This document shows, one piece after another, positions 1-64,000 of a stretch of DNA of 64,000 bases. The stretch is from an uncultured Lachnospiraceae bacterium (GTDB lineage: Bacteria; Bacillota; Clostridia; Lachnospirales; Lachnospiraceae). Position 1 is the first letter of the stretch; the number at the start of each line of letters is the position of its first letter. A program made the translations under genes and the position numbers. Location of the stretch: NCBI GenBank assembly GCA_902761225.1, contig CACWJQ010000002.1:33723-97722 (forward strand). The letters run 5' to 3'. Below the pieces are notes generated by a model. The model did not search any database. It was not told the DNA's origin and was given only the letters and a program-made list of their open reading frames with translations.

Positions 1-152
1 ACAGCCTTAATATGGATGTTACTCCCGTTCTTACTCTTGATGTCTGGGAGCATGCATATTATCTGAAGTACAGAAATCTCAGGGCCGATTATCTCAAGGC
101 TCTCTGGGATCTTATCGACTGGAGCGTTGCGGAAGCGCGTTATAATGCATGA
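1..152 (+). CDS. Superoxide dismutase (Fe/Mn family), C-terminal end
   Basis: Only the last 49 residues are present; the gene begins before the window, and the reading frame enters at base 3. The fragment contains [11 protein letters not shown], the C-terminal signature of Fe/Mn superoxide dismutases, whose Asp and His are metal ligands. It ends in the usual helix with a conserved Trp. The enzyme dismutates superoxide in the cytoplasm. Iron versus manganese preference cannot be told from this piece. The next gene follows after about 70 bases. Confidence 0.9.
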
Positions 153-171
153 GTGTTGACAGATTTTTACG

Positions 172-197
172 GTGCGGGTGACATTAGCCATCCGCAC
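172..197 (+). other. Inverted repeat after the sod gene
   Basis: GTGCGG (172-177) pairs with CCGCAC (192-197), and three more pairs including a G-U extend the stem inward around an 8-base loop. No T run follows, so it is not a standard intrinsic terminator. It could be a weak terminator or leader structure ahead of the sensor gene at 223. Confidence 0.3.
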
Positions 198-222
198 TGA
201 TGGTCTTTGAAAGAGAACGATT

Positions 223-1251
223 ATGATCACTGTCTCTTACCTGATATCCTTTCTTGTAGCGATCATCATACTTCTGTTTATGATCACCTACGGAGAGGGG
301 TATAGTATCAACCAGATACTTCTTGCTGTTGTGATAGTCATCGGAAACGGTGGCTATTTTGCGCTGTCTGTCTCGGAGGATCTTTATCATGCGATCCTTT
401 GTACGCAGCTTACATATACTATCGGGCTTTTTGCCCCGATGATTCTTTTCGTGAACATAACGGAGATTTATAAGATAAGGATGCCAAGCTGGCTTCTGTG
501 CTGTATGTATGCTGTTCAGTTCGCACTTTTTCTGTGTACCGCAACAATAGGAAAAACCGATGCCTGGTACAGCAGTGTTGAATATAACAGGATGGGAGAT
601 ATCGTATATCTTTCCAAGGAATACGGACCCTTCCATACAGTTTATATGATCACTCTCTATCTGTATTTTCTGCTGCTTGTCATCTGTTCCGCGGGGATCA
701 TAAAAGGGAAAAGAAAAGTATCAGCTCAGGATGCTACGGCGATATTTTTTCTGGAATTTTTCACCATTGCCGTATATGTCGCGGAGAGACTTGTCGGATT
801 CAGAATAGAGCTCTTCCCCTTTGTTATAGTATTCTGTGAAATCCTTTTGCTGATACCCATCACGAAGCTCAATACATATTCCCTTTCCGGCAATAATGAG
901 CTCATCCGCAAGAGGCTTGAGGATGAGGGATACATATTCTTTGACAGAAGGCTCAGGTTCATGGGCGGAAACCAGAAGGCATTTGAGTTTTTTCCGGAGC
1001 TTTCGGAATGGGCTCTTGAAAAGAAGATTCCTGGGTCAGGAGGAAGATTTAACACATATCTCCGTCAACCTCTGTACAGATATCTTGAGGAGCAGAATGA
1101 GGATCTGTCCATCGGATCCTTTACCATGAAGGATATCAGGCTGTCATACCGTATCGGCACGATCCGTAACCGCTCGGGCATAACCCAGGGTTACATCATA
1201 GAACTGGATGAAGGAAGATACCTGAGCGACCGGAGTGAGTGCAGATCGTGA
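223..1251 (+). CDS. Membrane sensor protein with 7TM histidine-kinase-type N-terminus, no output domain
   Basis: A 342-residue protein with about seven hydrophobic segments in residues 1-225, starting with a helix at residues 5-22. The arrangement resembles the N-terminal 7TM region of membrane histidine kinases and diguanylate cyclases (family recognised by pattern only). Residues 230-342 form a soluble, cytoplasmic, PAS-like region. No kinase, GGDEF, EAL or HD motif is visible, so it ends where related proteins carry their output domain. The ATG at 223 is preceded by a purine-rich GAAAGAGAA. It lies 41 bases before the HD-GYP gene, so the two may form a sensor and effector pair. Function is inferred. 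Confidence 0.6.
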   Translation: MITVSYLISFLVAIIILLFMITYGEGYSINQILLAVVIVIGNGGYFALSVSEDLYHAILCTQLTYTIGLFAPMILFVNITEIYKIRMPSWLLCCMYAVQFALFLCTATIGKTDAWYSSVEYNRMGDIVYLSKEYGPFHTVYMITLYLYFLLLVICSAGIIKGKRKVSAQDATAIFFLEFFTIAVYVAERLVGFRIELFPFVIVFCEILLLIPITKLNTYSLSGNNELIRKRLEDEGYIFFDRRLRFMGGNQKAFEFFPELSEWALEKKIPGSGGRFNTYLRQPLYRYLEEQNEDLSIGSFTMKDIRLSYRIGTIRNRSGITQGYIIELDEGRYLSDRSECRS

Positions 1252-1292
1252 TATGACAGATGTGAAGATCTGATATTTTTAGCAGGTTTATT

Positions 1293-3512
1293 TTGAAGAT
1301 CAACGAACAAAAAGTAAAAAGCTTCATAGATTATTTCTCCTACTGCTTCATAATGTTCACCCTCATAATCTTTTTCATGGCTTTTGTGAAGACAGATCAC
1401 AAGGGAGAAGCTTACATCGGAACCTTTGATTCCGAATACTTTAATTCCGGCTGGACTCTTGAAGCGGGCGGGGCGGTTTATGATGTGACTCTTCCGGTCA
1501 CTGCTGATGCCGGAAGGGATGAATGGATCATCATCAGAAACACTTTGCCTGAAGGGATTGAGGATCATGAGACCCTGATCTTCCGCACGATGATGGAAGA
1601 TGTTTATATCTATGTGGACGGTGAGCTGCGCTCAAGCTATTCTTCCGATGGATTTGATTCCATGAGCTATCATCTTCCCAGTGCATATGTTGCATGCGAT
1701 ATCGGCCCGGAAGATTCGGGGAAGGTCATTGAAGCAAGATTTCTTGTAAAATCCGTAGCCACCGTTGAGTCAGTCCGCATCGGTTCCGGTAATAATGCAT
1801 GGTTTTCCATAATACAGGAGAACATGCTTCTTCTTGCAACGGCCATGATGATCCTTATAACCGGTGTTGCGGTGATCCTTTTCTATCTCTTTTCCAGAGA
1901 ACGGTTCAGGATTGACAGGTCCTTTTTTTTTTTTTTTTTTTTTATGGTATCACTTTCCACCTGGATCATCAGTGAGAGCAGGCTCAGACAGCTGATCTTC
2001 GCAAGACCGTCTCTGTCCAATTATTTCACCTTCTTTGCCATAGAGATAACAGGGGTGTTCGTCTGCAGTTATTTCGATGAGATACAGGGCAGGGTATATC
2101 ACAGACTGTACCTGATCTTTGAAGCGCTTATCACACTGCAGATACTGGTTAATCTGGCGTGCGCAGCTTTTGGCATCGCTGACTTTTTCACCACTCTGCT
2201 CATAACCTATATCTGGATAGCTCTGGGCATCATTGCGGTGATATCCACCCTGGTCAGGGATGTCATTCAGAAGAGGATATATAATTATATTGCGATCTTT
2301 ATCGGAACCTGTGTATTCTTGGTCTGCTGCATAGTTGAGATAGCCACATTTTTCTTTTCAAATATATGGAGCTTCGGATTCTTCATATGTGTGGGAATTA
2401 TGGCGCTTCTTATCACCACCATCGTCCAAACGGCGCTCAGGCAGGAGAAGTACTCCATAGAGCGTGAGCATGAGAAGGAAGATTCACTTATGAACACCAT
2501 CGAAGCCATCACCGGAGCTATCGATGCCAAGGATGAATATACCGGTGGACATTCGGAGCGTGTGGGCCTGTATGCCGGGATGATCGCACGTGAGATGGCA
2601 GCGGATTATGATTTTTCCGAAGAGGACATTCTGAGGATCCGCTATATCGGATTCATGCATGACATAGGAAAAATAGGTGTTGCGGATACGGTTCTGAACA
2701 AAGCCGGCAGACTCAATGATGAAGAATTTTCGCTGATGAAAAAGCATGTGGAGATCGGATACGATCTGCTTAAGTCGATGGATAATACCATTGAGGGACT
2801 TCCTGAGGGTATCAGATATCATCATGAGAAGTTTGACGGAACGGGATATCCCGACGGGCTTGCGGGTACTGAGATACCGCTTGTTGCCCGTATCCTGTGT
2901 GTGGCGGACAGCTTTGACGCAATGACCTCGAACCGTGTCTACAGGAAGCGTCTTACAGATGAAGAGGTTATTGCTGAGATAAGGAGATGTTCGGGCAAGC
3001 AGTTTGACCCTGCAATAGCGGAGATCTTTACAAGGATGATAGAGCGCGGTGATTTTAAGGTTGCCACCGTTGACGGAATGGAGACCAACGAACAGGGCGT
3101 TGTCTACAGGTCCTCACTGCTGGAGAGACATCTCCAGATGGATATTAAGGCAGATCCAGACAGAGTCTTCCAGCCCTCCCATGTGAGGATGATATGTTAT
3201 GTCATGAAGCTTGCGGAGAAGAACGACAGACGCTTCGATGTATTTTTCGCGGGAGTATTGCCTGAAAAATGCGCGGTGAACGGAGATGACTGCAAAGAGC
3301 ATCGGCCCGGAAGGCATGGCGTTACCGGAGAGCTTGAGGAGGCTTTCGATGCCCATATCCGTAAAAATCTGGATATCCGTGATATTTCCATCGATTACGA
3401 TATCGAGAGCAATATAATCGTCCTTTTTGACCGTGACGAAAATGGAATGAAGAAGGTCAGGGACGAGATAAAACGCTTTGATGGCGGCAAAGTCTTTATC
3501 CGGGAACTGTAA
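1293..3512 (+). CDS. Membrane-anchored HD-GYP domain protein (probable cyclic-di-GMP phosphodiesterase)
   Basis: 739 residues from a TTG start with AGCAGG six bases upstream. There is a membrane anchor at about residues 13-32, an extracytoplasmic beta-rich domain to about 175, seven hydrophobic segments at about 178-385, and an HD-GYP domain at about 400-560. The HD pair is H456-D457 in HDIGKIG, and the GYP motif is at 518-520 within GTGYPDG. HD-GYP enzymes hydrolyse cyclic di-GMP or related cyclic dinucleotides at a metal centre in the cytoplasm. The last 170 or so residues form an unrecognised domain. An unbroken run of 21 T encodes seven Phe in a membrane segment (residues 211-217), a likely slippage site. 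A strong terminator follows. Confidence 0.88.
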   Translation: MKINEQKVKSFIDYFSYCFIMFTLIIFFMAFVKTDHKGEAYIGTFDSEYFNSGWTLEAGGAVYDVTLPVTADAGRDEWIIIRNTLPEGIEDHETLIFRTMMEDVYIYVDGELRSSYSSDGFDSMSYHLPSAYVACDIGPEDSGKVIEARFLVKSVATVESVRIGSGNNAWFSIIQENMLLLATAMMILITGVAVILFYLFSRERFRIDRSFFFFFFFMVSLSTWIISESRLRQLIFARPSLSNYFTFFAIEITGVFVCSYFDEIQGRVYHRLYLIFEALITLQILVNLACAAFGIADFFTTLLITYIWIALGIIAVISTLVRDVIQKRIYNYIAIFIGTCVFLVCCIVEIATFFFSNIWSFGFFICVGIMALLITTIVQTALRQEKYSIEREHEKEDSLMNTIEAITGAIDAKDEYTGGHSERVGLYAGMIAREMAADYDFSEEDILRIRYIGFMHDIGKIGVADTVLNKAGRLNDEEFSLMKKHVEIGYDLLKSMDNTIEGLPEGIRYHHEKFDGTGYPDGLAGTEIPLVARILCVADSFDAMTSNRVYRKRLTDEEVIAEIRRCSGKQFDPAIAEIFTRMIERGDFKVATVDGMETNEQGVVYRSSLLERHLQMDIKADPDRVFQPSHVRMICYVMKLAEKNDRRFDVFFAGVLPEKCAVNGDDCKEHRPGRHGVTGELEEAFDAHIRKNLDIRDISIDYDIESNIIVLFDRDENGMKKVRDEIKRFDGGKVFIREL
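1923..1943 (+). repeat. T21 homopolymer inside the HD-GYP gene
   Basis: Twenty-one consecutive T encode Phe 211-217 of the HD-GYP protein, in frame. Such runs gain or lose bases by replication slippage, and a one-base change would truncate the protein before its catalytic domain. It is by far the longest single-base run I noticed in the window. Confidence 0.9.
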
Positions 3513-3548
3513 TTTTCTCCTAAGGCAAAAAATGAAGTGGATTTCGCA

Positions 3549-3575
3549 AAAGGCGGTCTGTAAGACCGTCTTTTT
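3549..3575 (+). terminator. Intrinsic terminator after the HD-GYP gene
   Basis: An 11-base stem (3549-3559 with 3563-3573, one G-U pair) closes a three-base GTA loop. The 3' arm runs into TTTTTC. It sits 36 bases after the HD-GYP stop codon and should end that transcript before xylB. Confidence 0.9.
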
Positions 3576-3578
3576 CTA

Positions 3579-3587
3579 TGCTAAAAT
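3579..3587 (+). promoter_or_regulatory. Probable extended -10 promoter element for xylB
   Basis: TGCTAAAAT is an extended -10 match (TGn plus TAAAAT) just after the terminator. No good -35 is visible. It lies about 100 bases before the xylulokinase start, leaving a leader with no recognisable structure. Confidence 0.45.
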
Positions 3588-3690
3588 ATATATTGTTGTA
3601 GTCTGGGGTCTGCGGGTTTTCAGTAAGAAAAGAGTCAGATGCCCCGGGCCGGAATCAAATAAACGCGCTATGCGCAGAAAAGAGGAAATC

Positions 3691-5169
3691 ATGCTTTATA
3701 TCGGAATCGATCTCGGTACATCAGCTGTCAAGCTCCTTCTCCTTTCATCTGAAGGAAAGATCGTAAATATGGTCTCAAGGGAGTATCCCCTTTCCTTCCC
3801 TCATCCCGGATGGTCTGAGCAGAATCCTGCAGACTGGTTTGAGCAGTCCATGGAAGGCGTTAAGGAACTTCTGAAGGGTCAGGATGCATCACAGGTTGCC
3901 GGAATCTCTTTCGGCGGACAGATGCACGGCCTTGTTATCCTTGATGAGAATGATAACATCATCCGTCCCGCTATTCTCTGGAATGACGGACGTACCGGAG
4001 CTGAAACCGATTATCTTAATAACGAGATCGGAAAGGCTAAACTCACAGAACTCACCGGTAATATCGCATTCCCCGGCTTCACCGCTCCCAAGATCCTCTG
4101 GGTCAAGAAGAACGAGCCCGATAATTTTGCGAAGATCGCCAAGATCATGCTCCCCAAGGATTACCTTGCTTACAAGCTTACCGGAGTTCATGCCACCGAC
4201 GTTTCGGATGCATCCGGAATGCTTCTTTTCGACGTTAAGAACCGCACCTGGTCCAAGGAAATGTGCGATATCTGCGGCGTAAAGGAATCACAGCTTGCCA
4301 AGGTATTTGAATCCTATGAGTCCATCGGAACCGTTAAGGCTGATATCGCTGCAGAGCTTGGTATCCCTGAGACCACCATCGTGGCAGCAGGCGCAGGCGA
4401 TAACGCTGCAGCTGCTGTTGGAACAGGAACCGTAGGTGACAATGCCTGCAACATCTCCCTCGGAACTTCAGGAACTCTGTTCATCTCTTCCAAGAATTAC
4501 GGTGTGGATGCCAATAATGCTCTTCACTCATTCGACCATGCGGACGGAACCTACCACATCATGGGATGCATGCTCAGTGCAGCTTCCTGTAACAAGTGGT
4601 GGGAGGACGGTATTATCGGAACCAAGGATTATGCTGAGGAGCAGAAGGCTATTACAAAGCTTGGCGAGAATAATACCTATTTCCTGCCTTATCTCATGGG
4701 TGAAAGATCACCTCATAACAATCCCGATGCAAGAGGAACCTTCATCGGTATGACCATGGACACCTCCCGCGCAGATATGACCCAGGCAGTTCTCGAAGGC
4801 GTGGCGTTCGCATTCCGTGACATGATGGAAGCTGCAAGAAGCATCGGTATCAATCCTGAGAGATCCAAGATCTGCGGCGGCGGTGCAAAGAGCCCTCTCT
4901 GGAGAAAGATCATGGCTAATGTTCTTAACGTTAAGATCGATATCCTTGAGGTTGAAGAAGGTCCTTCACTCGGCGGTGCGATGCTCGCATGCGTTGCAGC
5001 AGGAGAGTATAAGAATGTTGAGGAGATCGCTGCCAAGGTTGTAAAGGTAGTGGATACTGTTGAGCCCGACAGCGAGCTTGTTGCAAAGTATGAGAAGAAG
5101 TACCGGGTATACAAGTCACTGTATCCTCAGTGCAAGTCACTTTACGATAATATCGTAGCTGCTCAGTAA
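3691..5169 (+). CDS. xylB: Xylulokinase
   Basis: 492 residues, FGGY carbohydrate-kinase family. It phosphorylates D-xylulose to xylulose 5-phosphate with ATP, feeding the pentose phosphate pathway. The N-terminal half has the phosphate-binding GIDLGTSAVK and the xylulokinase-typical GQMHGLV and NDGRTGAE motifs. The C-terminal half has SLGTSG and CGGGAKSPLWRKIMANVL. The frame stays open further upstream, but the ATG at 3691 is preceded by AGAGGAAA and gives the normal family start MLYIGIDLGT. No xylose isomerase, transporter or regulator adjoins it. An inverted repeat follows its stop codon. Confidence 0.95.
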   Translation: MLYIGIDLGTSAVKLLLLSSEGKIVNMVSREYPLSFPHPGWSEQNPADWFEQSMEGVKELLKGQDASQVAGISFGGQMHGLVILDENDNIIRPAILWNDGRTGAETDYLNNEIGKAKLTELTGNIAFPGFTAPKILWVKKNEPDNFAKIAKIMLPKDYLAYKLTGVHATDVSDASGMLLFDVKNRTWSKEMCDICGVKESQLAKVFESYESIGTVKADIAAELGIPETTIVAAGAGDNAAAAVGTGTVGDNACNISLGTSGTLFISSKNYGVDANNALHSFDHADGTYHIMGCMLSAASCNKWWEDGIIGTKDYAEEQKAITKLGENNTYFLPYLMGERSPHNNPDARGTFIGMTMDTSRADMTQAVLEGVAFAFRDMMEAARSIGINPERSKICGGGAKSPLWRKIMANVLNVKIDILEVEEGPSLGGAMLACVAAGEYKNVEEIAAKVVKVVDTVEPDSELVAKYEKKYRVYKSLYPQCKSLYDNIVAAQ

Positions 5170-5180
5170 AGACATTACAC

Positions 5181-5213
5181 AGGCTGCCTGCGATGAATAT
5201 TCTCAGGCAGCCT
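5181..5213 (+). other. Inverted repeat downstream of xylB
   Basis: AGGCTGCCTG (5181-5190) pairs perfectly with CAGGCAGCCT (5204-5213) across a 13-base loop. It is positioned like a terminator but is followed by TGAAAAATAAG, not a T run, so termination would need to be non-canonical. Confidence 0.5.
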
Positions 5214-5304
5214 TGAAAAATAAGATCCGACGTTGTGCATGAAACATGGAAATTGTCGCAGGTGAACCGATATCACTTACGACGCTTACTTACAGGGGGT
5301 AATC

Positions 5305-5928
5305 ATGAAATACGGAATCGGAGATATACTGAAGGTTAAGGTGGGCAATATCATCCTGTTTTTTATCGGATGTGTCTGTCTGATCGTGGGTCTTATGTTC
5401 ATGACCCATATCCTGAGCCTTGACATTGTCAACAATATGCTGGGTGCCGAGAGGTTCAAGGAAGGGTCGGAAGCGGTATTTTTGCTTATAGGCGGCCTGA
5501 TATTTCTTATCTTTGCACTTATTTTCTTCTCGGATCTTGCGGGATATTCCAAGATGAAAAAGAAGATCGATGCCATCGGAGCCGATAAGGTTCTCGACCA
5601 GATCAACAATCATCTTCTTTATCTGGGAAAAAATTCTTCCAAAAAACCTGCGTGCTTTTTTACGGAAGAGTATATTGTGAGCATTTCCAACGACATCATC
5701 CCGATGAAGGATGTTGTCTGGACATATGTTCATTACCAGAACAACAGTCCTTTCTACACGCTCAAGCTTATCGAGGGGAGGGAGTTCCGCCCCGGAGTTA
5801 CGGCTTATAATGATGGAAACAAGCCCTGTGATGAGGCCATAAGGAAGGTTAACAGCAATCTTCTCGTAGGTTATTCCAAAGAAAATGCTGCAGCCTACAA
5901 AGCCATCGTAAAAGCACATAAGAGATGA
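5305..5928 (+). CDS. Membrane protein of unknown function
   Basis: 207 residues with two hydrophobic helices (about 17-37 and 58-78), then a soluble domain of about 125 residues, probably cytoplasmic. The soluble part includes VVWTYVHYQ and FYTLKLIEGREF, suggesting a small beta-rich fold like those of PH-type membrane proteins, but I cannot assign a family. The ATG at 5305 follows CAGGGGGT. It seems to be a single-gene unit, with a GC-rich hairpin after its stop codon and unrelated genes on each side. Confidence 0.6.
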   Translation: MKYGIGDILKVKVGNIILFFIGCVCLIVGLMFMTHILSLDIVNNMLGAERFKEGSEAVFLLIGGLIFLIFALIFFSDLAGYSKMKKKIDAIGADKVLDQINNHLLYLGKNSSKKPACFFTEEYIVSISNDIIPMKDVVWTYVHYQNNSPFYTLKLIEGREFRPGVTAYNDGNKPCDEAIRKVNSNLLVGYSKENAAAYKAIVKAHKR

Positions 5929-5932
5929 TCCA

Positions 5933-5959
5933 AGGACCTCCGCTCCCCGCGGAGGTCTT
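5933..5959 (+). terminator. Probable terminator after the 5305 membrane protein
   Basis: GACCTCCGC (5935-5943) pairs with GCGGAGGTC (5949-5957), extended by a G-U and an A-T pair, with a TCCCC loop. Only TTATAAATT follows, so the U tract is weak. Confidence 0.55.
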
Positions 5960-5967
5960 ATAAATTG

Positions 5968-5990
5968 TATCAAAGCGTCATGCTTTGATA
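5968..5990 (+). other. Inverted repeat between the terminator and the antiporter promoter
   Basis: TATCAAAGC (5968-5976) and GCTTTGATA (5982-5990) form a perfect 9-base dyad around GTCAT. There is no T tail. It could be a regulator-binding site upstream of the antiporter promoter; no protein can be assigned. Confidence 0.45.
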
Positions 5991-6044
5991 TGGATGTTCA
6001 TGGCTGGTATAACGGTTGCAAAAGATGCTATAAAGGCGTGAACA

Positions 6045-6053
6045 TGGTATAAT
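6045..6053 (+). promoter_or_regulatory. Extended -10 promoter element for the antiporter operon
   Basis: TGGTATAAT is a perfect -10 hexamer (6048-6053) with an upstream TG. The first codon of the antiporter is about 72 bases downstream. No clear -35 is present at normal spacing, as expected for an extended -10 promoter. Confidence 0.6.
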
Positions 6054-6125
6054 AAATCAGTTATGCGATGGCTTTGATCTATTGATCTTACACGAAGTTT
6101 TTCGTTACGGACAAGGTGATTTCTT

Positions 6126-7424
6126 ATGAGTATATTGTATTTTCTGATCATAATCCTGATCTTCATAGTGATGATCGGCATACTGAATGAGAGATTCTTT
6201 CACATTCAGTCCGATATCGCTCTTATTCTTTTTTCATTTGTCATATCCCTTGTGCTGCTGATAGTCAGCAGATTTGCAGGGATCGATTCCATCAGTGAAT
6301 TCGTGAACGGCCTCGGAGATTTCGGGTTTGAGGAGTATCTGATGGACGGCGTGCTCTGCTTCATGCTTTTTTCCGGGGCAAGCAAGGTCAATATACTCAA
6401 GTTCAGGGAGAATGTCCGTGCCATCAGTCTTCTTGCACTTCTTACTACCGGCATTTCATCGGTTTTCTACGGTGGAGTATTTTACCTTGTGTCATCGCTT
6501 TTTGGTCTTAACATGGATATTCTGACATGCATACTGCTCGGATGTGTCGTATCACCCACGGACCCCATAGCAGCCACAGGAATACTCAACAAGATCGGGC
6601 TTTCCAAGAATGTATGCTCGGTCATTGAGAATGAGTCCCTGTTTAACGATGGTACCGGTGTAACACTCTTCATTTTTGTCAGAAGTCTTGTGGTGCACAG
6701 CGGCGACAGCAACTTTGCCGTGCTGATGATAAAGGAGATCCTTGGTGCCGCGGCGGTTGCTCTTGCTGTTTCGTTCCTGTTCTTCAAACTCATGGAGATC
6801 ACCAGAGATCCCATCAAGTATATCCTGATATCGCTTCTGGATGTATCCCTTGTTTACCTCATCTGCGAGCATCTGGGATTTTCCGGAGTCATTGCTTCCG
6901 TTGTGTGCGGAATGTATTTTTCGGTTTCCTATTCCAAGATAGAGAGAAGAGTAATGGTCATAGATCCCAAGGAACTGTACAAGGATTTCTGGGAGATAGT
7001 AGAAAGCCTTCTCAATGCCATACTGTTTGTGATGATCGGTCTGATGGTTCTGGGTATTGTTGTGAGTAAGCACATTCTGATAATCATACCTGCAGCGATA
7101 CTTATCAACGTCCTTGCCAGATCCTTCGGTGTGTTCATAAGCAGCATACTTACCGGCAAAAAGAATATTCCCGGTAACTATAACACATTTGAATACGTGA
7201 CACTTATGACATGGAGCGCACTTAAAGGCGGACTTTCCCTGGCACTTGCCATCAGCACGAAGGAGTTCCTTCCCGATGACATATATCATATTTTCATTAA
7301 TGTGACCTATATAACCATATTTTTTACTGTTCTTGTCCAGGGGCTTACGGTCAAGAAAGTATATTTTGCACTGGAAAAGCACAAGACCGGAAGAATGCTG
7401 AAGATACGACAGAAGACGAAATGA
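6126..7424 (+). CDS. Na+/H+ antiporter, CPA1/NhaP type
   Basis: 432 residues, nearly all membrane-embedded, with about 12 hydrophobic helices. It carries two cation:proton antiporter motifs: SPTDPIAATGIL near residue 143, and ESLFNDGTG near residue 170, whose Asn-Asp is the usual ion-binding pair. It would exchange cytoplasmic Na+ (or K+) for protons across the cell membrane. There is no long cytoplasmic C-terminal tail. The TrkA-like gene starts 35 bases downstream, so its nucleotide-binding protein may regulate this antiporter rather than a Trk channel. Confidence 0.88.
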   Translation: MSILYFLIIILIFIVMIGILNERFFHIQSDIALILFSFVISLVLLIVSRFAGIDSISEFVNGLGDFGFEEYLMDGVLCFMLFSGASKVNILKFRENVRAISLLALLTTGISSVFYGGVFYLVSSLFGLNMDILTCILLGCVVSPTDPIAATGILNKIGLSKNVCSVIENESLFNDGTGVTLFIFVRSLVVHSGDSNFAVLMIKEILGAAAVALAVSFLFFKLMEITRDPIKYILISLLDVSLVYLICEHLGFSGVIASVVCGMYFSVSYSKIERRVMVIDPKELYKDFWEIVESLLNAILFVMIGLMVLGIVVSKHILIIIPAAILINVLARSFGVFISSILTGKKNIPGNYNTFEYVTLMTWSALKGGLSLALAISTKEFLPDDIYHIFINVTYITIFFTVLVQGLTVKKVYFALEKHKTGRMLKIRQKTK

Positions 7425-7459
7425 CACCGCGTCATGTAAGATACTGAAAGGAAGATTTT

Positions 7460-8827
7460 ATGAAGATTATAATCGTCGGTTCCGGACGTACCGGAAGATC
7501 TCTTATAGAAGCTCTTTCCGAGAAAAATTATGACATCACCGTCATAGATAAGGTGAAGAGTATTGTTGACGATATTACCGATAAGTACAATGTCAGCGGT
7601 GTGGTGGGAAGCGGTGCCTCCAAGGATACACTTCTTAAGGCCGGTGCGGATACTGCGGATGTCCTGATAGCACTGACTCCCGTTGACGAGATCAATATAC
7701 TCAGCTGTGTACAGGCTAAGGCTGTGGGAACGGTCAGGACTGTGGCCAGGGTATTTCAGCCTGACTTTGCCGCAGAGCGCAAGACTCTTGAGAAGGAACA
7801 GGGTATAGATTATATATTCAATCCCAAATATGATATGGCAGAAGAGTCTGCACGCAGCATAGGTCTCCCCGGAACGGTCAAGCCCGAGGGACTCTTCGGA
7901 GGGCGCGTACAGATCGTTACCGTCACAGTTGTTCCCGATTCTCCGCTCTGCGGAAAGAGTCTTTTTGAGGTCAGAAAGGAAGTGGACGAACCCTTCCTTA
8001 TGACCACGGTACTCAGGGACGGAAAGCTGGTTGTTCCCGACGGTCAGTTTAAGATAGAACCCGGTGACAGCATAGGTATCGCTGCCAAGAACGACAGGAT
8101 CAAGAACATTCTCCAGAAGATAGGCATAGTTAAGACAAGTGCCAGAAAGGTCATGATCGTTGGAGGCGGTATCACTGCCGAATATCTGATCGAAATGCTC
8201 CTTGCCGAAAGGAAGGATATAACAGTTATAGAATCAGACCTTGAAAGATGCCGCACTCTCATGGAGAAGTATCCCAGTGTCAAGGTGTCATACGGAGTCG
8301 GGGAGATGAGCGAGATCCTTGAGGATGAAAATATCGCTGCCATGGATGCCCTCTGTTCCCTCACGGATGCCGATGAGACCAATCTTGTTACCAGCATGTA
8401 TGCATGGTCAAGGAATGTTCCCTCCATACTGACAAGGATAGACTCTCCCGGACATCTTAAGCTCCTTCACAGGATCAATCTTGATATCACGCTGTCCTCT
8501 TCTGAGATATCGGTGTATAAACTGATACGCTTTGTGCACAATCAGGAGGCCGGAGATGCTCCCAATGAGATAGAAAAGTACAGCACTGTGGCGGATGGCA
8601 AGGGAGAGGTCCTTCAGTTCACTGCAGGAAGTGATTTTTCGAAGAAGGATGTTCAGTTTAAGGATCCTTCCTTTAAGCTCAGGAAAAATGTGCTTGTGGC
8701 TTCCATTATCAGAGGCGATGAACTGATAATCCCGGGAGGCCTTGACAGTATCAGGGAGGGTGACAGGGTTATAATCGTCTCTGATAAGAAGCATCATGTT
8801 GAGAGACTGAATGAGATATTTCAGTGA
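7460..8827 (+). CDS. trkA: TrkA-like K+ transport regulatory protein, two RCK modules
   Basis: 455 residues in two tandem RCK units. The first Rossmann domain starts with IIIVGSGRTGRSL at residue 3, and the second near residue 230 with MIVGGGITAEYL. Each is followed by a TrkA_C-type domain. These cytoplasmic proteins bind NAD(H) or ATP and gate a membrane transporter, classically the TrkH or KtrB K+ channel. No TrkH is nearby; the partner in the operon is the CPA1 antiporter. The second glycine motif lacks the usual last Gly. The ATG at 7460 follows GAAAGGAAG. Confidence 0.88.
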   Translation: MKIIIVGSGRTGRSLIEALSEKNYDITVIDKVKSIVDDITDKYNVSGVVGSGASKDTLLKAGADTADVLIALTPVDEINILSCVQAKAVGTVRTVARVFQPDFAAERKTLEKEQGIDYIFNPKYDMAEESARSIGLPGTVKPEGLFGGRVQIVTVTVVPDSPLCGKSLFEVRKEVDEPFLMTTVLRDGKLVVPDGQFKIEPGDSIGIAAKNDRIKNILQKIGIVKTSARKVMIVGGGITAEYLIEMLLAERKDITVIESDLERCRTLMEKYPSVKVSYGVGEMSEILEDENIAAMDALCSLTDADETNLVTSMYAWSRNVPSILTRIDSPGHLKLLHRINLDITLSSSEISVYKLIRFVHNQEAGDAPNEIEKYSTVADGKGEVLQFTAGSDFSKKDVQFKDPSFKLRKNVLVASIIRGDELIIPGGLDSIREGDRVIIVSDKKHHVERLNEIFQ

Positions 8828-8870
8828 CAGTATCGCCAATATATCTGAAAGCATTGGATGAAGCAGGGCA

Positions 8871-11234
8871 ATGAATCTCAGGGAACTTGAAAAAGGTAAA
8901 ACAGCTACAATTAAGAGCGTCGGAGGAAACGGAGCGCTGAGACAGCATTTCCTCGATATGGGTCTTATACCCGGCGGGGATGTGACTCTGATCAAGTTCG
9001 CTCCCATGGGGGATCCCATAGAGCTGATGGTATCCGGCTATGAACTCACCATACGTCTTGCAGACGCAGAGAATATAGAGATTGAAAATGTCCGTGACAG
9101 TTCCGGAGAGGATGACGGAAAGCTGGTAAGAGAAAGGGTGAAGGATATACCTCACCCTAATTTTGGTGAAGAAGCTGACACTCATGATTATGAGGTTGAG
9201 CATAAGGGCAAGAAGGTAAATACCGGAAAACTCACCTTTGCTCTTGTGGGAAACCAGAACTGCGGCAAGACCACTCTTTTCAACCAGCTTACGGGGTCCA
9301 ACCAGCATGTGGGCAATTTCCCGGGTGTTACGGTGGACAGAAAGAGCGGATCCATAAAGGGTTATCCCGATACGGAAGTGGTGGATCTTCCGGGTATCTA
9401 TTCCATGTCCCCGTACACAAGTGAGGAGATCGTTTCGAGAAAGTTCATCCTGGAGGAAAAGCCCACTGCCATCATAAATATTGTAGATGCTACCAATATC
9501 GAAAGAAATCTGTATCTTACGATGCAGCTTTTAGAGCTCGATATCCCAATGGTCATTGCACTCAATATGATGGACGAGATGGCGGGCAACGGAGGCGCTG
9601 TTAAGATCAATCTGTTCGAGCAGCTGATAGAGGTTCCGGTAGTCCCCATTTCGGCAGCCAAGAATCAGGGTATCGATGAACTGGTGAGACATGCGGTACA
9701 TATTGCAAAATACGATGAGAGACCGGGGAGAAAGGACTTCTGCGATAAGGAGGATCATGGCGGAGCTCTTCACCGTGCCATGCATGCCGTAATGAGCATG
9801 ATAGAAGATCATGCCGAAAAGGCAGGAGTTCCCGTAAGATTTGCCGCAAGTAAGATAATAGAGGGAGACCCCCTGATGTTCGAAACCCTGGATATCCATA
9901 AAAATGACAGGGATGCACTGGAACGTATAGTCAGTCAGATGGAGGAAGAACGCGGGCTGGATGCTGCTGCCGCAATGGCTGATATGAGATTCTCCTTCAT
10001 CAGAAAGGTTTGTGACAGGACTGTCATAAAACCAAAGGAGAGCAGGGAACATCTCCGCAGCAGCAGACTGGACAGATTCTTTACGGGTAAATGGACTGCG
10101 ATACCGGCATTCATCCTGATAATGGCGGTGGTCTTCTGGCTTACCTTTGCTGTGATAGGAGCTTTTTTCCAGGGACTCCTGGAATCAGGCATAGCTTTCA
10201 TTACGGAATTCGTTGACGTACTGCTCACAGGAGCAAATGTCGCACCGGCCATACATTCACTGGTGGTGGATGCCATATTCACGGGAGTCGGTTCCGTTCT
10301 TAGCTTTATGCCGATAATAGTTGTCCTGTATTTTTTCCTGTCCCTTCTTGAGGACAGCGGATACATGGCAAGAGTCGCTTTCTTTATGGACAAGCTCTTA
10401 AGGCGGATCGGTCTGTCCGGCAGAAGCATAGTTCCGATGCTGATAGGCTTCGGATGCAGCGTGCCTGCCATTATGTCCACAAGAACTCTGCCTTCGGACA
10501 GGGACAGAAAGATGACACAGCTCCTCATACCATTTATGAGCTGCAGTGCAAAGCTCCCCATTTATGCATTTTTCTCTGCGGCATTCTTCCCGGGGTATTC
10601 GGCTATTGTGATGATCGTGTTGTATTTTACAGGCATTATCACTGCCATACTTGTTGCCCTCATAGGCAAGATCACAGTGTTTAAGGGCGAGGCTGTTCCC
10701 TTTGTCATGGAACTTCCGAACTATCGTATGCCGGGAATGAAGAACGTGCTGATGCTCATGTGGGATAAAGCAAAAGACTTCCTGCAGAGGGCATTTACCG
10801 TGATCTTTGTGGGAACCGTGGCAGTGTGGTTTCTTCAGAATTTTGATCTCACCTTCAATATGGTTACGGATTCGGAAAGCAGTATCCTTGCAAAGGTGGC
10901 AGGGCTCGTGGCTCCTGTTTTTGCACCTTTAGGCTTTGGCAACTGGAAGGTGGTCACCTCTCTTATCTCGGGATTTCTTGCAAAGGAGAGCGTTGTATCG
11001 ATGCTCACGATACTTTACGGCGGATCGGAAGGACTTCAGTCTGCCCTCAGTCCTCTTACAGCCTTTGTGTTCCTGATATACTGCCTGCTCTATACGCCCT
11101 GCGTTGCCGCCATTGCTGCGGTGAAACGTGAAGCGGGAAGAAGAGCGGCGGTAAAGATGGTGCTGTTCCAGTGCATCGTCGCATGGATAGTGGCTTTCGT
11201 GATCCGTCTCGCAGGACTTGCTCTTGGATTATGA
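8871..11234 (+). CDS. feoB: FeoA-FeoB fusion ferrous iron transporter
   Basis: 787 residues that import Fe2+ across the cell membrane. Residues 2-75 are a complete FeoA (SH3-like) domain, here fused to the front of FeoB. The G domain follows: G1 is GNQNCGKT at residues 127-134, the G3 motif DLPG is at 172-175, and a G4-type NMMD is near 233. After a helical linker the membrane domain runs from about residue 400 to the end with two Gate regions (for example GFGCSVPAIMSTR). The family usually keeps FeoA as a separate gene. The start is 44 bases after trkA. Downstream lie the uvrB LexA box and a hairpin. Confidence 0.95.
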   Translation: MNLRELEKGKTATIKSVGGNGALRQHFLDMGLIPGGDVTLIKFAPMGDPIELMVSGYELTIRLADAENIEIENVRDSSGEDDGKLVRERVKDIPHPNFGEEADTHDYEVEHKGKKVNTGKLTFALVGNQNCGKTTLFNQLTGSNQHVGNFPGVTVDRKSGSIKGYPDTEVVDLPGIYSMSPYTSEEIVSRKFILEEKPTAIINIVDATNIERNLYLTMQLLELDIPMVIALNMMDEMAGNGGAVKINLFEQLIEVPVVPISAAKNQGIDELVRHAVHIAKYDERPGRKDFCDKEDHGGALHRAMHAVMSMIEDHAEKAGVPVRFAASKIIEGDPLMFETLDIHKNDRDALERIVSQMEEERGLDAAAAMADMRFSFIRKVCDRTVIKPKESREHLRSSRLDRFFTGKWTAIPAFILIMAVVFWLTFAVIGAFFQGLLESGIAFITEFVDVLLTGANVAPAIHSLVVDAIFTGVGSVLSFMPIIVVLYFFLSLLEDSGYMARVAFFMDKLLRRIGLSGRSIVPMLIGFGCSVPAIMSTRTLPSDRDRKMTQLLIPFMSCSAKLPIYAFFSAAFFPGYSAIVMIVLYFTGIITAILVALIGKITVFKGEAVPFVMELPNYRMPGMKNVLMLMWDKAKDFLQRAFTVIFVGTVAVWFLQNFDLTFNMVTDSESSILAKVAGLVAPVFAPLGFGNWKVVTSLISGFLAKESVVSMLTILYGGSEGLQSALSPLTAFVFLIYCLLYTPCVAAIAAVKREAGRRAAVKMVLFQCIVAWIVAFVIRLAGLALGL

Positions 11235-11249
11235 TAGGTTCCGATTGTG

Positions 11250-11263
11250 CGAACAAATGTTCT
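11250..11263 (+). promoter_or_regulatory. LexA (SOS) box upstream of uvrB
   Basis: CGAACAAATGTTCT contains GAAC-N4-GTTC, the core of the Firmicute LexA/DinR site. A -10-like TATTAT lies at 11278-11283, so LexA bound here would cover the -35 region. The position, 79 bases before the uvrB start, fits SOS induction of nucleotide excision repair. Confidence 0.8.
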
Positions 11264-11289
11264 GAAATTGATAGACATATTATCCAATG

Positions 11290-11317
11290 AATGGTACACT
11301 TTATCAGGTGTACCATT
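11290..11317 (+). terminator. Hairpin between feoB and uvrB
   Basis: AATGGTACAC (11290-11299) pairs perfectly with GTGTACCATT (11308-11317) around TTTATCAG, and TATTGTTTT follows. It may terminate feoB read-through. It lies downstream of the LexA box, so it would also be in the uvrB leader; an attenuating role is possible. Confidence 0.5.
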
Positions 11318-11341
11318 TATTGTTTTAGGAAATCAGTGATC

Positions 11342-13312
11342 ATGGATTTTAAACTTCATTCGGATTATAAACCCACGGGTGACCAGCCCCGTGCAATAAA
11401 GGAACTTGTGGATGGCTTTAAGAAGGGCAATCAGTTTGAAACCCTCCTGGGTGCCACAGGTTCGGGCAAGACTTTTACCATGGCCAATGTCATAGCGGCC
11501 CTGAACAAGCCTACCCTCATCATTTCCCACAATAAGACTCTTGCGGGACAGCTCTACGGAGAGATGAAGGAATTTTTTCCCGAGAACGCCGTGGAGTATT
11601 TTGTGTCATATTATGATTATTATCAGCCCGAGGCATATGTACCACAGTCGGATACATATATCGCCAAGGATTCCTCCATCAACGAAGAGATCGATAAGCT
11701 CAGGCTGTCAGCGACCGCATCCCTTGCAGAGCGCAGGGACGTGATAGTTGTTGCTTCCGTATCCTGCATATATGGTCTTGGTTCTCCCGATGAATACAAG
11801 GGGATGATCCTGTCTCTGAGGCCCGGTCAGAATATTGACCGTGATGAGGTTGCAAAGTCACTTATCGCAATGCAGTATGAGAGGAATGATATCGAGAAGA
11901 AGCCGGGACTGTTCAGGATGAACGGTGATATCCTCGAGTATTATCCGGCACAGGGCGGTGATCATCTGATACGCATAGAGTGGTTTGGAGATGAGATAGA
12001 CAGGATACTTGAAGTGGATCCCGTAAATGCAAGACCCACTGCATCTCTCGAGCACATCGCGGTTTTCCCCGCCTCACATTACGTGGTCAGCAGGGATGCG
12101 CTAATGAAGGGATGCGATGCCATAGAGGAGGAGCTGCAGGAGCGGATCAGGTATTTTAAGGGCGAAGACCGTCTTATCGAGGCCCAGCGTATTTCCGAGA
12201 GGACTAACTTTGACATAGAGATGCTCAGGGAAACAGGCATATGTTCGGGTATAGAGAATTATTCGAGGCATCTCAACAATCTTCCCGCAGGCGCCCCTCC
12301 CCTTACTCTTATGGACTTCTTTCCCGATGATTTCCTTATCATCATCGATGAGTCCCATATGACCATTCCCCAGATAAGAGCCATGTATGCAGGGGACAGA
12401 TCCAGGAAGACCACTCTGGTGGATTATGGTTTCAGACTTCCTTCCGCGCTGGATAACAGACCTCTGAACTTCGAGGAATTCGAATCCCACATAGATCAGA
12501 TGCTCTTTGTATCTGCCACCCCGGCAGAATATGAGGAACAGCATGAACTGCTCCGTGCCCAGCAGGTTATCCGTCCCACGGGTCTTCTTGATCCGGAGGT
12601 CAGCGTTCGCCCCACACACGGACAGATCGATGATCTTATCGGTGAGATACGGAAAGAGACTGAAAACCATCACAAGGTACTTATCACCACTCTTACCAAG
12701 AAGATGGCGGAGGATCTTACCGCCTATCTGAAGGAAGCCGACATACGTGTCAATTACATGCATTCGGATATCAAGGCACTTGAGAGGGCCAAGATAATCC
12801 GCGACATGAGAACGGATGTGTTCGACGTGCTTGTTGGTATCAACCTATTAAGAGAGGGTCTCGATATTCCGGAGATCACACTTGTTGCCATAATAGATGC
12901 AGACAAGGAAGGCTTCCTTCGCTCGGAGACTTCTCTCATCCAGACCATAGGAAGGGCAGCGAGAAATTCGGAAGGTCATGTCATAATGTATGCGGATACG
13001 GTGACCCGTTCGATGCAGGCCGCCATCGACGAGACCAACAGACGCCGGAGCATACAGATGGAGTACAACAAAGAACACGGTATCACTCCGAAGACCATTG
13101 AAAAGGCAGTCCGTGATCTTATCAGTATCTCCAAAAAGGTTGAAGCGGACGACGTAAAGTGGAAGAAGGATCCCGAATCAATGTCTGCGAAGGAACTCCG
13201 TGAGCTTATCTCCCAGACTGAAAGTGCCATGAGAAAGGCTGCTGCAGAGCTTGATTTCGAGACGGCGGCACGCCTGAGGGATGAACTCTTTGAACTGAAA
13301 AGTCTTAAGTGA
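11342..13312 (+). CDS. uvrB: Excinuclease ABC subunit B
   Basis: 656 residues, normal for UvrB. With UvrA it verifies DNA damage and then loads UvrC for incision. The helicase-like Walker A is GATGSGKT near residue 38. The damage-probing beta-hairpin [13 protein letters not shown] is near 93-105. The DEAD-like IIDESH is in the middle, and a C-terminal UVR domain (about 620-655) binds UvrC or UvrA. An open frame begins at 11291, but the ATG at 11342 gives the family start [16 protein letters not shown] and has AGGAAA upstream. SOS control is suggested by the LexA box. Confidence 0.97.
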
Positions 13313-13337
13313 TACACTTTCAGACGGCAATGAAACA

Positions 13338-13366
13338 TATCTGCAGACTTAAAATGCCTGCAGATA
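13338..13366 (+). other. Inverted repeat in the uvrB-uvrA gap
   Basis: TATCTGCAG (13338-13346) and CTGCAGATA (13358-13366) form a perfect 9-base dyad with an 11-base loop, 54 bases before uvrA. No T run follows. It may be a processing or attenuation structure. Confidence 0.4.
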
Positions 13367-13419
13367 CTTATTACAGACAGCGATCATTCAGTATTTCAGA
13401 GATTAAGGATTTGTATTAT

Positions 13420-16365
13420 ATGGATAAGAAGATACAGCCCCGTAACAGGATAATAGTCAGGGGAGCCAAGGAAAACAATCTCAAGGATCTTTCGGTGGAA
13501 ATACCCAGAGATTCTCTCGTAGTTATGACCGGGGTGTCCGGTTCCGGAAAGAGTTCTCTTGCATTTCAGACGATCTATGCAGAGGGACAGCGCAGATATA
13601 TGGAGTCCCTTTCATCATACGCAAGACAGTTCCTGGGACAGATGGAAAAACCCAACGTGGAATCCATAGAGGGACTTTCTCCCGCAATCTCCATAGATCA
13701 GAAGTCCACCAATAAGAATCCCAGATCCACCGTGGGAACCGTTACGGAGATCTACGATTATTTCAGACTTCTCTATGCAAGGATCGGTATCCCTCACTGC
13801 CCGGAATGCGGACGTCCTATTGAAAAGCAGACCGTTGACCAGATAGTTGACCGTATCATGGAGCTTCCGGAGGGAACCAGGATCATGCTCATGGCTCCCG
13901 TGGTCAGAGGCCGTAAGGGAAGACACGAGAAGGTGCTGGAGTCTGCGAGAAAGTCAGGCTACGGAAGAGTCCGCGTCGACGGCATAATGTATGAACTGTC
14001 CGAGGATATCACTCTTGAAAAGAATGACAAGCACAACATTGACATCGTTGTCGACAGGCTTGTAATCAAGCCGGGAATAGAAAAGAGGCTTACCGATTCT
14101 TCTGAGAATGTTCTCAAGATCGCAGAGGGCCAGCTCAATGTCGATGTGGTGGGAGGCGAGACTCTTTCCTTCAGCACATCCTATGCATGTCCCTATTGCG
14201 GAGTCAGTATCGCGGAGGTTGAGCCCAGGAGCTTTTCCTTCAACAATCCCTTCGGTGCCTGCCCTGTCTGTGCGGGACTCGGATTTAAGATGGAATTTGA
14301 CTGGGAACTGATGATTCCGGATACATCTCTTTCCATTAATGACGGTGCGATCATTGTAAACGGATGGCAGTCCTGCAATCAGGAAGGAAGCTTTTCCAAT
14401 GCCCTCCTTCAGGCACTGTGTAAAAAGTTCAGATTCGATCTTGATACACCCTTTGAAAAATATCCCGAAAAGATAAGGGATATACTTCTGTACGGAACGG
14501 ATGTAAGCGTTGATGTACATTACGTCGGGCAGCGCGGATCCGGCGTTTATCCCACGGTTTTCGAAGGGCTTATAAAGAATGTTGAGAGAAGATACAGGGA
14601 GACCTTCTCGGAGAGTGCAAAGGCTGAGTATGAAGCCTTCATGCGTATCACTCCATGTTCGGAATGCGGAGGCCGCAGACTTAAGAAGGAATCTCTTGCA
14701 GTAACGGTGGGAGATAAGAATATCTATGAGATGACACAGATGTCGATCATGGATCTTCAGAAATTCATCACCGGTATGAAGCTTTCGAAGCAGCAGGCGT
14801 TCATAGGAGAACAGATATTAAAGGAGATAAAGGCCCGTGTGGGATTCCTTGTTGATGTGGGACTTGATTATCTGTCACTTTCAAGAGCTACCGGAACTCT
14901 TTCCGGCGGCGAGGCCCAGCGTATAAGACTTGCGACACAGATAGGTTCCGGACTGGTGGGAGTATGCTATATCCTCGATGAACCCAGTATCGGACTTCAT
15001 CAGAGAGATAATGATAAGCTCCTTGCTACTCTTAAGCATCTCCGTGATCTCGGCAATACCCTGATAGTCGTGGAACATGATGAAGATACCATGATGGCTG
15101 CGGATTATATTGTGGACATCGGACCGGGTGCAGGCTCCCACGGAGGAGAGGTTGTTGCCACAGGTACCGCAGAGGAGATAATGGAATGCCCGGGCTCTGT
15201 AACGGGACAGTACCTTTCCGGTAAAAAATTCATCCCTGTTCCGGATGTGAGGAGAAAGCCTGCGGGATGGATCACCGTAAAGGGTGCTGCCGAGAATAAT
15301 CTCAAGAATATAGATGTAAGGTTCCCCTTAGGCATTTTTACCTGTGTGACAGGCGTGTCAGGATCCGGAAAATCCTCTCTTGTAAACGAGATACTCTACA
15401 AGACTCTTGCAAGAAAGCTTAACCGCGCCCATACCATACCCGGAAAGTGCAAGGGTATAGCAGGTATCGAGAAGCTGGATAAGGTCATATGCATAGACCA
15501 GAGCCCCATAGGAAGGACGCCCAGATCCAATCCCGCTACCTATACCGGTGTGTTCGACATGATACGCGATCTGTTCGCATCAACAGAGGATGCCAGGAGC
15601 ATGGGATACAGCAAGGGAAGGTTCTCGTTCAACGTCAAGGGCGGAAGATGCGAAGCCTGTTCGGGTGACGGCATCATTAAGATCGAGATGCACTTTCTTC
15701 CCGATGTGTATGTGCCCTGTGAGGTCTGCGGAGGGAAGAGATATAACAGAGAGACGCTGGAGGTTAAGTACAAGGGAAAGAGTATTTTTGATGTACTGGA
15801 TATGAGAGTTGAAGAGGCTCTTAAGTATTTTGAGAATATTCCTTCCATCAGGAATAAGATCCAGACTCTCTATGATGTGGGACTTGGTTATATCAAGCTG
15901 GGACAGCCCTCAACAGAGCTTTCCGGAGGTGAGGCACAGCGTATCAAGCTGGCAACCGAGCTTTCGAGAAGAGCTACGGGCAAGACCATTTATATACTTG
16001 ACGAGCCTACCACCGGTCTGCACTTTGCGGATGTACACAAGCTCACTGAGATCCTTCACAGGCTTGCAGACGGCGGCAACACCGTTATCGTGATAGAGCA
16101 TAATCTTGATGTCATCAAGTGTGCGGATTATATTATTGATATGGGTCCCGAGGGCGGTGACAGAGGCGGCACGGTGATCGCAACCGGAACGCCTGAGGAG
16201 GTCGCCGGGGCGAAGGATTCCTATACCGGATTTTATGTTAAGAAGATGCTGGACAGATACAGAGAGCTTATAAAGGATCCCTCGGCATCAGGTGATCCGA
16301 ATGGTAAGAAGACACAGACCTCCGGAAACAGAGGCAGGAAAAAGCTGAAAAAAGACACTGAATGA
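13420..16365 (+). CDS. uvrA: Excinuclease ABC subunit A
   Basis: 981 residues, slightly longer than the roughly 940-950 usual, because of a basic, low-complexity C-terminal tail of about 25 residues. UvrA is the ATP-dependent damage-recognition dimer of nucleotide excision repair. It has two ABC modules, each with [10 protein letters not shown] and a signature (LSGGEAQR twice). The zinc-binding CPYCG...CPVC module is in the N-terminal half and CEACSGDG...CEVCGGKR in the C-terminal half. The ATG at 13420 with AAGGAT nine bases upstream gives MDKKIQPRN; the frame is open upstream without a better start. It follows uvrB and probably shares its SOS-controlled transcript. Confidence 0.96.
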
Positions 16366-16383
16366 TATGGCTGAAGATTATGG

Positions 16384-17226
16384 ATGGACTTGCCAATGAC
16401 ATTTGAACTTCTTGTCTCATGCGTACAAAAAGATCCGCATGAACTTGCCGAGATAATGAATATCGCATCCGATGCTGTCATCGTATCCCAGCTGGAAGAA
16501 TTGGCTTCCTCTGAGGAATTTGACTATAACGGTAACAGGATCAGGGCTTTCAGATCCAGGTCCGGGGGCGTGGGCATCAACAGGAATACCTGTATTGAGC
16601 TTTCATGCGCGGACATTATCCTCTTTGCCGATGAAGACATCGTATATGACAAGGGCTATGCCGATAAGGTGCTGAAGGAATTTGCCGATCACCCCGAAGC
16701 GGATGTGCTCCTTTTCAATATGAGAGTCTGTGAAGAAAGAAGGACATATTGGAACGATTCCTATAAGCCTGTTAAGTGGTACAACTGCGGCAGGTATCCT
16801 GCATACAGTATCGCAGTAAGGTCTTCCAAGCTTAAAGGCTCGGGCATAAAGTTCAGCATCCTGTTCGGAGGCGGAGCGAGATTTTCAAACGGTGAGGATT
16901 CACTGTTCCTCAAAGACTGTCTGGACAAGGGGCTGAAGATGTTCGCTGTACCTGCGGTTCTCGGGGAGGAGGTTCCAAGACCCTCAACCTGGTTTAACGG
17001 GTACAATGACAAGTTCTTCTATGACAGGGGGGTGCTGTACCATTACCTGTACGGAAAGTCAGCATGGCTGTGGGGCATCCGCTGGCTGCTGAAGATGAAG
17101 AAGGAATATGAGCCGGAATATACCTTCAGCCGGGCACGGAAGATGCTTTTTCTGGGTATCAGGGAAAAGGGCAGTACAAAGAACGGTACAAACAGAAAAT
17201 TTGAAAACGGATCGATAAAGGCGTGA
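16384..17226 (+). CDS. Family 2-like glycosyltransferase
   Basis: 280 residues, apparently soluble, with the order of a GT-A fold: an N-terminal strand (FELLVSCVQKD) and an acidic FADEDIVYD near residue 83 in the place of the metal-binding DxD. The C-terminal half has GEDSLFLKDCLDKG, typical of family 2 enzymes (the ED base motif). The sugar and acceptor are unknown. It starts 18 bases after uvrA and seems to be a passenger on that transcript. An alternative start is the ATG at 16396. Its stop codon lies inside the terminator hairpin. Confidence 0.7.
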   Translation: MDLPMTFELLVSCVQKDPHELAEIMNIASDAVIVSQLEELASSEEFDYNGNRIRAFRSRSGGVGINRNTCIELSCADIILFADEDIVYDKGYADKVLKEFADHPEADVLLFNMRVCEERRTYWNDSYKPVKWYNCGRYPAYSIAVRSSKLKGSGIKFSILFGGGARFSNGEDSLFLKDCLDKGLKMFAVPAVLGEEVPRPSTWFNGYNDKFFYDRGVLYHYLYGKSAWLWGIRWLLKMKKEYEPEYTFSRARKMLFLGIREKGSTKNGTNRKFENGSIKA

Positions 17227-17248
17227 TGTTGTTACATCCGCCTTTTTG
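17217..17248 (+). terminator. Intrinsic terminator of the uvrBA-glycosyltransferase unit
   Basis: AAAGGCG (17217-17223) pairs with CGCCTTT (17239-17245), and GATGT (17225-17229) with ACATC (17234-17238), around a TGTT loop with one bulged T. The 3' arm continues in T. It overlaps the stop codon of the glycosyltransferase gene. Confidence 0.85.
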
Positions 17249-17281
17249 TGTTAGAATCGTATGGCAATTTAACAAAGAAGG

Positions 17282-17482
17282 GTACATGGTGCCGATGGAG
17301 CTTATGCTCCTGACGTTAAAAGGGAAACAGGTCTGAGGCCTGTGCGAACTCGTCACCGTAGATACAAAATACACTTATCAAATGGTTTTTACCAGTCACT
17401 GAGAGATCGGGAAGACGATAAGCTTGTGTGTTGACGGATTTATCTTCGTCTGAATGTATGAGCCGGGAAACCTGCCATGTAT
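17282..17482 (+). promoter_or_regulatory. Cobalamin riboswitch aptamer
   Basis: Conserved blocks of the adenosylcobalamin aptamer are visible in order: TTAAAAGGGAAACAGG near 17326, a B12-box-like GCGAACTCGTCACCGT near 17344, CACTG followed by GGGAAG near 17397-17414, and AGCCGGGAAACCTGCC at 17461-17476. P1 closes by GTACATG (17282-17288) with CATGTAT (17476-17482). It precedes the B12 lipoprotein gene by about 150 bases and should repress the downstream operon when cobalamin is bound. Confidence 0.92.
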
Positions 17483-17510
17483 ATCGATACAGGATATGCA
17501 TCCGGATCAC

Positions 17511-17573
17511 GAGTAATTGATCGTATCACATCAGCAGGGTCAGTGCCCTGTCTTTTGTGTGCGCCCATTACTC
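17511..17573 (+). promoter_or_regulatory. Predicted antiterminator pairing of the riboswitch
   Basis: GAGTAAT (17511-17517) is the exact complement of ATTACTC (17567-17573), which includes part of the terminator's 5' arm. The two pairings exclude each other, giving an on/off expression platform. GGATCA and TGATC flank GAGTAAT and can sequester it in a small hairpin. A weaker CAGGG/CCCTG hairpin followed by TCTTTT lies between them (17535-17556). Confidence 0.6.
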
Positions 17574-17597
17574 ATTCGCATCGAATGAGTATTTTTT
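17569..17597 (+). terminator. Riboswitch-controlled intrinsic terminator
   Basis: TACTCATTCG (17569-17578) pairs perfectly with CGAATGAGTA (17582-17591) across a three-base loop, then T6. It ends 34 bases before the first gene of the B12 operon, so ligand binding would stop transcription here. Confidence 0.92.
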
Positions 17598-17631
17598 ATC
17601 GCCTTCTTTGAACAGATCAGGAGGAGAAAAA

Positions 17632-18933
17632 ATGAAAAAGAAACTGTTGACTATCGTACTGGCAGTATCAATGACTGCTGCAATGCTTGGAGGATGCGGA
17701 AGCGAAGTTCCCACTGACGAGCCTGTTCAGGAAGAGACTGTACAGACTGCAGATCCTGCGGAGCCTGAGGCTCAGACAGAGCCTGCAGAGCCGGAGGTTC
17801 CGGAACTCAGTGATGAGGAGAAGGCACAGGAAGTTGCTGATCTCATTGATGCCATCTATGTTCAGGAATGGACTGAGGAGACCGATGCTCTCTGCGCAGA
17901 GGCCAAGGCTAAATGGGATGCGCTTACCGACGAGCAGAAGGAACTTGTTGAAGGCGAAGATGCGGATCCCGACTATTTCGGAAGAGATACAGGAGATGCT
18001 TCCAAGGACGATCCACTGAATGCCGATGGTATCGGAGAAAATGAGATCCTTGTTGTATCCTTTGGAACATCATTTAACGAAAGCCGTGCAAATGATATCG
18101 GCGGAGTTGAGAGGGCCATTGCAGAGGCTAATCCTGACTGGTCCGTCAGAAGAGCCTTCACTGCACAGATCATAATCAATCACGTTCTTGCAAGAGATGG
18201 TGAGAAGATCGACAATGTAGAGCAGGCCCTTCAGAGAGCTGTCGACAATGGTGTTAAGAACCTTGTTATCCAGCCCACTCATCTCATGCATGGTGCAGAG
18301 TATGATGAGCTTATGGACGTTGTTGACAGATATTGCGACAGCTTTGAGACTGTCAGAGTTGCAGAGCCTCTTCTTGGTTCTGTAGGAAGTGACGCAACCG
18401 TTATAAATGATGACAAGAAGGCCGTTGCGGAAGCAATCGTTGCAGAAAGCATTGAGATAGCCGGATTCGATACTCTTGAAGCTGCAGCTGAAGAAGGCGT
18501 TGCGTTTGTGTTCATGGGTCACGGTACCGCACACACCGCCAAGGTTTCCTACAGCCAGATGGCTACTCAGATGGATAACCTCGGATATGATAACGTATTC
18601 ATCGGAACCGTTGAGGGTGAACCTGAGGAGACTGCCTGCGAGAACATTATCGAGGCTGTTCATGAGGCAGGCTACAACACAGTTATCCTTCGTCCCCTTA
18701 TGGTGGTTGCCGGCGATCACGCCAACAATGATATGGCGGGAGATGAAGAGGATTCCTGGAAGAGCATGTTTGAAGCTTCGGGATATTTTGATTCCGTTGA
18801 CTGTCAGATTGAAGGCCTTGGAAGGATCGAAACGGTTCAGGAACTCTATGTTTCCCATACTGCAGAAGTGGTATCTACCGTTGATATCAAAACAGCATCA
18901 CTTGACGACGGGGAGTATGAGGTTTTTTTTTAA
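17632..18933 (+). CDS. cbiK: Lipoprotein cobaltochelatase (CbiK family)
   Basis: 433 residues. A signal peptide ends in a lipobox (LGGC, Cys22), so the protein should be anchored outside the membrane. A Pro/Glu-rich linker and a small helical stretch precede a CbiK domain from about residue 135. CbiK enzymes insert cobalt into sirohydrochlorin. Candidate metal or catalytic residues are His217 and His220 (PTHLMHG), His297 (MGHGTAH) and His363 (AGDHANND). The ATG at 17632 follows AGGAGGAG. It is the first gene behind the B12 riboswitch. The frame stops inside a T9 run, and the -1 frame continues a coherent domain, so the true product may be about 110 residues longer. An extracytoplasmic role in metal or tetrapyrrole handling is possible. 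Confidence 0.85.
   Translation: MKKKLLTIVLAVSMTAAMLGGCGSEVPTDEPVQEETVQTADPAEPEAQTEPAEPEVPELSDEEKAQEVADLIDAIYVQEWTEETDALCAEAKAKWDALTDEQKELVEGEDADPDYFGRDTGDASKDDPLNADGIGENEILVVSFGTSFNESRANDIGGVERAIAEANPDWSVRRAFTAQIIINHVLARDGEKIDNVEQALQRAVDNGVKNLVIQPTHLMHGAEYDELMDVVDRYCDSFETVRVAEPLLGSVGSDATVINDDKKAVAEAIVAESIEIAGFDTLEAAAEEGVAFVFMGHGTAHTAKVSYSQMATQMDNLGYDNVFIGTVEGEPEETACENIIEAVHEAGYNTVILRPLMVVAGDHANNDMAGDEEDSWKSMFEASGYFDSVDCQIEGLGRIETVQELYVSHTAEVVSTVDIKTASLDDGEYEVFF
18923..18931 (+). other. T9 slippery run at the end of cbiK, candidate -1 frameshift site
   Basis: The zero frame reads GAG GTT TTT TTT TAA. T TTT TTT at 18924-18930 is a perfect slippery heptamer: both Phe tRNAs re-pair after a one-base backward slip, and the stop codon follows directly. 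The shifted frame continues with TTA ACT GAC into the downstream open frame up to 19259. Transcriptional slippage, a real mutation or a base-calling error would look the same. Confidence 0.7.
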
Positions 18934-18944
18934 CTGACAGCTCT

Positions 18945-19259
18945 ATGTTTCGCATAAATGAAGAATACGATAATAGAGCTTTGCTTACAGTAGATAAAGG
19001 AGCGATGACGGTACATATCACACTTGGTTCCAGGAATATCGTGAATCTTTATCCCGGTCTCGCGGAGGATGCACAGAAGGACGGTGCCGTTCTCTTGCAG
19101 CCCACAGATGATGAGGTCACTTACAGCGACGGACTTACCGAGACGGTGAACGGATTTGATGTTCCCGTTCCTTATCTGGACAGGGAATTTGATCTTGCAC
19201 TCATAGGAACAAAGGGCGTCTGGTATGATCACAAGGTTACTGTTTCACTGGCAGATTGA
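18945..19259 (+). CDS. C-terminal surface domain, probably the frameshifted continuation of cbiK
   Basis: 104 residues from the first ATG, but the same frame is open back to 18930 and adds LTDSS before it. The join would read DGEYEVFF-LTDSSMFRINE, which looks like one continuous beta domain. From memory this resembles a domain at the end of surface iron or corrinoid proteins of gut Firmicutes, with IVNLYPGLAEDAQKD and KGVWYDHKV as landmarks. It has no signal peptide and no convincing ribosome site, so independent translation in the cytoplasm seems unlikely. Function is unknown; substrate binding outside the cell next to the chelatase is an inference. Confidence 0.6.
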   Translation: MFRINEEYDNRALLTVDKGAMTVHITLGSRNIVNLYPGLAEDAQKDGAVLLQPTDDEVTYSDGLTETVNGFDVPVPYLDREFDLALIGTKGVWYDHKVTVSLAD

Positions 19260-19262
19260 TCT

Positions 19263-20804
19263 ATGATATTAGGAAAAACACTTCAGAAGAAAATATCCAT
19301 ACTGTTTTCGCTGATAGCGGTACTATGCGTAACCTCCTGCGCTTCGCAGGGGGTTACCTTTGTTAATCAGACTAATGAAGAGAGTATTCCGCAGTCCGTA
19401 ATAGAGACTTATCAGGTGGATATCGGATTTGAAGGCGGCTCCGGGAAAGCATATATAGAGTCTCCGGTTAAAGTGACCTCAGTGGACGGAGATCTGACTG
19501 CCGTTTTTGTATGGAACAGTGTCAATTACGATTATATGATCGTTAACGGTATCAGATATGATAATGAGAATCCCGGCGGACCGTCAACCTTTACCGTGAG
19601 CATCGATAACATCACGGATCCCCTGACAGTCATAGGTGATACTGTTGCGATGAGCACACCGCATGAGATAGAGTATGTGATCACCTGGGGTGAAAAGACT
19701 CTTACTATGTCCGGGACGATATCAGGCTCGCAGGTTTCCGAAGGTGAGCTTTTTTCCGCACTTGAAAAAGCAGGTCTTTCGAAAACGGGCGAGATGATCC
19801 CTGAGTACTCCATCGGATACAGAGTTACGGATTTTGGAGATTACTCAGTCATATCTATAGATAATTCTGGAGAATATCTGCTGGTACCGGAAGGAGGAAG
19901 TGTTCCTGACGGATTGCCCCGGGGGGTGACAGTCCTGTGTAAACCTCTGGATAAAGCCTATCTTGTTTCCACCTCCGCCATGGATCTTGTGCTGGCCTGC
20001 GGAGCCCTTGACCGTATAGCTCTTTCCGGAACAAAGGCTTCCGACTGGTACATAGATGATGCAAGATGCGCCATGGAAAACGGTGATATCCTCTATGCGG
20101 GAAAATACAGAGCACCTGATTATGAGCTGCTCCTCAACACAGGATGTGACATTGCCATTGAAAATACCATGCTCTATCATGAACCTGCGGTGAAGGAAAA
20201 GCTTGAGGAACTGGGGATACCGGTTTTTATAGAAACTTCCAGTTATGAGAAGGAGCCTCTGGGAAGGCTGGAGTGGATAAGACTTTACGGTATCCTGTTT
20301 GATATGGAAGATGAAGCTGACAGATATTTTTATGATCAGCTGGACGCGCTTTCGGACATCCTGAGTGAAAAAACTGACACGGGCGTCAAAGTCGCTTTTT
20401 TCCATGTGACGGCAAACGGGACCGTAAATGTGCGCAGATCCGGTGATTATATCACCAGGATGATAGAGATATCCGGCGGACACTATGTACCGGAAAATGC
20501 AGGAGACGGCGAAAATGCACTTTCCACCATGAACATGCAGATGGAGGACTTTTACGTCGGGGCAAAGGATGCGGATATCCTGATCTATAATTCCACCATA
20601 GCAGGGGAGATCGGTTCCGTGGATGAACTCATAAGGCTGAATCCTCTGTTCGAAGATTTCAGGGCTGTGAGGGAAGGAAGAGTGTATTGCACCGAACAGA
20701 ATCTTTTCCAGCAGACCACGGGTATGGCGGATTTCATAAAGGATCTGAATGATATATTTAACGGCATCGACAGGGAATATACTTACATAAAGAGACTAAG
20801 CTGA
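19263..20804 (+). CDS. btuF: B12/iron-siderophore-type ABC transporter substrate-binding lipoprotein
   Basis: 513 residues. An N-terminal signal with lipobox VTSC (Cys26) predicts a surface lipoprotein. Residues about 45-160 form an extra beta domain (VDIGFEGGSGKAYIESP, NYDYMIVNG), of the kind found with surface metal or corrinoid proteins. Residues about 200-510 are a TroA/BtuF-like binding fold with two lobes (VLACGALDRIALSG; IENTMLYHEPAVKEKL). It should capture a corrinoid and deliver it to the permease encoded next. Plain BtuF proteins are near 300 residues, so the N-terminal extension is unusual. It starts three bases after the previous stop. Ligand is inferred from riboswitch and operon context. 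Confidence 0.82.
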   Translation: MILGKTLQKKISILFSLIAVLCVTSCASQGVTFVNQTNEESIPQSVIETYQVDIGFEGGSGKAYIESPVKVTSVDGDLTAVFVWNSVNYDYMIVNGIRYDNENPGGPSTFTVSIDNITDPLTVIGDTVAMSTPHEIEYVITWGEKTLTMSGTISGSQVSEGELFSALEKAGLSKTGEMIPEYSIGYRVTDFGDYSVISIDNSGEYLLVPEGGSVPDGLPRGVTVLCKPLDKAYLVSTSAMDLVLACGALDRIALSGTKASDWYIDDARCAMENGDILYAGKYRAPDYELLLNTGCDIAIENTMLYHEPAVKEKLEELGIPVFIETSSYEKEPLGRLEWIRLYGILFDMEDEADRYFYDQLDALSDILSEKTDTGVKVAFFHVTANGTVNVRRSGDYITRMIEISGGHYVPENAGDGENALSTMNMQMEDFYVGAKDADILIYNSTIAGEIGSVDELIRLNPLFEDFRAVREGRVYCTEQNLFQQTTGMADFIKDLNDIFNGIDREYTYIKRLS

Positions 20805-20811
20805 AGGGATC

Positions 20812-21816
20812 ATGACAAGGAAACGAATCATTATATTTTTTACAATATGCATACTGCTGCTCCTTTTGCTGTTTGCAGCTAATATTCTTCTGGGAAGCAC
20901 GGCTGTTTCCGTATCCGAGATCATGAGCATACTCGGAGGAAGGGAAGTTGGAACAAACGCTGTCATCATTCTGGGTATCAGACTTCCGAGGGCTGTATCG
21001 GCAGTGGTTCTTGGCGGTGCTCTGGCTCTGTCCGGATACCTTCTTCAGACGTTTTTCTCCAATCCGATAGTCGGACCCTATGTACTCGGGATATCCTCAG
21101 GAGCAAAGCTCTGTGTGGCGCTTATGATGATCTTCTTTCTTTCACGGGGAAGAAGCATAGGCCTGGCAGCGATGATCCTCTCTGCATTTATCGGATCCCT
21201 GATAGTCATGTCATTTGTGCTGGTCATCTCCGTTAAGGTCAGAAGCATGGGCATATTGGTGGTATGCGGCATAATGATAGGTTATATATGCTCCGCAGTG
21301 ACGGATTTTGTTGTGACCTTTGCGGATGATTCCAATATAGTCAATCTTCACAACTGGTCCATGGGCAGCCTGTCCGGTATCGGCTGGAGGGAAATAAGGG
21401 TGTTCACTGTAGTGATACTGCTGTGTGTTATCCTTGCCCTCTCTATCGTAAAGCCGATGAACGCATACAGGCTTGGCGAGAATTATGCAAGAAATGCCGG
21501 AGTGAACATCAGACTTCTGCGTGTGATACTTATACTTGTGTCGAGTCTGCTTGCGGCATGCGTTACGGCCTTTGCAGGTCCCATATCATTTGTGGGTATC
21601 GCAGTCCCGCACCTTGTCAGATCTTCGCTGAAAACCGACAGAGCAGGAGTGGTGATACCGGCGGCCTTTTTAGGAGGCGCAATGATCACTCTTTTCAGTG
21701 ATGCCATAGCAAGAACGGTATTTGCTCCCACGGAGGTAAGTATCAGTTCTGTTACGGCATTGCTTCTTGTTCCTGTTGTTATATATGTGATGATGAACAG
21801 AAAAAAGGATCGCTGA
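20812..21816 (+). CDS. btuC: B12-type ABC transporter permease (FecCD/BtuC family)
   Basis: 334 residues with about ten membrane helices, the standard size. Family motifs include LRLPR-like GIRLPRAVSAVVLGGALALSG near residue 60 and GPISFVGIAVPHLVR near 265, the latter contacting the ATPase. It would form the dimeric channel for corrinoid import, with the lipoprotein encoded before it and the ATPase domain encoded after it. The ATG follows AAGGGA. The next gene starts three bases after its stop. Confidence 0.92.
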   Translation: MTRKRIIIFFTICILLLLLLFAANILLGSTAVSVSEIMSILGGREVGTNAVIILGIRLPRAVSAVVLGGALALSGYLLQTFFSNPIVGPYVLGISSGAKLCVALMMIFFLSRGRSIGLAAMILSAFIGSLIVMSFVLVISVKVRSMGILVVCGIMIGYICSAVTDFVVTFADDSNIVNLHNWSMGSLSGIGWREIRVFTVVILLCVILALSIVKPMNAYRLGENYARNAGVNIRLLRVILILVSSLLAACVTAFAGPISFVGIAVPHLVRSSLKTDRAGVVIPAAFLGGAMITLFSDAIARTVFAPTEVSISSVTALLLVPVVIYVMMNRKKDR

Positions 21817-21819
21817 TAT

Positions 21820-24207
21820 ATGGCAGTATCTGACGGATTAAAAACAGAACATCTGAATATAGGCTATGACAGCGACCTTATCCGGGATATCTGTATTGAA
21901 GTGCTTCCCGGCAGGATCGTCACTCTCATAGGACCCAACGGTTCCGGCAAGACAACACTTCTTAAGACGCTCACGGGAGAACTTGCAGTAAGGGGCGGGA
22001 TCGTATATCTGGACGGAAAGGATAAGTCATGCATGTCTTCTTATGATGTTGCCAGGGCTCTGTCCATGGTCATGACCGAGAAGATAAGACCGGAGCTTAT
22101 GTCCTGCAGGGAGGTTGTGGAGGTCGGAAGATATCCCTATACCGGAAGGCTGGGACTCCTTAGTGACGAGGACAGGAAGAAGGTCTGTGATGCGATGGAG
22201 AAAACGGACATCACCTCGCTTGCAGACAGTTTCTTCACCGAACTTTCCGACGGACAGAAGCAGAGAGTGCTGCTGGCCAAGGCTCTTTGTCAGGAGCCGG
22301 AGGTCCTGATACTTGACGAGCCCACATCATTCCTTGACATAAGATACAAGATAGATCTTCTGGACAAGATCAGAAGCTTTGCAAAGGAAAAAAATATCGC
22401 GGTCCTCATGTCTCTTCATGAGCTTGATATCGCAAGAAAGATCTCTGATACAGTGGTTGCTGTCGGAGAGGGCAGGATACTTAAGGTCGGAAGCCCAAGG
22501 GAAGTGTGTTCCGAGAACTTCATCAGAAAGCTGTATTCCATAGAGGATGTGAACTCGGATCTGCTGGGAAGCGGTTACTGGGAAGATGAGCCTGATGCGG
22601 AAGGACATGGAGAAGCAAGTGATCAGGGATCATTCCGGGACGGAAATTCCGTAGCGGAGACCTGTAAAGAAGAGACATCCGATGCAGGATCTGTGATGAC
22701 GGGAGCTTCACCTGCGGATAAAGGCAGGAAAGCCCGGGTCATAATGATACAGGGTACCATGTCAAATGCCGGAAAGAGCCTTGTGGCTGCCGGACTTTGC
22801 CGGATCTTCTCCAATGACGGATTCTTGGTTGCCCCTTTTAAATCCCAAAATATGGCACTCAACTCATATATTACGGATGAAGGTCTCGAGATGGGAAGGG
22901 CACAGGTTGTACAGGCAGAGTGTGCAAGGATCAGACCGATGGCTGAGATGAATCCGATACTGCTGAAGCCTACATCATCCATGGGTTCCCAGGTGATCGT
23001 AAACGGCAGGGTCATAGGCAATATGAAAGCCATGGACTATTTTCGCCACAAGAAGGATTACATCCCGGAGATCATGGCGGCATACGACAGGCTTTCGGAG
23101 ATTGCCGATATCATAGTTGTTGAGGGCGCCGGTTCACCGGTGGAGCTGAATCTTAAGTCCGGGGATATAGTCAACATGGGACTTGCGGAGATGATAGATG
23201 CTCCCGTGCTCCTCGTGGGCGATATAGACAGGGGCGGTATATTCCCGCAGCTTTTGGGCACTCTCGATCTTCTTACGGAGGACGAGAGGAAGAGAGTAAA
23301 GGGTCTGATCGTCAACAAGTTCAGAGGTGACGGCAGACTGTTTGAAAGCGGGATCAGGATACTTGAAGACAGGGGCGGGGCTCCTGTTCTGGGTGTTGTT
23401 CCATATATGGATCTGAAGATCGATGATGAGGATTCTCTTTCGGACAGATTCTCCAATACGAGAGTGGGAGAATTTGACATTGCTGTCATAAAGCTGAGAG
23501 CCATTTCCAACTTCACTGATTTTGACACCTTTGACCAGATACCGGAAGTCTCCGTCAGATATATTGATGATCCTTCACGTCTGGGAGATCCGGATATCCT
23601 GATAATACCCGGTTCGAAAAATACCATAGGCGATCTTAGGGAACTAAAGAGCTCCGGCCTTTTCGATGCTATCATCAGGAAGGCAAAAGAGGGCACGGTC
23701 ATATTCGGCATCTGCGGAGGATACCAGATGCTGGGTGAGACGGTGGAAGACCCCGAATGCTCTGAGATCGGAGGAAGCGAAGAAGGGCTTGGACTTCTGC
23801 CGGTAAGAACCGTTATGGGAAATGACAAGGTCAGGAACATCTACAATGGCAAAATTTCAGGTGCCACCGGGGTGTTGTCAGGATCAAAGGGCCTGCCTGT
23901 CACGGGATACGAGATACATATGGGAGAAACTGTTCCCCTTAAGCCTCTGACGGAATTTACATCCGGAGGAACCGGATACTGTCTGGGTAATATCTACGGT
24001 ACCTATGTTCATGGATTTTTCGACGGAGGAGCGGTGCTTAAGAAGATAGCGGAAACAGTTGCCTTATCCCGCGGGAAAAGCATCACAACAGGTGCGGTGG
24101 AAGACTACAGAGACCGTAAGGAGACAGTATATGACAAACTTGCGGAGAATCTTAAAAACAGCCTTGATATGGATCGTATCTACAAAATACTCGGATTGGA
24201 AAGATGA
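21820..24207 (+). CDS. cobQ: Fusion of B12 importer ATPase (BtuD-like) and cobyric acid synthase (CobQ/CbiP)
   Basis: 795 residues in two enzymes. Residues 1-250 are an ABC ATPase: Walker A GPNGSGKTT near 38, signature LSDGQKQR near 142, Walker B VLILDEPTS near 163. A low-complexity linker of about 55 residues follows. Residues about 305-795 are CobQ: an ATP-binding QGTMSNAGKS near 311, and a glutamine amidotransferase with nucleophile Cys632 in FGICGGYQ and His731 in TYVHGFF. CobQ amidates adenosylcobyrinic a,c-diamide at b, d, e and g. The ATPase domain should power the BtuC channel encoded upstream. Each part is full length, so this looks like a working fusion, not an assembly error. The stop overlaps cobT by four bases. 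Confidence 0.93.
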   Translation: MAVSDGLKTEHLNIGYDSDLIRDICIEVLPGRIVTLIGPNGSGKTTLLKTLTGELAVRGGIVYLDGKDKSCMSSYDVARALSMVMTEKIRPELMSCREVVEVGRYPYTGRLGLLSDEDRKKVCDAMEKTDITSLADSFFTELSDGQKQRVLLAKALCQEPEVLILDEPTSFLDIRYKIDLLDKIRSFAKEKNIAVLMSLHELDIARKISDTVVAVGEGRILKVGSPREVCSENFIRKLYSIEDVNSDLLGSGYWEDEPDAEGHGEASDQGSFRDGNSVAETCKEETSDAGSVMTGASPADKGRKARVIMIQGTMSNAGKSLVAAGLCRIFSNDGFLVAPFKSQNMALNSYITDEGLEMGRAQVVQAECARIRPMAEMNPILLKPTSSMGSQVIVNGRVIGNMKAMDYFRHKKDYIPEIMAAYDRLSEIADIIVVEGAGSPVELNLKSGDIVNMGLAEMIDAPVLLVGDIDRGGIFPQLLGTLDLLTEDERKRVKGLIVNKFRGDGRLFESGIRILEDRGGAPVLGVVPYMDLKIDDEDSLSDRFSNTRVGEFDIAVIKLRAISNFTDFDTFDQIPEVSVRYIDDPSRLGDPDILIIPGSKNTIGDLRELKSSGLFDAIIRKAKEGTVIFGICGGYQMLGETVEDPECSEIGGSEEGLGLLPVRTVMGNDKVRNIYNGKISGATGVLSGSKGLPVTGYEIHMGETVPLKPLTEFTSGGTGYCLGNIYGTYVHGFFDGGAVLKKIAETVALSRGKSITTGAVEDYRDRKETVYDKLAENLKNSLDMDRIYKILGLER

Positions 24208-25295
24208 CAAGAGAAGAACTCTTTCAATTGCATATATGTGCTCCGGATGAATCGGTAAGGTTAGCGGCCCGGCGCAGATGGGATGCTCTGGCAAAACCCA
24301 TCGACGGCCTTGGATGCTTTGAAGAAACAGTAGCACGTATTGCCGGAATGACCGGAAGCACGGAGCTTGATCTGAGCCGTAAAGCACTTGTGATCATGTG
24401 TGCCGACAATGGCATAGTCGATGAGGGAGTATCCCAGACCGGAAGAGAGGTGACCTATGAAGTCGCATCTCTCATGGGTAAGAGGATGAGCTCCGTAGGG
24501 ATAATGCTCAGGGACTATCCTGCGGATATACTGACTATCGATATTGGGATAGCTTCTGATGATATTCCGGATGGAGTCATAGACAGGAAGGTCCGAAGAG
24601 GCACGCGGAACTTCTTGCATGAGCCTGCAATGACTGCCGATGAGACTCTTAAGGCTATAGGAACAGGCATGGATATCGTAAGGAACTGCAGGGATAAAGG
24701 TATCTCTCTTATCGCAACGGGAGAGATGGGCATCGGCAATACCACAACATCCTCCGCACTTATGAGCGTACTTCTCGGACTTGATGCATCAGAGTGTACC
24801 GGAAGAGGAGCAGGACTTTCCGATGAGGGACTTGAGAGAAAGATACGTGTCATAAACGAAGGTATCGCAGTTAATTTTCCTGACAGGGAGAATAGAAACT
24901 TTGCAGAACCCGGTGAGGTGTTTGATGTGCTCTGCCGCGTCGGAGGACTTGATATCGCGGGGCTTGCCGGAATTTTTATGGGAGGAGCTCTGTACAGGGT
25001 TCCCATAGTCATAGACGGTTTTATCAGCATGATCTCAGCACTTATCGCAGAAAGACTTTTGCCGGGATGCAGAGAGTACATGATCGCATCACATCTTGGA
25101 AGAGAAAGCGGAATGAAGCTTCTGTCCCGGTGCCTGGGACTGACTCCTGTGATAAATGCAGATCTTGCACTGGGTGAAGGTACCGGAGCTGTTATGCTCT
25201 TTCCCCTGCTTGACATGGCAATGTCGCTGTACGGGAGCGGCACCATGTTTTCCGATACATCCATAGAAGAGTATGAGAGGTTTGGAGACAGATGA
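24204..25295 (+). CDS. cobT: Nicotinate-nucleotide-dimethylbenzimidazole phosphoribosyltransferase
   Basis: 363 residues, usual length. It makes alpha-ribazole 5'-phosphate from the lower-ligand base and nicotinate mononucleotide, in the nucleotide-loop branch. Visible motifs are KPIDGLGCFE near residue 29, MCADNGIVDEGVSQTG, GEMGIGNTTTSSAL near 174, and ALGEGTGAVMLFP near the C-terminus, with the family's catalytic Glu. Start and previous stop overlap (ATGA). No lower-ligand synthesis genes (bluB or bza) are present, so the base used is unknown. Confidence 0.96.
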   Translation: MTREELFQLHICAPDESVRLAARRRWDALAKPIDGLGCFEETVARIAGMTGSTELDLSRKALVIMCADNGIVDEGVSQTGREVTYEVASLMGKRMSSVGIMLRDYPADILTIDIGIASDDIPDGVIDRKVRRGTRNFLHEPAMTADETLKAIGTGMDIVRNCRDKGISLIATGEMGIGNTTTSSALMSVLLGLDASECTGRGAGLSDEGLERKIRVINEGIAVNFPDRENRNFAEPGEVFDVLCRVGGLDIAGLAGIFMGGALYRVPIVIDGFISMISALIAERLLPGCREYMIASHLGRESGMKLLSRCLGLTPVINADLALGEGTGAVMLFPLLDMAMSLYGSGTMFSDTSIEEYERFGDR

Positions 25296-25819
25296 TCACA
25301 TTGATCGTAGGAAGATCGAATACAGGCAAATCCGCACTTGCAGAAAGCCTGGCTCTTGAGACGGGGAGAAAGGTTTATTATGTTGCCACCATGAAAGTGA
25401 TGGACGATGCAGGCAGGGAGCGTGTCCTGAAACACAGACAGCAGCGTGAGGGTAAGGGCTTCATTACTATCGAAAGGGAGAAGGATATCGCACATGTTCT
25501 TGACGCTTGCTGTGACGCAGGCGGATCTGTGGTGCTTTTGGAGTGCGTTGCAAACCTTGTTTCAAATCTGATCTTTGACGATCCGTCCTTTGATATGAAG
25601 GGTATTGATGCCAAGGCCGAATGCGAACGCATAGCCGGGATCGCTGCGGATGATATAAAAGAACTGTCCGGTAAGGTCCGGGATATGATCATCGTAACGG
25701 ATGAATATGAAAGAGACGGTGAGGGCTATGATGATCCCACAAGATTTTATGTAAGAACTCTCAGCAGGACCAACGAACTTATAAAACCGTTTTGTGACGA
25801 TGTTCGGGATCTGACCTGA
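25292..25819 (+). CDS. cobU: Adenosylcobinamide kinase / GTP:cobinamide-phosphate guanylyltransferase
   Basis: 175 residues, standard for CobU. It phosphorylates adenosylcobinamide and transfers GMP to it. The P-loop is GRSNTGKS at residues 7-14. His48 in VLKHRQQR matches the histidine that carries the GMP in this family. NIIVTDEYE-like MIIVTDEYERDG near residue 130 is the usual third motif, slightly altered. It overlaps cobT by four bases and is followed by cobS after 31 bases. Confidence 0.94.
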   Translation: MITLIVGRSNTGKSALAESLALETGRKVYYVATMKVMDDAGRERVLKHRQQREGKGFITIEREKDIAHVLDACCDAGGSVVLLECVANLVSNLIFDDPSFDMKGIDAKAECERIAGIAADDIKELSGKVRDMIIVTDEYERDGEGYDDPTRFYVRTLSRTNELIKPFCDDVRDLT

Positions 25820-25850
25820 GAATACAGCGTCACGGATGTGAGGAAATGAT

Positions 25851-26627
25851 TTGAAAATATTCAGAAGGATTGCAATTTCATTTACCCTTTATTCGAGGAT
25901 TCCTATGCCGAGATTTGAGTGGCGGGAGGATGATATGTCAACAAGTCTGGATTTCTTCCCTCTTGTGGGGGCGGTGATCGGCGCACTTGTGTGCCTCATT
26001 AACATAGGACCTGCAGCTGCTTTGAATCCGGTAGTTAGAGCTCTGGCTTCTGTTTTGATCCCGATTCTCGTTACGGGAGGATTTCATCTGGACGGATTCA
26101 TGGACACATCCGATGCACTCAATTCCTACGGCGAACCCGGGAAGAAACTTGAGATCTTAAAGGATCCTCATATAGGGGCCTTTGCCGTTATATCACTGGT
26201 CAAGCTTCTGATCGCAGCTATTGCTTTTTCGGTGCTTCTCCTCACGTGGAAGGATCCGGAGCCGGAGACAGTGGTGGCATGCGGACTCATATTTGTTGTA
26301 AGCAGATGTTTATCCGGACTTACTTCACTCTTTTTCAAAAAGGCAAGAAAGAGCGGGATGCTGTCACGGGAAACGGAGAGCGGCAGAAAGGGGACAGTGG
26401 TGCTGCTGATCATCCAGCTGACCGCAGCCTCCGCGGTAATGCTCATCCTTGATCTATTCCGTGGATGTGGAATGATCGCATCGTTTGCACTTTTTACACT
26501 TTACTACAGATACAAAACTTCAAAGGAGTTCGGCGGAGTTACGGGAGATACTGCGGGATATTATGTGAGCATGTCGGAAACGCTTGCCTTATGTGTCACA
26601 GCAATCCTTAACATATTCCTGCCCTGA
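25851..26627 (+). CDS. cobS: Adenosylcobinamide-GDP ribazoletransferase (cobalamin synthase)
   Basis: 258 residues, polytopic. It joins adenosyl-GDP-cobinamide to alpha-ribazole (or its phosphate) at the cell membrane. The N-terminus has SFTLYSRIPMPRFEW, and GGFHLDGFMDTSDAL near residue 77 is the conserved, acidic active-site region. The C-terminus ends in membrane helices. The start is a TTG preceded by GAGGAAATGA; no in-frame ATG lies near it. It sits between cobU and cobC, as in many nucleotide-loop operons. Confidence 0.93.
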   Translation: MKIFRRIAISFTLYSRIPMPRFEWREDDMSTSLDFFPLVGAVIGALVCLINIGPAAALNPVVRALASVLIPILVTGGFHLDGFMDTSDALNSYGEPGKKLEILKDPHIGAFAVISLVKLLIAAIAFSVLLLTWKDPEPETVVACGLIFVVSRCLSGLTSLFFKKARKSGMLSRETESGRKGTVVLLIIQLTAASAVMLILDLFRGCGMIASFALFTLYYRYKTSKEFGGVTGDTAGYYVSMSETLALCVTAILNIFLP

Positions 26628-26666
26628 GCGTGAAAGAGTTGCCTGCGTTGAAAATGGGAGTTATGT

Positions 26667-27308
26667 ATGGCACATAAAAAAGTCTATCTGATAAGGCATG
26701 GGATGACCCTGGGTAATTCCGAAAAGAGATATATCGGAAGGGAAAATAACGAACCGCTGTGTCCTGAGGGAATCATGGCAGTCAGAAAACTCGGGAGCAG
26801 GATACCGGATGATCTTTTGGCTGATATCGACAGGGTGTTCAGCAGTCCTCTGCAGAGAGCACTGCAAACGGCGGAGATACTTTTTCCGGGAAGGAAGATC
26901 ATCTTACTGGATGACATGACCGAAACCGACTTCGGGTATTTTGAAGGAAAAAATCATGCCGAGCTTGACGGCGATGAGATCTATCAGAAGTGGATCGATT
27001 CAAACGGAGCAGATCCCATACCCGGAGCGGAGAAGAGAGAGGATCTGACGGAGAGATCCGTGAGAGCACTGATGACTGCCCTGGGTGATCTGAATTCGGA
27101 TGAGAACATTGTAATAGTCTGTCACGGCGGGAATATCATGGCATCGCTGTCAGAACTGACAGGCGGCGGATATTATGACTTCATGACAGGTAACCTGGGA
27201 TGCTGGCTGCTGGAGCTTGAAACTGATGATAACGGAATTGTTAAAACTTCATATCGCCGCGCTGATCTTGGGGATCCTGATGGATCAGATAATAGGAGAT
27301 CCATATAA
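26667..27308 (+). CDS. cobC: Histidine phosphatase, probable alpha-ribazole phosphatase
   Basis: 213 residues of the phosphoglycerate-mutase-like superfamily. The phosphoaccepting motif is LIRHG (His11), with RALQTAE, the acid ETDFGYFEG and the second histidine in VIVCHGGN. In this operon the likely role is dephosphorylation of alpha-ribazole 5'-phosphate, or of cobalamin phosphate. Superfamily membership is certain, while the substrate is inferred from position. The ATG follows GGGAG. Its 3' end overlaps the cbiB start region by about 80 bases in another frame. Confidence 0.85.
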   Translation: MAHKKVYLIRHGMTLGNSEKRYIGRENNEPLCPEGIMAVRKLGSRIPDDLLADIDRVFSSPLQRALQTAEILFPGRKIILLDDMTETDFGYFEGKNHAELDGDEIYQKWIDSNGADPIPGAEKREDLTERSVRALMTALGDLNSDENIVIVCHGGNIMASLSELTGGGYYDFMTGNLGCWLLELETDDNGIVKTSYRRADLGDPDGSDNRRSI

Positions 27309-28242
27309 TATCCCGCATCCCATCAGGTATATCGGGAATCTGATATCTGTTCTTGAAAAAAGCCTGCTGGGTAAAACAAAGGGAATCCCGGACAGAAATG
27401 CCGGAAAGGAGAAAAGGCGCGGAGTGCTCCTGTGGTTCATCGTGACCATCACAACATGCCTCATTACTTTTCTCGTACTGTTTGCGGCCTATATTATCAA
27501 CAGATATCTCGGACTTGCGATCGAAGCGATACTTACCTGTTACATACTTGCGGCGAGAAGCCTTTGCAAAGAGAGTATGGCGGTATCGAAGGAGCTTAAG
27601 AAAGGAGATATTCCGGCCGCAAGATACAGCCTTTCCATGATCGTGGGAAGGGATACCGCGGAGCTGAACGGGGAAGAGATCATTAAGGCTGCGGTTGAGA
27701 CTGTTTCTGAAAATACATCGGACGGAGTCATCGCACCTCTTATATACACCGCTATCGGAGGACCGGTCCTGGGCTTTTTGTACAAGGCAGTCAATACCAT
27801 GGATTCAATGCTTGGCTATAAGAATGACAGGTTCGAAAACTTCGGATTCTTTGCGGCAAAAGCGGATGACGTTTTTAACTTCCTTCCCTCCAGGATCAGT
27901 GCACTCCTCATGATCGCAGGCACCCTGGTGCTGAGGTTATTCAGCAGGGATTACGATCCCGTGAGAGCTGCAACTGTATGGAAGAGGGACAGGCTGAACC
28001 ACAGGTCTCCCAATTCTGCCCAGACAGAGAGCGTGTGTGCCGGAGCGCTGGGACTGAAGCTGGGAGGTCCCCATCTGTACGGCGGGGTGATGGTGGATAA
28101 GCCCTTTATCGGTGATGAGAAGAGAAAAGCAGAGATACGCGATGTGGCAAGGTCCAATAACCTCATGTTCATGACAGAAGGCATTACTGTATTTCTGATC
28201 CTCATCATATCGGCACTCATTTACATTGCATGTAATTTCTGA
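27226..28242 (+). CDS. cbiB: Cobinamide-phosphate synthase (CbiB)
   Basis: About 338 residues with several membrane helices. CbiB attaches aminopropanol or its phosphate to adenosylcobyric acid. Motifs: DQIIGDPYNIPHPIRYIG near the start, VGRDTAELNGEEIIKAAVET and ENTSDGVIAPL in the middle, and NHRSPNSAQTESVCAGALG near residue 264. The ATG at 27226 has GGAG ten bases upstream; TTGs at 27217 and 27238 are alternatives. With this start it overlaps cobC by 83 bases, so it is translated within the end of that gene. Confidence 0.92.
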   Translation: MITELLKLHIAALILGILMDQIIGDPYNIPHPIRYIGNLISVLEKSLLGKTKGIPDRNAGKEKRRGVLLWFIVTITTCLITFLVLFAAYIINRYLGLAIEAILTCYILAARSLCKESMAVSKELKKGDIPAARYSLSMIVGRDTAELNGEEIIKAAVETVSENTSDGVIAPLIYTAIGGPVLGFLYKAVNTMDSMLGYKNDRFENFGFFAAKADDVFNFLPSRISALLMIAGTLVLRLFSRDYDPVRAATVWKRDRLNHRSPNSAQTESVCAGALGLKLGGPHLYGGVMVDKPFIGDEKRKAEIRDVARSNNLMFMTEGITVFLILIISALIYIACNF

Positions 28243-28254
28243 GAAAGAGATCTT

Positions 28255-29313
28255 ATGAGTCACGGCGGAGATATATACAGAAACAAAGTTGATATGGATT
28301 ATTCCGTCAATCTGAATCCATTGGGGACGCCTCAGGAGATAAAGGATGCACTGGTAAACTCCCTTTGCAGAAGTGCGGAATATCCCGACAGTGAGCAGAG
28401 TCTTGTCAGGAGTATCGCAGCACGGGCGGAAGGGCTCCTGCCGGAGAATGTCATGGCAGGCTGCGGTGCAACGGAGCTGTTAATGGCTGCTGTCGGATGG
28501 ATCTCCCCCAAAAAGGCGCTTCTGTTTGCACCATGCTACACGGGATATGAAAGAGCATTGAAAAGCTTTGGTACGGAGATCGTATACAGATACACGGACA
28601 GGAGCAAATGCTTTGAGCTCTCTGCGGATGATCTTGAGGCGATAGAAGATGACATAGATGTCGTTATTATATGCAATCCTGTCAATCCCACCGGAAGAAA
28701 CATTGCACCTGAACTGATGGAGGAGCTCTTTGAAAGAGCATGTTCTCATAATGCCAGAGTGATCCTTGATGAAAGCTTCTACCACATGTCCGAAGGATCG
28801 GAGGCCGGGTACGGAGCTGCCGGATCATCCCGCACCTCTGACCTTCTGAAAAGATATGACAATCTGCTCGTTCTAAGGTCCTTTACCAAGCTCTTTGCCG
28901 TACCAGGTATAAGAGCGGGGATACTTCTTGCATCAACGGGTGATGTCGCGGGGGTCAGAAGTTTTCTTCCGGAGTGGAATCTTCCTGTGACAAGTGAAGC
29001 TGTCGTCACTGCAGGATATGAGCTGATGGAAGAAAGCGACTTTTTGGAACGCACAATGGAGGCGGTAAGGAGCGGAAGGAAATATCTGACAGATTCCATC
29101 AAAAGCCTTGGATTAAGAGTATATGAAAGCGATACATCCTTTATCCTGTTCGAAGGCCCACGCGACCTTGGAACGAAGATGCTGGAAAAGGGAATCCTCA
29201 TAAGGGAATGCTCTGATTTTGAGGGCTTATCCGAAGGCTTTTACAGGATATGCACCGGTAACGAAGATAATAACAGAAGATTCATGGAAATCCTGGGAGA
29301 TAGCATTGTTTGA
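28255..29313 (+). CDS. cobD: L-threonine-O-3-phosphate decarboxylase (CobD)
   Basis: 352 residues, a fold-type I PLP enzyme. It makes (R)-1-amino-2-propanol phosphate, the linker used by CbiB. The N-terminus has HGGDIYR, typical of CobD and unlike the related histidinol-phosphate aminotransferase. NPVNPTGR near residue 142 and the PLP lysine Lys212 in SFTKLFAVPGIR are present. It starts 12 bases after cbiB and its stop overlaps the cbiC start by eight bases. Confidence 0.93.
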   Translation: MSHGGDIYRNKVDMDYSVNLNPLGTPQEIKDALVNSLCRSAEYPDSEQSLVRSIAARAEGLLPENVMAGCGATELLMAAVGWISPKKALLFAPCYTGYERALKSFGTEIVYRYTDRSKCFELSADDLEAIEDDIDVVIICNPVNPTGRNIAPELMEELFERACSHNARVILDESFYHMSEGSEAGYGAAGSSRTSDLLKRYDNLLVLRSFTKLFAVPGIRAGILLASTGDVAGVRSFLPEWNLPVTSEAVVTAGYELMEESDFLERTMEAVRSGRKYLTDSIKSLGLRVYESDTSFILFEGPRDLGTKMLEKGILIRECSDFEGLSEGFYRICTGNEDNNRRFMEILGDSIV

Positions 29314-29929
29314 GAGATTAGGTCCTGCTGAAATTGAAAAGAGAAGCTTTGAGATCATCACCGAAGAGCTTGATGAAAAAGGTATAGTTCTCGATAAAGA
29401 AAACGAACCTGTAATAAAGCGCTGCATCCATACCTCTGCGGATTTTGATTATGCGGAGACTCTGTCTTTTTCAGACGGAGCGGTCAGACGGATGAAGGAG
29501 CTGGTAAGGGGCGGAGCGCTGATCGTTACGGATACCAATATGGCTCTTGCGGGGATCAACAAGAAGAAGCTTGCCATGTTCGGTGGAGAAGCCATGTGCT
29601 TTATGGCTGATGAGGAGGTTGCTGCGGAGGCTTCGGAAAGAGGGATCACCCGTGCTGCGGTATCCATGGAGAAAGCATCACGTCTTGACAGGGATGTCAT
29701 ATTTGCTGTGGGTAACGCCCCTACTGCACTGATCAGGCTTCACGAGATGATGGAGGAAGGTGTCTATGTTCCGAAGTTTGTGATAGGTGTTCCTGTAGGC
29801 TTTGTAAACGTTGTCTATGCCAAGGAACTGTTCCTTGATTCGGATGTTCCATATATCATCAACAGAGGAAGAAAGGGCGGGAGTAACATCTCTGCCGCAA
29901 TATGCAATGCCGTTTTGTATGATATGTAA
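29306..29929 (+). CDS. cbiC: Cobalt-precorrin-8 methylmutase (CbiC)
   Basis: 207 residues. It moves a methyl group from C11 to C12 to make cobyrinic acid. The open frame extends well upstream inside cobD, but a TTG at 29306 with GGGAG six bases before it gives the normal family length. It also places the catalytic histidine at residue 42 in IHTSADFDYAE, matching the known position near 43. VGNAPTAL and VGFVNVVYAKE are the later family motifs. Eight-base overlap with cobD suggests coupled translation. Confidence 0.92.
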   Translation: MFERLGPAEIEKRSFEIITEELDEKGIVLDKENEPVIKRCIHTSADFDYAETLSFSDGAVRRMKELVRGGALIVTDTNMALAGINKKKLAMFGGEAMCFMADEEVAAEASERGITRAAVSMEKASRLDRDVIFAVGNAPTALIRLHEMMEEGVYVPKFVIGVPVGFVNVVYAKELFLDSDVPYIINRGRKGGSNISAAICNAVLYDM

Positions 29930-29941
29930 GGATCGACTCAT

Positions 29942-31114
29942 ATGAGAAAAGGCTTTACCACCGGAAGCTGTGCCGCTGCCGCATCCAAGGCTGCCGCATA
30001 TATGCTCCTTTCCGGAACAGTGAAAAACAAAATAGAGATCACCACACCTGCGGGGATCATATACAGTCCGGATATCGAGGATATAACAAGGGGAGAGAAC
30101 TTTGTGAAATGCGCCGTCCGCAAGGATGCGGGTGATGATCCCGATGTCACGGGAGGGAGCCTTGTATATGCAAAGGTCAGTTTTCCCGAAGTGGGATCCG
30201 GACCGGATGATGCAAGGTCAGAGCATGCTGTGATGGATAAGCTGACTGAGAATGACGAATGCAGGGTCCGTATTTCAGGTGGTGAGGGAGTCGGGACAGT
30301 GACCCGTCCCGGCCTTGACCAGCCGGTGGGTAACGCTGCCATCAACTCTGTTCCGAGAAAAATGATCACGGAAGAAGTCATGCAGGTGATGGAACTGCTG
30401 GATCATGACGGAAGTCTTGATGTCGAGATCTCGGTCCCGGGCGGAGAGGAGATCGCACTTAAGACCTTCAACCCGAGGCTGGGTATCGAAGGCGGGATAT
30501 CCATCATCGGAACAACCGGAATAGTGGAGCCTATGAGCACCAGGGCTCTTCTCGATACCATCAGGGTCGAATTAAACCAGCTGAAGGAAATGGGAGCTCC
30601 TGTAGCGGTGGTGTCACCCGGCAATTACGGACTTGATTTCATGAAAGATACCTACGGTTTTGATCTGGACCGTGCCGTAAAGTGTTCCAACTACATCGGG
30701 GATACCATAGATATGGCCTGTGAGATCGGATTTGATAAGATGCTGCTCTGCGGACATATCGGCAAGCTGATCAAGGTATCCGGCGGGATAATGAACACAC
30801 ATTCAAGGGAGGGTGACTGCAGGATGGAACTGATGGCTGCAGCAGCTGTCAGATGCGGAGCGGATAAGGATTCTCTGAACCGGATACTTGACTGTGTGGC
30901 AACCGAGGAAGCCATAGACATTCTTGAAAAAGAAAACATCAGAAATGAATGCTTTGAATATATAACGGATAAGATCTCGTTTTATCTGAATAAGAGAGGC
31001 GCCGGACGTATTAAAGTGGAGTGCATGATCTATGCAAATGCATACGGCCTCCTTGGTAAGACGGCTGAGGCGGAAGCGTTTTTGGAAGAAGCGAAAAGAG
31101 AGATAAAGGCATGA
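29942..31114 (+). CDS. cbiD: Cobalt-precorrin-5B C1-methyltransferase (CbiD)
   Basis: 390 residues. CbiD methylates C1 during ring contraction in the anaerobic pathway and marks that route. The start KGFTTGSCAAAASKAA is diagnostic, and GVGTVTRPGLDQPVG near residue 118 and GGIMNTHSREGD near 280 are further family motifs. It begins 12 bases after cbiC and overlaps cbiF by four bases. Confidence 0.95.
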   Translation: MRKGFTTGSCAAAASKAAAYMLLSGTVKNKIEITTPAGIIYSPDIEDITRGENFVKCAVRKDAGDDPDVTGGSLVYAKVSFPEVGSGPDDARSEHAVMDKLTENDECRVRISGGEGVGTVTRPGLDQPVGNAAINSVPRKMITEEVMQVMELLDHDGSLDVEISVPGGEEIALKTFNPRLGIEGGISIIGTTGIVEPMSTRALLDTIRVELNQLKEMGAPVAVVSPGNYGLDFMKDTYGFDLDRAVKCSNYIGDTIDMACEIGFDKMLLCGHIGKLIKVSGGIMNTHSREGDCRMELMAAAAVRCGADKDSLNRILDCVATEEAIDILEKENIRNECFEYITDKISFYLNKRGAGRIKVECMIYANAYGLLGKTAEAEAFLEEAKREIKA

Positions 31115-31869
31115 TCGATTTTGTGGGAGCAGGTCCCGGAGCCGTTGATCTGATAACGGTCAGGGGAATGGAACTTATCAGAAAAGCAGATGTGATCATC
31201 TATGCGGGAAGCCTTGTGAATCCCGCCCTTCTTGAATATGCTCAGGAGGGCACTGAGATCCATGACAGTTCACGGATGACTCTCGAGGAGGTCCTGGATG
31301 TGATGACCCGTGCAGAGAGTGAGGGCAGGAGAACGGTCAGACTTCATACCGGGGATGCCAGCATATATGGTGCGATAAGGGAGCAGATGGATGAGCTGGA
31401 TAAGAGAGGGATCCCCTACAGGACCTGTCCGGGGGTGAGCGCTGCTTTCGGTGCCGCTGCGTCCCTGAATCTTGAATATACTCTCCCCGGAGTTTCACAG
31501 ACACTGATCATCACAAGGATGGAGGGCAGGACCGCAGTTCCTGAGAATGAGAGGATCGAGCTTCTGGCATCCCACGGTTCATCAATGGCGATATACCTGA
31601 GCGCCGGAATGCTGAAAGAACTTGCGAGGCGCCTGGTGGCGGGAGGTTATGCAGAGGACACTCCCGTGGCGGTCGTGTACAAAGCAACATGGCCGGATGA
31701 AAAGAGGATCATCTGCACTCTTAAGACCATGGCGGATGAGGCGGAGAAGGCCGGTGTAAGAAAGACCGCCGTGGTACTGGTCGGAAATGTCATAGTAAAT
31801 TCCGGTTACGAGAGATCAAAACTGTACGACCCTTCATTTACGACAGAATTCAGGCAGGCAAAAGAATGA
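31111..31869 (+). CDS. cbiF: Cobalt-precorrin-4 C11-methyltransferase (CbiF)
   Basis: 252 residues of the tetrapyrrole methylase fold. It uses SAM to methylate C11. The N-terminal FVGAGPGAVDLITVRG, YAGSLVNPALL near residue 31, and LHTGDASIYGAIREQ near 71 separate it from the other corrin methylases. CPGVSAAFGAAASL follows. Overlaps of four bases with both cbiD and cbiG show tight coupling. Confidence 0.95.
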   Translation: MIDFVGAGPGAVDLITVRGMELIRKADVIIYAGSLVNPALLEYAQEGTEIHDSSRMTLEEVLDVMTRAESEGRRTVRLHTGDASIYGAIREQMDELDKRGIPYRTCPGVSAAFGAAASLNLEYTLPGVSQTLIITRMEGRTAVPENERIELLASHGSSMAIYLSAGMLKELARRLVAGGYAEDTPVAVVYKATWPDEKRIICTLKTMADEAEKAGVRKTAVVLVGNVIVNSGYERSKLYDPSFTTEFRQAKE

Positions 31870-32855
31870 AAAGACTTGCGGTATGTTTTTCGGCGCGCGG
31901 TGCCGGGATAATAGAAAAGCTCTCTGAGGAGTGCAGTAAGAAGGAACTTACGCCCCTTGTTCCCTATGCGATCACTGCGTCCGCAGATATCCCTGAAGGC
32001 TTTATACGTCCTGATGAGGATGTGTATAAATGGACCGCGGATAATTTCAGGGAAGGCAATGCCCTTATATTTGTGGGGGCCGTCGGCATAGCGGTGAGGG
32101 CTCTTTCCGGACTTCCCTCGGATAAGCTGTCCGACTGCCCTGTGGTGGTGATAGATGACGGGGGGAACTTTGTGATACCTGTTCTGTCAGGGCATGCGGG
32201 AAATGCAAACAAACTGGCTGAGATCCTGGCTTCATGCCTGGGCGCGATCCCTGTGATCACAACCTCCAGTGATGTGAACGGGGTGTTTTCCGTTGATACC
32301 TTCGCTGTGGAGAACAGGCTTAACATCTCGGACAAGGCGGGGATCAAAAGGGTTTCATCAATGGCTCTGGAAAATAAAAAGGTGACAATGTCCATCAAGG
32401 ACTTTCCGCCTTCATCCCCTGTCGATGTGATCGTTGCGGATGAGACGGATGCAGAGCACCTGCTTCTGTTAAAGCCCAGGGAATATACGGTGGGGCTTGG
32501 TATGAAGAAGGACAAGGATCCTGCGGAGCTTGAGGAATTCTTTCTCCGTACTCTAAAGGATGAGGGGCTTAACCCAGACGATGTGTATGCCTTCTGCACC
32601 ATTGATATCAAGGAGGATGAACCTGCTCTTATTGCACTGAGAGATAAATACAGGATACCTGTTATATCCTTTGATGCAGAGCTGCTGAGCAAGGCACCCG
32701 GTGAATTTACGGGCTCCGATTTTGTGCGCAGTACAACAGGTGTTGATAATGTGTGTGAGAGGGCGGCAGTCCTGGGATCCGGATGCGGCGAGCTTATTCT
32801 CAGGAAGAAGGCACTGAACGGAATGACAATAGCTGTCGCAAAAAGAAGGCACTGA
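31866..32855 (+). CDS. cbiG: Cobalt-precorrin-5A hydrolase (CbiG)
   Basis: 329 residues. CbiG opens the delta-lactone and removes acetaldehyde from cobalt-precorrin-5A. Three parts are visible: an N-terminal domain with FVGAVGIAVRALS near residue 70, a middle with TTSSDVNGVFSVDTFA, and a C-terminal CbiG/CobE-like domain from GLGMKKDKDP near 215. The stop codon lies in the second copy of a 38-base tandem duplication, so the last 12 or so residues (NGMTIAVAKRRH) may have been changed by it. Confidence 0.93.
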   Translation: MKRLAVCFSARGAGIIEKLSEECSKKELTPLVPYAITASADIPEGFIRPDEDVYKWTADNFREGNALIFVGAVGIAVRALSGLPSDKLSDCPVVVIDDGGNFVIPVLSGHAGNANKLAEILASCLGAIPVITTSSDVNGVFSVDTFAVENRLNISDKAGIKRVSSMALENKKVTMSIKDFPPSSPVDVIVADETDAEHLLLLKPREYTVGLGMKKDKDPAELEEFFLRTLKDEGLNPDDVYAFCTIDIKEDEPALIALRDKYRIPVISFDAELLSKAPGEFTGSDFVRSTTGVDNVCERAAVLGSGCGELILRKKALNGMTIAVAKRRH

Positions 32856-32880
32856 ACGGAATGATCATGGCTGTCACATA
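32805..32880 (+). repeat. Imperfect 38-base tandem duplication at the cbiG stop
   Basis: Units at 32805-32842 and 32843-32880 share the first 22 bases exactly and differ at a few later positions. The period is not a multiple of three, so the second unit is read in another frame and supplies the cbiG stop (TGA 32853-32855). The gap to cbiH is the longest in this part of the operon. Confidence 0.85.
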
Positions 32881-32943
32881 AAGACACACATGAAGGAAAT
32901 GCAGATCACAGACCTTGAACTGGTATCAAAGGGGAGAACAGAT

Positions 32944-33678
32944 ATGGCTTCAGGCAGGATATATGTGGTGGGAATCGGCCCGGGTGATCCGGATGATATG
33001 ACTGTAAGGGCAGTGAAAACTCTTGAGAAAAGTGACATCATTGTCGGATATAAGACATACACTGATCTGGTCAGGAAATCCTTTCCCGGAAAGGAGTATT
33101 ACGAGAACGGAATGCGCGGTGAGGTGGAGAGATGCGAAAAATGTGTGGACTATGCTCTTGAGGGCAAAACAGTATCACTCATATGCAGCGGTGATTCCGG
33201 AGTCTACGGAATGGCATCGCCCCTTATAGAGACCGCTCTCAAGAGAAACTTTACGGATATCGAGGTCATACCCGGAGTTACCGCGGCACTCAGCGGAAGT
33301 GCTGTCCTTGGGGCTGCGGTCTCACACGATTTCTGTGTCATAAGTCTCAGTGATCTTCTCACTCCATGGGAAATGATAGAAAAGCGACTGATCAAAGCTG
33401 CGGAGGGAGATCTCTGCATAGCCATATATAATCCCGCCAGCAGAAACAGGCCGGACCACCTGAAGAAGGCATGCAGCATCCTGCTTTCGGTCCTGTCTCC
33501 GGATACTTCATGCGGATATGTGAGGAACATCGGAAGAGATGGCATGGAGAAGAAACTCTGCACTCTGGCTGAACTGGCAGATGAGGAAGCCGATATGTTC
33601 GTGACAGTATTTATCGGCAACTCAAGGACACGTATAGCGGACGATATGCTCATAACACCGAGAGGATACGATATATGA
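32944..33678 (+). CDS. cbiH: Cobalt-precorrin-3 C17-methyltransferase (CbiH)
   Basis: 244 residues, tetrapyrrole methylase fold. It methylates C17 and drives ring contraction. Motifs: YVVGIGPGDPDDMT at the N-terminus, GYKTYTDLV near residue 34, CSGDSGVYGMA near 80, and IYNPASRNRPDHL near 160, the last typical of the CobJ/CbiH group. The ATG at 32944 with GGGGAG seven bases upstream is preferred; an in-frame ATG at 32890 would add 18 residues unlike the family. It overlaps the next gene by four bases. Confidence 0.93.
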   Translation: MASGRIYVVGIGPGDPDDMTVRAVKTLEKSDIIVGYKTYTDLVRKSFPGKEYYENGMRGEVERCEKCVDYALEGKTVSLICSGDSGVYGMASPLIETALKRNFTDIEVIPGVTAALSGSAVLGAAVSHDFCVISLSDLLTPWEMIEKRLIKAAEGDLCIAIYNPASRNRPDHLKKACSILLSVLSPDTSCGYVRNIGRDGMEKKLCTLAELADEEADMFVTVFIGNSRTRIADDMLITPRGYDI

Positions 33679-35663
33679 CTGAATGCATTATTTTCTCCGG
33701 AACAACAGAAGGAAGGATCATTTCAGATGCTTTATCAGTACATGGGATAAAGCATATTGTCTGCGTTGCGGGAACATACGGTGAGGAGATGATGAAGGAG
33801 GATGCCGGACGTACTGTTCATGTGGGCAGGATGGATGAGCCGCAGATGGAGGAGTTCTTCAGATCCTGCGGTTTGGCTAAAGACGCTGTCATCATTGATG
33901 CTACCCATCCCTATGCTTCTGAAGTTACTGCCAACATAAAGGCCTCATGCGAACAATGCGGGCTGAAATATGTAAGGGTTGTCCGCTCGGGTGATGAAGA
34001 CTGTGCCGCAGGCTTTCCGAGATATGCAAATGCGGAGGATGCGGCAAGAGCCCTTGATAAGACTGATTCGAACATACTGCTCACTACGGGAAGCAAGGAG
34101 CTGGGGGTATATTCGGCAAACGTATCTCCGGAGGTTCTCTCAAGGACATATGTCAGGGTGCTGCCTTCCGAAGAGAGTCTTAAGATCTGTGAAGAATGCG
34201 GGATAGAAAGATCCCATATAATAGCGATGCACGGACCGTTTTCCAGGGAAATGAACGCTGCCACCATCAGGCAGTTTTCCATAGGACACCTCCTGACCAA
34301 GGAGAGCGGTGCTGCAGGAGGGTTTGAAGAGAAGATACTGGCAGCACGTGATGAGGGTATCATTGCACATATCATAGAAAGACCCTCCGAAGAGGAGGGC
34401 ATCAGCGCACAGGCTGCCATATCAATGATGATAAGCAGTACAGACCCCGTTATGAAGATCACCATCGCCGGAATTGGTATGGGAAATGTTTCTTCCATGA
34501 CGGCTGAAGTGCGTGAGGCTATAAATGACGCAGATGTCATATTCGGGGCGGAGCGCCTTATTGAAGGTATCGTGGATAAAAAGACTTATCCTCTGTATCT
34601 TGCAGGAGATATACTGCCGGTCCTTGAATCTGAAAATCCTCTCAGGCCGGTCATATTGTTTTCCGGTGATACGGGCTTTTACAGCGGTGCACGCAGGATG
34701 ATCGCAGCACTGAATGAATGGAGGAAGGATGCAGACATAAGAGTTCTTCCGGGCATCTCTTCGGTTTCCTATCTGGCATCAAGACTTGGCATATCCTATG
34801 AAAGAGCGGTTCTGACTTCTCTTCATGGGAAAAATGATGATAAGAACATATCCGGACTGATACATAAGCTTAAGTACACCCCCGAAGTATTCACTCTTTT
34901 ATCAGGCGGCTCCGATGTGAGGAGGATTGCTGCCGCGATGAAGGATGCGGGCATAGACGGACTGATATACGCAGGAGTGGATCTTTCCTACGAAGATGAG
35001 AGGATAGTGACCATGACTCCAGATGAAGCACTCGTCTCCGAATACTCCGGTATGGTTACCGCGTATATCACAAACAATGCTCCCAAGGCAAGGCCTCTTA
35101 TCCCTGTTATCAGGGACTGCGATATGATAAGAGGGGATGTTCCCATGACCAAGGAATGCATCCGTCACGAGAGCATTATAAGGCTCGGACTCTGTGAGGG
35201 AGAGGTTATGTATGATGTGGGCGGAGGGACCGGTTCCGTATCCATAGAAGCTGCATCACTGTCACCGGAACTGAAAGTATACGTCATCGAGAGAAAAGCT
35301 GAAGCGGTGGACCTTATCAGGGAGAATATCAAAAAGGCCGGGCTGGGTAATATAGAGGTTGTGGAAGGGGAGGCACCCGATGCCTTCGAGGGACTTCCCT
35401 CACCTGACAGAGTCTTTATCGGCGGAAGCGGCGGAAGACTATCTGAGATCATCGGGACTCTTTCAGGCAGAAAAAAGGGTATCACCTATGTCATCAATGC
35501 GGTCAGTCTTGAGACCTGTGATGAGGTAAGAAAGCTGTTTTCGGAATACGGAATACAGGATGAGGAGATACTGCAGATTTCTGTCACGGGTGTCAGAAAA
35601 GCGGGAGAACATCACCTGATGAACGCACAGAATCCGGTGTGGATATTTACTTTTAAGTTATGA
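33675..35663 (+). CDS. cbiJ: CbiJ-CbiE-CbiT fusion: precorrin-6A reductase plus C5,15-methyltransferase and C12-decarboxylase
   Basis: 662 residues holding three pathway enzymes. Residues 1-250 are CbiJ/CobK (IFSGTTEGR, DATHPYASEVTANI, TTGSKEL), which reduces cobalt-precorrin-6A. Residues about 260-460 are CbiE, a tetrapyrrole methylase (GIGMGNVSSMT, FSGDTGFYSGAR, PGISSVSYLASRLG). Residues about 472-662 are CbiT (GDVPMTKECIRHESI, the SAM-binding YDVGGGTGSVSIEAA, IGGSGG). Together they run cobalt-precorrin-6A to -8. CbiE-CbiT fusions (CobL-like) are known; adding CbiJ at the front is less usual. Four-base overlaps join it to cbiH and cbiA. Confidence 0.93.
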   Translation: MTECIIFSGTTEGRIISDALSVHGIKHIVCVAGTYGEEMMKEDAGRTVHVGRMDEPQMEEFFRSCGLAKDAVIIDATHPYASEVTANIKASCEQCGLKYVRVVRSGDEDCAAGFPRYANAEDAARALDKTDSNILLTTGSKELGVYSANVSPEVLSRTYVRVLPSEESLKICEECGIERSHIIAMHGPFSREMNAATIRQFSIGHLLTKESGAAGGFEEKILAARDEGIIAHIIERPSEEEGISAQAAISMMISSTDPVMKITIAGIGMGNVSSMTAEVREAINDADVIFGAERLIEGIVDKKTYPLYLAGDILPVLESENPLRPVILFSGDTGFYSGARRMIAALNEWRKDADIRVLPGISSVSYLASRLGISYERAVLTSLHGKNDDKNISGLIHKLKYTPEVFTLLSGGSDVRRIAAAMKDAGIDGLIYAGVDLSYEDERIVTMTPDEALVSEYSGMVTAYITNNAPKARPLIPVIRDCDMIRGDVPMTKECIRHESIIRLGLCEGEVMYDVGGGTGSVSIEAASLSPELKVYVIERKAEAVDLIRENIKKAGLGNIEVVEGEAPDAFEGLPSPDRVFIGGSGGRLSEIIGTLSGRKKGITYVINAVSLETCDEVRKLFSEYGIQDEEILQISVTGVRKAGEHHLMNAQNPVWIFTFKL

Positions 35664-37111
35664 TGAAAAAGAGTTCATGTAAAGAGATAAACAGGATAAT
35701 GATCGCGGGAATGACAAGCGGCAGCGGAAAGACCACTCTCACCTGTGCATTTCTGAGATGTCTTCAGAAAAGAGGTCTGGATCCAAGATCCTTCAAATGC
35801 GGTCCCGATTATATCGATCCCATGTTCCACGGCAAGGTGCTGGGGATAGAGAGCAGGAACCTCGATATGTTCTTCATGGGAGAGGAGAGGCTGAGAAAGA
35901 CGCTTTCGAAGGCTGAAGGGGGATATGCGGTGATCGAAGGAGTCATGGGAGTGTATGACGGAAACGATCCTTCTTCTGCAGCGGGTTCATGTTATGAGGT
36001 CGCAGCTGTAACCTCAACACCCATTGTTCTCACAGTAAATGCCGGCGGGGTGGGCAGGACTGTTATCTCCATGATCATGGGGGTGCTGTCGGATGATGTG
36101 CATTCCCTGATAAAAGGGATCATCCTGAACAATATGTCCGGCGGATATTACAAAATGCTCCTTCCGGAACTGGAAAAGAGCATTGGCGGGATAAGGCCTG
36201 ATGTAAAGATACTGGGGGCGTTCCCAAAGACTAAGGGTATTGATTTTGAGAGCAGGCATCTGGGACTTAAGCTCCCCGGGGAATCGGATGATACACTTGG
36301 CAGGATCGAATACGCTGCTGAAGTGTTTGATGAAAATATCGATGTTGATGCCATGATCGGCCTGATGCGAAGTGCTCCGGATATCACTGTCCCAAACATG
36401 ACGGATACTTATGAAAATGCATCCGCAGTATGCAGTGGTACCCTTTCCGATCCGGGTTTTTCCGGCACAGACCTTACACTTGCCGTGGCGCTTGATGATG
36501 CATTCTGTTTTTATTACCGTGATAATATAGAGATGTTTGAGGAAAGAGGAGTTAAGGTTAAATATTTTTCTCCCCTTGATGATGAGTGCGTTCCGGAGGA
36601 TGCTGACGGTATTCTGATCGGAGGAGGATATCCGGAACTGTATCTTGACAGACTGTGTGCCAATAAGTCCATGATGACATCCCTGAAGGAATTGATATGC
36701 AGTGGAATCCCATCGCTTGCAGAGTGCGGTGGTTTCATGTACCTTGGAAGGGCTGTGGAGGATGCTGATGGGAAGGTGTATGAGACTGTGGGAGCCTATG
36801 AAGGCATAAGTAAGTTTACCGGACGAAGCGTGAGATTCGGGTATATGCTGATCCTGGATGCGGATGTGCCTGACAGTCTCGTAAAGTGCATGAAGGGACT
36901 TAAGGGGCACGAATTTCATTATTACGATTCTGATATGAACGGTGATGCCTGTACCGCCAAAAAGCCCTTCAGGGATACACAGTGGAAATGCATCATAGAT
37001 CAGAACAACGGCATCTGGGGATTTCCGCATTTCTATTACGGATCCGCACCTGCATTTGTTGACGCTTTTATTGTGAGGATGAGAGAGGTCAGGGATGGAA
37101 AATTCAAGTAA
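35660..37111 (+). CDS. cbiA: Cobyrinic acid a,c-diamide synthase (CbiA)
   Basis: 483 residues. It uses glutamine and ATP to amidate the a and c side chains of cobyrinic acid. The N-terminal ATP site is AGMTSGSGKTTL near residue 16, followed by KCGPDYIDPMFH and EGVMGVYDG. The C-terminal glutamine amidotransferase has Cys356 in LAECGGFMYLG and the later GHEFHYYDSD. ATG codons at 35660 and 35663 are both possible; the first overlaps the previous stop. The end overlaps the Cys-rich gene by 17 bases. Confidence 0.95.
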   Translation: MMKKSSCKEINRIMIAGMTSGSGKTTLTCAFLRCLQKRGLDPRSFKCGPDYIDPMFHGKVLGIESRNLDMFFMGEERLRKTLSKAEGGYAVIEGVMGVYDGNDPSSAAGSCYEVAAVTSTPIVLTVNAGGVGRTVISMIMGVLSDDVHSLIKGIILNNMSGGYYKMLLPELEKSIGGIRPDVKILGAFPKTKGIDFESRHLGLKLPGESDDTLGRIEYAAEVFDENIDVDAMIGLMRSAPDITVPNMTDTYENASAVCSGTLSDPGFSGTDLTLAVALDDAFCFYYRDNIEMFEERGVKVKYFSPLDDECVPEDADGILIGGGYPELYLDRLCANKSMMTSLKELICSGIPSLAECGGFMYLGRAVEDADGKVYETVGAYEGISKFTGRSVRFGYMLILDADVPDSLVKCMKGLKGHEFHYYDSDMNGDACTAKKPFRDTQWKCIIDQNNGIWGFPHFYYGSAPAFVDAFIVRMREVRDGKFK

Positions 37112-37370
37112 ATTTTTTGCAAATAAGGAATGTTCATATTATCCCTGCCACAGGATCGAAGGTGACATGAACTGCCTTTTCTGCTTTTGTCCGCTCTATA
37201 ATCTTGCCTGTCCGGGAAATTATACTATAATCGATAAAGGGGACAGGAAGATAAAGAGCTGCAAGAATTGCAATTTTCCTCATGTTCCCGGCAATTACGA
37301 TAAGGTGATGGAGTATCTCAGAGCACGCGGCAGAGAAACGGCAGGCGGCTCCGACAGGGACGATAAATGA
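37095..37370 (+). CDS. Small cysteine-rich protein linked to cobalamin synthesis
   Basis: 91 residues with eight cysteines at 13, 18, 27, 30, 32, 39, 56 and 59, including CLFCFCPLYNLAC and SCKNCNFPH. It matches, from memory, the cysteine-rich small domain (PF04071) often found with cobalamin genes. The pattern suggests a bound metal or Fe-S cluster. The role is unknown; a redox or cobalt-handling partner is an inference. It starts inside cbiA and overlaps the next gene by four bases, so it belongs to the operon. Confidence 0.82.
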   Translation: MENSSKFFANKECSYYPCHRIEGDMNCLFCFCPLYNLACPGNYTIIDKGDRKIKSCKNCNFPHVPGNYDKVMEYLRARGRETAGGSDRDDK

Positions 37371-38257
37371 AGTTTTCCGTTATAATAGTTTCTCTCAATC
37401 CGGGAGAAAAACTGATACAGACTGTAAGATCCGCGCTTTCACAAAAGGATGCGGATATTGAGATCATCATAAAAGACGGTGGTTCGAAGGACGGATCCCT
37501 CGGCGCTGTCAGGGAACTGATGTCAGATGGTACAGATACCGCAGTCACTGCAGGAACTGCCCCTTCCTCGGGCGATGGCGCTGACCATGCAAAAGCCGCA
37601 TCGGTAATAAGGATCATAGAGCGTAAGGATACCGGGATATACGACGGAATGAACCAGGCCATAACAGAGGCTTCGGGTGATCATCTCATCTTCATGAACT
37701 GCGGAGACTATTTCTATGATGATATGGTGCTGGCGCGGTTTGAAAAGGCGGCAGCAGAGTATATCTCTTCCCATGGAGCACCCTCTGATGATAAGCCGCT
37801 AATACTCTACGGCAGCAGGTATTCTTCCATCACAAAAAGTGTCGAGTATATCTCTCCTAAGATCACTCCTCTTGTCTGCTACAGGAATATCCCCTGCCAT
37901 CAGGCCATGCTCTACTCGAAGGAGTGTTTTTCAAAGAGACTTTTCAGACCTGAGTATAAGGTCAGGGCAGATTATGAGCATTTCCTTTGGTCGGTCCTCA
38001 GGAACAATACCTCTGCCGTATATGTTGATGAGCCTGTATGCCGCTACGAGGGCGGAGGTTATTCCGATAACCCTAAGCAGGCGAAGAGGTCAGCTGATGA
38101 ACATAAAGAGATCACGGGAATGTATCTCACGAAGTGGCAGCTTTTCTATTGCAGGCTTTATATGATAGTAACCCTCCAGCCGCTGCGCAAAAAACTCTCC
38201 TCGGGCCGCCTGTCGGGTGTGTATAATTCCATTGTGAAAAAGATATACCGCAGATGA
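37367..38257 (+). CDS. Family 2 glycosyltransferase at the end of the B12 operon
   Basis: 296 residues. FSVIIVSLNPGEKLIQT opens a GT-A fold, IIIKDGGSKDGS gives the nucleotide-binding strand, and ERKDTGIYDGMNQAI is typical of the WcaE-like group. The acidic FMNCGDYFYDD near residue 107 replaces the usual DxD. There is an insertion at about residues 45-70. The sugar is unknown. Its ATG overlaps the stop of the Cys-rich gene, so it is coupled to the B12 operon despite having no obvious link to it. A terminator follows at 38385. Confidence 0.82.
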   Translation: MKFSVIIVSLNPGEKLIQTVRSALSQKDADIEIIIKDGGSKDGSLGAVRELMSDGTDTAVTAGTAPSSGDGADHAKAASVIRIIERKDTGIYDGMNQAITEASGDHLIFMNCGDYFYDDMVLARFEKAAAEYISSHGAPSDDKPLILYGSRYSSITKSVEYISPKITPLVCYRNIPCHQAMLYSKECFSKRLFRPEYKVRADYEHFLWSVLRNNTSAVYVDEPVCRYEGGGYSDNPKQAKRSADEHKEITGMYLTKWQLFYCRLYMIVTLQPLRKKLSSGRLSGVYNSIVKKIYRR

Positions 38258-38276
38258 TCTTCCGAAACCGGGAGAG

Positions 38277-38314
38277 CTTCTGAAAATGACTTCTGAAAAT
38301 GATTTCTGAAAATG
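38277..38314 (+). repeat. Three tandem copies of a 13-base repeat
   Basis: CTTCTGAAAATGA is repeated at 38277, 38290 and 38303 (the third with one change and cut short), just after the glycosyltransferase stop codon. No known element matches. It may be slippage-prone or a protein-binding array ahead of the terminator. Confidence 0.8.
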
Positions 38315-38384
38315 TTTTAAATATCCGCTAAATATTTCAATATATTCTCCGATATATGTTCTATAGGGAGAGAGTCGTAAATTT

Positions 38385-38424
38385 CGCACGGATGCAATCA
38401 CAGTGTATCCGTGCGTTTTTATTT
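38385..38424 (+). terminator. Intrinsic terminator ending the B12 operon
   Basis: CGCACGGATGCA (38385-38396) pairs with TGTATCCGTGCG (38404-38415), twelve pairs with one G-U, loop ATCACAG, followed by TTTTTATTT. It separates the B12 operon from mreB. Confidence 0.92.
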
Positions 38425-38464
38425 GTCGGCTCCGGAAAATGTTTTACAAAGAAAACAAAAAATA

Positions 38465-38494
38465 TTGTAAATCCCGCACAATATCGGATATAAT
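38465..38494 (+). promoter_or_regulatory. Promoter for mreB-flgF-flgG-flgJ
   Basis: TTGTAA (38465-38470) and a perfect TATAAT (38489-38494) are separated by 18 bases, a sigma-A-type promoter about 50 bases before mreB. No flagellar sigma-28 motif is seen. Confidence 0.7.
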
Positions 38495-38543
38495 GAATTG
38501 ATTATACGTAAATTTAAGAATATATCCGAAAGGGGTTTACATA

Positions 38544-39542
38544 ATGGCAGCATTAGATATAGGTATCGATCTGGGAACGGCTTCCGTTCTCGTATATATA
38601 AAGGGCAAGGGCGTTGTGCTCAAGGAGCCTTCGGTTGTTGCGATCGACAAGAATACCAAGAAGGTAAAGGCAATCGGCGAGGATGCAAGACTGATGCTCG
38701 GAAGGACACCTGCCAATATCGTGGCGGTAAGACCGCTCAAGCAGGGAGTTATCTCAGATTACCAGGTCACCGAGAAGATGATGAAGTACTTCGTTCAGAA
38801 GGCTGTCGGACACAGACTTCTGAGAAAGCCCAGGATCGCGGTCTGCGTACCCAGCGGAGTTACCGAAGTCGAGAAGAAGGCGGTCGAGGATGCGGCTTAC
38901 CAGGTTGGTGCCAGGGAGACTCTCATCATTGAAGAGCCCATCGCGGCAGCTATCGGAGCAGGCATCGACATATCGAAGCCCTGTGGCAACATGATCGTTG
39001 ATATCGGTGGCGGAACCACGGATATCGCAGTCATCTCCCTCGGCAGTGCCGTGGAGAGTACATCACTCAAGGTTGCGGGCGATGACTTCAACGACGCCAT
39101 CGTCAAGTACATGAGAAAGAACCACAGTCTCAGCATAGGTGAGAGAACCGCTGAGGATGTTAAGATCAAGATAGGAACCTGCTTCAGAAGACCTGAAGTA
39201 GATAAGATGGAGGTGAAGGGACGTCACATCGTAAAGGGACTTCCCACATCCATCGAAGTTACCAGCGAGGAGATGGAAGAGGCACTCGAGGATTCCACCA
39301 ACATGATAGTTGATGCCATCCATTCCGTACTTGAGAGAACTCCCCCCGAACTTTCCGCAGATATCGCGGACAGAGGCATCGTGCTTACCGGAGGAGGAGC
39401 CCTGCTGAGAGGACTCGAGGATCTGATCACCGACAGGACCGGCATCACCACCATGACTGCGGAGGATCCCATGACCGCGGTTGCCATCGGTACCGGAAAG
39501 TATGTGGAGTTCATCTCCGCTTTCAGAAGCTCCATAGAGTAA
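38544..39542 (+). CDS. mreB: Rod shape-determining protein MreB/Mbl
   Basis: 332 residues, actin-like. It forms filaments under the membrane that guide cell-wall synthesis. Motifs: phosphate 1 IGIDLGTASV, connect 1 EEPIAAAIGAG near residue 133, phosphate 2 IVDIGGGTTDIAV near 152, adenosine GIVLTGGGALLRGL near 281. The ATG follows GAAAGGGG. Placement before flgF and flgG matches Bacillus mbl-flhO-flhP, so it is likely the Mbl-type paralogue; no mreC or mreD adjoins. Confidence 0.95.
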   Translation: MAALDIGIDLGTASVLVYIKGKGVVLKEPSVVAIDKNTKKVKAIGEDARLMLGRTPANIVAVRPLKQGVISDYQVTEKMMKYFVQKAVGHRLLRKPRIAVCVPSGVTEVEKKAVEDAAYQVGARETLIIEEPIAAAIGAGIDISKPCGNMIVDIGGGTTDIAVISLGSAVESTSLKVAGDDFNDAIVKYMRKNHSLSIGERTAEDVKIKIGTCFRRPEVDKMEVKGRHIVKGLPTSIEVTSEEMEEALEDSTNMIVDAIHSVLERTPPELSADIADRGIVLTGGGALLRGLEDLITDRTGITTMTAEDPMTAVAIGTGKYVEFISAFRSSIE

Positions 39543-39555
39543 GAAAAGAGGTTAT

Positions 39556-40332
39556 ATGGTCAAAGGATTATACACAGCCTATACCGGAATGATCAACGAA
39601 CAGAACCGCATGGATGTTCTGAGTAACAACATGGCCAATGTCACCACCGTGGGCTACAAGAAGGAGGGCGCAACAAGCCAGTCCTTTGACGAGGTGCTTG
39701 ACCTTAAGATCAAGGATTCCACTGCCGGATATAATCTTGCGACCAGAGAGGGCTATAACAGCCGCGGTGTCAAGATAGGTGAGAACTATGTTGACTGGTC
39801 ACAGGGCGGATTCAGGATCACAGGCAACACCTATGACCTGGCCCTTGGCGGAAACGGATTCTTTGCGGTGGAATTCACCAATAAATCCGGAGAGACCAGT
39901 ACCAAGTATTCAAGGGCAGGAGAATTCCAGCTTAACAGCGCCGGTAACATTGTGACACATGAAGGAGATTATCTCCTGGATACAGCCGGAAGACATATAA
40001 CCGTGGATCCTCTCAAGGAGACCACCATTGACAGGCAGGGAAGGGTCATGCAGGACGGCAGGACCATAGCCACGATCCAGGTTCAGGATTTTGAGAATTA
40101 CGATTATCTGAAAAAATACGGTGAGACATATTACGAGCCCATAGAGGGTGCCAGGTTCAAGAATGCGGACGGACAGATCTACAGCGGATACCTGGAGGCA
40201 TCCAATGTTTCTACGGTAACGGAGATGGTCAATCTCATTACCATTTCAAGACAGTACGAAAGTAACCAGAAGGTTATCCAGACGATCGATTCAACTCTTG
40301 AAAAGGCAGTCAACCAGGTAGGCAGAGTATGA
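39556..40332 (+). CDS. flgF: Flagellar rod/hook-basal-body protein FlgF-like (FlhO)
   Basis: 258 residues. The N-terminal GLYTAYTGMINEQNRMDVLSN-type segment and NMANVTTVGYKKEG are the rod/hook family signature, and the C-terminus ends in the helix SRQYESNQKVIQTIDSTLEKA. It would be exported and built into the proximal rod of the flagellum. It follows mreB by 13 bases and precedes a paralogue, the same order as flhO-flhP in Bacillus. Confidence 0.9.
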   Translation: MVKGLYTAYTGMINEQNRMDVLSNNMANVTTVGYKKEGATSQSFDEVLDLKIKDSTAGYNLATREGYNSRGVKIGENYVDWSQGGFRITGNTYDLALGGNGFFAVEFTNKSGETSTKYSRAGEFQLNSAGNIVTHEGDYLLDTAGRHITVDPLKETTIDRQGRVMQDGRTIATIQVQDFENYDYLKKYGETYYEPIEGARFKNADGQIYSGYLEASNVSTVTEMVNLITISRQYESNQKVIQTIDSTLEKAVNQVGRV

Positions 40333-40365
40333 ATGCATTAAGCGGGCGATGATAAGGAGGAAGAT

Positions 40366-41184
40366 ATGGTCAGAAGTTTATGGACAGGCGCGACAGGAAT
40401 GCTGGCACAGCAGACCAGCCTTGATAACATTGCCAATAATCTCGCGAATGTCAATACCACAGGATTCAAGTCCCAGAGTATTGAGTTCAAGAATCTTCTG
40501 TATCAGACGATGCAGACCAAGACCACATCCGCTAACGGTGACACCAAGCCCGGAAATGCACAGGTTGGTCTCGGAACAAGAGTATCTTCCCTCAATACAA
40601 GCTTTACCCAGGGCGCATTTTTTGCATCCGAGAGTGATACCGCCTTTGCCATCGGCGGAGAGGGATTCTTCGGTATCAAGGGCGGGGACGGCAAGACCTA
40701 TTACACCAGAAACGGTAATTTCGGCTGGACTCTTGCATCAAACGGCGGCAATATGCTGGCAACCACCGACGGAAATCCTGTTCTCGACACAAAAGGAAAT
40801 CCCATCATTCTCGACCAGAAGTACACAACAAGCCGTATAACAGTTACCAAAGACGGAGAGATCTGTTATCCCGATGAGAATAACAATCCCAAGTCACTCG
40901 GTATCACCATAGGACTGTGGCAGTTCAATAATCCCAACGGTCTTTCAAGGGAAGGAGATACTCTTTTTGAGGAGACTGCCGCAAGCGGAAGAGCCGTTAA
41001 TGAATACAATAACAGGAATCTGACAAAGAGCACCATCAATCAGGGATATCTGGAAGGCTCCAATGTACAGGTTGCGGATGAGATGGTCAATATGATCACC
41101 ACACAGAGAGCCTATGAGCTTAATTCCAGAGTCATCACCACCTCTGATTCGATGCTTGATACAGCCAATAATCTCAGGAGGTAA
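40366..41184 (+). CDS. flgG: Flagellar distal rod protein FlgG
   Basis: 272 residues. It starts with LWTGATGMLAQQTSLDNIAN and NLANVNTTGFKSQ, the rod/hook family motif. The ending AYELNSRVITTSDSMLDTANNL is the FlgG-type C-terminal helix. It polymerises into the distal rod. A strong GGAGGAAG precedes the ATG. It is a paralogue of the gene before it and lies five bases before flgJ. Confidence 0.92.
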   Translation: MVRSLWTGATGMLAQQTSLDNIANNLANVNTTGFKSQSIEFKNLLYQTMQTKTTSANGDTKPGNAQVGLGTRVSSLNTSFTQGAFFASESDTAFAIGGEGFFGIKGGDGKTYYTRNGNFGWTLASNGGNMLATTDGNPVLDTKGNPIILDQKYTTSRITVTKDGEICYPDENNNPKSLGITIGLWQFNNPNGLSREGDTLFEETAASGRAVNEYNNRNLTKSTINQGYLEGSNVQVADEMVNMITTQRAYELNSRVITTSDSMLDTANNLRR

Positions 41185-41189
41185 CCTGA

Positions 41190-41594
41190 ATGGATATCTC
41201 TAATATCTCAAGTCTTACGGATTATTATACTTCCGTTACGGGTGAAGCCGGGGCGACTGAACTTGCAAGAAGCCTTTCCGGAAAAGCGGAGAACGCATCC
41301 ACGGACGATGAACTGATGGATGTGTGCAAACAGTTTGAGAGCTATATGCTGGAGCAGGTGTTCAAGCATATGGATAAGACCGTTATGAGGAGTAATGACG
41401 GTAAGGATGCATCTACGGAGAATCTTGTTGATTACTTCAGAAGCCAGAGCATCCAGGAGCTGGCATCCCAGTCCACTGAAAAACAGGGACTCGGAATCGC
41501 ACAGCAGCTGTATGAACAGCTCAGGCGCAATTACGGATTGGATGAAAATTCCATTCCCGCTGACCAGGTTGTTAACCTGAAGCCGGCAAAATAA
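41190..41594 (+). CDS. flgJ: FlgJ-like rod-binding protein (no muramidase domain)
   Basis: 134 residues, matching only the N-terminal rod-binding half of FlgJ: DVCKQFESYMLEQVFKHM near residue 48, then DYFRSQSIQELASQS and IAQQLYEQL. It caps or chaperones the growing rod. The peptidoglycan-cleaving domain found in enterobacterial FlgJ is absent, as is common in Firmicutes. The last gene of the mreB-flgFG unit; a terminator follows. Confidence 0.88.
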   Translation: MDISNISSLTDYYTSVTGEAGATELARSLSGKAENASTDDELMDVCKQFESYMLEQVFKHMDKTVMRSNDGKDASTENLVDYFRSQSIQELASQSTEKQGLGIAQQLYEQLRRNYGLDENSIPADQVVNLKPAK

Positions 41595-41603
41595 TAAGAC
41601 AAG

Positions 41604-41636
41604 CATTTGACGGCCCGTGAACGTCAATATGTTTTT
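41604..41636 (+). terminator. Intrinsic terminator after flgJ
   Basis: TTGACG (41607-41612) pairs with CGTCAA (41622-41627), extended by CAT/ATG across a bulged T, then TTTTT. It lies ten bases after the flgJ stop codon. Confidence 0.75.
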
Positions 41637-41643
41637 CAAGGAA

Positions 41644-41746
41644 GCGTGATCACGCAGATCATGTCTGCAGAGCAGGCGCTGTACCTGTGCCCTGCCCTCT
41701 GCAGGGATCCCATGGAGCCTTGAGATACATATTAACGCCCGCGGGC
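41644..41746 (+). other. Dyad-rich intergenic region before recD2
   Basis: About 110 bases hold three dyads. GCGTGATCACGC (41644-41655) is a perfect palindrome. CTGCAGAGCAGG (41665-41676) pairs with CCTG and CTCTGCAG (41691-41694, 41697-41704) with a two-base bulge. GCCCGCGGGC (41737-41746) is a perfect palindrome. No gene or known RNA family is recognised. It may be the recD2 leader or a small structured RNA. Confidence 0.5.
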
Positions 41747-41813
41747 CTGTTTCATGGTGAAGGCGGTAACTGAATGTGCCGTCTGCAGATATTATCGGTT
41801 ATGGGAGAGCGAT

Positions 41814-44054
41814 TTGGATTTTTTGGACAGAAATGAAAACACAATAAAGGGTACGGTAAAGCGTATCTATTTTGAAAAGCGTGAGACCGGATACAAAGCC
41901 GTTCTTATATCCGGCGAGGAGGATGATGACACGGTTGTCGGAAAGATGCCGGATGTATCCGTGGGGGACACCATAGAAGCCACGGGAAGTTACATTGATC
42001 ATCCCAGGTTCGGCATTCAGTTTAAGGCGGATTCCTATCGCATAATCCCGCCCTCCGATTCACAGGCAATGGAGAGATATCTTTCCTCCGGAGCGGTAGC
42101 TGGCGTCGGTGAAAAATTAGCCGCAAGGATAGTCGCCAGATTCGGTGACGATACCTTCAGGATCATCGAAGAAGAGCCGGAGAGGCTTTCTGAGATCAAG
42201 GGTATCAGCAAGAGAAAAGCAATGGAAATAGCTGTCTCCATGGAAGAAAAAAGAGATCTGCGTGATGCCATGGTGACCATGAGCGGTCTTGGCATATCCC
42301 AGTCCATGGCGGTTAAGATCTACGATAATTACGGCCCCGGATATATAGACATCATCAGGGCCAATCCATATAAACTGGCCGAGGATATAAGGGGCATAGG
42401 CTTTAAGACTGCAGATGACATTGCCACAAAACAGGGGATGGATCCGGGAAGCTCCGACAGATGTCAGGCCGGACTATTATACTGTCTTATGGAAGGGGCG
42501 GGTGAAGGCCATTGTTATCTGCCTGCAGAGGCGCTCGTAGCGGATACTGAAAGGCTGCTGGGGGACGGACACGGAGATATAGGCGGTTCCCTTGACGGTC
42601 TTGTTCACTCGGGAAAGGTAAAAAGAGACGGCGACAGGATATATCTTCCGGCATTTTATTTTGCCGAACTTGCCTGTGCAAGGATGCTCTGCGAGAAGAA
42701 TATCCCCATGCTTAAGGATCTTCCGGGGCTTGATGAGAAGATAGACCGTGACGTGGAGAGGATTGCCGCGGAAAACGGGATGTATACGGATCCTCTTCAG
42801 ATAAGTGCGGTAAGGGAGTGCATCAAGAACGGCCTGTTCATCCTTACCGGAGGACCGGGAACCGGTAAGACTACCACCATCAATATGATCATTGGGTATT
42901 TTATGAACCAGGGTCTTAAGATAGCTCTTGCAGCTCCCACCGGAAGGGCGGCAAAGAGGATGACGGAAGCCACAGGTTATGAAGCTACCACCATTCACAG
43001 GCTTCTCGGGGTTACCGGCATACCGGATCAGTCGGAAGGATCGGTCATATTCCAGAAGAATGCGGATGATCCCCTGGAAGCGGATGTGATAATAATCGAC
43101 GAGATGTCCATGGTGGATATAATGCTGTTCAAGGCTCTGCTTTCCGCGGTGCCCATATCCTCCAGACTGGTGCTTGTAGGCGATGCATCCCAGCTTCCGA
43201 GCGTCGGCCCCGGATGCGTGCTGAACGATATCTGTGCCTGCGATTTTTTCAGGGTTGTAAAGCTTGAGAAGATATTCAGGCAGGACGAGACCAGCAATAT
43301 AGTCATCAATGCACATAAGATCGACAGGGGAGAGCATATCACCCTGTCATCCTCCGTTAAGGATTTTATATTCCTTGAAAGAGATGACCCCGCCGTCATA
43401 AGACAGACCATCGGATGGATGATATCGGATAAGCTTCCGGAATACCTGCACTGCGGATCCTTTGACCTGCAGGTGCTGACCCCGGGTAAAAAGGGGAGTC
43501 TCGGAGTGGCGGAGCTCAACAGATTTCTCCAGCAGGTGCTCAATCCTCCCGCTGACAGCAGGAAAGAGTATATGTACGGCGATACTCTTTTCCGCGAGGG
43601 CGATAAGGTCATGCAGACCAGGAACGACTATAAGATGGAATGGAGTACCGATGAAAAGCTGGCATCACTTTCACAGTCGGGAACTGGAGTGTTCAACGGG
43701 GATCTCGGAAGGATAAAGTCCATAGATGAAGCCGGAAGGATACTTACGGTGCTGTTTGATGACGGAAGGGTTGCCCGGTATCCCTTTTCCGAGCTCGATG
43801 AGCTTGACCTGTCCTATGCAATGACAATCCACAAATCTCAGGGAAGCGAGTATCCTGCAGTGATAATACCGATCCTGGACCCTTCCCCGCTTCTGGTCTA
43901 CAGGAACCTTCTTTATACCGGCATAACAAGGGCCAGGTCCTGCGTGGTGCTTCTGGGAAGCTCCGAGACCATAAACCGGATGATAGATACGAAAGGAAGC
44001 AATGACAGATACAGTTCGTTTACTGACAGGCTTTATGCGGCAAACGGCAGATAG
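41814..44054 (+). CDS. recD2: RecD2-type ATP-dependent DNA helicase
   Basis: 746 residues from a TTG with GGGAGAG ideally spaced; an in-frame ATG at 41754 without a ribosome site would add 20 residues. RecD2 is a 5'-3' superfamily 1B helicase acting in repair and mismatch tolerance without RecBC. An N-terminal OB-like region and helix-hairpin-helix repeats (about 70-230) precede the motor. Walker A GGPGTGKTT is near residue 347, DEAD-like IIDEMSMVD near 430, and a C-terminal YAMTIHKSQGSEYPAV near 670 is motif V/VI. ComFC overlaps its 3' end by 53 bases. Confidence 0.92.
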   Translation: MDFLDRNENTIKGTVKRIYFEKRETGYKAVLISGEEDDDTVVGKMPDVSVGDTIEATGSYIDHPRFGIQFKADSYRIIPPSDSQAMERYLSSGAVAGVGEKLAARIVARFGDDTFRIIEEEPERLSEIKGISKRKAMEIAVSMEEKRDLRDAMVTMSGLGISQSMAVKIYDNYGPGYIDIIRANPYKLAEDIRGIGFKTADDIATKQGMDPGSSDRCQAGLLYCLMEGAGEGHCYLPAEALVADTERLLGDGHGDIGGSLDGLVHSGKVKRDGDRIYLPAFYFAELACARMLCEKNIPMLKDLPGLDEKIDRDVERIAAENGMYTDPLQISAVRECIKNGLFILTGGPGTGKTTTINMIIGYFMNQGLKIALAAPTGRAAKRMTEATGYEATTIHRLLGVTGIPDQSEGSVIFQKNADDPLEADVIIIDEMSMVDIMLFKALLSAVPISSRLVLVGDASQLPSVGPGCVLNDICACDFFRVVKLEKIFRQDETSNIVINAHKIDRGEHITLSSSVKDFIFLERDDPAVIRQTIGWMISDKLPEYLHCGSFDLQVLTPGKKGSLGVAELNRFLQQVLNPPADSRKEYMYGDTLFREGDKVMQTRNDYKMEWSTDEKLASLSQSGTGVFNGDLGRIKSIDEAGRILTVLFDDGRVARYPFSELDELDLSYAMTIHKSQGSEYPAVIIPILDPSPLLVYRNLLYTGITRARSCVVLLGSSETINRMIDTKGSNDRYSSFTDRLYAANGR

Positions 44055-44745
44055 GCTCATAACCCTTATATATCCTCTGAGGTGTCCTGTATGCGACAGA
44101 CCCGTGCGTCCTTTCGGATGCGAGATATGTTCGGACTGCCTTGGGAAACTGAAGGGGCTTAAATCCCCTTTTTGTGAAAAGTGCGGCAAGAAGATATCCG
44201 GACAGGGCTATATATGCGTGGATTGCGGAAGGGTGCACCATGTTTTTGACAGATGCAGGAGCGCATTCGAGTATGATACCGTAAAGGCGGCCATATACAG
44301 GTTTAAGTACCTGGGACGCAGGGAATATGCACATGGTTTTGCCGTGATGACACAGAAGATACTGGCTGATTATCTGGGCGGTATAAAACCGGATGCCATA
44401 GTGCCTGTGCCCCTGTCCGGGCAAAAAGAGAGGATAAGGGGATATAACCAGGCGGGGGAGTATGCCCGCGAGCTGTCAAAGCTGCTGGATATACCTCTTC
44501 TGGATGATGCTCTGGTGCGTGTCAGAAATACCGCTCCAATGAAGCTTCTGACCCCGCAGGAGAGGCTGAAAAATTTGAAAAATGCTTTTAAGAGCGGGCA
44601 AAATGTAGTAAAATCTAAAAGTATATTATTGGTTGACGATATATACACGACCGGCGCCACGATGGATGCGTGCGCAAAGGTTCTTTTTGATGCCGGGGCA
44701 GATTCCGTATACTGTATTGCACTGGCATCCGGAAAAGGCGTCTGA
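44002..44745 (+). CDS. comFC: ComF family protein (ComFC)
   Basis: 247 residues. An N-terminal double zinc-finger-like region (CPVCDRPV, CEICSDC, CEKCGKK, CVDCG) precedes a type I phosphoribosyltransferase domain with the PRPP loop ILLVDDIYTTGATMDAC near residue 210. ComFC helps process incoming single-stranded DNA in competent cells. No other competence genes are nearby. The ATG at 44002, with AAGGAAG upstream, lies inside recD2; the ATG at 44035 is an alternative. Confidence 0.92.
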   Translation: MTDTVRLLTGFMRQTADRLITLIYPLRCPVCDRPVRPFGCEICSDCLGKLKGLKSPFCEKCGKKISGQGYICVDCGRVHHVFDRCRSAFEYDTVKAAIYRFKYLGRREYAHGFAVMTQKILADYLGGIKPDAIVPVPLSGQKERIRGYNQAGEYARELSKLLDIPLLDDALVRVRNTAPMKLLTPQERLKNLKNAFKSGQNVVKSKSILLVDDIYTTGATMDACAKVLFDAGADSVYCIALASGKGV

Positions 44746-44761
44746 ACACGGAGGTGATCGG

Positions 44762-45175
44762 ATGAACTTAAGAAACTGTAAATCCTGCGGGAAGATATTC
44801 AATTATGTTCCCGGCCTGCCGCCGATATGTCCGGCGTGCAAGCAGGAACTGGAGAATAAGTTCAAAGAGGTCAAGCTTTACATAAGGGAACACAAGGGAG
44901 TAAGTATCACAGAGGTTGCCGAAGCCTGCAATGTGGACCCCCACCAGATAAAGCAGTGGCTCAGGGATGACAGACTCGAAGTGACGGATGATTCACCGTT
45001 GCTGCTGAACTGTGAGGGATGCGGTGCCAGGATAAGATCCGGCAGATTCTGCGATAAATGCAAAGCCTCAATGACCAATTCCTTCAACAGTATAGTCAAT
45101 TCCCATAAGGCTGCCCAGACACCTCAGACAAATGGGAAGAAATCGGAATCCAAGATGAGATTCCTTGATAACTGA
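44762..45175 (+). CDS. YvyF-like flagellar operon protein
   Basis: 137 residues. An N-terminal zinc ribbon (NCKSCGKIFNYV...CPACK) leads into a helix-turn-helix-like stretch (ITEVAEACNVDPHQIKQWL) and a second Cys pair group (CEGCGARI...CDKCK). It matches the TIGR03826/YvyF pattern, a protein found between comF and flgM in Bacillus and thought to regulate late flagellar genes. No flgM follows here. The ATG at 44762 has an unusually complete GGAGGTGATC; the longer open frame upstream is not used. Confidence 0.85.
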   Translation: MNLRNCKSCGKIFNYVPGLPPICPACKQELENKFKEVKLYIREHKGVSITEVAEACNVDPHQIKQWLRDDRLEVTDDSPLLLNCEGCGARIRSGRFCDKCKASMTNSFNSIVNSHKAAQTPQTNGKKSESKMRFLDN

Positions 45176-45195
45176 GAATGTGTACCGATATGGTG

Positions 45196-45237
45196 TAGCT
45201 GTCACTTACTACCGATCCCGGTATTAATTGACAGCTA
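45196..45237 (+). other. Long near-perfect hairpin downstream of the yvyF-like gene
   Basis: TAGCTGTCA (45196-45204) pairs with TGACAGCTA (45229-45237). Inside, TTA/TAA and TACCG/CGGTA continue the stem with two single C-T mismatches, around a four-base ATCC loop. There is no T tract. It may be a terminator acting without U run, a binding dyad, or a dispersed repeat. Confidence 0.6.
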
Positions 45238-45262
45238 TTAGGTTTGTATAACAGATACTGAT

Positions 45263-45646
45263 ATGCTCAATAAAGACAGGGTCATGCTCATGACCAGAAT
45301 GGCTTCATATGAAGCCGGCGAAGGAAAAAAACATATGGATGTCGTCAGGTTCTTCAAAGGCGACTATATCGCGGTCGGGATAATCAAGGCGATCATCTGT
45401 GCGACCCTTTCTTTCGGGCTGATCCTTGGGCTGTATATCTACTACAATTTCGATGTGTTCATGGCGAATATGTATGATATGGATATACTTGCTTTTGTCA
45501 AGGATATACTGATCAGGTATGCGTGGTTCACCGGTGTCTATGTGCTTATCACATATATCGTGTGCACCATCAGATATAACATATCCCGCCGTAAGCTCAA
45601 GAGGTATTTCAAGAACCTTAAGGTGCTTAAGCGGATGTATGATTGA
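45263..45646 (+). CDS. Small membrane protein of unknown function
   Basis: 127 residues with two hydrophobic helices (about 35-58 and 78-103), a basic cytoplasmic C-terminal tail (SRRKLKRYFKNLKVLKRMYD) and no recognised motif. ATGs at 45263, 45284 and 45290 are all possible. It lies 12 bases before a larger membrane protein and upstream of cdaA, so it probably belongs to that transcript. Function unknown. Confidence 0.55.
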   Translation: MLNKDRVMLMTRMASYEAGEGKKHMDVVRFFKGDYIAVGIIKAIICATLSFGLILGLYIYYNFDVFMANMYDMDILAFVKDILIRYAWFTGVYVLITYIVCTIRYNISRRKLKRYFKNLKVLKRMYD

Positions 45647-45658
45647 TAAGGGATTATT

Positions 45659-46672
45659 ATGACACAGCTTTTGGAAATCAGGGATAATATCAAGGTATTT
45701 TTCTCGAAATATGATATTTTCATCATTCCGTTCTTCAAGTTCCTTCTGGCACTGATCGCACTGCTCATGATCAATTCCAGACTTGGATATATGCAGAGAC
45801 TGGATAATAAGGGAATCGTTCTTATCGTTTCGCTGGCATGTTCGTTTCTTCCCACGGGAGCGATCCTCCTGTTCGGGAGTCTGTTCTCCATGGCTCATAT
45901 CTTTGCACTCTCACCCGAGGTTGCTCTTGTCGTGGTAGTGGTGTTCATGCTGATCTACCTGCTGTACCTGCGCTTTACTCCTTCGGAGTCTCTCTGCATT
46001 GTTGTGACTCCGATGCTGTTTGTTCTACATGTTCCCTATGTTGTTCCGGTTGTTATGGGACTTGTGGGAGGCCCTGCTTCTGCTCTTTCGGTTGTGTGCG
46101 GAGTCATTGTCTACTTCACGCTTCATGTAGTGACGCAGAATGCTGCCAATGTATCCGGAGATCTCTCGGATATCCTCGGACAGATCAGACTGATCATTGA
46201 TTCTCTTCTGGGTAATAAGCAGATGATGGTACTTGCGGCGGCCTTTGCCATAGTCACCATCGCTGTATATATCATCAGAAGACTTCCCATTGACCATTGC
46301 TGGACCATAGCCATGATCGCAGGTGCCGTGCTGAACCTCCTTATCGTTCTCATCGGCGGACTTGTGACAAAAGCGGGCTTTTCCTTCATTGCCATACTGC
46401 TTGGATCGATCCTTGCGGTCATTGTGGGCAAGGTGATAGAGTTCTTCCGGTTCTGTGTGGACTACACGCGGACGGAACGGGTCCAGTTTGAAGATGATGA
46501 ATATTACTACTACGTTAAGGCCGTTCCCAAGATGAACATCGCGGCACCGGACAGAAAGGTCAAGAATATAAACCGTTCCCACAGGAATCACAACGCCATA
46601 CGCGCAAGACAGCCTGAAGAGGAATATGAAGAAGAATACGAGGAAGAGTATTATCCGGAAGAGGACGTCTGA
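45659..46672 (+). CDS. Polytopic membrane protein upstream of cdaA, unknown function
   Basis: 337 residues with about eight hydrophobic helices between residues 20 and 275. A cytoplasmic tail of about 60 residues ends in a run of Glu and Tyr (EEEYEEEYEEEYY). I recall similar proteins next to cdaA in Lachnospiraceae, but no function is established to my knowledge. The position 23 bases before cdaA suggests a partner in cell-wall or c-di-AMP physiology (inference). Confidence 0.6.
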   Translation: MTQLLEIRDNIKVFFSKYDIFIIPFFKFLLALIALLMINSRLGYMQRLDNKGIVLIVSLACSFLPTGAILLFGSLFSMAHIFALSPEVALVVVVVFMLIYLLYLRFTPSESLCIVVTPMLFVLHVPYVVPVVMGLVGGPASALSVVCGVIVYFTLHVVTQNAANVSGDLSDILGQIRLIIDSLLGNKQMMVLAAAFAIVTIAVYIIRRLPIDHCWTIAMIAGAVLNLLIVLIGGLVTKAGFSFIAILLGSILAVIVGKVIEFFRFCVDYTRTERVQFEDDEYYYYVKAVPKMNIAAPDRKVKNINRSHRNHNAIRARQPEEEYEEEYEEEYYPEEDV

Positions 46673-46695
46673 CATTCCGGTGATCTGGTAGAAGG

Positions 46696-47568
46696 ATGCA
46701 GTTTATCGAAGAGACAATAGAATACCTGAAGAGCTTCGGTACCTACATCAGTACCATTGAGTGGCAGGATTATGCGGAGATCATCATCATCGCCGTGCTC
46801 CTTTATTACATGATGAGATGGATGCATAATACCAGAGCATGGTCCCTGATGAAGGGACTTGTTGTGATACTTGTCTTTATCATAATCGCCAATGTATTCC
46901 ATATGGACACCATTCTCTGGCTGTCCAGCAATATCCTGCAGTTTGCAGTCATAGCGCTTATCGTTGTGCTGCAGCCGGAACTCAGAAAGGCCCTTGAGAC
47001 TCTTGGAAAGAGCAACATAATCGGGGGACTGTTCTATTTTGTCCAGCAGAGCAATTACATGATGACCCTTTCTGAGAAGAGCATTGATGAGATTGCCAGA
47101 GCATGCTATCTGATGGGTGAAGAGAGGACCGGTGCCCTCATAGTCATTGAGAATCAGGAATCTCTTTCGAGGGTTGATGAGAGCGGTATCAAGGTGGATG
47201 CCGAGATCACATCCCAGCTTCTTCTCAATATTTTCAAGAAAAACACGCCTCTTCATGACGGAGCTGTCACTGTAAGACATAACCGTATCTCATGTGCGAC
47301 CTGTTATCTTCCCCTGACTTCTTCGATGTCTCTGAGCAAGGAGTTCGGAACAAGACACAGGGCCGGACTTGGTATTTCCGAAGAATCCGATGCGATCGTC
47401 ATCATAGTATCCGAAGAGACCGGAAGGATATCCGTTGCACGTGACGGTCAGCTTGAGAGGAATCTTTCAGAGACCTCTCTCAAGAGACTGCTTATGCACG
47501 CCTTCGGCGAGAACAACGAAGAGGCTGAAAAGCAGCAGGGCAAGATAAGGAGGCGCAGAAAATCATGA
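46696..47568 (+). CDS. cdaA: Diadenylate cyclase CdaA
   Basis: 290 residues. Three N-terminal helices (about 25-100) anchor it, and a DAC domain follows. It makes cyclic di-AMP from two ATP on the cytoplasmic side. The key DGA motif is at 188-190 and RHR at 220-222, both intact. The C-terminal 25 residues are basic. The gene overlaps cdaR by four bases, the conserved pair that in most Firmicutes precedes glmM; glmM is not here. c-di-AMP controls K+ uptake and wall homeostasis. Confidence 0.96.
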   Translation: MQFIEETIEYLKSFGTYISTIEWQDYAEIIIIAVLLYYMMRWMHNTRAWSLMKGLVVILVFIIIANVFHMDTILWLSSNILQFAVIALIVVLQPELRKALETLGKSNIIGGLFYFVQQSNYMMTLSEKSIDEIARACYLMGEERTGALIVIENQESLSRVDESGIKVDAEITSQLLLNIFKKNTPLHDGAVTVRHNRISCATCYLPLTSSMSLSKEFGTRHRAGLGISEESDAIVIIVSEETGRISVARDGQLERNLSETSLKRLLMHAFGENNEEAEKQQGKIRRRRKS

Positions 47569-48860
47569 AGATCCTGAAGAAGATCGGCGCTGTCCTGATC
47601 AACAATCTGTGGCTCAAGATACTTGCGGTTGCGATCGCTTTCATTGTCTGGATGATAGCCGCACAGATCAATAATCCTGTAAGTACGCATACATTCAGTA
47701 ATGTCAGGGTTACCCTTCTGGGTACGGATGTTCTGGAGAACGAGGGCAAGGTATATCAGATCCTGAACGGCTCCGATGTGGTGAAGGTGACGGTCAGAGC
47801 TCCTGAATCTGTTATAAGTACCATAACTGCGGCTGATATTTCTGCGGTTGCGGACCTTTCACAGATAACCGAGGACGGTACTGTTCCCATAGTCTATACA
47901 TTGGACAGGGCAGAGAGCATCACCTCGGACCGTAACGAGCTCCAGGTGCTCGTTGAGGAAAAGAAGACCAAATATGTGAACATCTATTATGAGATGGTAG
48001 GATCGGTCGGAGAGGGATGCGTCGCCGGAAGAGTCAATCTTGAGAGAAACAGGATCGAGGTATCCGGTCCTAAGTCCGCCGTTGACAGAGTTTCGTACGC
48101 ACAGGTGACCATCGATCTCGACGGAGCTGTTAAGACCATATCTGCGGACATGGAGGTGATCCTCTATGATGCTGATGGCCACAAGGTTGACAGTGAGAAT
48201 ATTGTAAAGCAGACGGATTATGTTACCACAACGGTTACGGTGCTTTCCACCAAGACTGTTCCGATCTATGCATCTGTAACGGGAGAACCTGCAGCCGGCT
48301 ATATCTATCCCGATGATATCGAGGTGTTCCCCGGTGTTATCACCATAGCGGGAGATACGGGTGTGCTTAATTCCATTTCCCGTATAGATATAACGGATCC
48401 CGTTGATATCGGCGGTAAGGACGAGAATGTATTTGCCAGCTATGATATTGAAAAGTACCTCCCTGCCGGGGTGTCCGTTGAGGAACAGGGTTTTGACGGT
48501 GAGGTAACTGTAATAGCATACATAGAGAAACTCGGAGTGAAGAGCATAAATCTTCCGGAATCAAGGATAAATCTCCTGAACATACCGGAAGGATACTCCG
48601 CCGATATAATCGAGGATGGCCCCATAGTGGTAAAGCTGAGCGGTCTCAGTGCCGAACTCAATGCCATCAGTTCAGAGTCCCTCATCGGAACGGCAGAGAT
48701 AGCAGCCAATAATTCCGAGAATATCTATATCGATGGTGAGGTCCTCATACTTGCGGTGAAGTTCAATCTGAGCGAGCATGTAAATGCTGAGCCTGTCTAT
48801 ATAAGAGTTCTGCTTACCGCAGATGCAGGTGAAGGTGCCGATACGGACGGCGATACCTGA
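47565..48860 (+). CDS. cdaR: CdaR, YbbR-domain regulator of CdaA
   Basis: 431 residues. One N-terminal helix (about 14-34, NLWLKILAVAIAFIVWM) and four or so YbbR repeats outside the membrane (for example EVSGPKSAVDRVSYAQVTIDL, CdaR-typical). CdaR binds CdaA and modulates its activity. It is translationally coupled to cdaA and ends with an acidic tail. A promoter for the next gene lies just after it, with only a weak hairpin between. Confidence 0.92.
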   Translation: MKILKKIGAVLINNLWLKILAVAIAFIVWMIAAQINNPVSTHTFSNVRVTLLGTDVLENEGKVYQILNGSDVVKVTVRAPESVISTITAADISAVADLSQITEDGTVPIVYTLDRAESITSDRNELQVLVEEKKTKYVNIYYEMVGSVGEGCVAGRVNLERNRIEVSGPKSAVDRVSYAQVTIDLDGAVKTISADMEVILYDADGHKVDSENIVKQTDYVTTTVTVLSTKTVPIYASVTGEPAAGYIYPDDIEVFPGVITIAGDTGVLNSISRIDITDPVDIGGKDENVFASYDIEKYLPAGVSVEEQGFDGEVTVIAYIEKLGVKSINLPESRINLLNIPEGYSADIIEDGPIVVKLSGLSAELNAISSESLIGTAEIAANNSENIYIDGEVLILAVKFNLSEHVNAEPVYIRVLLTADAGEGADTDGDT

Positions 48861-48896
48861 AAGGCGGACAGGGCTTTGCACCGGAGTGCGTTTTGA

Positions 48897-48926
48897 TTGA
48901 AAATATGCTCCTTTTTATGGTATTAT
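48897..48926 (+). promoter_or_regulatory. Promoter for the HPr gene
   Basis: TTGAAA (48897-48902) and TATTAT (48921-48926) are 18 bases apart, with TATGG just before the -10. The start codon is 81 bases downstream. Confidence 0.65.
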
Positions 48927-49006
48927 ATGGAGCAGAAGGATCTGAAATACAGGGGGATTTCCGGTATTGTTTTTAGGTCCGATATTGTTTGGGAAAGGGT
49001 ACGGAA

Positions 49007-49273
49007 ATGGTATCTCAGAAAGTATTGATCAAAAATCCCACCGGTCTTCATTTGAGACCTGCAGGGATACTTTGCAAGGAAGCAATGCAGTATAAGTCAC
49101 TGATAACCTTCAGGTTCGGAGATGATAATACGGCAAATGCAAAATCTGTCCTCAGTGTTCTTGGCGCCTGTATAAAGTGCGGTGATGAGATAGAGTTCGT
49201 ATGTGAGGGCGAAGACGAAGAGAAGGCTCTTGAGGCACTGGTTGCCGTTGTTGAGGGCGGACTCGGAGAGTGA
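49007..49273 (+). CDS. ptsH: HPr family phosphocarrier protein
   Basis: 88 residues. His15 and Arg17 in NPTGLHLRPAG are the phosphoenolpyruvate-dependent phosphorylation site. Ser47 in NAKSVLSVLG sits where HPr kinase acts, so both sugar uptake and catabolite control are possible. The sequence after Ser47 (GACIKCGDEI) differs somewhat from classical HPr. No ptsI adjoins. The ATG at 49007 follows AAAGGG; an in-frame TTG upstream is less likely. It has its own promoter and terminator. Confidence 0.92.
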   Translation: MVSQKVLIKNPTGLHLRPAGILCKEAMQYKSLITFRFGDDNTANAKSVLSVLGACIKCGDEIEFVCEGEDEEKALEALVAVVEGGLGE

Positions 49274-49295
49274 TATCCGGATATGTGATGCATGG

Positions 49296-49323
49296 CGGCA
49301 GGACCTGGTGTCCTGCCGTTTTT
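49296..49323 (+). terminator. Intrinsic terminator after ptsH
   Basis: CGGCAGGAC (49296-49304) pairs perfectly with GTCCTGCCG (49310-49318) around CTGGT, then TTTTT. Confidence 0.93.
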
Positions 49324-49338
49324 ATTTCCCTGTTTTTA

Positions 49339-49347
49339 TGGTATAAT
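49339..49347 (+). promoter_or_regulatory. Extended -10 promoter for the surface-polysaccharide cluster
   Basis: TGGTATAAT, with a perfect -10 at 49342-49347, lies just after the ptsH terminator and about 60 bases before the first glycosyltransferase. The same TATGGTATAAT core recurs before other genes in the window. Confidence 0.6.
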
Positions 49348-49405
49348 GTAACGGATTATTGACAGGTGCATTCCGCGCTGCGGATGCCCGGATCCGGAGG
49401 ATGAG

Positions 49406-50341
49406 ATGTCTGAGCTTACGGTTATAGTTCCATGCAAGAATGAAGAAGAGGCTATACCTCTTTTTTATGATGAACTGATAAGATGCACGGCATTTCTCGA
49501 AAAACGGAGCATCGCGCTAAAGGTCATATTTATTGATGACGGATCGGACGATGGAACTGTCAGTGTTGTAAGACAGCTCAACGAAAAGGATCCCAGAGTT
49601 CACCTTATCTCTTTTTCCAGAAACTTCGGCAAAGAGGCTGCGATGTATGCGGGACTTCAGGCTGCAGATTCCGATTATGCCGTTATAATGGATGCCGATC
49701 TTCAGGATCCCCCCGCACTTCTTGAGGAGATGTTCGGATATATAGATGAGGGATATGATTCCGTGGCTACGAGACGTGTCACGAGAAAAGGTGAACCTCC
49801 CATAAGGAGCTTTTTTGCCAGGAGGTTCTATAAGCTGATGAAGAAGCTGTCCGACACCGAGATCATGGACGGCGCAAGGGATTACAGACTCATGACAAGG
49901 CAGTTTGTGGATTCCGTGCTCGCCATGACGGAATATAACCGCTTCACAAAGGGTATATTCGGCTGGGTCGGATATGACACAAAATGGATCGATTACGAGA
50001 ATGTTGACAGGAGCGCAGGCAAGACCAAGTGGAGCTTCTGGGGACTTGTCATGTATTCGCTTGAGGGGATCACTGCATTTTCCACAAAGCCTCTTGTACT
50101 GAGTTCACTCATAGGGATCTTTTTCTGTATTCTGGCATTTCTGATGGTTATCTTTATAATCGTCAGGAGGCTTGTTTTCGGAGATCCCGTTGCAGGATGG
50201 GCAAGTACTGTTACCATAATAGTATTTGTAAGCGGTGTTCAGTTTTTCTGTACCGGAATACTCGGTCAGTATATTGCCAAGGCTTATCTTGAAGTCAAGG
50301 AACGTCCTCTTTATCTTAAAAATGAGAAAAACTGCTTTTGA
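49406..50341 (+). CDS. Membrane glycosyltransferase, GtrB/DPM type
   Basis: 311 residues. A family 2 domain (about 1-230) with VIVPCKNEEE, IFIDDGSDDGT and VIMDADLQDPP (DxD) is followed by two membrane helices near 235-260 and 272-296. Such enzymes move a sugar onto undecaprenyl phosphate in the cytoplasm for later use outside. GGAGG precedes the ATG. It heads the polysaccharide cluster and lies 13 bases before two membrane proteins that could use its product. Confidence 0.9.
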   Translation: MSELTVIVPCKNEEEAIPLFYDELIRCTAFLEKRSIALKVIFIDDGSDDGTVSVVRQLNEKDPRVHLISFSRNFGKEAAMYAGLQAADSDYAVIMDADLQDPPALLEEMFGYIDEGYDSVATRRVTRKGEPPIRSFFARRFYKLMKKLSDTEIMDGARDYRLMTRQFVDSVLAMTEYNRFTKGIFGWVGYDTKWIDYENVDRSAGKTKWSFWGLVMYSLEGITAFSTKPLVLSSLIGIFFCILAFLMVIFIIVRRLVFGDPVAGWASTVTIIVFVSGVQFFCTGILGQYIAKAYLEVKERPLYLKNEKNCF

Positions 50342-50354
50342 CAGGTGAAGTCTG

Positions 50355-51359
50355 ATGGCTAAAACGGTTCTTCTTATACTCTTTCTGATATTGATCGCCT
50401 TTTTTTCCGGAAGGACTCTGATGCTTGCATCGAATCTGTTTTCCGGAAAAAGAACGGACTTCTTTTCTTCGTTCTCCATCGGTACGCTGATGGTGATCCT
50501 CATTTCCTTTGTATCGCATTTTATTACCCTGACCCGGACCTCACTCCTTGGAGATGAGAAGCGCCTGTGCGGGATCATCATTGTGGCACTCATGACGGTG
50601 AGTTATTTTGCATTTGTGGTACTTACCGTTGTGACCGGCAAGAGAAAAAAAGAAGATGAAAATGCCGGAAAGAAAGCCGCAGGTTCTGCCAGGGGGTGGG
50701 TATTCTTTTGTATCGCGGCAGTGCTCTCGATACTCTGTTTTATGACGGTCGTGTCAGGAAAGCGTATAAATTCCCTCGGCGATGAAACTCTGGAAACGGT
50801 GGTAAGCTTCCTTGACAGGGATGCCATGTATTCGGCAGACCCTCTTACGGGAATGCCCTACAGGGAGGGACTTCCCGGAAAGCAGAAGATCCTGTGCCTT
50901 CCCGGAATGTATGCCGTGATGGCAAGCGCCTTTGGGACTTCGCCTGAGGTTCTGGTGCATAAGGTTATGCCGGGATTCTGGTTCGTGGCGGGTCTGGTCT
51001 CCATGATAGCCCTGTCCGGTGCGGTTTTTCGCGTAAGTGCGGACGGACTGTTTAAGAGATCTGTTTTTATCGCATCCGGGATACTTTTCATATACGCTTC
51101 AGATCTCTCGCTCTATTCGCAGGGTTTTGCTGTCCTTTCATCCATGTGGACAGGTACAGCCATAAGAATATGGGTGCTCGTGCCTGTGCTGCTGTTTCTT
51201 CTTTTTGAGAAAAAATACATCATGGCACTGCTTCCTGTTGCGTGCGAAGCCTTTATCTGCAGGACCGTTTACGGTGTAGGATTTCTGGCATGCATATATG
51301 CGGGCTGGATCCTTGTAAGCCTGATCATGGGGAGGGTGAAATGTTCAAAAGCCTCGTGA
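50355..51359 (+). CDS. Polytopic membrane protein, possible sugar transferase (first part)
   Basis: 334 residues with about eight hydrophobic helices. An extracytoplasmic loop between the third and later helices contains GDETLETVVSF and MYSADPLTGMPYREGLPGK. I cannot assign a family with confidence; it resembles the membrane half of large surface-sugar transferases found next to GtrB-like enzymes. The last 19 bases overlap the next gene, which continues with more helices in another frame. Together they equal the size of one typical protein, so they may be halves of one function. Confidence 0.5.
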   Translation: MAKTVLLILFLILIAFFSGRTLMLASNLFSGKRTDFFSSFSIGTLMVILISFVSHFITLTRTSLLGDEKRLCGIIIVALMTVSYFAFVVLTVVTGKRKKEDENAGKKAAGSARGWVFFCIAAVLSILCFMTVVSGKRINSLGDETLETVVSFLDRDAMYSADPLTGMPYREGLPGKQKILCLPGMYAVMASAFGTSPEVLVHKVMPGFWFVAGLVSMIALSGAVFRVSADGLFKRSVFIASGILFIYASDLSLYSQGFAVLSSMWTGTAIRIWVLVPVLLFLLFEKKYIMALLPVACEAFICRTVYGVGFLACIYAGWILVSLIMGRVKCSKAS

Positions 51360-52297
51360 TGGATTCAATCGTACATTTGAGAGAGTGCATTCTGATCAAT
51401 GCATCCGTTGTCGTGTCGCTGGCTCTCGGGGCGGCATATCTTAAGATTGCAGGTAAAAGAGCGGATGGAGGAATAAGGGTATTCTATATCTGTGCTGTCC
51501 TTGCAGCTATAGCATCGCTCTGCCCTGTGACCAATGCCATACTGAGGATGATCACAGGAACATATTATGATGCTCCCGATATGTGGACCATGGTTCCTCT
51601 CATTCCTCTAGGGGCTGTGATGTGTGCTGCACTTGCCGGGGAGGTTGCCGCCGGTCTGAAGGCTGATAAGGAAAGTACCTCTTCTGAAACTCAGAAAAAA
51701 ATGACTGAAGAAGCTGATATTGTTAAAGGCGGAAAGCTTAATGTCCGGGGTGTAAGGATGGCGGCCGGTGCGCTCCTTGTTGCAGCTTCGATCCTCGTTT
51801 GCGGGAGTCTTGGAAAGCCTCGGGAACAGACCCCGGGACGGCCTGAGAATTCATGTGAGATTGAAAGGGTGATCGCTGAGATGGTTTATGAGAAGAAACT
51901 TCTTGGCGGTGCCGAACAGGTCATACTTGCTCCTGATGATATGATCGCATATCTGCATACCTGTTCGGGGAATGCCATTACTTTATACGGACGTGATATG
52001 TGGGATGGGAGACTTACCAAGAACAGATACGGTCAGTATTCTCCCGAACTTATATCCATTCATGATGATATGCTCAGGATAATGGCCGGAGAGAATGTGG
52101 CTGCGGGTGATCTGTGCAGAAGGGCTTTTGAACAGGGGGCTACGGTTGTGATCCTCCCTCTCGGCGGATATGATGGATCTTCTATTGTGGAAGCCGGATA
52201 TGAGATATTGTATTTTTCTACTTCTGCGGATGAAGAGAATCCTCTTCCCGGGTATATACTGGTCACGAAGGACGGCTTTGTTCTGACCTCACGATAA
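51341..52297 (+). CDS. Membrane protein, possible second part of the 50355 protein
   Basis: 318 residues. Three hydrophobic helices lie in about 12-100 and another in about 137-157, followed by a soluble, probably extracytoplasmic, domain (about 165-318) containing VILAPDDMIAYLHT and ATVVILPLGGYDG. The ATG at 51341 has a good GGAGGGTGA, and its frame is open further upstream, which allows either coupled translation or an old frameshift. Function unknown; assembly or transfer of surface sugars is an inference from neighbours. Confidence 0.5.
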   Translation: MFKSLVMDSIVHLRECILINASVVVSLALGAAYLKIAGKRADGGIRVFYICAVLAAIASLCPVTNAILRMITGTYYDAPDMWTMVPLIPLGAVMCAALAGEVAAGLKADKESTSSETQKKMTEEADIVKGGKLNVRGVRMAAGALLVAASILVCGSLGKPREQTPGRPENSCEIERVIAEMVYEKKLLGGAEQVILAPDDMIAYLHTCSGNAITLYGRDMWDGRLTKNRYGQYSPELISIHDDMLRIMAGENVAAGDLCRRAFEQGATVVILPLGGYDGSSIVEAGYEILYFSTSADEENPLPGYILVTKDGFVLTSR

Positions 52298-52410
52298 GTA
52301 TGCAATCTGCAAATGCATATCATTTGATGATATAAATGGCGATGATCGTTCGGGGGCTGCAGACGCCGGGCCGTATCATTGATAAGAGTTTTATATTATA
52401 CGTGGTAAAT

Positions 52411-53160
52411 ATGATAAGTGTAGTAGTACCTGTATATAATCTTGAAAAGTACATAACCGAGACGCTTGATTCCATACTTGCCCAGGATGTCAGCGATATG
52501 GAGATCGTACTCGTTGATGATATGAGTAAGGATTCTTCGGTGAGCATCATAAAGGAGTATTCCGCTTCCCATCCGGATGCACGGATCAGGCTTATAGAGC
52601 CCGGAACAAAGCTTAAGGCCTGCGGCGCCAGGAACCTGGGGATAAGGGAAGCCCGCGGCAGATATATCGCATTCCTTGACGGAGACGATCTGTGGGTTAA
52701 GGATAAGCTGAAGAAGCAGATGGCCTTCATGGAGAAAAACGGATGCGGGTTTTCTTTTACGGGATATGAATTTGCCGATGAGACCGGAGCCCCCATGGGC
52801 AAGAAGGTAAGAGTGCCTCTTAACATCTCATACAGACAGGCCCTGAAGAATACAACGATATTTACTTCAACAGTGATCTTTGATACGGATATCGTAAAAA
52901 AGGATGATATAGTTTTCCCCGATATCCTGTCCGAAGATACAGCGCTGTGGTTCAGACTTCTGCGCCTTGGTTACAGGGCGTGCGGTCTTGATGAGAATCT
53001 TACCATGTACCGCAGAACGGCAAACTCTCTGTCTGCAGATAAATCCGATTCTGCACGCCGCATATGGAACCTTTATCGAAAGTCCGAAGGGCTGCCGGTC
53101 CTTTACAGTGCCTGGTGCTTTATTGGCTGGGGCTTCAACGCAGTAAGGCGCAGGCTGTGA
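52411..53160 (+). CDS. Family 2 glycosyltransferase
   Basis: 249 residues, soluble. It starts ISVVVPVYNLEKYI, with VLVDDMSKDSS and FLDGDDLW (acidic metal-binding motif) and the later DILSEDTALWFRLL, a standard family 2 GT-A fold. Sugar and acceptor unknown. The open frame extends upstream, but the ATG at 52411 gives the family start. There is no clear ribosome site, and a -10-like TATTAT lies 11 bases before the ATG, so the transcript may be almost leaderless. Confidence 0.85.
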   Translation: MISVVVPVYNLEKYITETLDSILAQDVSDMEIVLVDDMSKDSSVSIIKEYSASHPDARIRLIEPGTKLKACGARNLGIREARGRYIAFLDGDDLWVKDKLKKQMAFMEKNGCGFSFTGYEFADETGAPMGKKVRVPLNISYRQALKNTTIFTSTVIFDTDIVKKDDIVFPDILSEDTALWFRLLRLGYRACGLDENLTMYRRTANSLSADKSDSARRIWNLYRKSEGLPVLYSAWCFIGWGFNAVRRRL

Positions 53161-53183
53161 TGCAGATCATATGGTCTGTATGG

Positions 53184-53189
53184 TATAAT
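53184..53189 (+). promoter_or_regulatory. -10 element close to a start codon
   Basis: TATAAT preceded by TATGG (extended -10) ends nine bases before the ATG at 53199. A transcript from it would have a leader of only about three bases. Confidence 0.5.
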
Positions 53190-53198
53190 AAATAAGTT

Positions 53199-54185
53199 AT
53201 GGATAAGCCTCTTATATCAGTCATAATACCTGTCTATAATGCCGCGGGTTATCTCCAGCGGTCTCTTGACAGTGTAAGTCTCCAGACATACAGAGAACTG
53301 GAGATAATCACGGTTGATGACGGCTCGAAGGATGAGAGTCTCAGCATTCTTGAAAGCTATGCGGCCCAGGATCACAGGTTCAGGGCTATCCATAAGGAAA
53401 ACGGCGGATCCTCATCTGCGAGAAATGCCGGCCTGAAGGTTGCCTCAGGGGATTATGTGGGCTTCATGGATGCGGATGACTATATAGAGTCCGATATGTA
53501 TGAGAATCTGCTCAGGGCATATGACGAAGATGCTGACGCAGATGTCACACAGATCCTCTCATGCGAGGAGGACGAGAGCGGAAGACAGGTAAAGGCCTTC
53601 GGTGAGGGATTTGATACCTCCGAAAGCTTTTCAGGAAGGGAATTCTTCCGGACACTTCTGCTTCATACCGGCGACAGTTCCTTCTGTACCAAGCTTTTCA
53701 GGAGAGACTTTATCGAGGGATTTTCTTTTTCCGAAGGAAGACTTAACGAGGATTTCGAGCTCCTTGTAAAGATGAGTGAGGAGATAAGAAGCCTCCATGT
53801 GTGCAGGAAGCCGGGATATCACATAATCCTGAGATCACAGAGTAATACCAGAGGGGATTATAATCAGCCCTTCTATGAGAATGTGATGGAAAATGCCGAG
53901 AAGATGCTTGCGCTTACTTCGGAAAAGTATCCGGATCTTAAGGCTGAAGCAATACATTTTTATCTTATGCAGGCCATGTGGTTCCTTCTTCACATTCCTT
54001 CTGCTGAAATGAGGGATGATAACCGTCTGTATACATCGGTTATGAAGAGGGTCAGGCAGTACAGGGGAAGCATAGGGAAGGACCAATACCTTCAGCCGAA
54101 GGCTAAGAGGAATCTGCTTATCCTTGCGTATCTTCCGGCAAGGACGATAAAGAAAATGCACGAATCGATCAAGGGCCGCTCATGA
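53199..54185 (+). CDS. Family 2 glycosyltransferase
   Basis: 328 residues. ISVIIPVYNAAGYL, ITVDDGSKDES, and FMDADDYIE (acidic DxD-like motif) define the GT-A domain in the first 115 residues. GRLNEDFELLVKM is the ED base motif. A basic C-terminal region of about 90 residues may touch the membrane. Paralogous to the gene before it. No Shine-Dalgarno precedes the ATG. Confidence 0.87.
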   Translation: MDKPLISVIIPVYNAAGYLQRSLDSVSLQTYRELEIITVDDGSKDESLSILESYAAQDHRFRAIHKENGGSSSARNAGLKVASGDYVGFMDADDYIESDMYENLLRAYDEDADADVTQILSCEEDESGRQVKAFGEGFDTSESFSGREFFRTLLLHTGDSSFCTKLFRRDFIEGFSFSEGRLNEDFELLVKMSEEIRSLHVCRKPGYHIILRSQSNTRGDYNQPFYENVMENAEKMLALTSEKYPDLKAEAIHFYLMQAMWFLLHIPSAEMRDDNRLYTSVMKRVRQYRGSIGKDQYLQPKAKRNLLILAYLPARTIKKMHESIKGRS

Positions 54186-54225
54186 CATACGTAAATATAC
54201 TTTTAAAGGCTCCGGAGAATTGAAC

Positions 54226-55674
54226 ATGATCTTAAATGAAGAACAATATAAAAAAGCACAGTTCAGGGAGAGTACCAAGAGACTTATAAATCTCCTGTTC
54301 ATACTTGTATGCATAGGCCTGGAGGTTGGCATATTTGCGTATCACTGGATCTTTCATTTCCAGTACAGCGTTGTTGAACCCCTCAGACATTTCTGGTTCA
54401 AGGGCCATTTGCTGGAGATCACCATATACGGAGTTATCCTCCTGATGTTCTCAAGCATGTACGGAGGAATAAGACTCGGGTATCTTAAGAATTCCGAGAT
54501 CGTATTTTCACAGATGTTCGCAACACTCCTTTCGGAGATACTGATCTACGGCGAGCTCTCACTCATGGCTTTCGAGCTGTTCAGACTTCACTATTTTATC
54601 TACATGATAGTGGAACAGCTGGTGGTCGTGGCAGTCTATATCCCCATAGCCAATAAGATCTACAGGCATATATTCCCTCCCAGAAAGCTGCTCCTCATCT
54701 ATGGTTCGAGGAACCCGGATGAGCTGAAGTCCAAGTTCGAGACCAGAAGAGATAAATATGTGATCACCGACACTATATGTTCGGAAGAAGGCTATGATGC
54801 CATAGAAAAAAGGATCGCTGATGACCTTGGAGACGGCAGGTGCAACGCGGTTGTCATCGGGGATATATCGGTTACCGACCGCAAGCCCATAATAAAGTAC
54901 TGTTATGCCAATTCAATAAGATTCTATATGCTTCCGAAGATCAACGATGTGATACTTCTCGGAGCTGAGGAACTGCATGTTTTCGATTCACCAATACTCC
55001 TGAACAGGGAGTATTCACTGACGGTTGAAGAGAGGGTGGTAAAGAGATTCATCGATATTCTCTTTTCCCTTATCCTGATAATCCTGTCCTCGCCCTTTAT
55101 GCTTCTTACTGCGATCGCAGTCAAGGCCTGCGACGGAGGTCCTGTGCTGTATAAGCAGATCAGATGTACCAGGGGAGCCAGGAAGTTCACCATATACAAG
55201 TTCAGATCCATGAGGATCGATGCGGAAAAGGACGGTGTTGCAAGACTTGCCAGCAAGGGCGATTCACGTATCACACCGGTCGGAAAGTTCATCAGAAAGG
55301 TCAGGCTTGATGAACTTCCCCAGCTGTTCAACATACTTAAGGGTGACATGTCCTTCATAGGTCCCAGGCCCGAGCGCCCTGAGATAATAGAACAGTACCT
55401 TGAGATAATGCCGGAATTTGCATACAGGATGAAGGTCAAGGCGGGACTTGCGGGATTTGCCCAGGTTTACGGTAAGTACAATACAACCCCCTATGACAAA
55501 CTGAAGCTTGATCTTATATACATAGAAAAGTATTCCATCATGCTCGATCTTAAGCTGATGCTTCTTACGCTCAAGGTTCTCTTCTGGCCCGATTCCACCG
55601 AAGGAGTCGAGAAGGACCAGATCACTGCTCTTAAGAACGGACAGGATACCTCGCATAAGCAGGAAGATGAATAA
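54226..55674 (+). CDS. Polyprenyl-phosphate sugar-1-phosphate transferase (WbaP/WcaJ-like)
   Basis: 482 residues. Four N-terminal helices (about 22-150), a nucleotide-binding-like middle (LLLIYGSRNPDEL near 160), a fifth hydrophobic segment near 275, and the catalytic domain at about 270-470. Catalytic features are YKFRSMR, VRKVRLDELPQLFNIL-type sequence and SFIGPRPERPEI. It should transfer a sugar phosphate from a UDP-sugar to undecaprenyl phosphate, the first step of polysaccharide assembly. The ATG at 54226 follows CCGGAGA. It sets the function of this cluster. Confidence 0.92.
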   Translation: MILNEEQYKKAQFRESTKRLINLLFILVCIGLEVGIFAYHWIFHFQYSVVEPLRHFWFKGHLLEITIYGVILLMFSSMYGGIRLGYLKNSEIVFSQMFATLLSEILIYGELSLMAFELFRLHYFIYMIVEQLVVVAVYIPIANKIYRHIFPPRKLLLIYGSRNPDELKSKFETRRDKYVITDTICSEEGYDAIEKRIADDLGDGRCNAVVIGDISVTDRKPIIKYCYANSIRFYMLPKINDVILLGAEELHVFDSPILLNREYSLTVEERVVKRFIDILFSLILIILSSPFMLLTAIAVKACDGGPVLYKQIRCTRGARKFTIYKFRSMRIDAEKDGVARLASKGDSRITPVGKFIRKVRLDELPQLFNILKGDMSFIGPRPERPEIIEQYLEIMPEFAYRMKVKAGLAGFAQVYGKYNTTPYDKLKLDLIYIEKYSIMLDLKLMLLTLKVLFWPDSTEGVEKDQITALKNGQDTSHKQEDE

Positions 55675-55691
55675 CGGACGGATGATACCGA

Positions 55692-57023
55692 ATGAAGATT
55701 TTATGGCTTTGTAATCTGATCATACCCCAGGCTGCAGAAAAGCTTGGAATAAAGGGAATCCCCAAGGAAGGGTGGGTGGAAGGCCTGCTTGAGGCCATGA
55801 GTGAAAGACTCGGAGAACACACCCTTGCCATAGCATTTCCCGTAGGAGAAGAGCATAGCGGAGAAAGAGGATCATTTTTCCTGCACGGGGAATCAGGCCC
55901 TGAGGTTACGTATTATTGCTTTTACGAAGATACGGTTCATCCGGAAAACTATGATCCTGCTCTTGAGAACAGGATGTGCAGGATACTTGACGAGTTCAGA
56001 CCTGATATCATCCACATCTTCGGTACCGAATTTCCTCATGCGCTTGCAATGAGCAGGGCTGCGGGAGATGGGAATTTTCATTATCATCCCGGAAAAGAAA
56101 AGGTTCTTATAACCTTCCAGGGTGTGTGCGCGGCCATAGCAACAGATTACATGGCATGTCTTCCTGAGAAGGTCATAGGCTATGCGACCTTCAGGGATAC
56201 CGTCAAAAAGGATTCCCTGAAACAGCAGCAGGAAAAGTTCAGGCAGAGAGCGGTAAATGAACTCGAAGCGCTTAAGGGGGCCGGACATATCGGAGGTAGG
56301 ACTTCCTTTGACAGGAAGTGGGCCGAAAGACTCGGAGAAAACGCAAAATATCATTATGCCGGAGAAGTGATGCGCTCTGTTTTTTATGAGCCTGTGACAG
56401 AGGACATAAAGAGAAATCCCAACACCATTTTTATCGCAGGGGCGGATTATCCTTTGAAGGGACTGCATATACTGCTTAAGGCTCTCGAAGGGACCAAATG
56501 GCCCCAGGTCAGGATAAGGATTGCCGGACAGGATATAGTTACAGCAGAATCCCTTGGCAGAAAGATCAGGATATCCGGATACGGAAAGTATCTGCAGGAT
56601 CTGATAAAAAGCACGGGACTTGAAAGGAAGGTCACCTTCCTGGGACGGATCTCCGCTTCTCAGATGAGGGAGGAGTATCTGAAGTGCGGAATGTTCGTGT
56701 GTCCGTCATCCATTGAAAATTCACCCAATTCCATCGTCGAGGCTGCGCTTATGGGGGCACCTGTCATAGCATCCAGAGTCGGCGGCATTCCCGATGTTCT
56801 GGAAGATACACTGCAGTGTCTTCTTTTTGATTACAGCAGGAAATCTCTGGAGGAAACTGCAGAGAATCTTCGGAAATGCATACTTAAGGTTAAGTCTGAT
56901 CCCAAAGGTGCGTCTGAGAGAGCAAGAGCCGCAAGGGCAAGGGTGCTGAGGGAACACGACCCGGAGGTTGTCGCTTCCGGAATCTTCACGATATATTCCG
57001 AAATGAACGGTAGTGATTCATGA
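55692..57023 (+). CDS. Family 4 glycosyltransferase
   Basis: 443 residues, GT-B fold. The N-terminal LWLCNLIIPQAAEKLG and IIHIFGTEFPHAL belong to the acceptor domain; the C-terminal donor domain has GLHILLKAL, VTFLGRIS and the ENSPNSIVEAALMGAPVIAS motif with its E-x7-E pair. It adds a sugar, retaining configuration, to the polysaccharide repeat. Overlaps the next gene by four bases. Confidence 0.88.
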   Translation: MKILWLCNLIIPQAAEKLGIKGIPKEGWVEGLLEAMSERLGEHTLAIAFPVGEEHSGERGSFFLHGESGPEVTYYCFYEDTVHPENYDPALENRMCRILDEFRPDIIHIFGTEFPHALAMSRAAGDGNFHYHPGKEKVLITFQGVCAAIATDYMACLPEKVIGYATFRDTVKKDSLKQQQEKFRQRAVNELEALKGAGHIGGRTSFDRKWAERLGENAKYHYAGEVMRSVFYEPVTEDIKRNPNTIFIAGADYPLKGLHILLKALEGTKWPQVRIRIAGQDIVTAESLGRKIRISGYGKYLQDLIKSTGLERKVTFLGRISASQMREEYLKCGMFVCPSSIENSPNSIVEAALMGAPVIASRVGGIPDVLEDTLQCLLFDYSRKSLEETAENLRKCILKVKSDPKGASERARAARARVLREHDPEVVASGIFTIYSEMNGSDS

Positions 57024-58270
57024 AGGCAGTATTTGTATCCAACTACATTAATCATCATCAGATCCCCTTTTGTGAAGCCATGATAAAAACCATGGGTTCC
57101 GAAGGGGAGTTTGTATTTATCCAGACTCAGGAGATAGAGCAGGAAAGGACGGCCATGGGCTGGTCTTCGGAGCTGCCTGCATATGTGAAGTGCTCATATA
57201 CGGACGATAAGGCCCATGAGGAGTGTCTTAAGTGCATTGACGATGCGGATGTGGCTTATGTGGGATGGACTACTGATACATCCCTTTACATGCCAAGGCT
57301 TAAGGCCGGGAAACTTACATTCAGGATCAGTGAGAGACTTTACAAAAAGAGTACTCTTCTTGCCTATAATCCCAGAGGACTGATGGCAAAATACAAAGAA
57401 CATACCGCTTTCAGAAAGGCTCCGGTATACCTTCTGTGTGCAGGGGCTTATACAGCATCCGATTACGGTATCTTTCATGCATATGGCGGCAAAATGTTCA
57501 GATGGGGATATTTTCCCGAGCTGAAGGAATACGGAAATGATACCCCGCTTGATCTTAAATCTGCTCCGGGAAGCGAAGTCAGGATACTCTGGGCCGGAAG
57601 GTTCATAGATTGGAAGCATGCCGAAAATGCACTGTTTACCGCATCAAAGCTTATTGATGCCGGAATTCCCTTTCACATGGATGTGATAGGGACAGGCGAG
57701 ATGGAAGATGAACTAAAACAGCTTGCCACTGCGCAGAGACTGATGGATCACGTATCCTTTACGGGACCCATGGCTCCTGCTTCGGTAAGGGAGTACATGG
57801 AAAAAGCCGATATATTCATCTCCACAAGTGACAGACAGGAAGGCTGGGGGGCTGTTATAAACGAGGCGATGAACAGCGGATGCTGCGTTATAGCTCCCGC
57901 TGAAGCCGGAGCAGTGCCGTATCTGATCGATAACGGTGATAACGGTTTTGTGTTCAGATCTGATGATCCTGATGAGCTTGCGGCATGCTGCATTCAGGCA
58001 GCGAGATATCCGGAGATAAGGAAAAGCTGCGGGGAAAAGGCATTTGAAACCGTGAGATATACATGGAATGCATCAGTTGCCGCTGAAAGGCTGACAGATC
58101 TTGCCCGGATGCTCATGGAAGAGTGGGGCATAGAAGAGGGCAGGTGCGGAATGCCGTCAAAGGTTCCGGGAAAAGCTGCAGAGATACCGTGGAAGACCGG
58201 CCCCTGCAGTATAGAGACCGTAAGGGATGAGAGCGTTGTAAGGGATAATGCACTTAAGTACAGATCATGA
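57020..58270 (+). CDS. Family 4 glycosyltransferase
   Basis: 416 residues, GT-B fold. The N-terminal VSNYINHHQIPFCEAM and the C-terminal ILWAGRFIDWKHAENAL, VSFTGPM and EGWGAVINEAMNSGCCVIA identify the group. A C-terminal stretch of about 45 residues after the fold is low in conserved pattern. It is coupled to the previous family 4 gene. The convergent protease gene ends 53 bases downstream with no clear terminator between. Confidence 0.87.
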   Translation: MKAVFVSNYINHHQIPFCEAMIKTMGSEGEFVFIQTQEIEQERTAMGWSSELPAYVKCSYTDDKAHEECLKCIDDADVAYVGWTTDTSLYMPRLKAGKLTFRISERLYKKSTLLAYNPRGLMAKYKEHTAFRKAPVYLLCAGAYTASDYGIFHAYGGKMFRWGYFPELKEYGNDTPLDLKSAPGSEVRILWAGRFIDWKHAENALFTASKLIDAGIPFHMDVIGTGEMEDELKQLATAQRLMDHVSFTGPMAPASVREYMEKADIFISTSDRQEGWGAVINEAMNSGCCVIAPAEAGAVPYLIDNGDNGFVFRSDDPDELAACCIQAARYPEIRKSCGEKAFETVRYTWNASVAAERLTDLARMLMEEWGIEEGRCGMPSKVPGKAAEIPWKTGPCSIETVRDESVVRDNALKYRS

Positions 58271-58322
58271 TAAATGTCTGCAGATGCATTGTCTGTTATA
58301 AAGCTGAAAATGCCCGCAAGTA

Positions 58323-59861
58323 CTAGTATGTATAAAGGGTGTTTCCGGTTATATCCTCATAAGCACTGACTATTTCATTCAGGGGAACTGCCCAGTCCCT
58401 TTCGGGGGAAACGGAGTATGCAAAGGCCATTCCGATAAGCCTTCCCTGTGCATCGAAAACAGCAGAGCCCGAATCGCCGCGGTGCAGAGTCAGAGCCATT
58501 TCTGTCTGGAGATGCGGGATAAAGTATGCAAAGTTCTGGATCTTTCTGACCAGTGTTCCGTAAGTGTAATGTTCTATCGTGCCGTCTCTGCCCATCTTTT
58601 CAAGTCCGAGTTCTATCGGATCGTCATTAAGTGAGTCCCAGTATGTCATATCGATATGAACTGTTGATATGAGCTCTTCGTACGAATCGGGAAGAGAGCT
58701 TAGAGCCACCTTTATGACAGCAACGTCATAATCATCGTCGACTCCCACTACCTTGCCGGTTGCATGGTCTCCGGTGTAAAAACAGATATCACATTCCTGG
58801 TTTTTGTTAACAACATGCTCGTTGGTGATGATATAGATCAGTCCGTTCGTGATCTGGGCGATGAAACCGGAGCCTGTTGTAATGCTTCCGTTTCTTTCGT
58901 TTATCCTGATATCCACCACTGTCGGTGTCACATCAAGAAGAGTTTCTTCAATGCCCTGATCTCTGAATACTCCATTGTCATAAATATTAATCCCGCCGAG
59001 GATGCAGTCGGTGCTTCTTGAAATATCCCTGTTACCGATCAGCTCCTGTATACCTTCGGGAGTATCTATATGTACCCATACATTTTCTCTTGCGGTAAAT
59101 CCGCAGGAATCGGTCACGCTGAGAGTTAATTCCATTTCCGCAGGTTCGGTAATGCTTCGGATATCCGCGGATATGTTCACCTTGTCCGAAAGATCGCCAT
59201 CGGTAAGATCATAAGCACTCACATGATCCAGGATGGATTCTCCGCATCCTATGGCATAGTAGAAATCTCTTACTTCTCCGAACTCCGGAGGAAGATCCAC
59301 GACATAATCCACAGAACATCTGGAGGAATTTCCGGATGAATCGGTTGCGATTATCCAGGCGCAGTAGGTTCCGGTAAACTCGCAGCTTAGCGAACTTTTT
59401 TCCATCAGATCGGTATTGAAGATCGTCTCCACATCCGGGTCTGCATCGATCACGTTTTCGATAAGATCGTAAGGCTGCAGCTCGGTCCCCTGAACAAAAT
59501 ACAGCGGAGTGTCCTGCAGGATGATCTCGGGTGGGACAGTATCGGCGATTGCTATATCATAACCGAAATCCATCCAGAGATAATGGATCTTCATGGGATA
59601 GACCCCGGGTCTGCCTGTATCCACTTCACTGAAGTCGGATGATGAAAGAAGCAATGCCAGAGGACCTGCATCCAGGTAATATGAAGGTTTGGTTTCAATC
59701 TCCCCGCCAAGCTCGAAGGTATAGGCTGATCTGGGTGCACTTGCATACAGAAGTAAGTATCCTGCAAAGAGCAATGCCAGGATAATGACAGGTCCCAGTA
59801 TTAAGGGCAGCACCCTGTGGAACATTGAAGATCTTGAATTTACTGATGGATCTTTTTTCAT
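58323..59861 (-). CDS. Membrane-anchored trypsin-like serine protease with Ig-like domains
   Basis: 512 residues. A signal anchor at about 18-40 leaves the rest outside the cell. Residues about 45-275 look like bacterial Ig-type repeats (VTDSCGFTARENVWVHI, DTVPPEIIL). Residues about 315-512 are a chymotrypsin fold with a full catalytic triad: His349 (TNEHVV), Asp379 (DYDVAVIK) and Ser464 (RGDSGSAV). There is no PDZ domain, unlike typical HtrA/DegP. It overlaps the preceding SGNH gene by four bases. Substrate unknown; processing of surface proteins is an inference. Confidence 0.87.
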   Translation of the reverse strand: MKKDPSVNSRSSMFHRVLPLILGPVIILALLFAGYLLLYASAPRSAYTFELGGEIETKPSYYLDAGPLALLLSSSDFSEVDTGRPGVYPMKIHYLWMDFGYDIAIADTVPPEIILQDTPLYFVQGTELQPYDLIENVIDADPDVETIFNTDLMEKSSLSCEFTGTYCAWIIATDSSGNSSRCSVDYVVDLPPEFGEVRDFYYAIGCGESILDHVSAYDLTDGDLSDKVNISADIRSITEPAEMELTLSVTDSCGFTARENVWVHIDTPEGIQELIGNRDISRSTDCILGGINIYDNGVFRDQGIEETLLDVTPTVVDIRINERNGSITTGSGFIAQITNGLIYIITNEHVVNKNQECDICFYTGDHATGKVVGVDDDYDVAVIKVALSSLPDSYEELISTVHIDMTYWDSLNDDPIELGLEKMGRDGTIEHYTYGTLVRKIQNFAYFIPHLQTEMALTLHRGDSGSAVFDAQGRLIGMAFAYSVSPERDWAVPLNEIVSAYEDITGNTLYTY

Positions 59862-61414
59862 TTGAAATACCGGGCCAGCTCCTGGGCCAGGAGATACCTT
59901 CCTTTTTCGTTATAATGCACTCCGTCGGGAAGAAGATACAGATAGGTCTCATCCTGCATAAATCCCATATCGTCCGTCTGCGACAGAAATTCACATCCGA
60001 GCTCTGACGCTGTCTGGGATACGGCATCACGGTAACCCTGCAGCGGTGCGGCATTTTCGGACAATACTTCTTCGCCATGAGAATAGATGTCAATATACCC
60101 CGGGGATAACAGCAGTATCCTTGCCTTCGGATATGCGGCCTGTAGTCTGCTTACGATCCCTGTAAGAGCCTGTTTATATTCCTCGGCCGGAACTCCCGAG
60201 AAATAATCATTGAGTCCGTACTCTATGATGAATATCGATCCTTCACCGTCCGTATCTGACAGTTTGTTTGAAGCCAGCCTGAATGCTCCGTAACTGTAGT
60301 GATCGGAAAAACAGGAATTGAAAAGGTCGTTGTTATCTATGCCTGTAAGATGATCGAAAGCTGTTCCCATGGGGTTTGATGGATCAGTAAGTGATACACA
60401 GCTGATGCCACCCTGACCCAGATTATAGGTTTTTGATCCTGTCATGTCGCCGAAGAATGAGGAAACTGCAGTGCCGTCTCTGTAATTGCCAAATATGGAA
60501 TCTCCAAGGAAATAGATCTCATTCCCCTGCAGATCTGCGTATTTTTCACAGGTCTTCTCATAATCCTGTGAGGCTTCTATCACTGAATCCATGACGGAGT
60601 TGACCAGATCCGGTATAAGTAGATATGTGAGTTCGCCATCCGATATCTCATGGATAAGAAGGTTATCGTTGACCTCCCTGGTCAGCGGAGAGTCATATCC
60701 GTCAGTTCGGATGCAGTCGGAATACAGTACCCATTCTTCCGAAGCATGATAATAGATAAGAAGGTTTGGATGCTCGGAAGCGTTTCTTACAAATGTTATA
60801 TATGACAGTCTTGCATCCTTTAATTCTTCGGCATCGAGGGAATTCCACATTTTTGCACTGTCATCCGGCAGCATGATATAGAAGGGGATCCCGGGATGAT
60901 CGTCTGCAAGATCGTATAAGAATCCGAGATTCTTAAGATACAGATCCCTGTTTGAACATGACTGACGGAATATGGAATATGGTGATATTCCCAGCATGAC
61001 TCTTTCCGGAAAAGAACTTTTATCCATACTGAGCGCTTCAGAGAGATATTCTTTGAACATCCTGACAGAGGAGTATGTTACCGGTGCTGTATATGTATCA
61101 AGGTCAAGATTGTTGGAAAATACTTCGCCTGTTGCGTTTGATGGATACATATATGCAATGAATACCGAGGCGTCAGGAATGACGACGTCATCGAGATATG
61201 TCCCTTTGTTCCTGCGCATGATCCCTTCTGCCTTGGGAAGCCCCTCACTGAGGCGTGCTTTGTGGACTCTGATCACTTTCATCCACAGCAGTATGCCAAG
61301 AGCTGTAAGTATAAGCACAGATAAGACCACGATTCCCGTGGTCTTCAGTATCCGTAAGATCCGTTTTTTCTTTTCGGATGTATCTTTTCTTTTGCCTTCG
61401 GTGTTATTTTTCAT
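59858..61414 (-). CDS. Membrane-anchored SGNH hydrolase-family protein
   Basis: About 518 residues from the ATG at 61414. A basic N-terminus and a helix at about 25-50 place the rest outside. Residues about 70-280 form a domain of unknown type. The SGNH domain follows: nucleophile Ser306 in LGDSIFG (block I), GQGG (block II), the Asn of YGLNDYF (block III), and Asp497-His500 in DGVHYNEKG (block V). Such enzymes remove or move acyl groups, often acetyl, on surface glycans. A TTG at 61471 would add 19 residues. The ATG lies about 12 bases from a -10-like TATTAT, so the leader may be very short. Confidence 0.82.
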   Translation of the reverse strand: MKNNTEGKRKDTSEKKKRILRILKTTGIVVLSVLILTALGILLWMKVIRVHKARLSEGLPKAEGIMRRNKGTYLDDVVIPDASVFIAYMYPSNATGEVFSNNLDLDTYTAPVTYSSVRMFKEYLSEALSMDKSSFPERVMLGISPYSIFRQSCSNRDLYLKNLGFLYDLADDHPGIPFYIMLPDDSAKMWNSLDAEELKDARLSYITFVRNASEHPNLLIYYHASEEWVLYSDCIRTDGYDSPLTREVNDNLLIHEISDGELTYLLIPDLVNSVMDSVIEASQDYEKTCEKYADLQGNEIYFLGDSIFGNYRDGTAVSSFFGDMTGSKTYNLGQGGISCVSLTDPSNPMGTAFDHLTGIDNNDLFNSCFSDHYSYGAFRLASNKLSDTDGEGSIFIIEYGLNDYFSGVPAEEYKQALTGIVSRLQAAYPKARILLLSPGYIDIYSHGEEVLSENAAPLQGYRDAVSQTASELGCEFLSQTDDMGFMQDETYLYLLPDGVHYNEKGRYLLAQELARYFK

Positions 61415-61422
61415 GCTTAATA

Positions 61423-61432
61423 TGATATAATA
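61423..61432. promoter_or_regulatory. Overlapping divergent -10 elements
   Basis: On the + strand TGATATAAT (61423-61431) is an extended -10 for the glycosyltransferase at 61483. On the - strand TATTAT (61432-61427) with TTAACC 18 bases upstream could drive the SGNH-protease pair. The two cannot be occupied at once. Confidence 0.5.
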
Positions 61433-61482
61433 CACCATGTATGCGTATGTGGTTAATATCTTTTTGATCAATTGGAGCTGAA

Positions 61483-62427
61483 ATGGACAAGATTGCCGTT
61501 CTTATACCATGTTATAACGAGGCACAGACAATTGCAAAGGTCATCGGGGATGTTAAACAGCACCTTCCCGAGGCTGTGATATATGTCTACAACAACAATT
61601 CCAAGGATGATACAGCCAGGATTGCCGAGGAAAACGGTGCGGTCGTAAGAAACGAGTATAAGCAGGGAAAAGGCAATGTCATCAGGCGTATGTTCAGGGA
61701 GATCGATGCACAGTGTTATCTCATGATAGACGGTGATGATACATATCCTCTTGAGAGTGCTCCCGAGATGGTAAAGCTTGTGCTTGAGAAGAATTCGGAT
61801 ATGGTGGTGGGTGACAGGCTTTCCTCCACATATTTTACGGAGAACAAAAGACCGTTCCATAATTTCGGCAATTCCCTTATGAGATGGGGTATCAATTCTC
61901 TTTTCAGGGCGGATATACGGGATATCATGACCGGATACCGTGCCATGAGTTATGATTTCGTCAAGACATTTCCGGTATTTTCCAAGGGATTCGAGATAGA
62001 GACCGAGATGACCATACATGCGGTCAATTATGATCTGCAGGTTGACAATGTGGTGGTGGAGTACCGGGACAGACCTAAGGGAAGCGAGAGCAAGCTGAAC
62101 ACTCTGCCGGACGGAATGAGAGTCATCAGAAAGATGCTCTCACTGTACCGCAACTATAAGCCGATGGAATTCTTCGGATTGATAGCTGCGATACTTATGC
62201 TCATCAGCCTGGTGTTCATGGTGCCGATAATCGGTGACTATGCCGTCACAGGACTTGTTCCCAGATTCCCGACACTGATCACATGCGGATTCGTGTTCAT
62301 GGCAGGACTTCTTGCGCTGTTTACCGGAATGATACTTAAGATCGTGGATTCCAAGGACCGCAAGGATTTTGAATACAGACTTATGAGGATCCATGACAGA
62401 TATATGAGTTCTGTCAGGAGATCCTGA
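61483..62427 (+). CDS. Membrane glycosyltransferase family 2 (DPM/GtrB-like)
   Basis: 314 residues. AVLIPCYNEAQTIAKVI, VYNNNSKDDTA and MIDGDDTYPLE form the GT-A domain (about 1-225), followed by two helices near 228-250 and 263-285. The likely reaction is transfer of a sugar to a polyprenyl phosphate, or onto a lipid-linked glycan, at the inner face of the membrane. GGAG precedes the ATG. Its divergent neighbour is the SGNH gene. Confidence 0.88.
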   Translation: MDKIAVLIPCYNEAQTIAKVIGDVKQHLPEAVIYVYNNNSKDDTARIAEENGAVVRNEYKQGKGNVIRRMFREIDAQCYLMIDGDDTYPLESAPEMVKLVLEKNSDMVVGDRLSSTYFTENKRPFHNFGNSLMRWGINSLFRADIRDIMTGYRAMSYDFVKTFPVFSKGFEIETEMTIHAVNYDLQVDNVVVEYRDRPKGSESKLNTLPDGMRVIRKMLSLYRNYKPMEFFGLIAAILMLISLVFMVPIIGDYAVTGLVPRFPTLITCGFVFMAGLLALFTGMILKIVDSKDRKDFEYRLMRIHDRYMSSVRRS

Positions 62428-62446
62428 TTTATAAAGGTTGCATATC

Positions 62447-63385
62447 ATGGAAAAGGTCAGTTTTATAATCCCCTGTTATCGTTCGGAAAAAACTCTTCCC
62501 GCGGTTATAGATGAGATAACTGCGAAGATGGAGGAGCTTTCCGGCAGATATGATTACGACATATTTCTGGTTAATGATGCTTCGCCTGACGGAACAGCTG
62601 AAGTTATCAGGGGGCTTTGCGAAAAAAATGAACGTATAAGAGGAATATCCTTTGCCAGGAATTTTGGGCAGCATGCCGCACTTATGGCCGGATTCAGGTA
62701 TTCTGACGGTGATATCTGTGTCGCTCTTGACGATGACGGGCAGACACCGGCCGATCAGGTGGACAGACTACTTGATAAGCTTGAAGAGGGAGCGGATGTT
62801 GTCTACGCCAAATACGATCATAAGAAGCATTCGGGGTTCAGAAATTTTGGCAGCAGGGTTAATGATCTCATGCTGCGTGTGATGCTTTCCAAGCCAAAGG
62901 AGCTGTTTGTATCGAGCTATTTTGCCGTAAGGCGGTTTGTCGTCAATGACATGATAAGATACGAGAATTCATATCCCTATGTTATCGGGCTTGTGCTCCG
63001 CTCCGCGGGAAGGATCGTCAATGTTGATATAGATCACAGAGAGCGTATGGAGGGCTCCAGCGGTTACACTCTGAAGAAGCTCCTTAACCTGTGGTTCAAC
63101 GGATTTACGGCATTTTCGGTGAAGCCTCTCAGGATAGCTACTTTCGTTGGAGGAGTATCAGCTGTGGTGGGTCTGTTATACGGACTGTTTGTCATAATCC
63201 GCAGACTGCTTTTCCCGAATGCGGGTGTTATGGGATTTGCCGCACTCATGAGCGCGGTGGTGTTTTTCGGAGGAATGATCCTCCTTACGCTCGGACTGAT
63301 CGGAGAGTACATCGGAAGGATGTATATCAGTATGAACAATTCCCCGCAGTATGTGATACGGGACAGGTGGAATATAGATAAATAG
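62447..63385 (+). CDS. Membrane glycosyltransferase, GtrB type
   Basis: 312 residues. SFIIPCYRSEKTL, IFLVNDASPDGT and ALDDDGQTPADQ define the GT-A domain, with two C-terminal helices near 230-255 and 265-290. It is a paralogue of the genes at 49406 and 61483, the third such enzyme in the cluster. The ATG at 62447 has AAAGG nine bases before it; a TTG at 62438 is an alternative. Confidence 0.9.
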   Translation: MEKVSFIIPCYRSEKTLPAVIDEITAKMEELSGRYDYDIFLVNDASPDGTAEVIRGLCEKNERIRGISFARNFGQHAALMAGFRYSDGDICVALDDDGQTPADQVDRLLDKLEEGADVVYAKYDHKKHSGFRNFGSRVNDLMLRVMLSKPKELFVSSYFAVRRFVVNDMIRYENSYPYVIGLVLRSAGRIVNVDIDHRERMEGSSGYTLKKLLNLWFNGFTAFSVKPLRIATFVGGVSAVVGLLYGLFVIIRRLLFPNAGVMGFAALMSAVVFFGGMILLTLGLIGEYIGRMYISMNNSPQYVIRDRWNIDK

Positions 63386-63436
63386 ATCCGGAAATATCGC
63401 AGCCGGAAATATACGGTATGCCGGAGTATGGATTTT

Positions 63437-64000
63437 ATGCAGGATAATCTTATTAAAGTTAAGAAGGACAGAAGTCTCATGTGTGCGCTTGTACTGGGGC
63501 TTCTTCCTCTTGTATACGTACTTGTAAAGCTCATCATATGCAGGACACCTGTATCTCTTCTGACCTGTGAGTGGAATGACGAGCTTTTTTATTTTAAACA
63601 GGTGGAATCCATTATCGATCATGGATATCCGCTGGGATACTATGGCTTTAACGAAAGCCATGCCCTGTCCTTAAGCTTTGCTGCGTGGAGCCCTGTTCTT
63701 GTGTGGCCCTGGGTGCTTTTTGGAAGTATCTTCGGATGGACCATGAGATCCGTCTTTGTATATAACACGGTGATCTATATGATCGCACTGTTTTTGTTTG
63801 GACTTATGACTAAGCCGACGGTTAAGCAGACCGTCCTGGTCTCTGTATGGTTCTTTTCCTTTTTCCTCAATCTGAGATATCTATATTCCTGCATGCCCGA
63901 GGTGATCTGTTTTGCACATCTTCTTGTGTTCTGGGGATGCATGCTGGGGTATTTCAGGGTCCGTCAGGAGGGACTAAAGGGCGCCGGATATCTTGTGGCG
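63437..64000 (+). CDS. Polytopic membrane protein, N-terminal part (probable surface sugar transferase)
   Basis: 188 codons up to the window edge, with no stop. A basic N-terminus (about 10 residues) leads to a helix near 15-36, then an extracytoplasmic loop with an acidic WNDELFYF, then several further helices. An acidic first loop after TM1 and many helices suit GT-C-type enzymes that use lipid-linked sugars made by the GtrB-like enzyme encoded just before. GGAG lies ten bases before the ATG; an ATG at 63428 would add three residues. Confidence 0.65.
   Translation, partial: MQDNLIKVKKDRSLMCALVLGLLPLVYVLVKLIICRTPVSLLTCEWNDELFYFKQVESIIDHGYPLGYYGFNESHALSLSFAAWSPVLVWPWVLFGSIFGWTMRSVFVYNTVIYMIALFLFGLMTKPTVKQTVLVSVWFFSFFLNLRYLYSCMPEVICFAHLLVFWGCMLGYFRVRQEGLKGAGYLVA

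Follow-up and report, generated by a model that had tools for sequence, protein, structure and literature searches.

A gene for a CbiK-type lipoprotein in an uncultured Lachnospiraceae bacterium stops inside a run of nine T and is continued by an open frame in the −1 phase, which raises the question of whether the locus is one gene broken into two pieces or one gene that makes two proteins. It lies in a 64,000-nt stretch of DNA (hereafter the window) from a 2.70-Mb draft genome of 106 contigs, and the features from the riboswitch to the ABC-CobQ gene described here are on the forward (+) strand. A cobalamin riboswitch (17270–17493; Rfam RF00174, 68.5 bits, E 8.6e-15) is found upstream of the operon, and the CbiK-type (class II cobaltochelatase) lipoprotein, encoded at 17632–18933, has a zero-frame product of 433 aa (Pfam CbiK E 2.2e-71) with a lipobox, LGGC, in its translation. 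The same operon encodes a substrate-binding protein with its own signal sequence in the translation (Peripla_BP_2, 19263–20804; Pfam PF01497, E 1.5e-28), a FecCD permease (20812–21816; PF01032, E 1.1e-74), and an ABC ATPase fused to the cobyric acid synthase CobQ (21820–24207; Pfam and NCBIfam). Ten further frames were scanned, up to position 37111, and among them are CobT, CobU-like, CobS-like, CobC-like, CbiB, CobD-like, CbiD, CbiG-like, a CbiJ-CbiE-CbiT fusion, and CobB/CbiA, where “-like” marks a name whose curated cut-off was missed. Two of the genes in this B12 cluster are fusions, the ABC ATPase–CobQ gene and the CbiJ-CbiE-CbiT gene (33675–35663).

Read in the zero frame, the CbiK gene ends GTT TTT TTT TAA. 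The T9 run occupies 18923–18931 and contains the slippery heptamer T_TTT_TTT (18924–18930) in the correct zero-frame phase, in keeping with the X_XXY_YYZ pattern of −1 ribosomal signals, and the zero-frame stop TAA (18931–18933) lies directly 3′ of it. The run also has the length, about nine or more A or T at the frame change, expected for transcriptional slippage. A Shine-Dalgarno-like GGGGAG (18910–18915) precedes the heptamer by 8 nt (its GGAG precedes the run by 7 nt), and may be merely the codons of a conserved DGE. Counted from 18930, the −1 frame adds 109 residues (18930–19259), for a fused product of 433 + 109 = 542 residues. Neither a lipobox nor a hydrophobic stretch of 10 was found in this downstream frame, and none of its start codons comes before the conserved Met of a TDSSMF motif. 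The original prediction had placed the end of the frame at the T run, counted 109 extra residues and a fused length of about 542, and seen no downstream signal peptide, all of which is borne out; the stem-loop, the recurrence in other genera, and the homologues with the C-terminal domain in a separate lipoprotein gene were beyond a reading of this single sequence.

A run of this kind is seldom met by chance. The 2.70-Mb genome contains five distinct A/T runs of at least nine (19 overlapping matches), the T9 included, and the window contains two homopolymers of at least eight, the T9 and a T21. The T21 run (1923–1943), another of the genome’s five, falls within an open frame of 748 codons (1266–3512), which reads through it as seven Phe codons, and is a further candidate for slippage or phase variation. 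The protein of that frame contains HDIGKIGV, a putative HD-GYP-type motif.

Both parts of the gene were compared with known families and structures. The first part belongs to the CbiK family (PF06180, 240.7 bits against a cut-off of 26.2), and the NCBIfam SiroCoChCbiK equivalog cut-off is missed (187.3 against 400). It resembles FetB, a CbiK-type heme-binding protein and the best match among solved sequences (9b86, E 4.7e-39); CbiK (1qgo) and a putative chelatase (2xvx) are also among its closest solved proteins. We know of no frameshift or C-domain in FetB. Judging from its name, 9b86 would be the Porphyromonas gingivalis FetB that a review describes as a chelatase exchanging porphyrin metals (PMC13402209, in part). 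The C-domain of the window has no Pfam match of its own, and in relatives the NEAT cut-off is missed (L069, E 0.19, 12.6 bits; L249, E 4.1e-4, 21.2 bits against 32.8; no match in L254), so that it can be called NEAT-like only, perhaps a divergent member. A PDB search with the C-domain profile returned only chance-level galectin matches, and a role in capturing a tetrapyrrole or a metal would be a guess.

The gene was found in eight of 31 genomes of the genus (E up to 1e-40). It is split at a T9 in G000, G026, and G011, an intact single frame in G007 and G028, and present as separate genes in G018, G022, and G025. The T9 species group together as a clade (support 94) to which G028 and, further out, G007 are external, and the CbiK proteins of the three are 85–92% identical. 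Among these three, dN/dS for the out-of-frame C-domain is 0.038–0.075 (dS 1.08–1.36), and that for the CbiK part is 0.042–0.051 (dS 0.67–1.67); the new frame is under selection, as expected for a −1 ribosomal signal. The intact gene of G028 has T_TTT_TTA in the zero-frame phase, and one codon further on lies a stop in the −1 frame; slippage at this site, if it happens, could yield the same pair of products with default and shifted form exchanged.

In −1 ribosomal signals, a 3′ stem-loop or pseudoknot lies about 5–9 nt downstream. Here, an 8-bp stem formed by AGCTCTAT (5′ arm, 18939–18946) and ATAGAGCT (3′ arm, 18973–18980) follows the heptamer after an 8-nt spacer in four of the five species of the genus compared. 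Its outer arms are identical in the four species with a T run (G000, G026, G011, and G028), a conservation that recombination may inflate, since part of the region does not differ between G026 and G028. As the outer stem never varies, covariation cannot test it. No such stem was found in G007, which has no T run. The inner stem has five pairs, of which a single one carries a compensatory change; another has changed on one side only, and a third is disrupted in one species. The four T-run species use the very same codons for FLTDSSM and for NRA, compared with 31% identical codons among the 89 countable in the domain. Across 2000 synonymous randomizations, a stem of the observed length or longer arose in 6% of cases for G000, 2.75% for G011, 0.9% for G028, 0.55% for G026, and 97% for G007. 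In the window alone the stem fold is unexceptional (z −1.2; z −0.02 over 151 nt), and folds beginning 5 nt after the run give z −2.0 for 50 nt and z −0.9 for 80 nt; because these single-sequence statistics are weak, the case for the stem-loop rests on its conservation.

A wider family survey was built from searches of relatives, the genus, the family, and the Treponema group, along with a scan of public genomes. The family search covered a drawn sample of 397 genomes, of which 208 had a match, and loci were read from 30 + 60 regions, the rest being weaker matches; the Treponema-group search matched 48 of 196 genomes, with 30 loci read, and the public-genome scan contributed the best 80 of 586 relatives. 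From 270 loci, 34 were dropped (<55% identity, <250 aligned residues, or no CbiK match), and the remaining 236 were collapsed at 97% to 182 distinct loci. In 81 of these, the C-domain is encoded downstream by a gene of its own that has a lipobox-type signal, as assigned by lipobox pattern and distance with sequences inspected for part of the 81. The two parts are fused in 62, separated by a frameshift in 18, and “split, other” in three, while 17 loci have no C-domain found and one has no anchor. The intact fused homologues proposed as a check in the original prediction are therefore present; 60 of the 62 lack a junction run of at least nine, and two carry such a run in frame (L061, A9; L243, A11). 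The loci labelled “split, other” (L127, L202, and L206) were rejected as frameshift splits, their downstream parts being read as separate genes with signal peptides of their own.

All 18 frameshift splits occur on an A/T run of 9–10 at the junction of CbiK and C-domain. Across the 80 fused or split loci, runs of at least nine number 20 in 7,602 nt of junction, none in 92,643 nt of CbiK, and four in 35,277 nt of C-domain (Fisher test of junction vs. CbiK, 4e-23 with all loci and 1e-8 counting only seven as independent). One of the four C-domain runs lies in frame inside the domain (L147) and three lie right before the C-domain stop (L059, L103, and L248). In the 81 separate-gene loci, the 97,950 nt of CbiK frames contain two runs of this length, each located at the start codon. 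Fifteen splits shift by −1 and three by +1 (L077, L246, and L247); the direction is therefore not restricted to −1 among homologues, as expected for transcriptional slippage, and in two further loci the run is in frame. A lipobox was found in none of the 18 downstream frames, nor was a hydrophobic stretch near their beginning (L067, L252, and L254 have one far inside), and in 16 of the 18 no start codon precedes the conserved Met. CbiK identity among the 18 splits is 67–92%, or 61–94% when L061, L242, L243, L255, and L256 are added; L242 is an in-frame version with an A8.

Long runs differ in frequency among the host genomes. The Kineothrix genome that carries L056 (G244) likewise has five A/T runs of at least nine, one of them at this junction. 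The Treponema-group genome G465 is richer in long runs (178 overlapping matches over 3.2 Mb), which weighs against the reading of programmed slippage. The 62 fused loci were also scanned for strong heptamers with a −1 stop nearby, which gave seven in 7,623 nt of junction, seven in 72,591 nt of CbiK, and 24 in 23,898 nt of C-domain; as their density at the junction exceeds that in CbiK but not that in the C-domain, ribosomal heptamers are not junction-specific in fused loci.

Six of the 18 splits are in Bacillota, comprising the three T9 species, L056 (Kineothrix, A10), L077 (Butyrivibrio, A10), and L166 (A9, from the same family as the window). The other 12 are in the spirochaete set, comprising L067 (a Spirochaetaceae record), L103 (an uncultured Treponema record), and L245–L254 (same genus as L103). 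On a tree of 179 rows the split label requires eight changes, at least seven of them forced by starred branches, where the tree was built by a quick method with 89 of its 176 inner branches open and with L255 and L256 absent owing to short matches. In the CbiK tree, spirochaete-group genes nest among Lachnospiraceae in two places (L254 in one, other loci of the group in the other), which suggests horizontal transfer.

In some loci the shifted frame leads into other modules. In L255 (from 2407) and L256 (from 2410), two further loci of the spirochaete group, an A9 follows CbiK and the −1 frame runs directly into an ABC substrate-binding protein, with no own signal sequence visible at its opening; both are counted among the 17 loci without a C-domain found, though frameshifted at A9. 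In L249 and L254, the −1 frame covers both the C-domain and the binding protein. Second slippery runs of A9–A10 occur right before the C-domain stop in L059 (6583–6592), L103 (6526–6534), and L248 (2930–2938), and an out-of-frame NEAT-like domain comes next.

These comparisons make programmed frameshifting a highly probable explanation, by which one gene would yield two lipoproteins, a 433-aa CbiK-type short form and a 542-aa form with the NEAT-like C-domain, with ribosomal slippage favoured at this locus and polymerase slippage in the relatives with A runs. The proposal that a programmed or transcriptional slip makes one longer lipoprotein is accordingly much strengthened by the intact fused homologues, the T9 in three species, and the purifying selection downstream.

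The alternative that survives best concerns the route and leaves the two products as they are, namely that RNA polymerase alone adds or drops bases at the T9, as in Shigella mxiE, and that the stem-loop is incidental. The presence of a run of at least nine in every split, the occurrence of both shift directions, and the in-frame runs of L061 and L243 speak for it, and a large share of genomes show selection against slippage at a length of nine (PMC1088944, in part). A consistent RNA structure just downstream was not found in the A-run loci (mean z −1.05 over 50 nt and −1.43 over 80 nt, in 22 loci that include the three T9 loci). Single strong folds do occur, in L246 (z −4.0), which shifts the other way, and in L249, L250, L254, L255, and L256 (z −2.3 or lower at 80 nt), so that these loci may have a downstream structure. 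Together, the constant length of at least nine, the two directions, and the lack of consistent structure favour polymerase slippage in the A-run lineages. In the genus of the window, however, the stem-loop accompanies the T run in four of five species with its codons frozen, and to our knowledge polymerase slippage does not need such a stem-loop. We therefore regard slippage by polymerase alone at the T9 as a serious possibility, if not a probable one.

Phase variation, in which replication slippage in the run would toggle the long form between cells, is judged less likely and is on balance improbable. A homopolymer within a surface-type protein gene is what it would predict, and the run differs in length and frame between species (A9, A10, A11, and T9). 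Against this, exactly T9 is kept in the same frame in three species despite high synonymous divergence, and only two of the 20 loci with a junction run of at least nine are in frame, compared with one third expected, a count weakened by common descent.

Separate synthesis of the C-domain by re-initiation at the ATG at 18945 is very unlikely, even though this codon lies only 11 nt from the TAA. The Met at 18945 belongs to the TDSSMF motif and does not vary across 23 aligned sequences, start codons lie at or after it in 16 of the 18 splits, and the product would be without the first part of the domain and without an export signal, whereas elsewhere the domain is either a separate gene with a lipobox-type signal (81 of 182) or fused (62 of 182).

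Finally, a sequencing or assembly error, the simple alternative offered by the original prediction and one to which homopolymers in a draft genome are prone, is excluded in practice together with gene decay, as the identical T9 and split recur in separate genomes of three species and a dN/dS this low 3′ of the stop fits neither an error nor a decaying tail.

Under programmed frameshifting, the majority of ribosomes would end at the TAA and release the lipid-anchored CbiK-type chelatase of 433 aa, and a fraction of decoding events would slip by −1 at the T run and produce the 542-aa form, which would carry the C-terminal NEAT-like domain on the same lipid anchor. The signal in the window most likely acts on the ribosome, given the heptamer T_TTT_TTT, the immediate stop, the 8-nt spacer, and the conserved stem-loop, although RNA polymerase slippage on the T9 may contribute or be the main route. 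In the A9–A10 relatives RNA polymerase slippage would be the likelier route, and in some of them the shift would add further modules beyond the C-domain. As a guess, the long form would supply the chelatase with captured tetrapyrrole or metal, a help that the short form would do without. What the sequences show is the conservation, the selection on the new frame, the conserved stem-loop, and the recurrence at the junction, whereas the occurrence of the shift, its level, and the role of each product are inferences.

Several known systems share parts of this arrangement. The frameshift of E. coli copA gives a short and a long form of a metal-handling protein, a P-type ATPase, and shortens the product; the present gene is likewise a metal-handling gene with two product lengths, but here the shift lengthens the product. 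Frameshift genes of the chlD type encode subunits of multi-subunit chelatases, unlike the single-subunit CbiK on a lipid anchor. Like the present gene, the magnesium-chelatase/chlD genes are chelatase genes whose two reading frames overlap; they have an A_AAA_AAR site, and tests measured as much as 63% frameshifting (PMC5009743 and PMC3711429, each in part), and chelatase-gene frameshifting has been linked to cobalamin (PMC9227772, in part); “CbiK” goes unmentioned in PMC9227772 and in the first part of PMC5009743. In dnaX, ribosomal frameshifting in E. coli is matched by transcriptional slippage at an A9 in Thermus thermophilus, and the CbiK genes resemble it in having two length variants, ribosomal or polymerase slippage among homologues, and a run with a nearby stop (PMC1088944, in part). 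The likeness is closest for the fused-by-default form of G028; unlike dnaX, the protein is an unrelated lipoprotein in a B12 operon, and in the split members termination is the default, so that the long form requires the shift. For mxiE we know of no 3′ stem-loop, and its product, unlike the one here, is a transcription activator. Its shared features are two overlapping frames and a longer product that needs a shift, which occurs by transcriptional slippage on a U run (PMC1088944, in part). A search of the open-access literature found no paper on a CbiK frameshift, which is not proof of absence, and nothing on CbiK with a NEAT domain or on transcriptional slippage with Treponema.

More broadly, we lean towards the view that the CbiK lipoproteins of Lachnospiraceae and Treponema-type spirochaetes are a family in which slippery junction runs have evolved repeatedly, with the polymerase or the ribosome as the route according to lineage. 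One lipid anchor would then dose a ladder of products (the chelatase alone, with the C-domain, with a NEAT-like domain as well, or with an ABC substrate-binding protein), and default and shifted product would have been swapped at least once. We know of few examples of programmed slippage in ordinary bacterial cellular genes. Within this one family the site is present in many members and absent from others, appears to have been gained independently several times, occurs in both polarities, and is sometimes doubled within a gene. Such variety is a natural setting in which to test what selects for slippage and how polymerase and ribosome routes replace one another. Routine annotation would read such genes as two broken pieces, whereas the present reading suggests that a cobalamin operon encodes a lipid-anchored chelatase in two forms.
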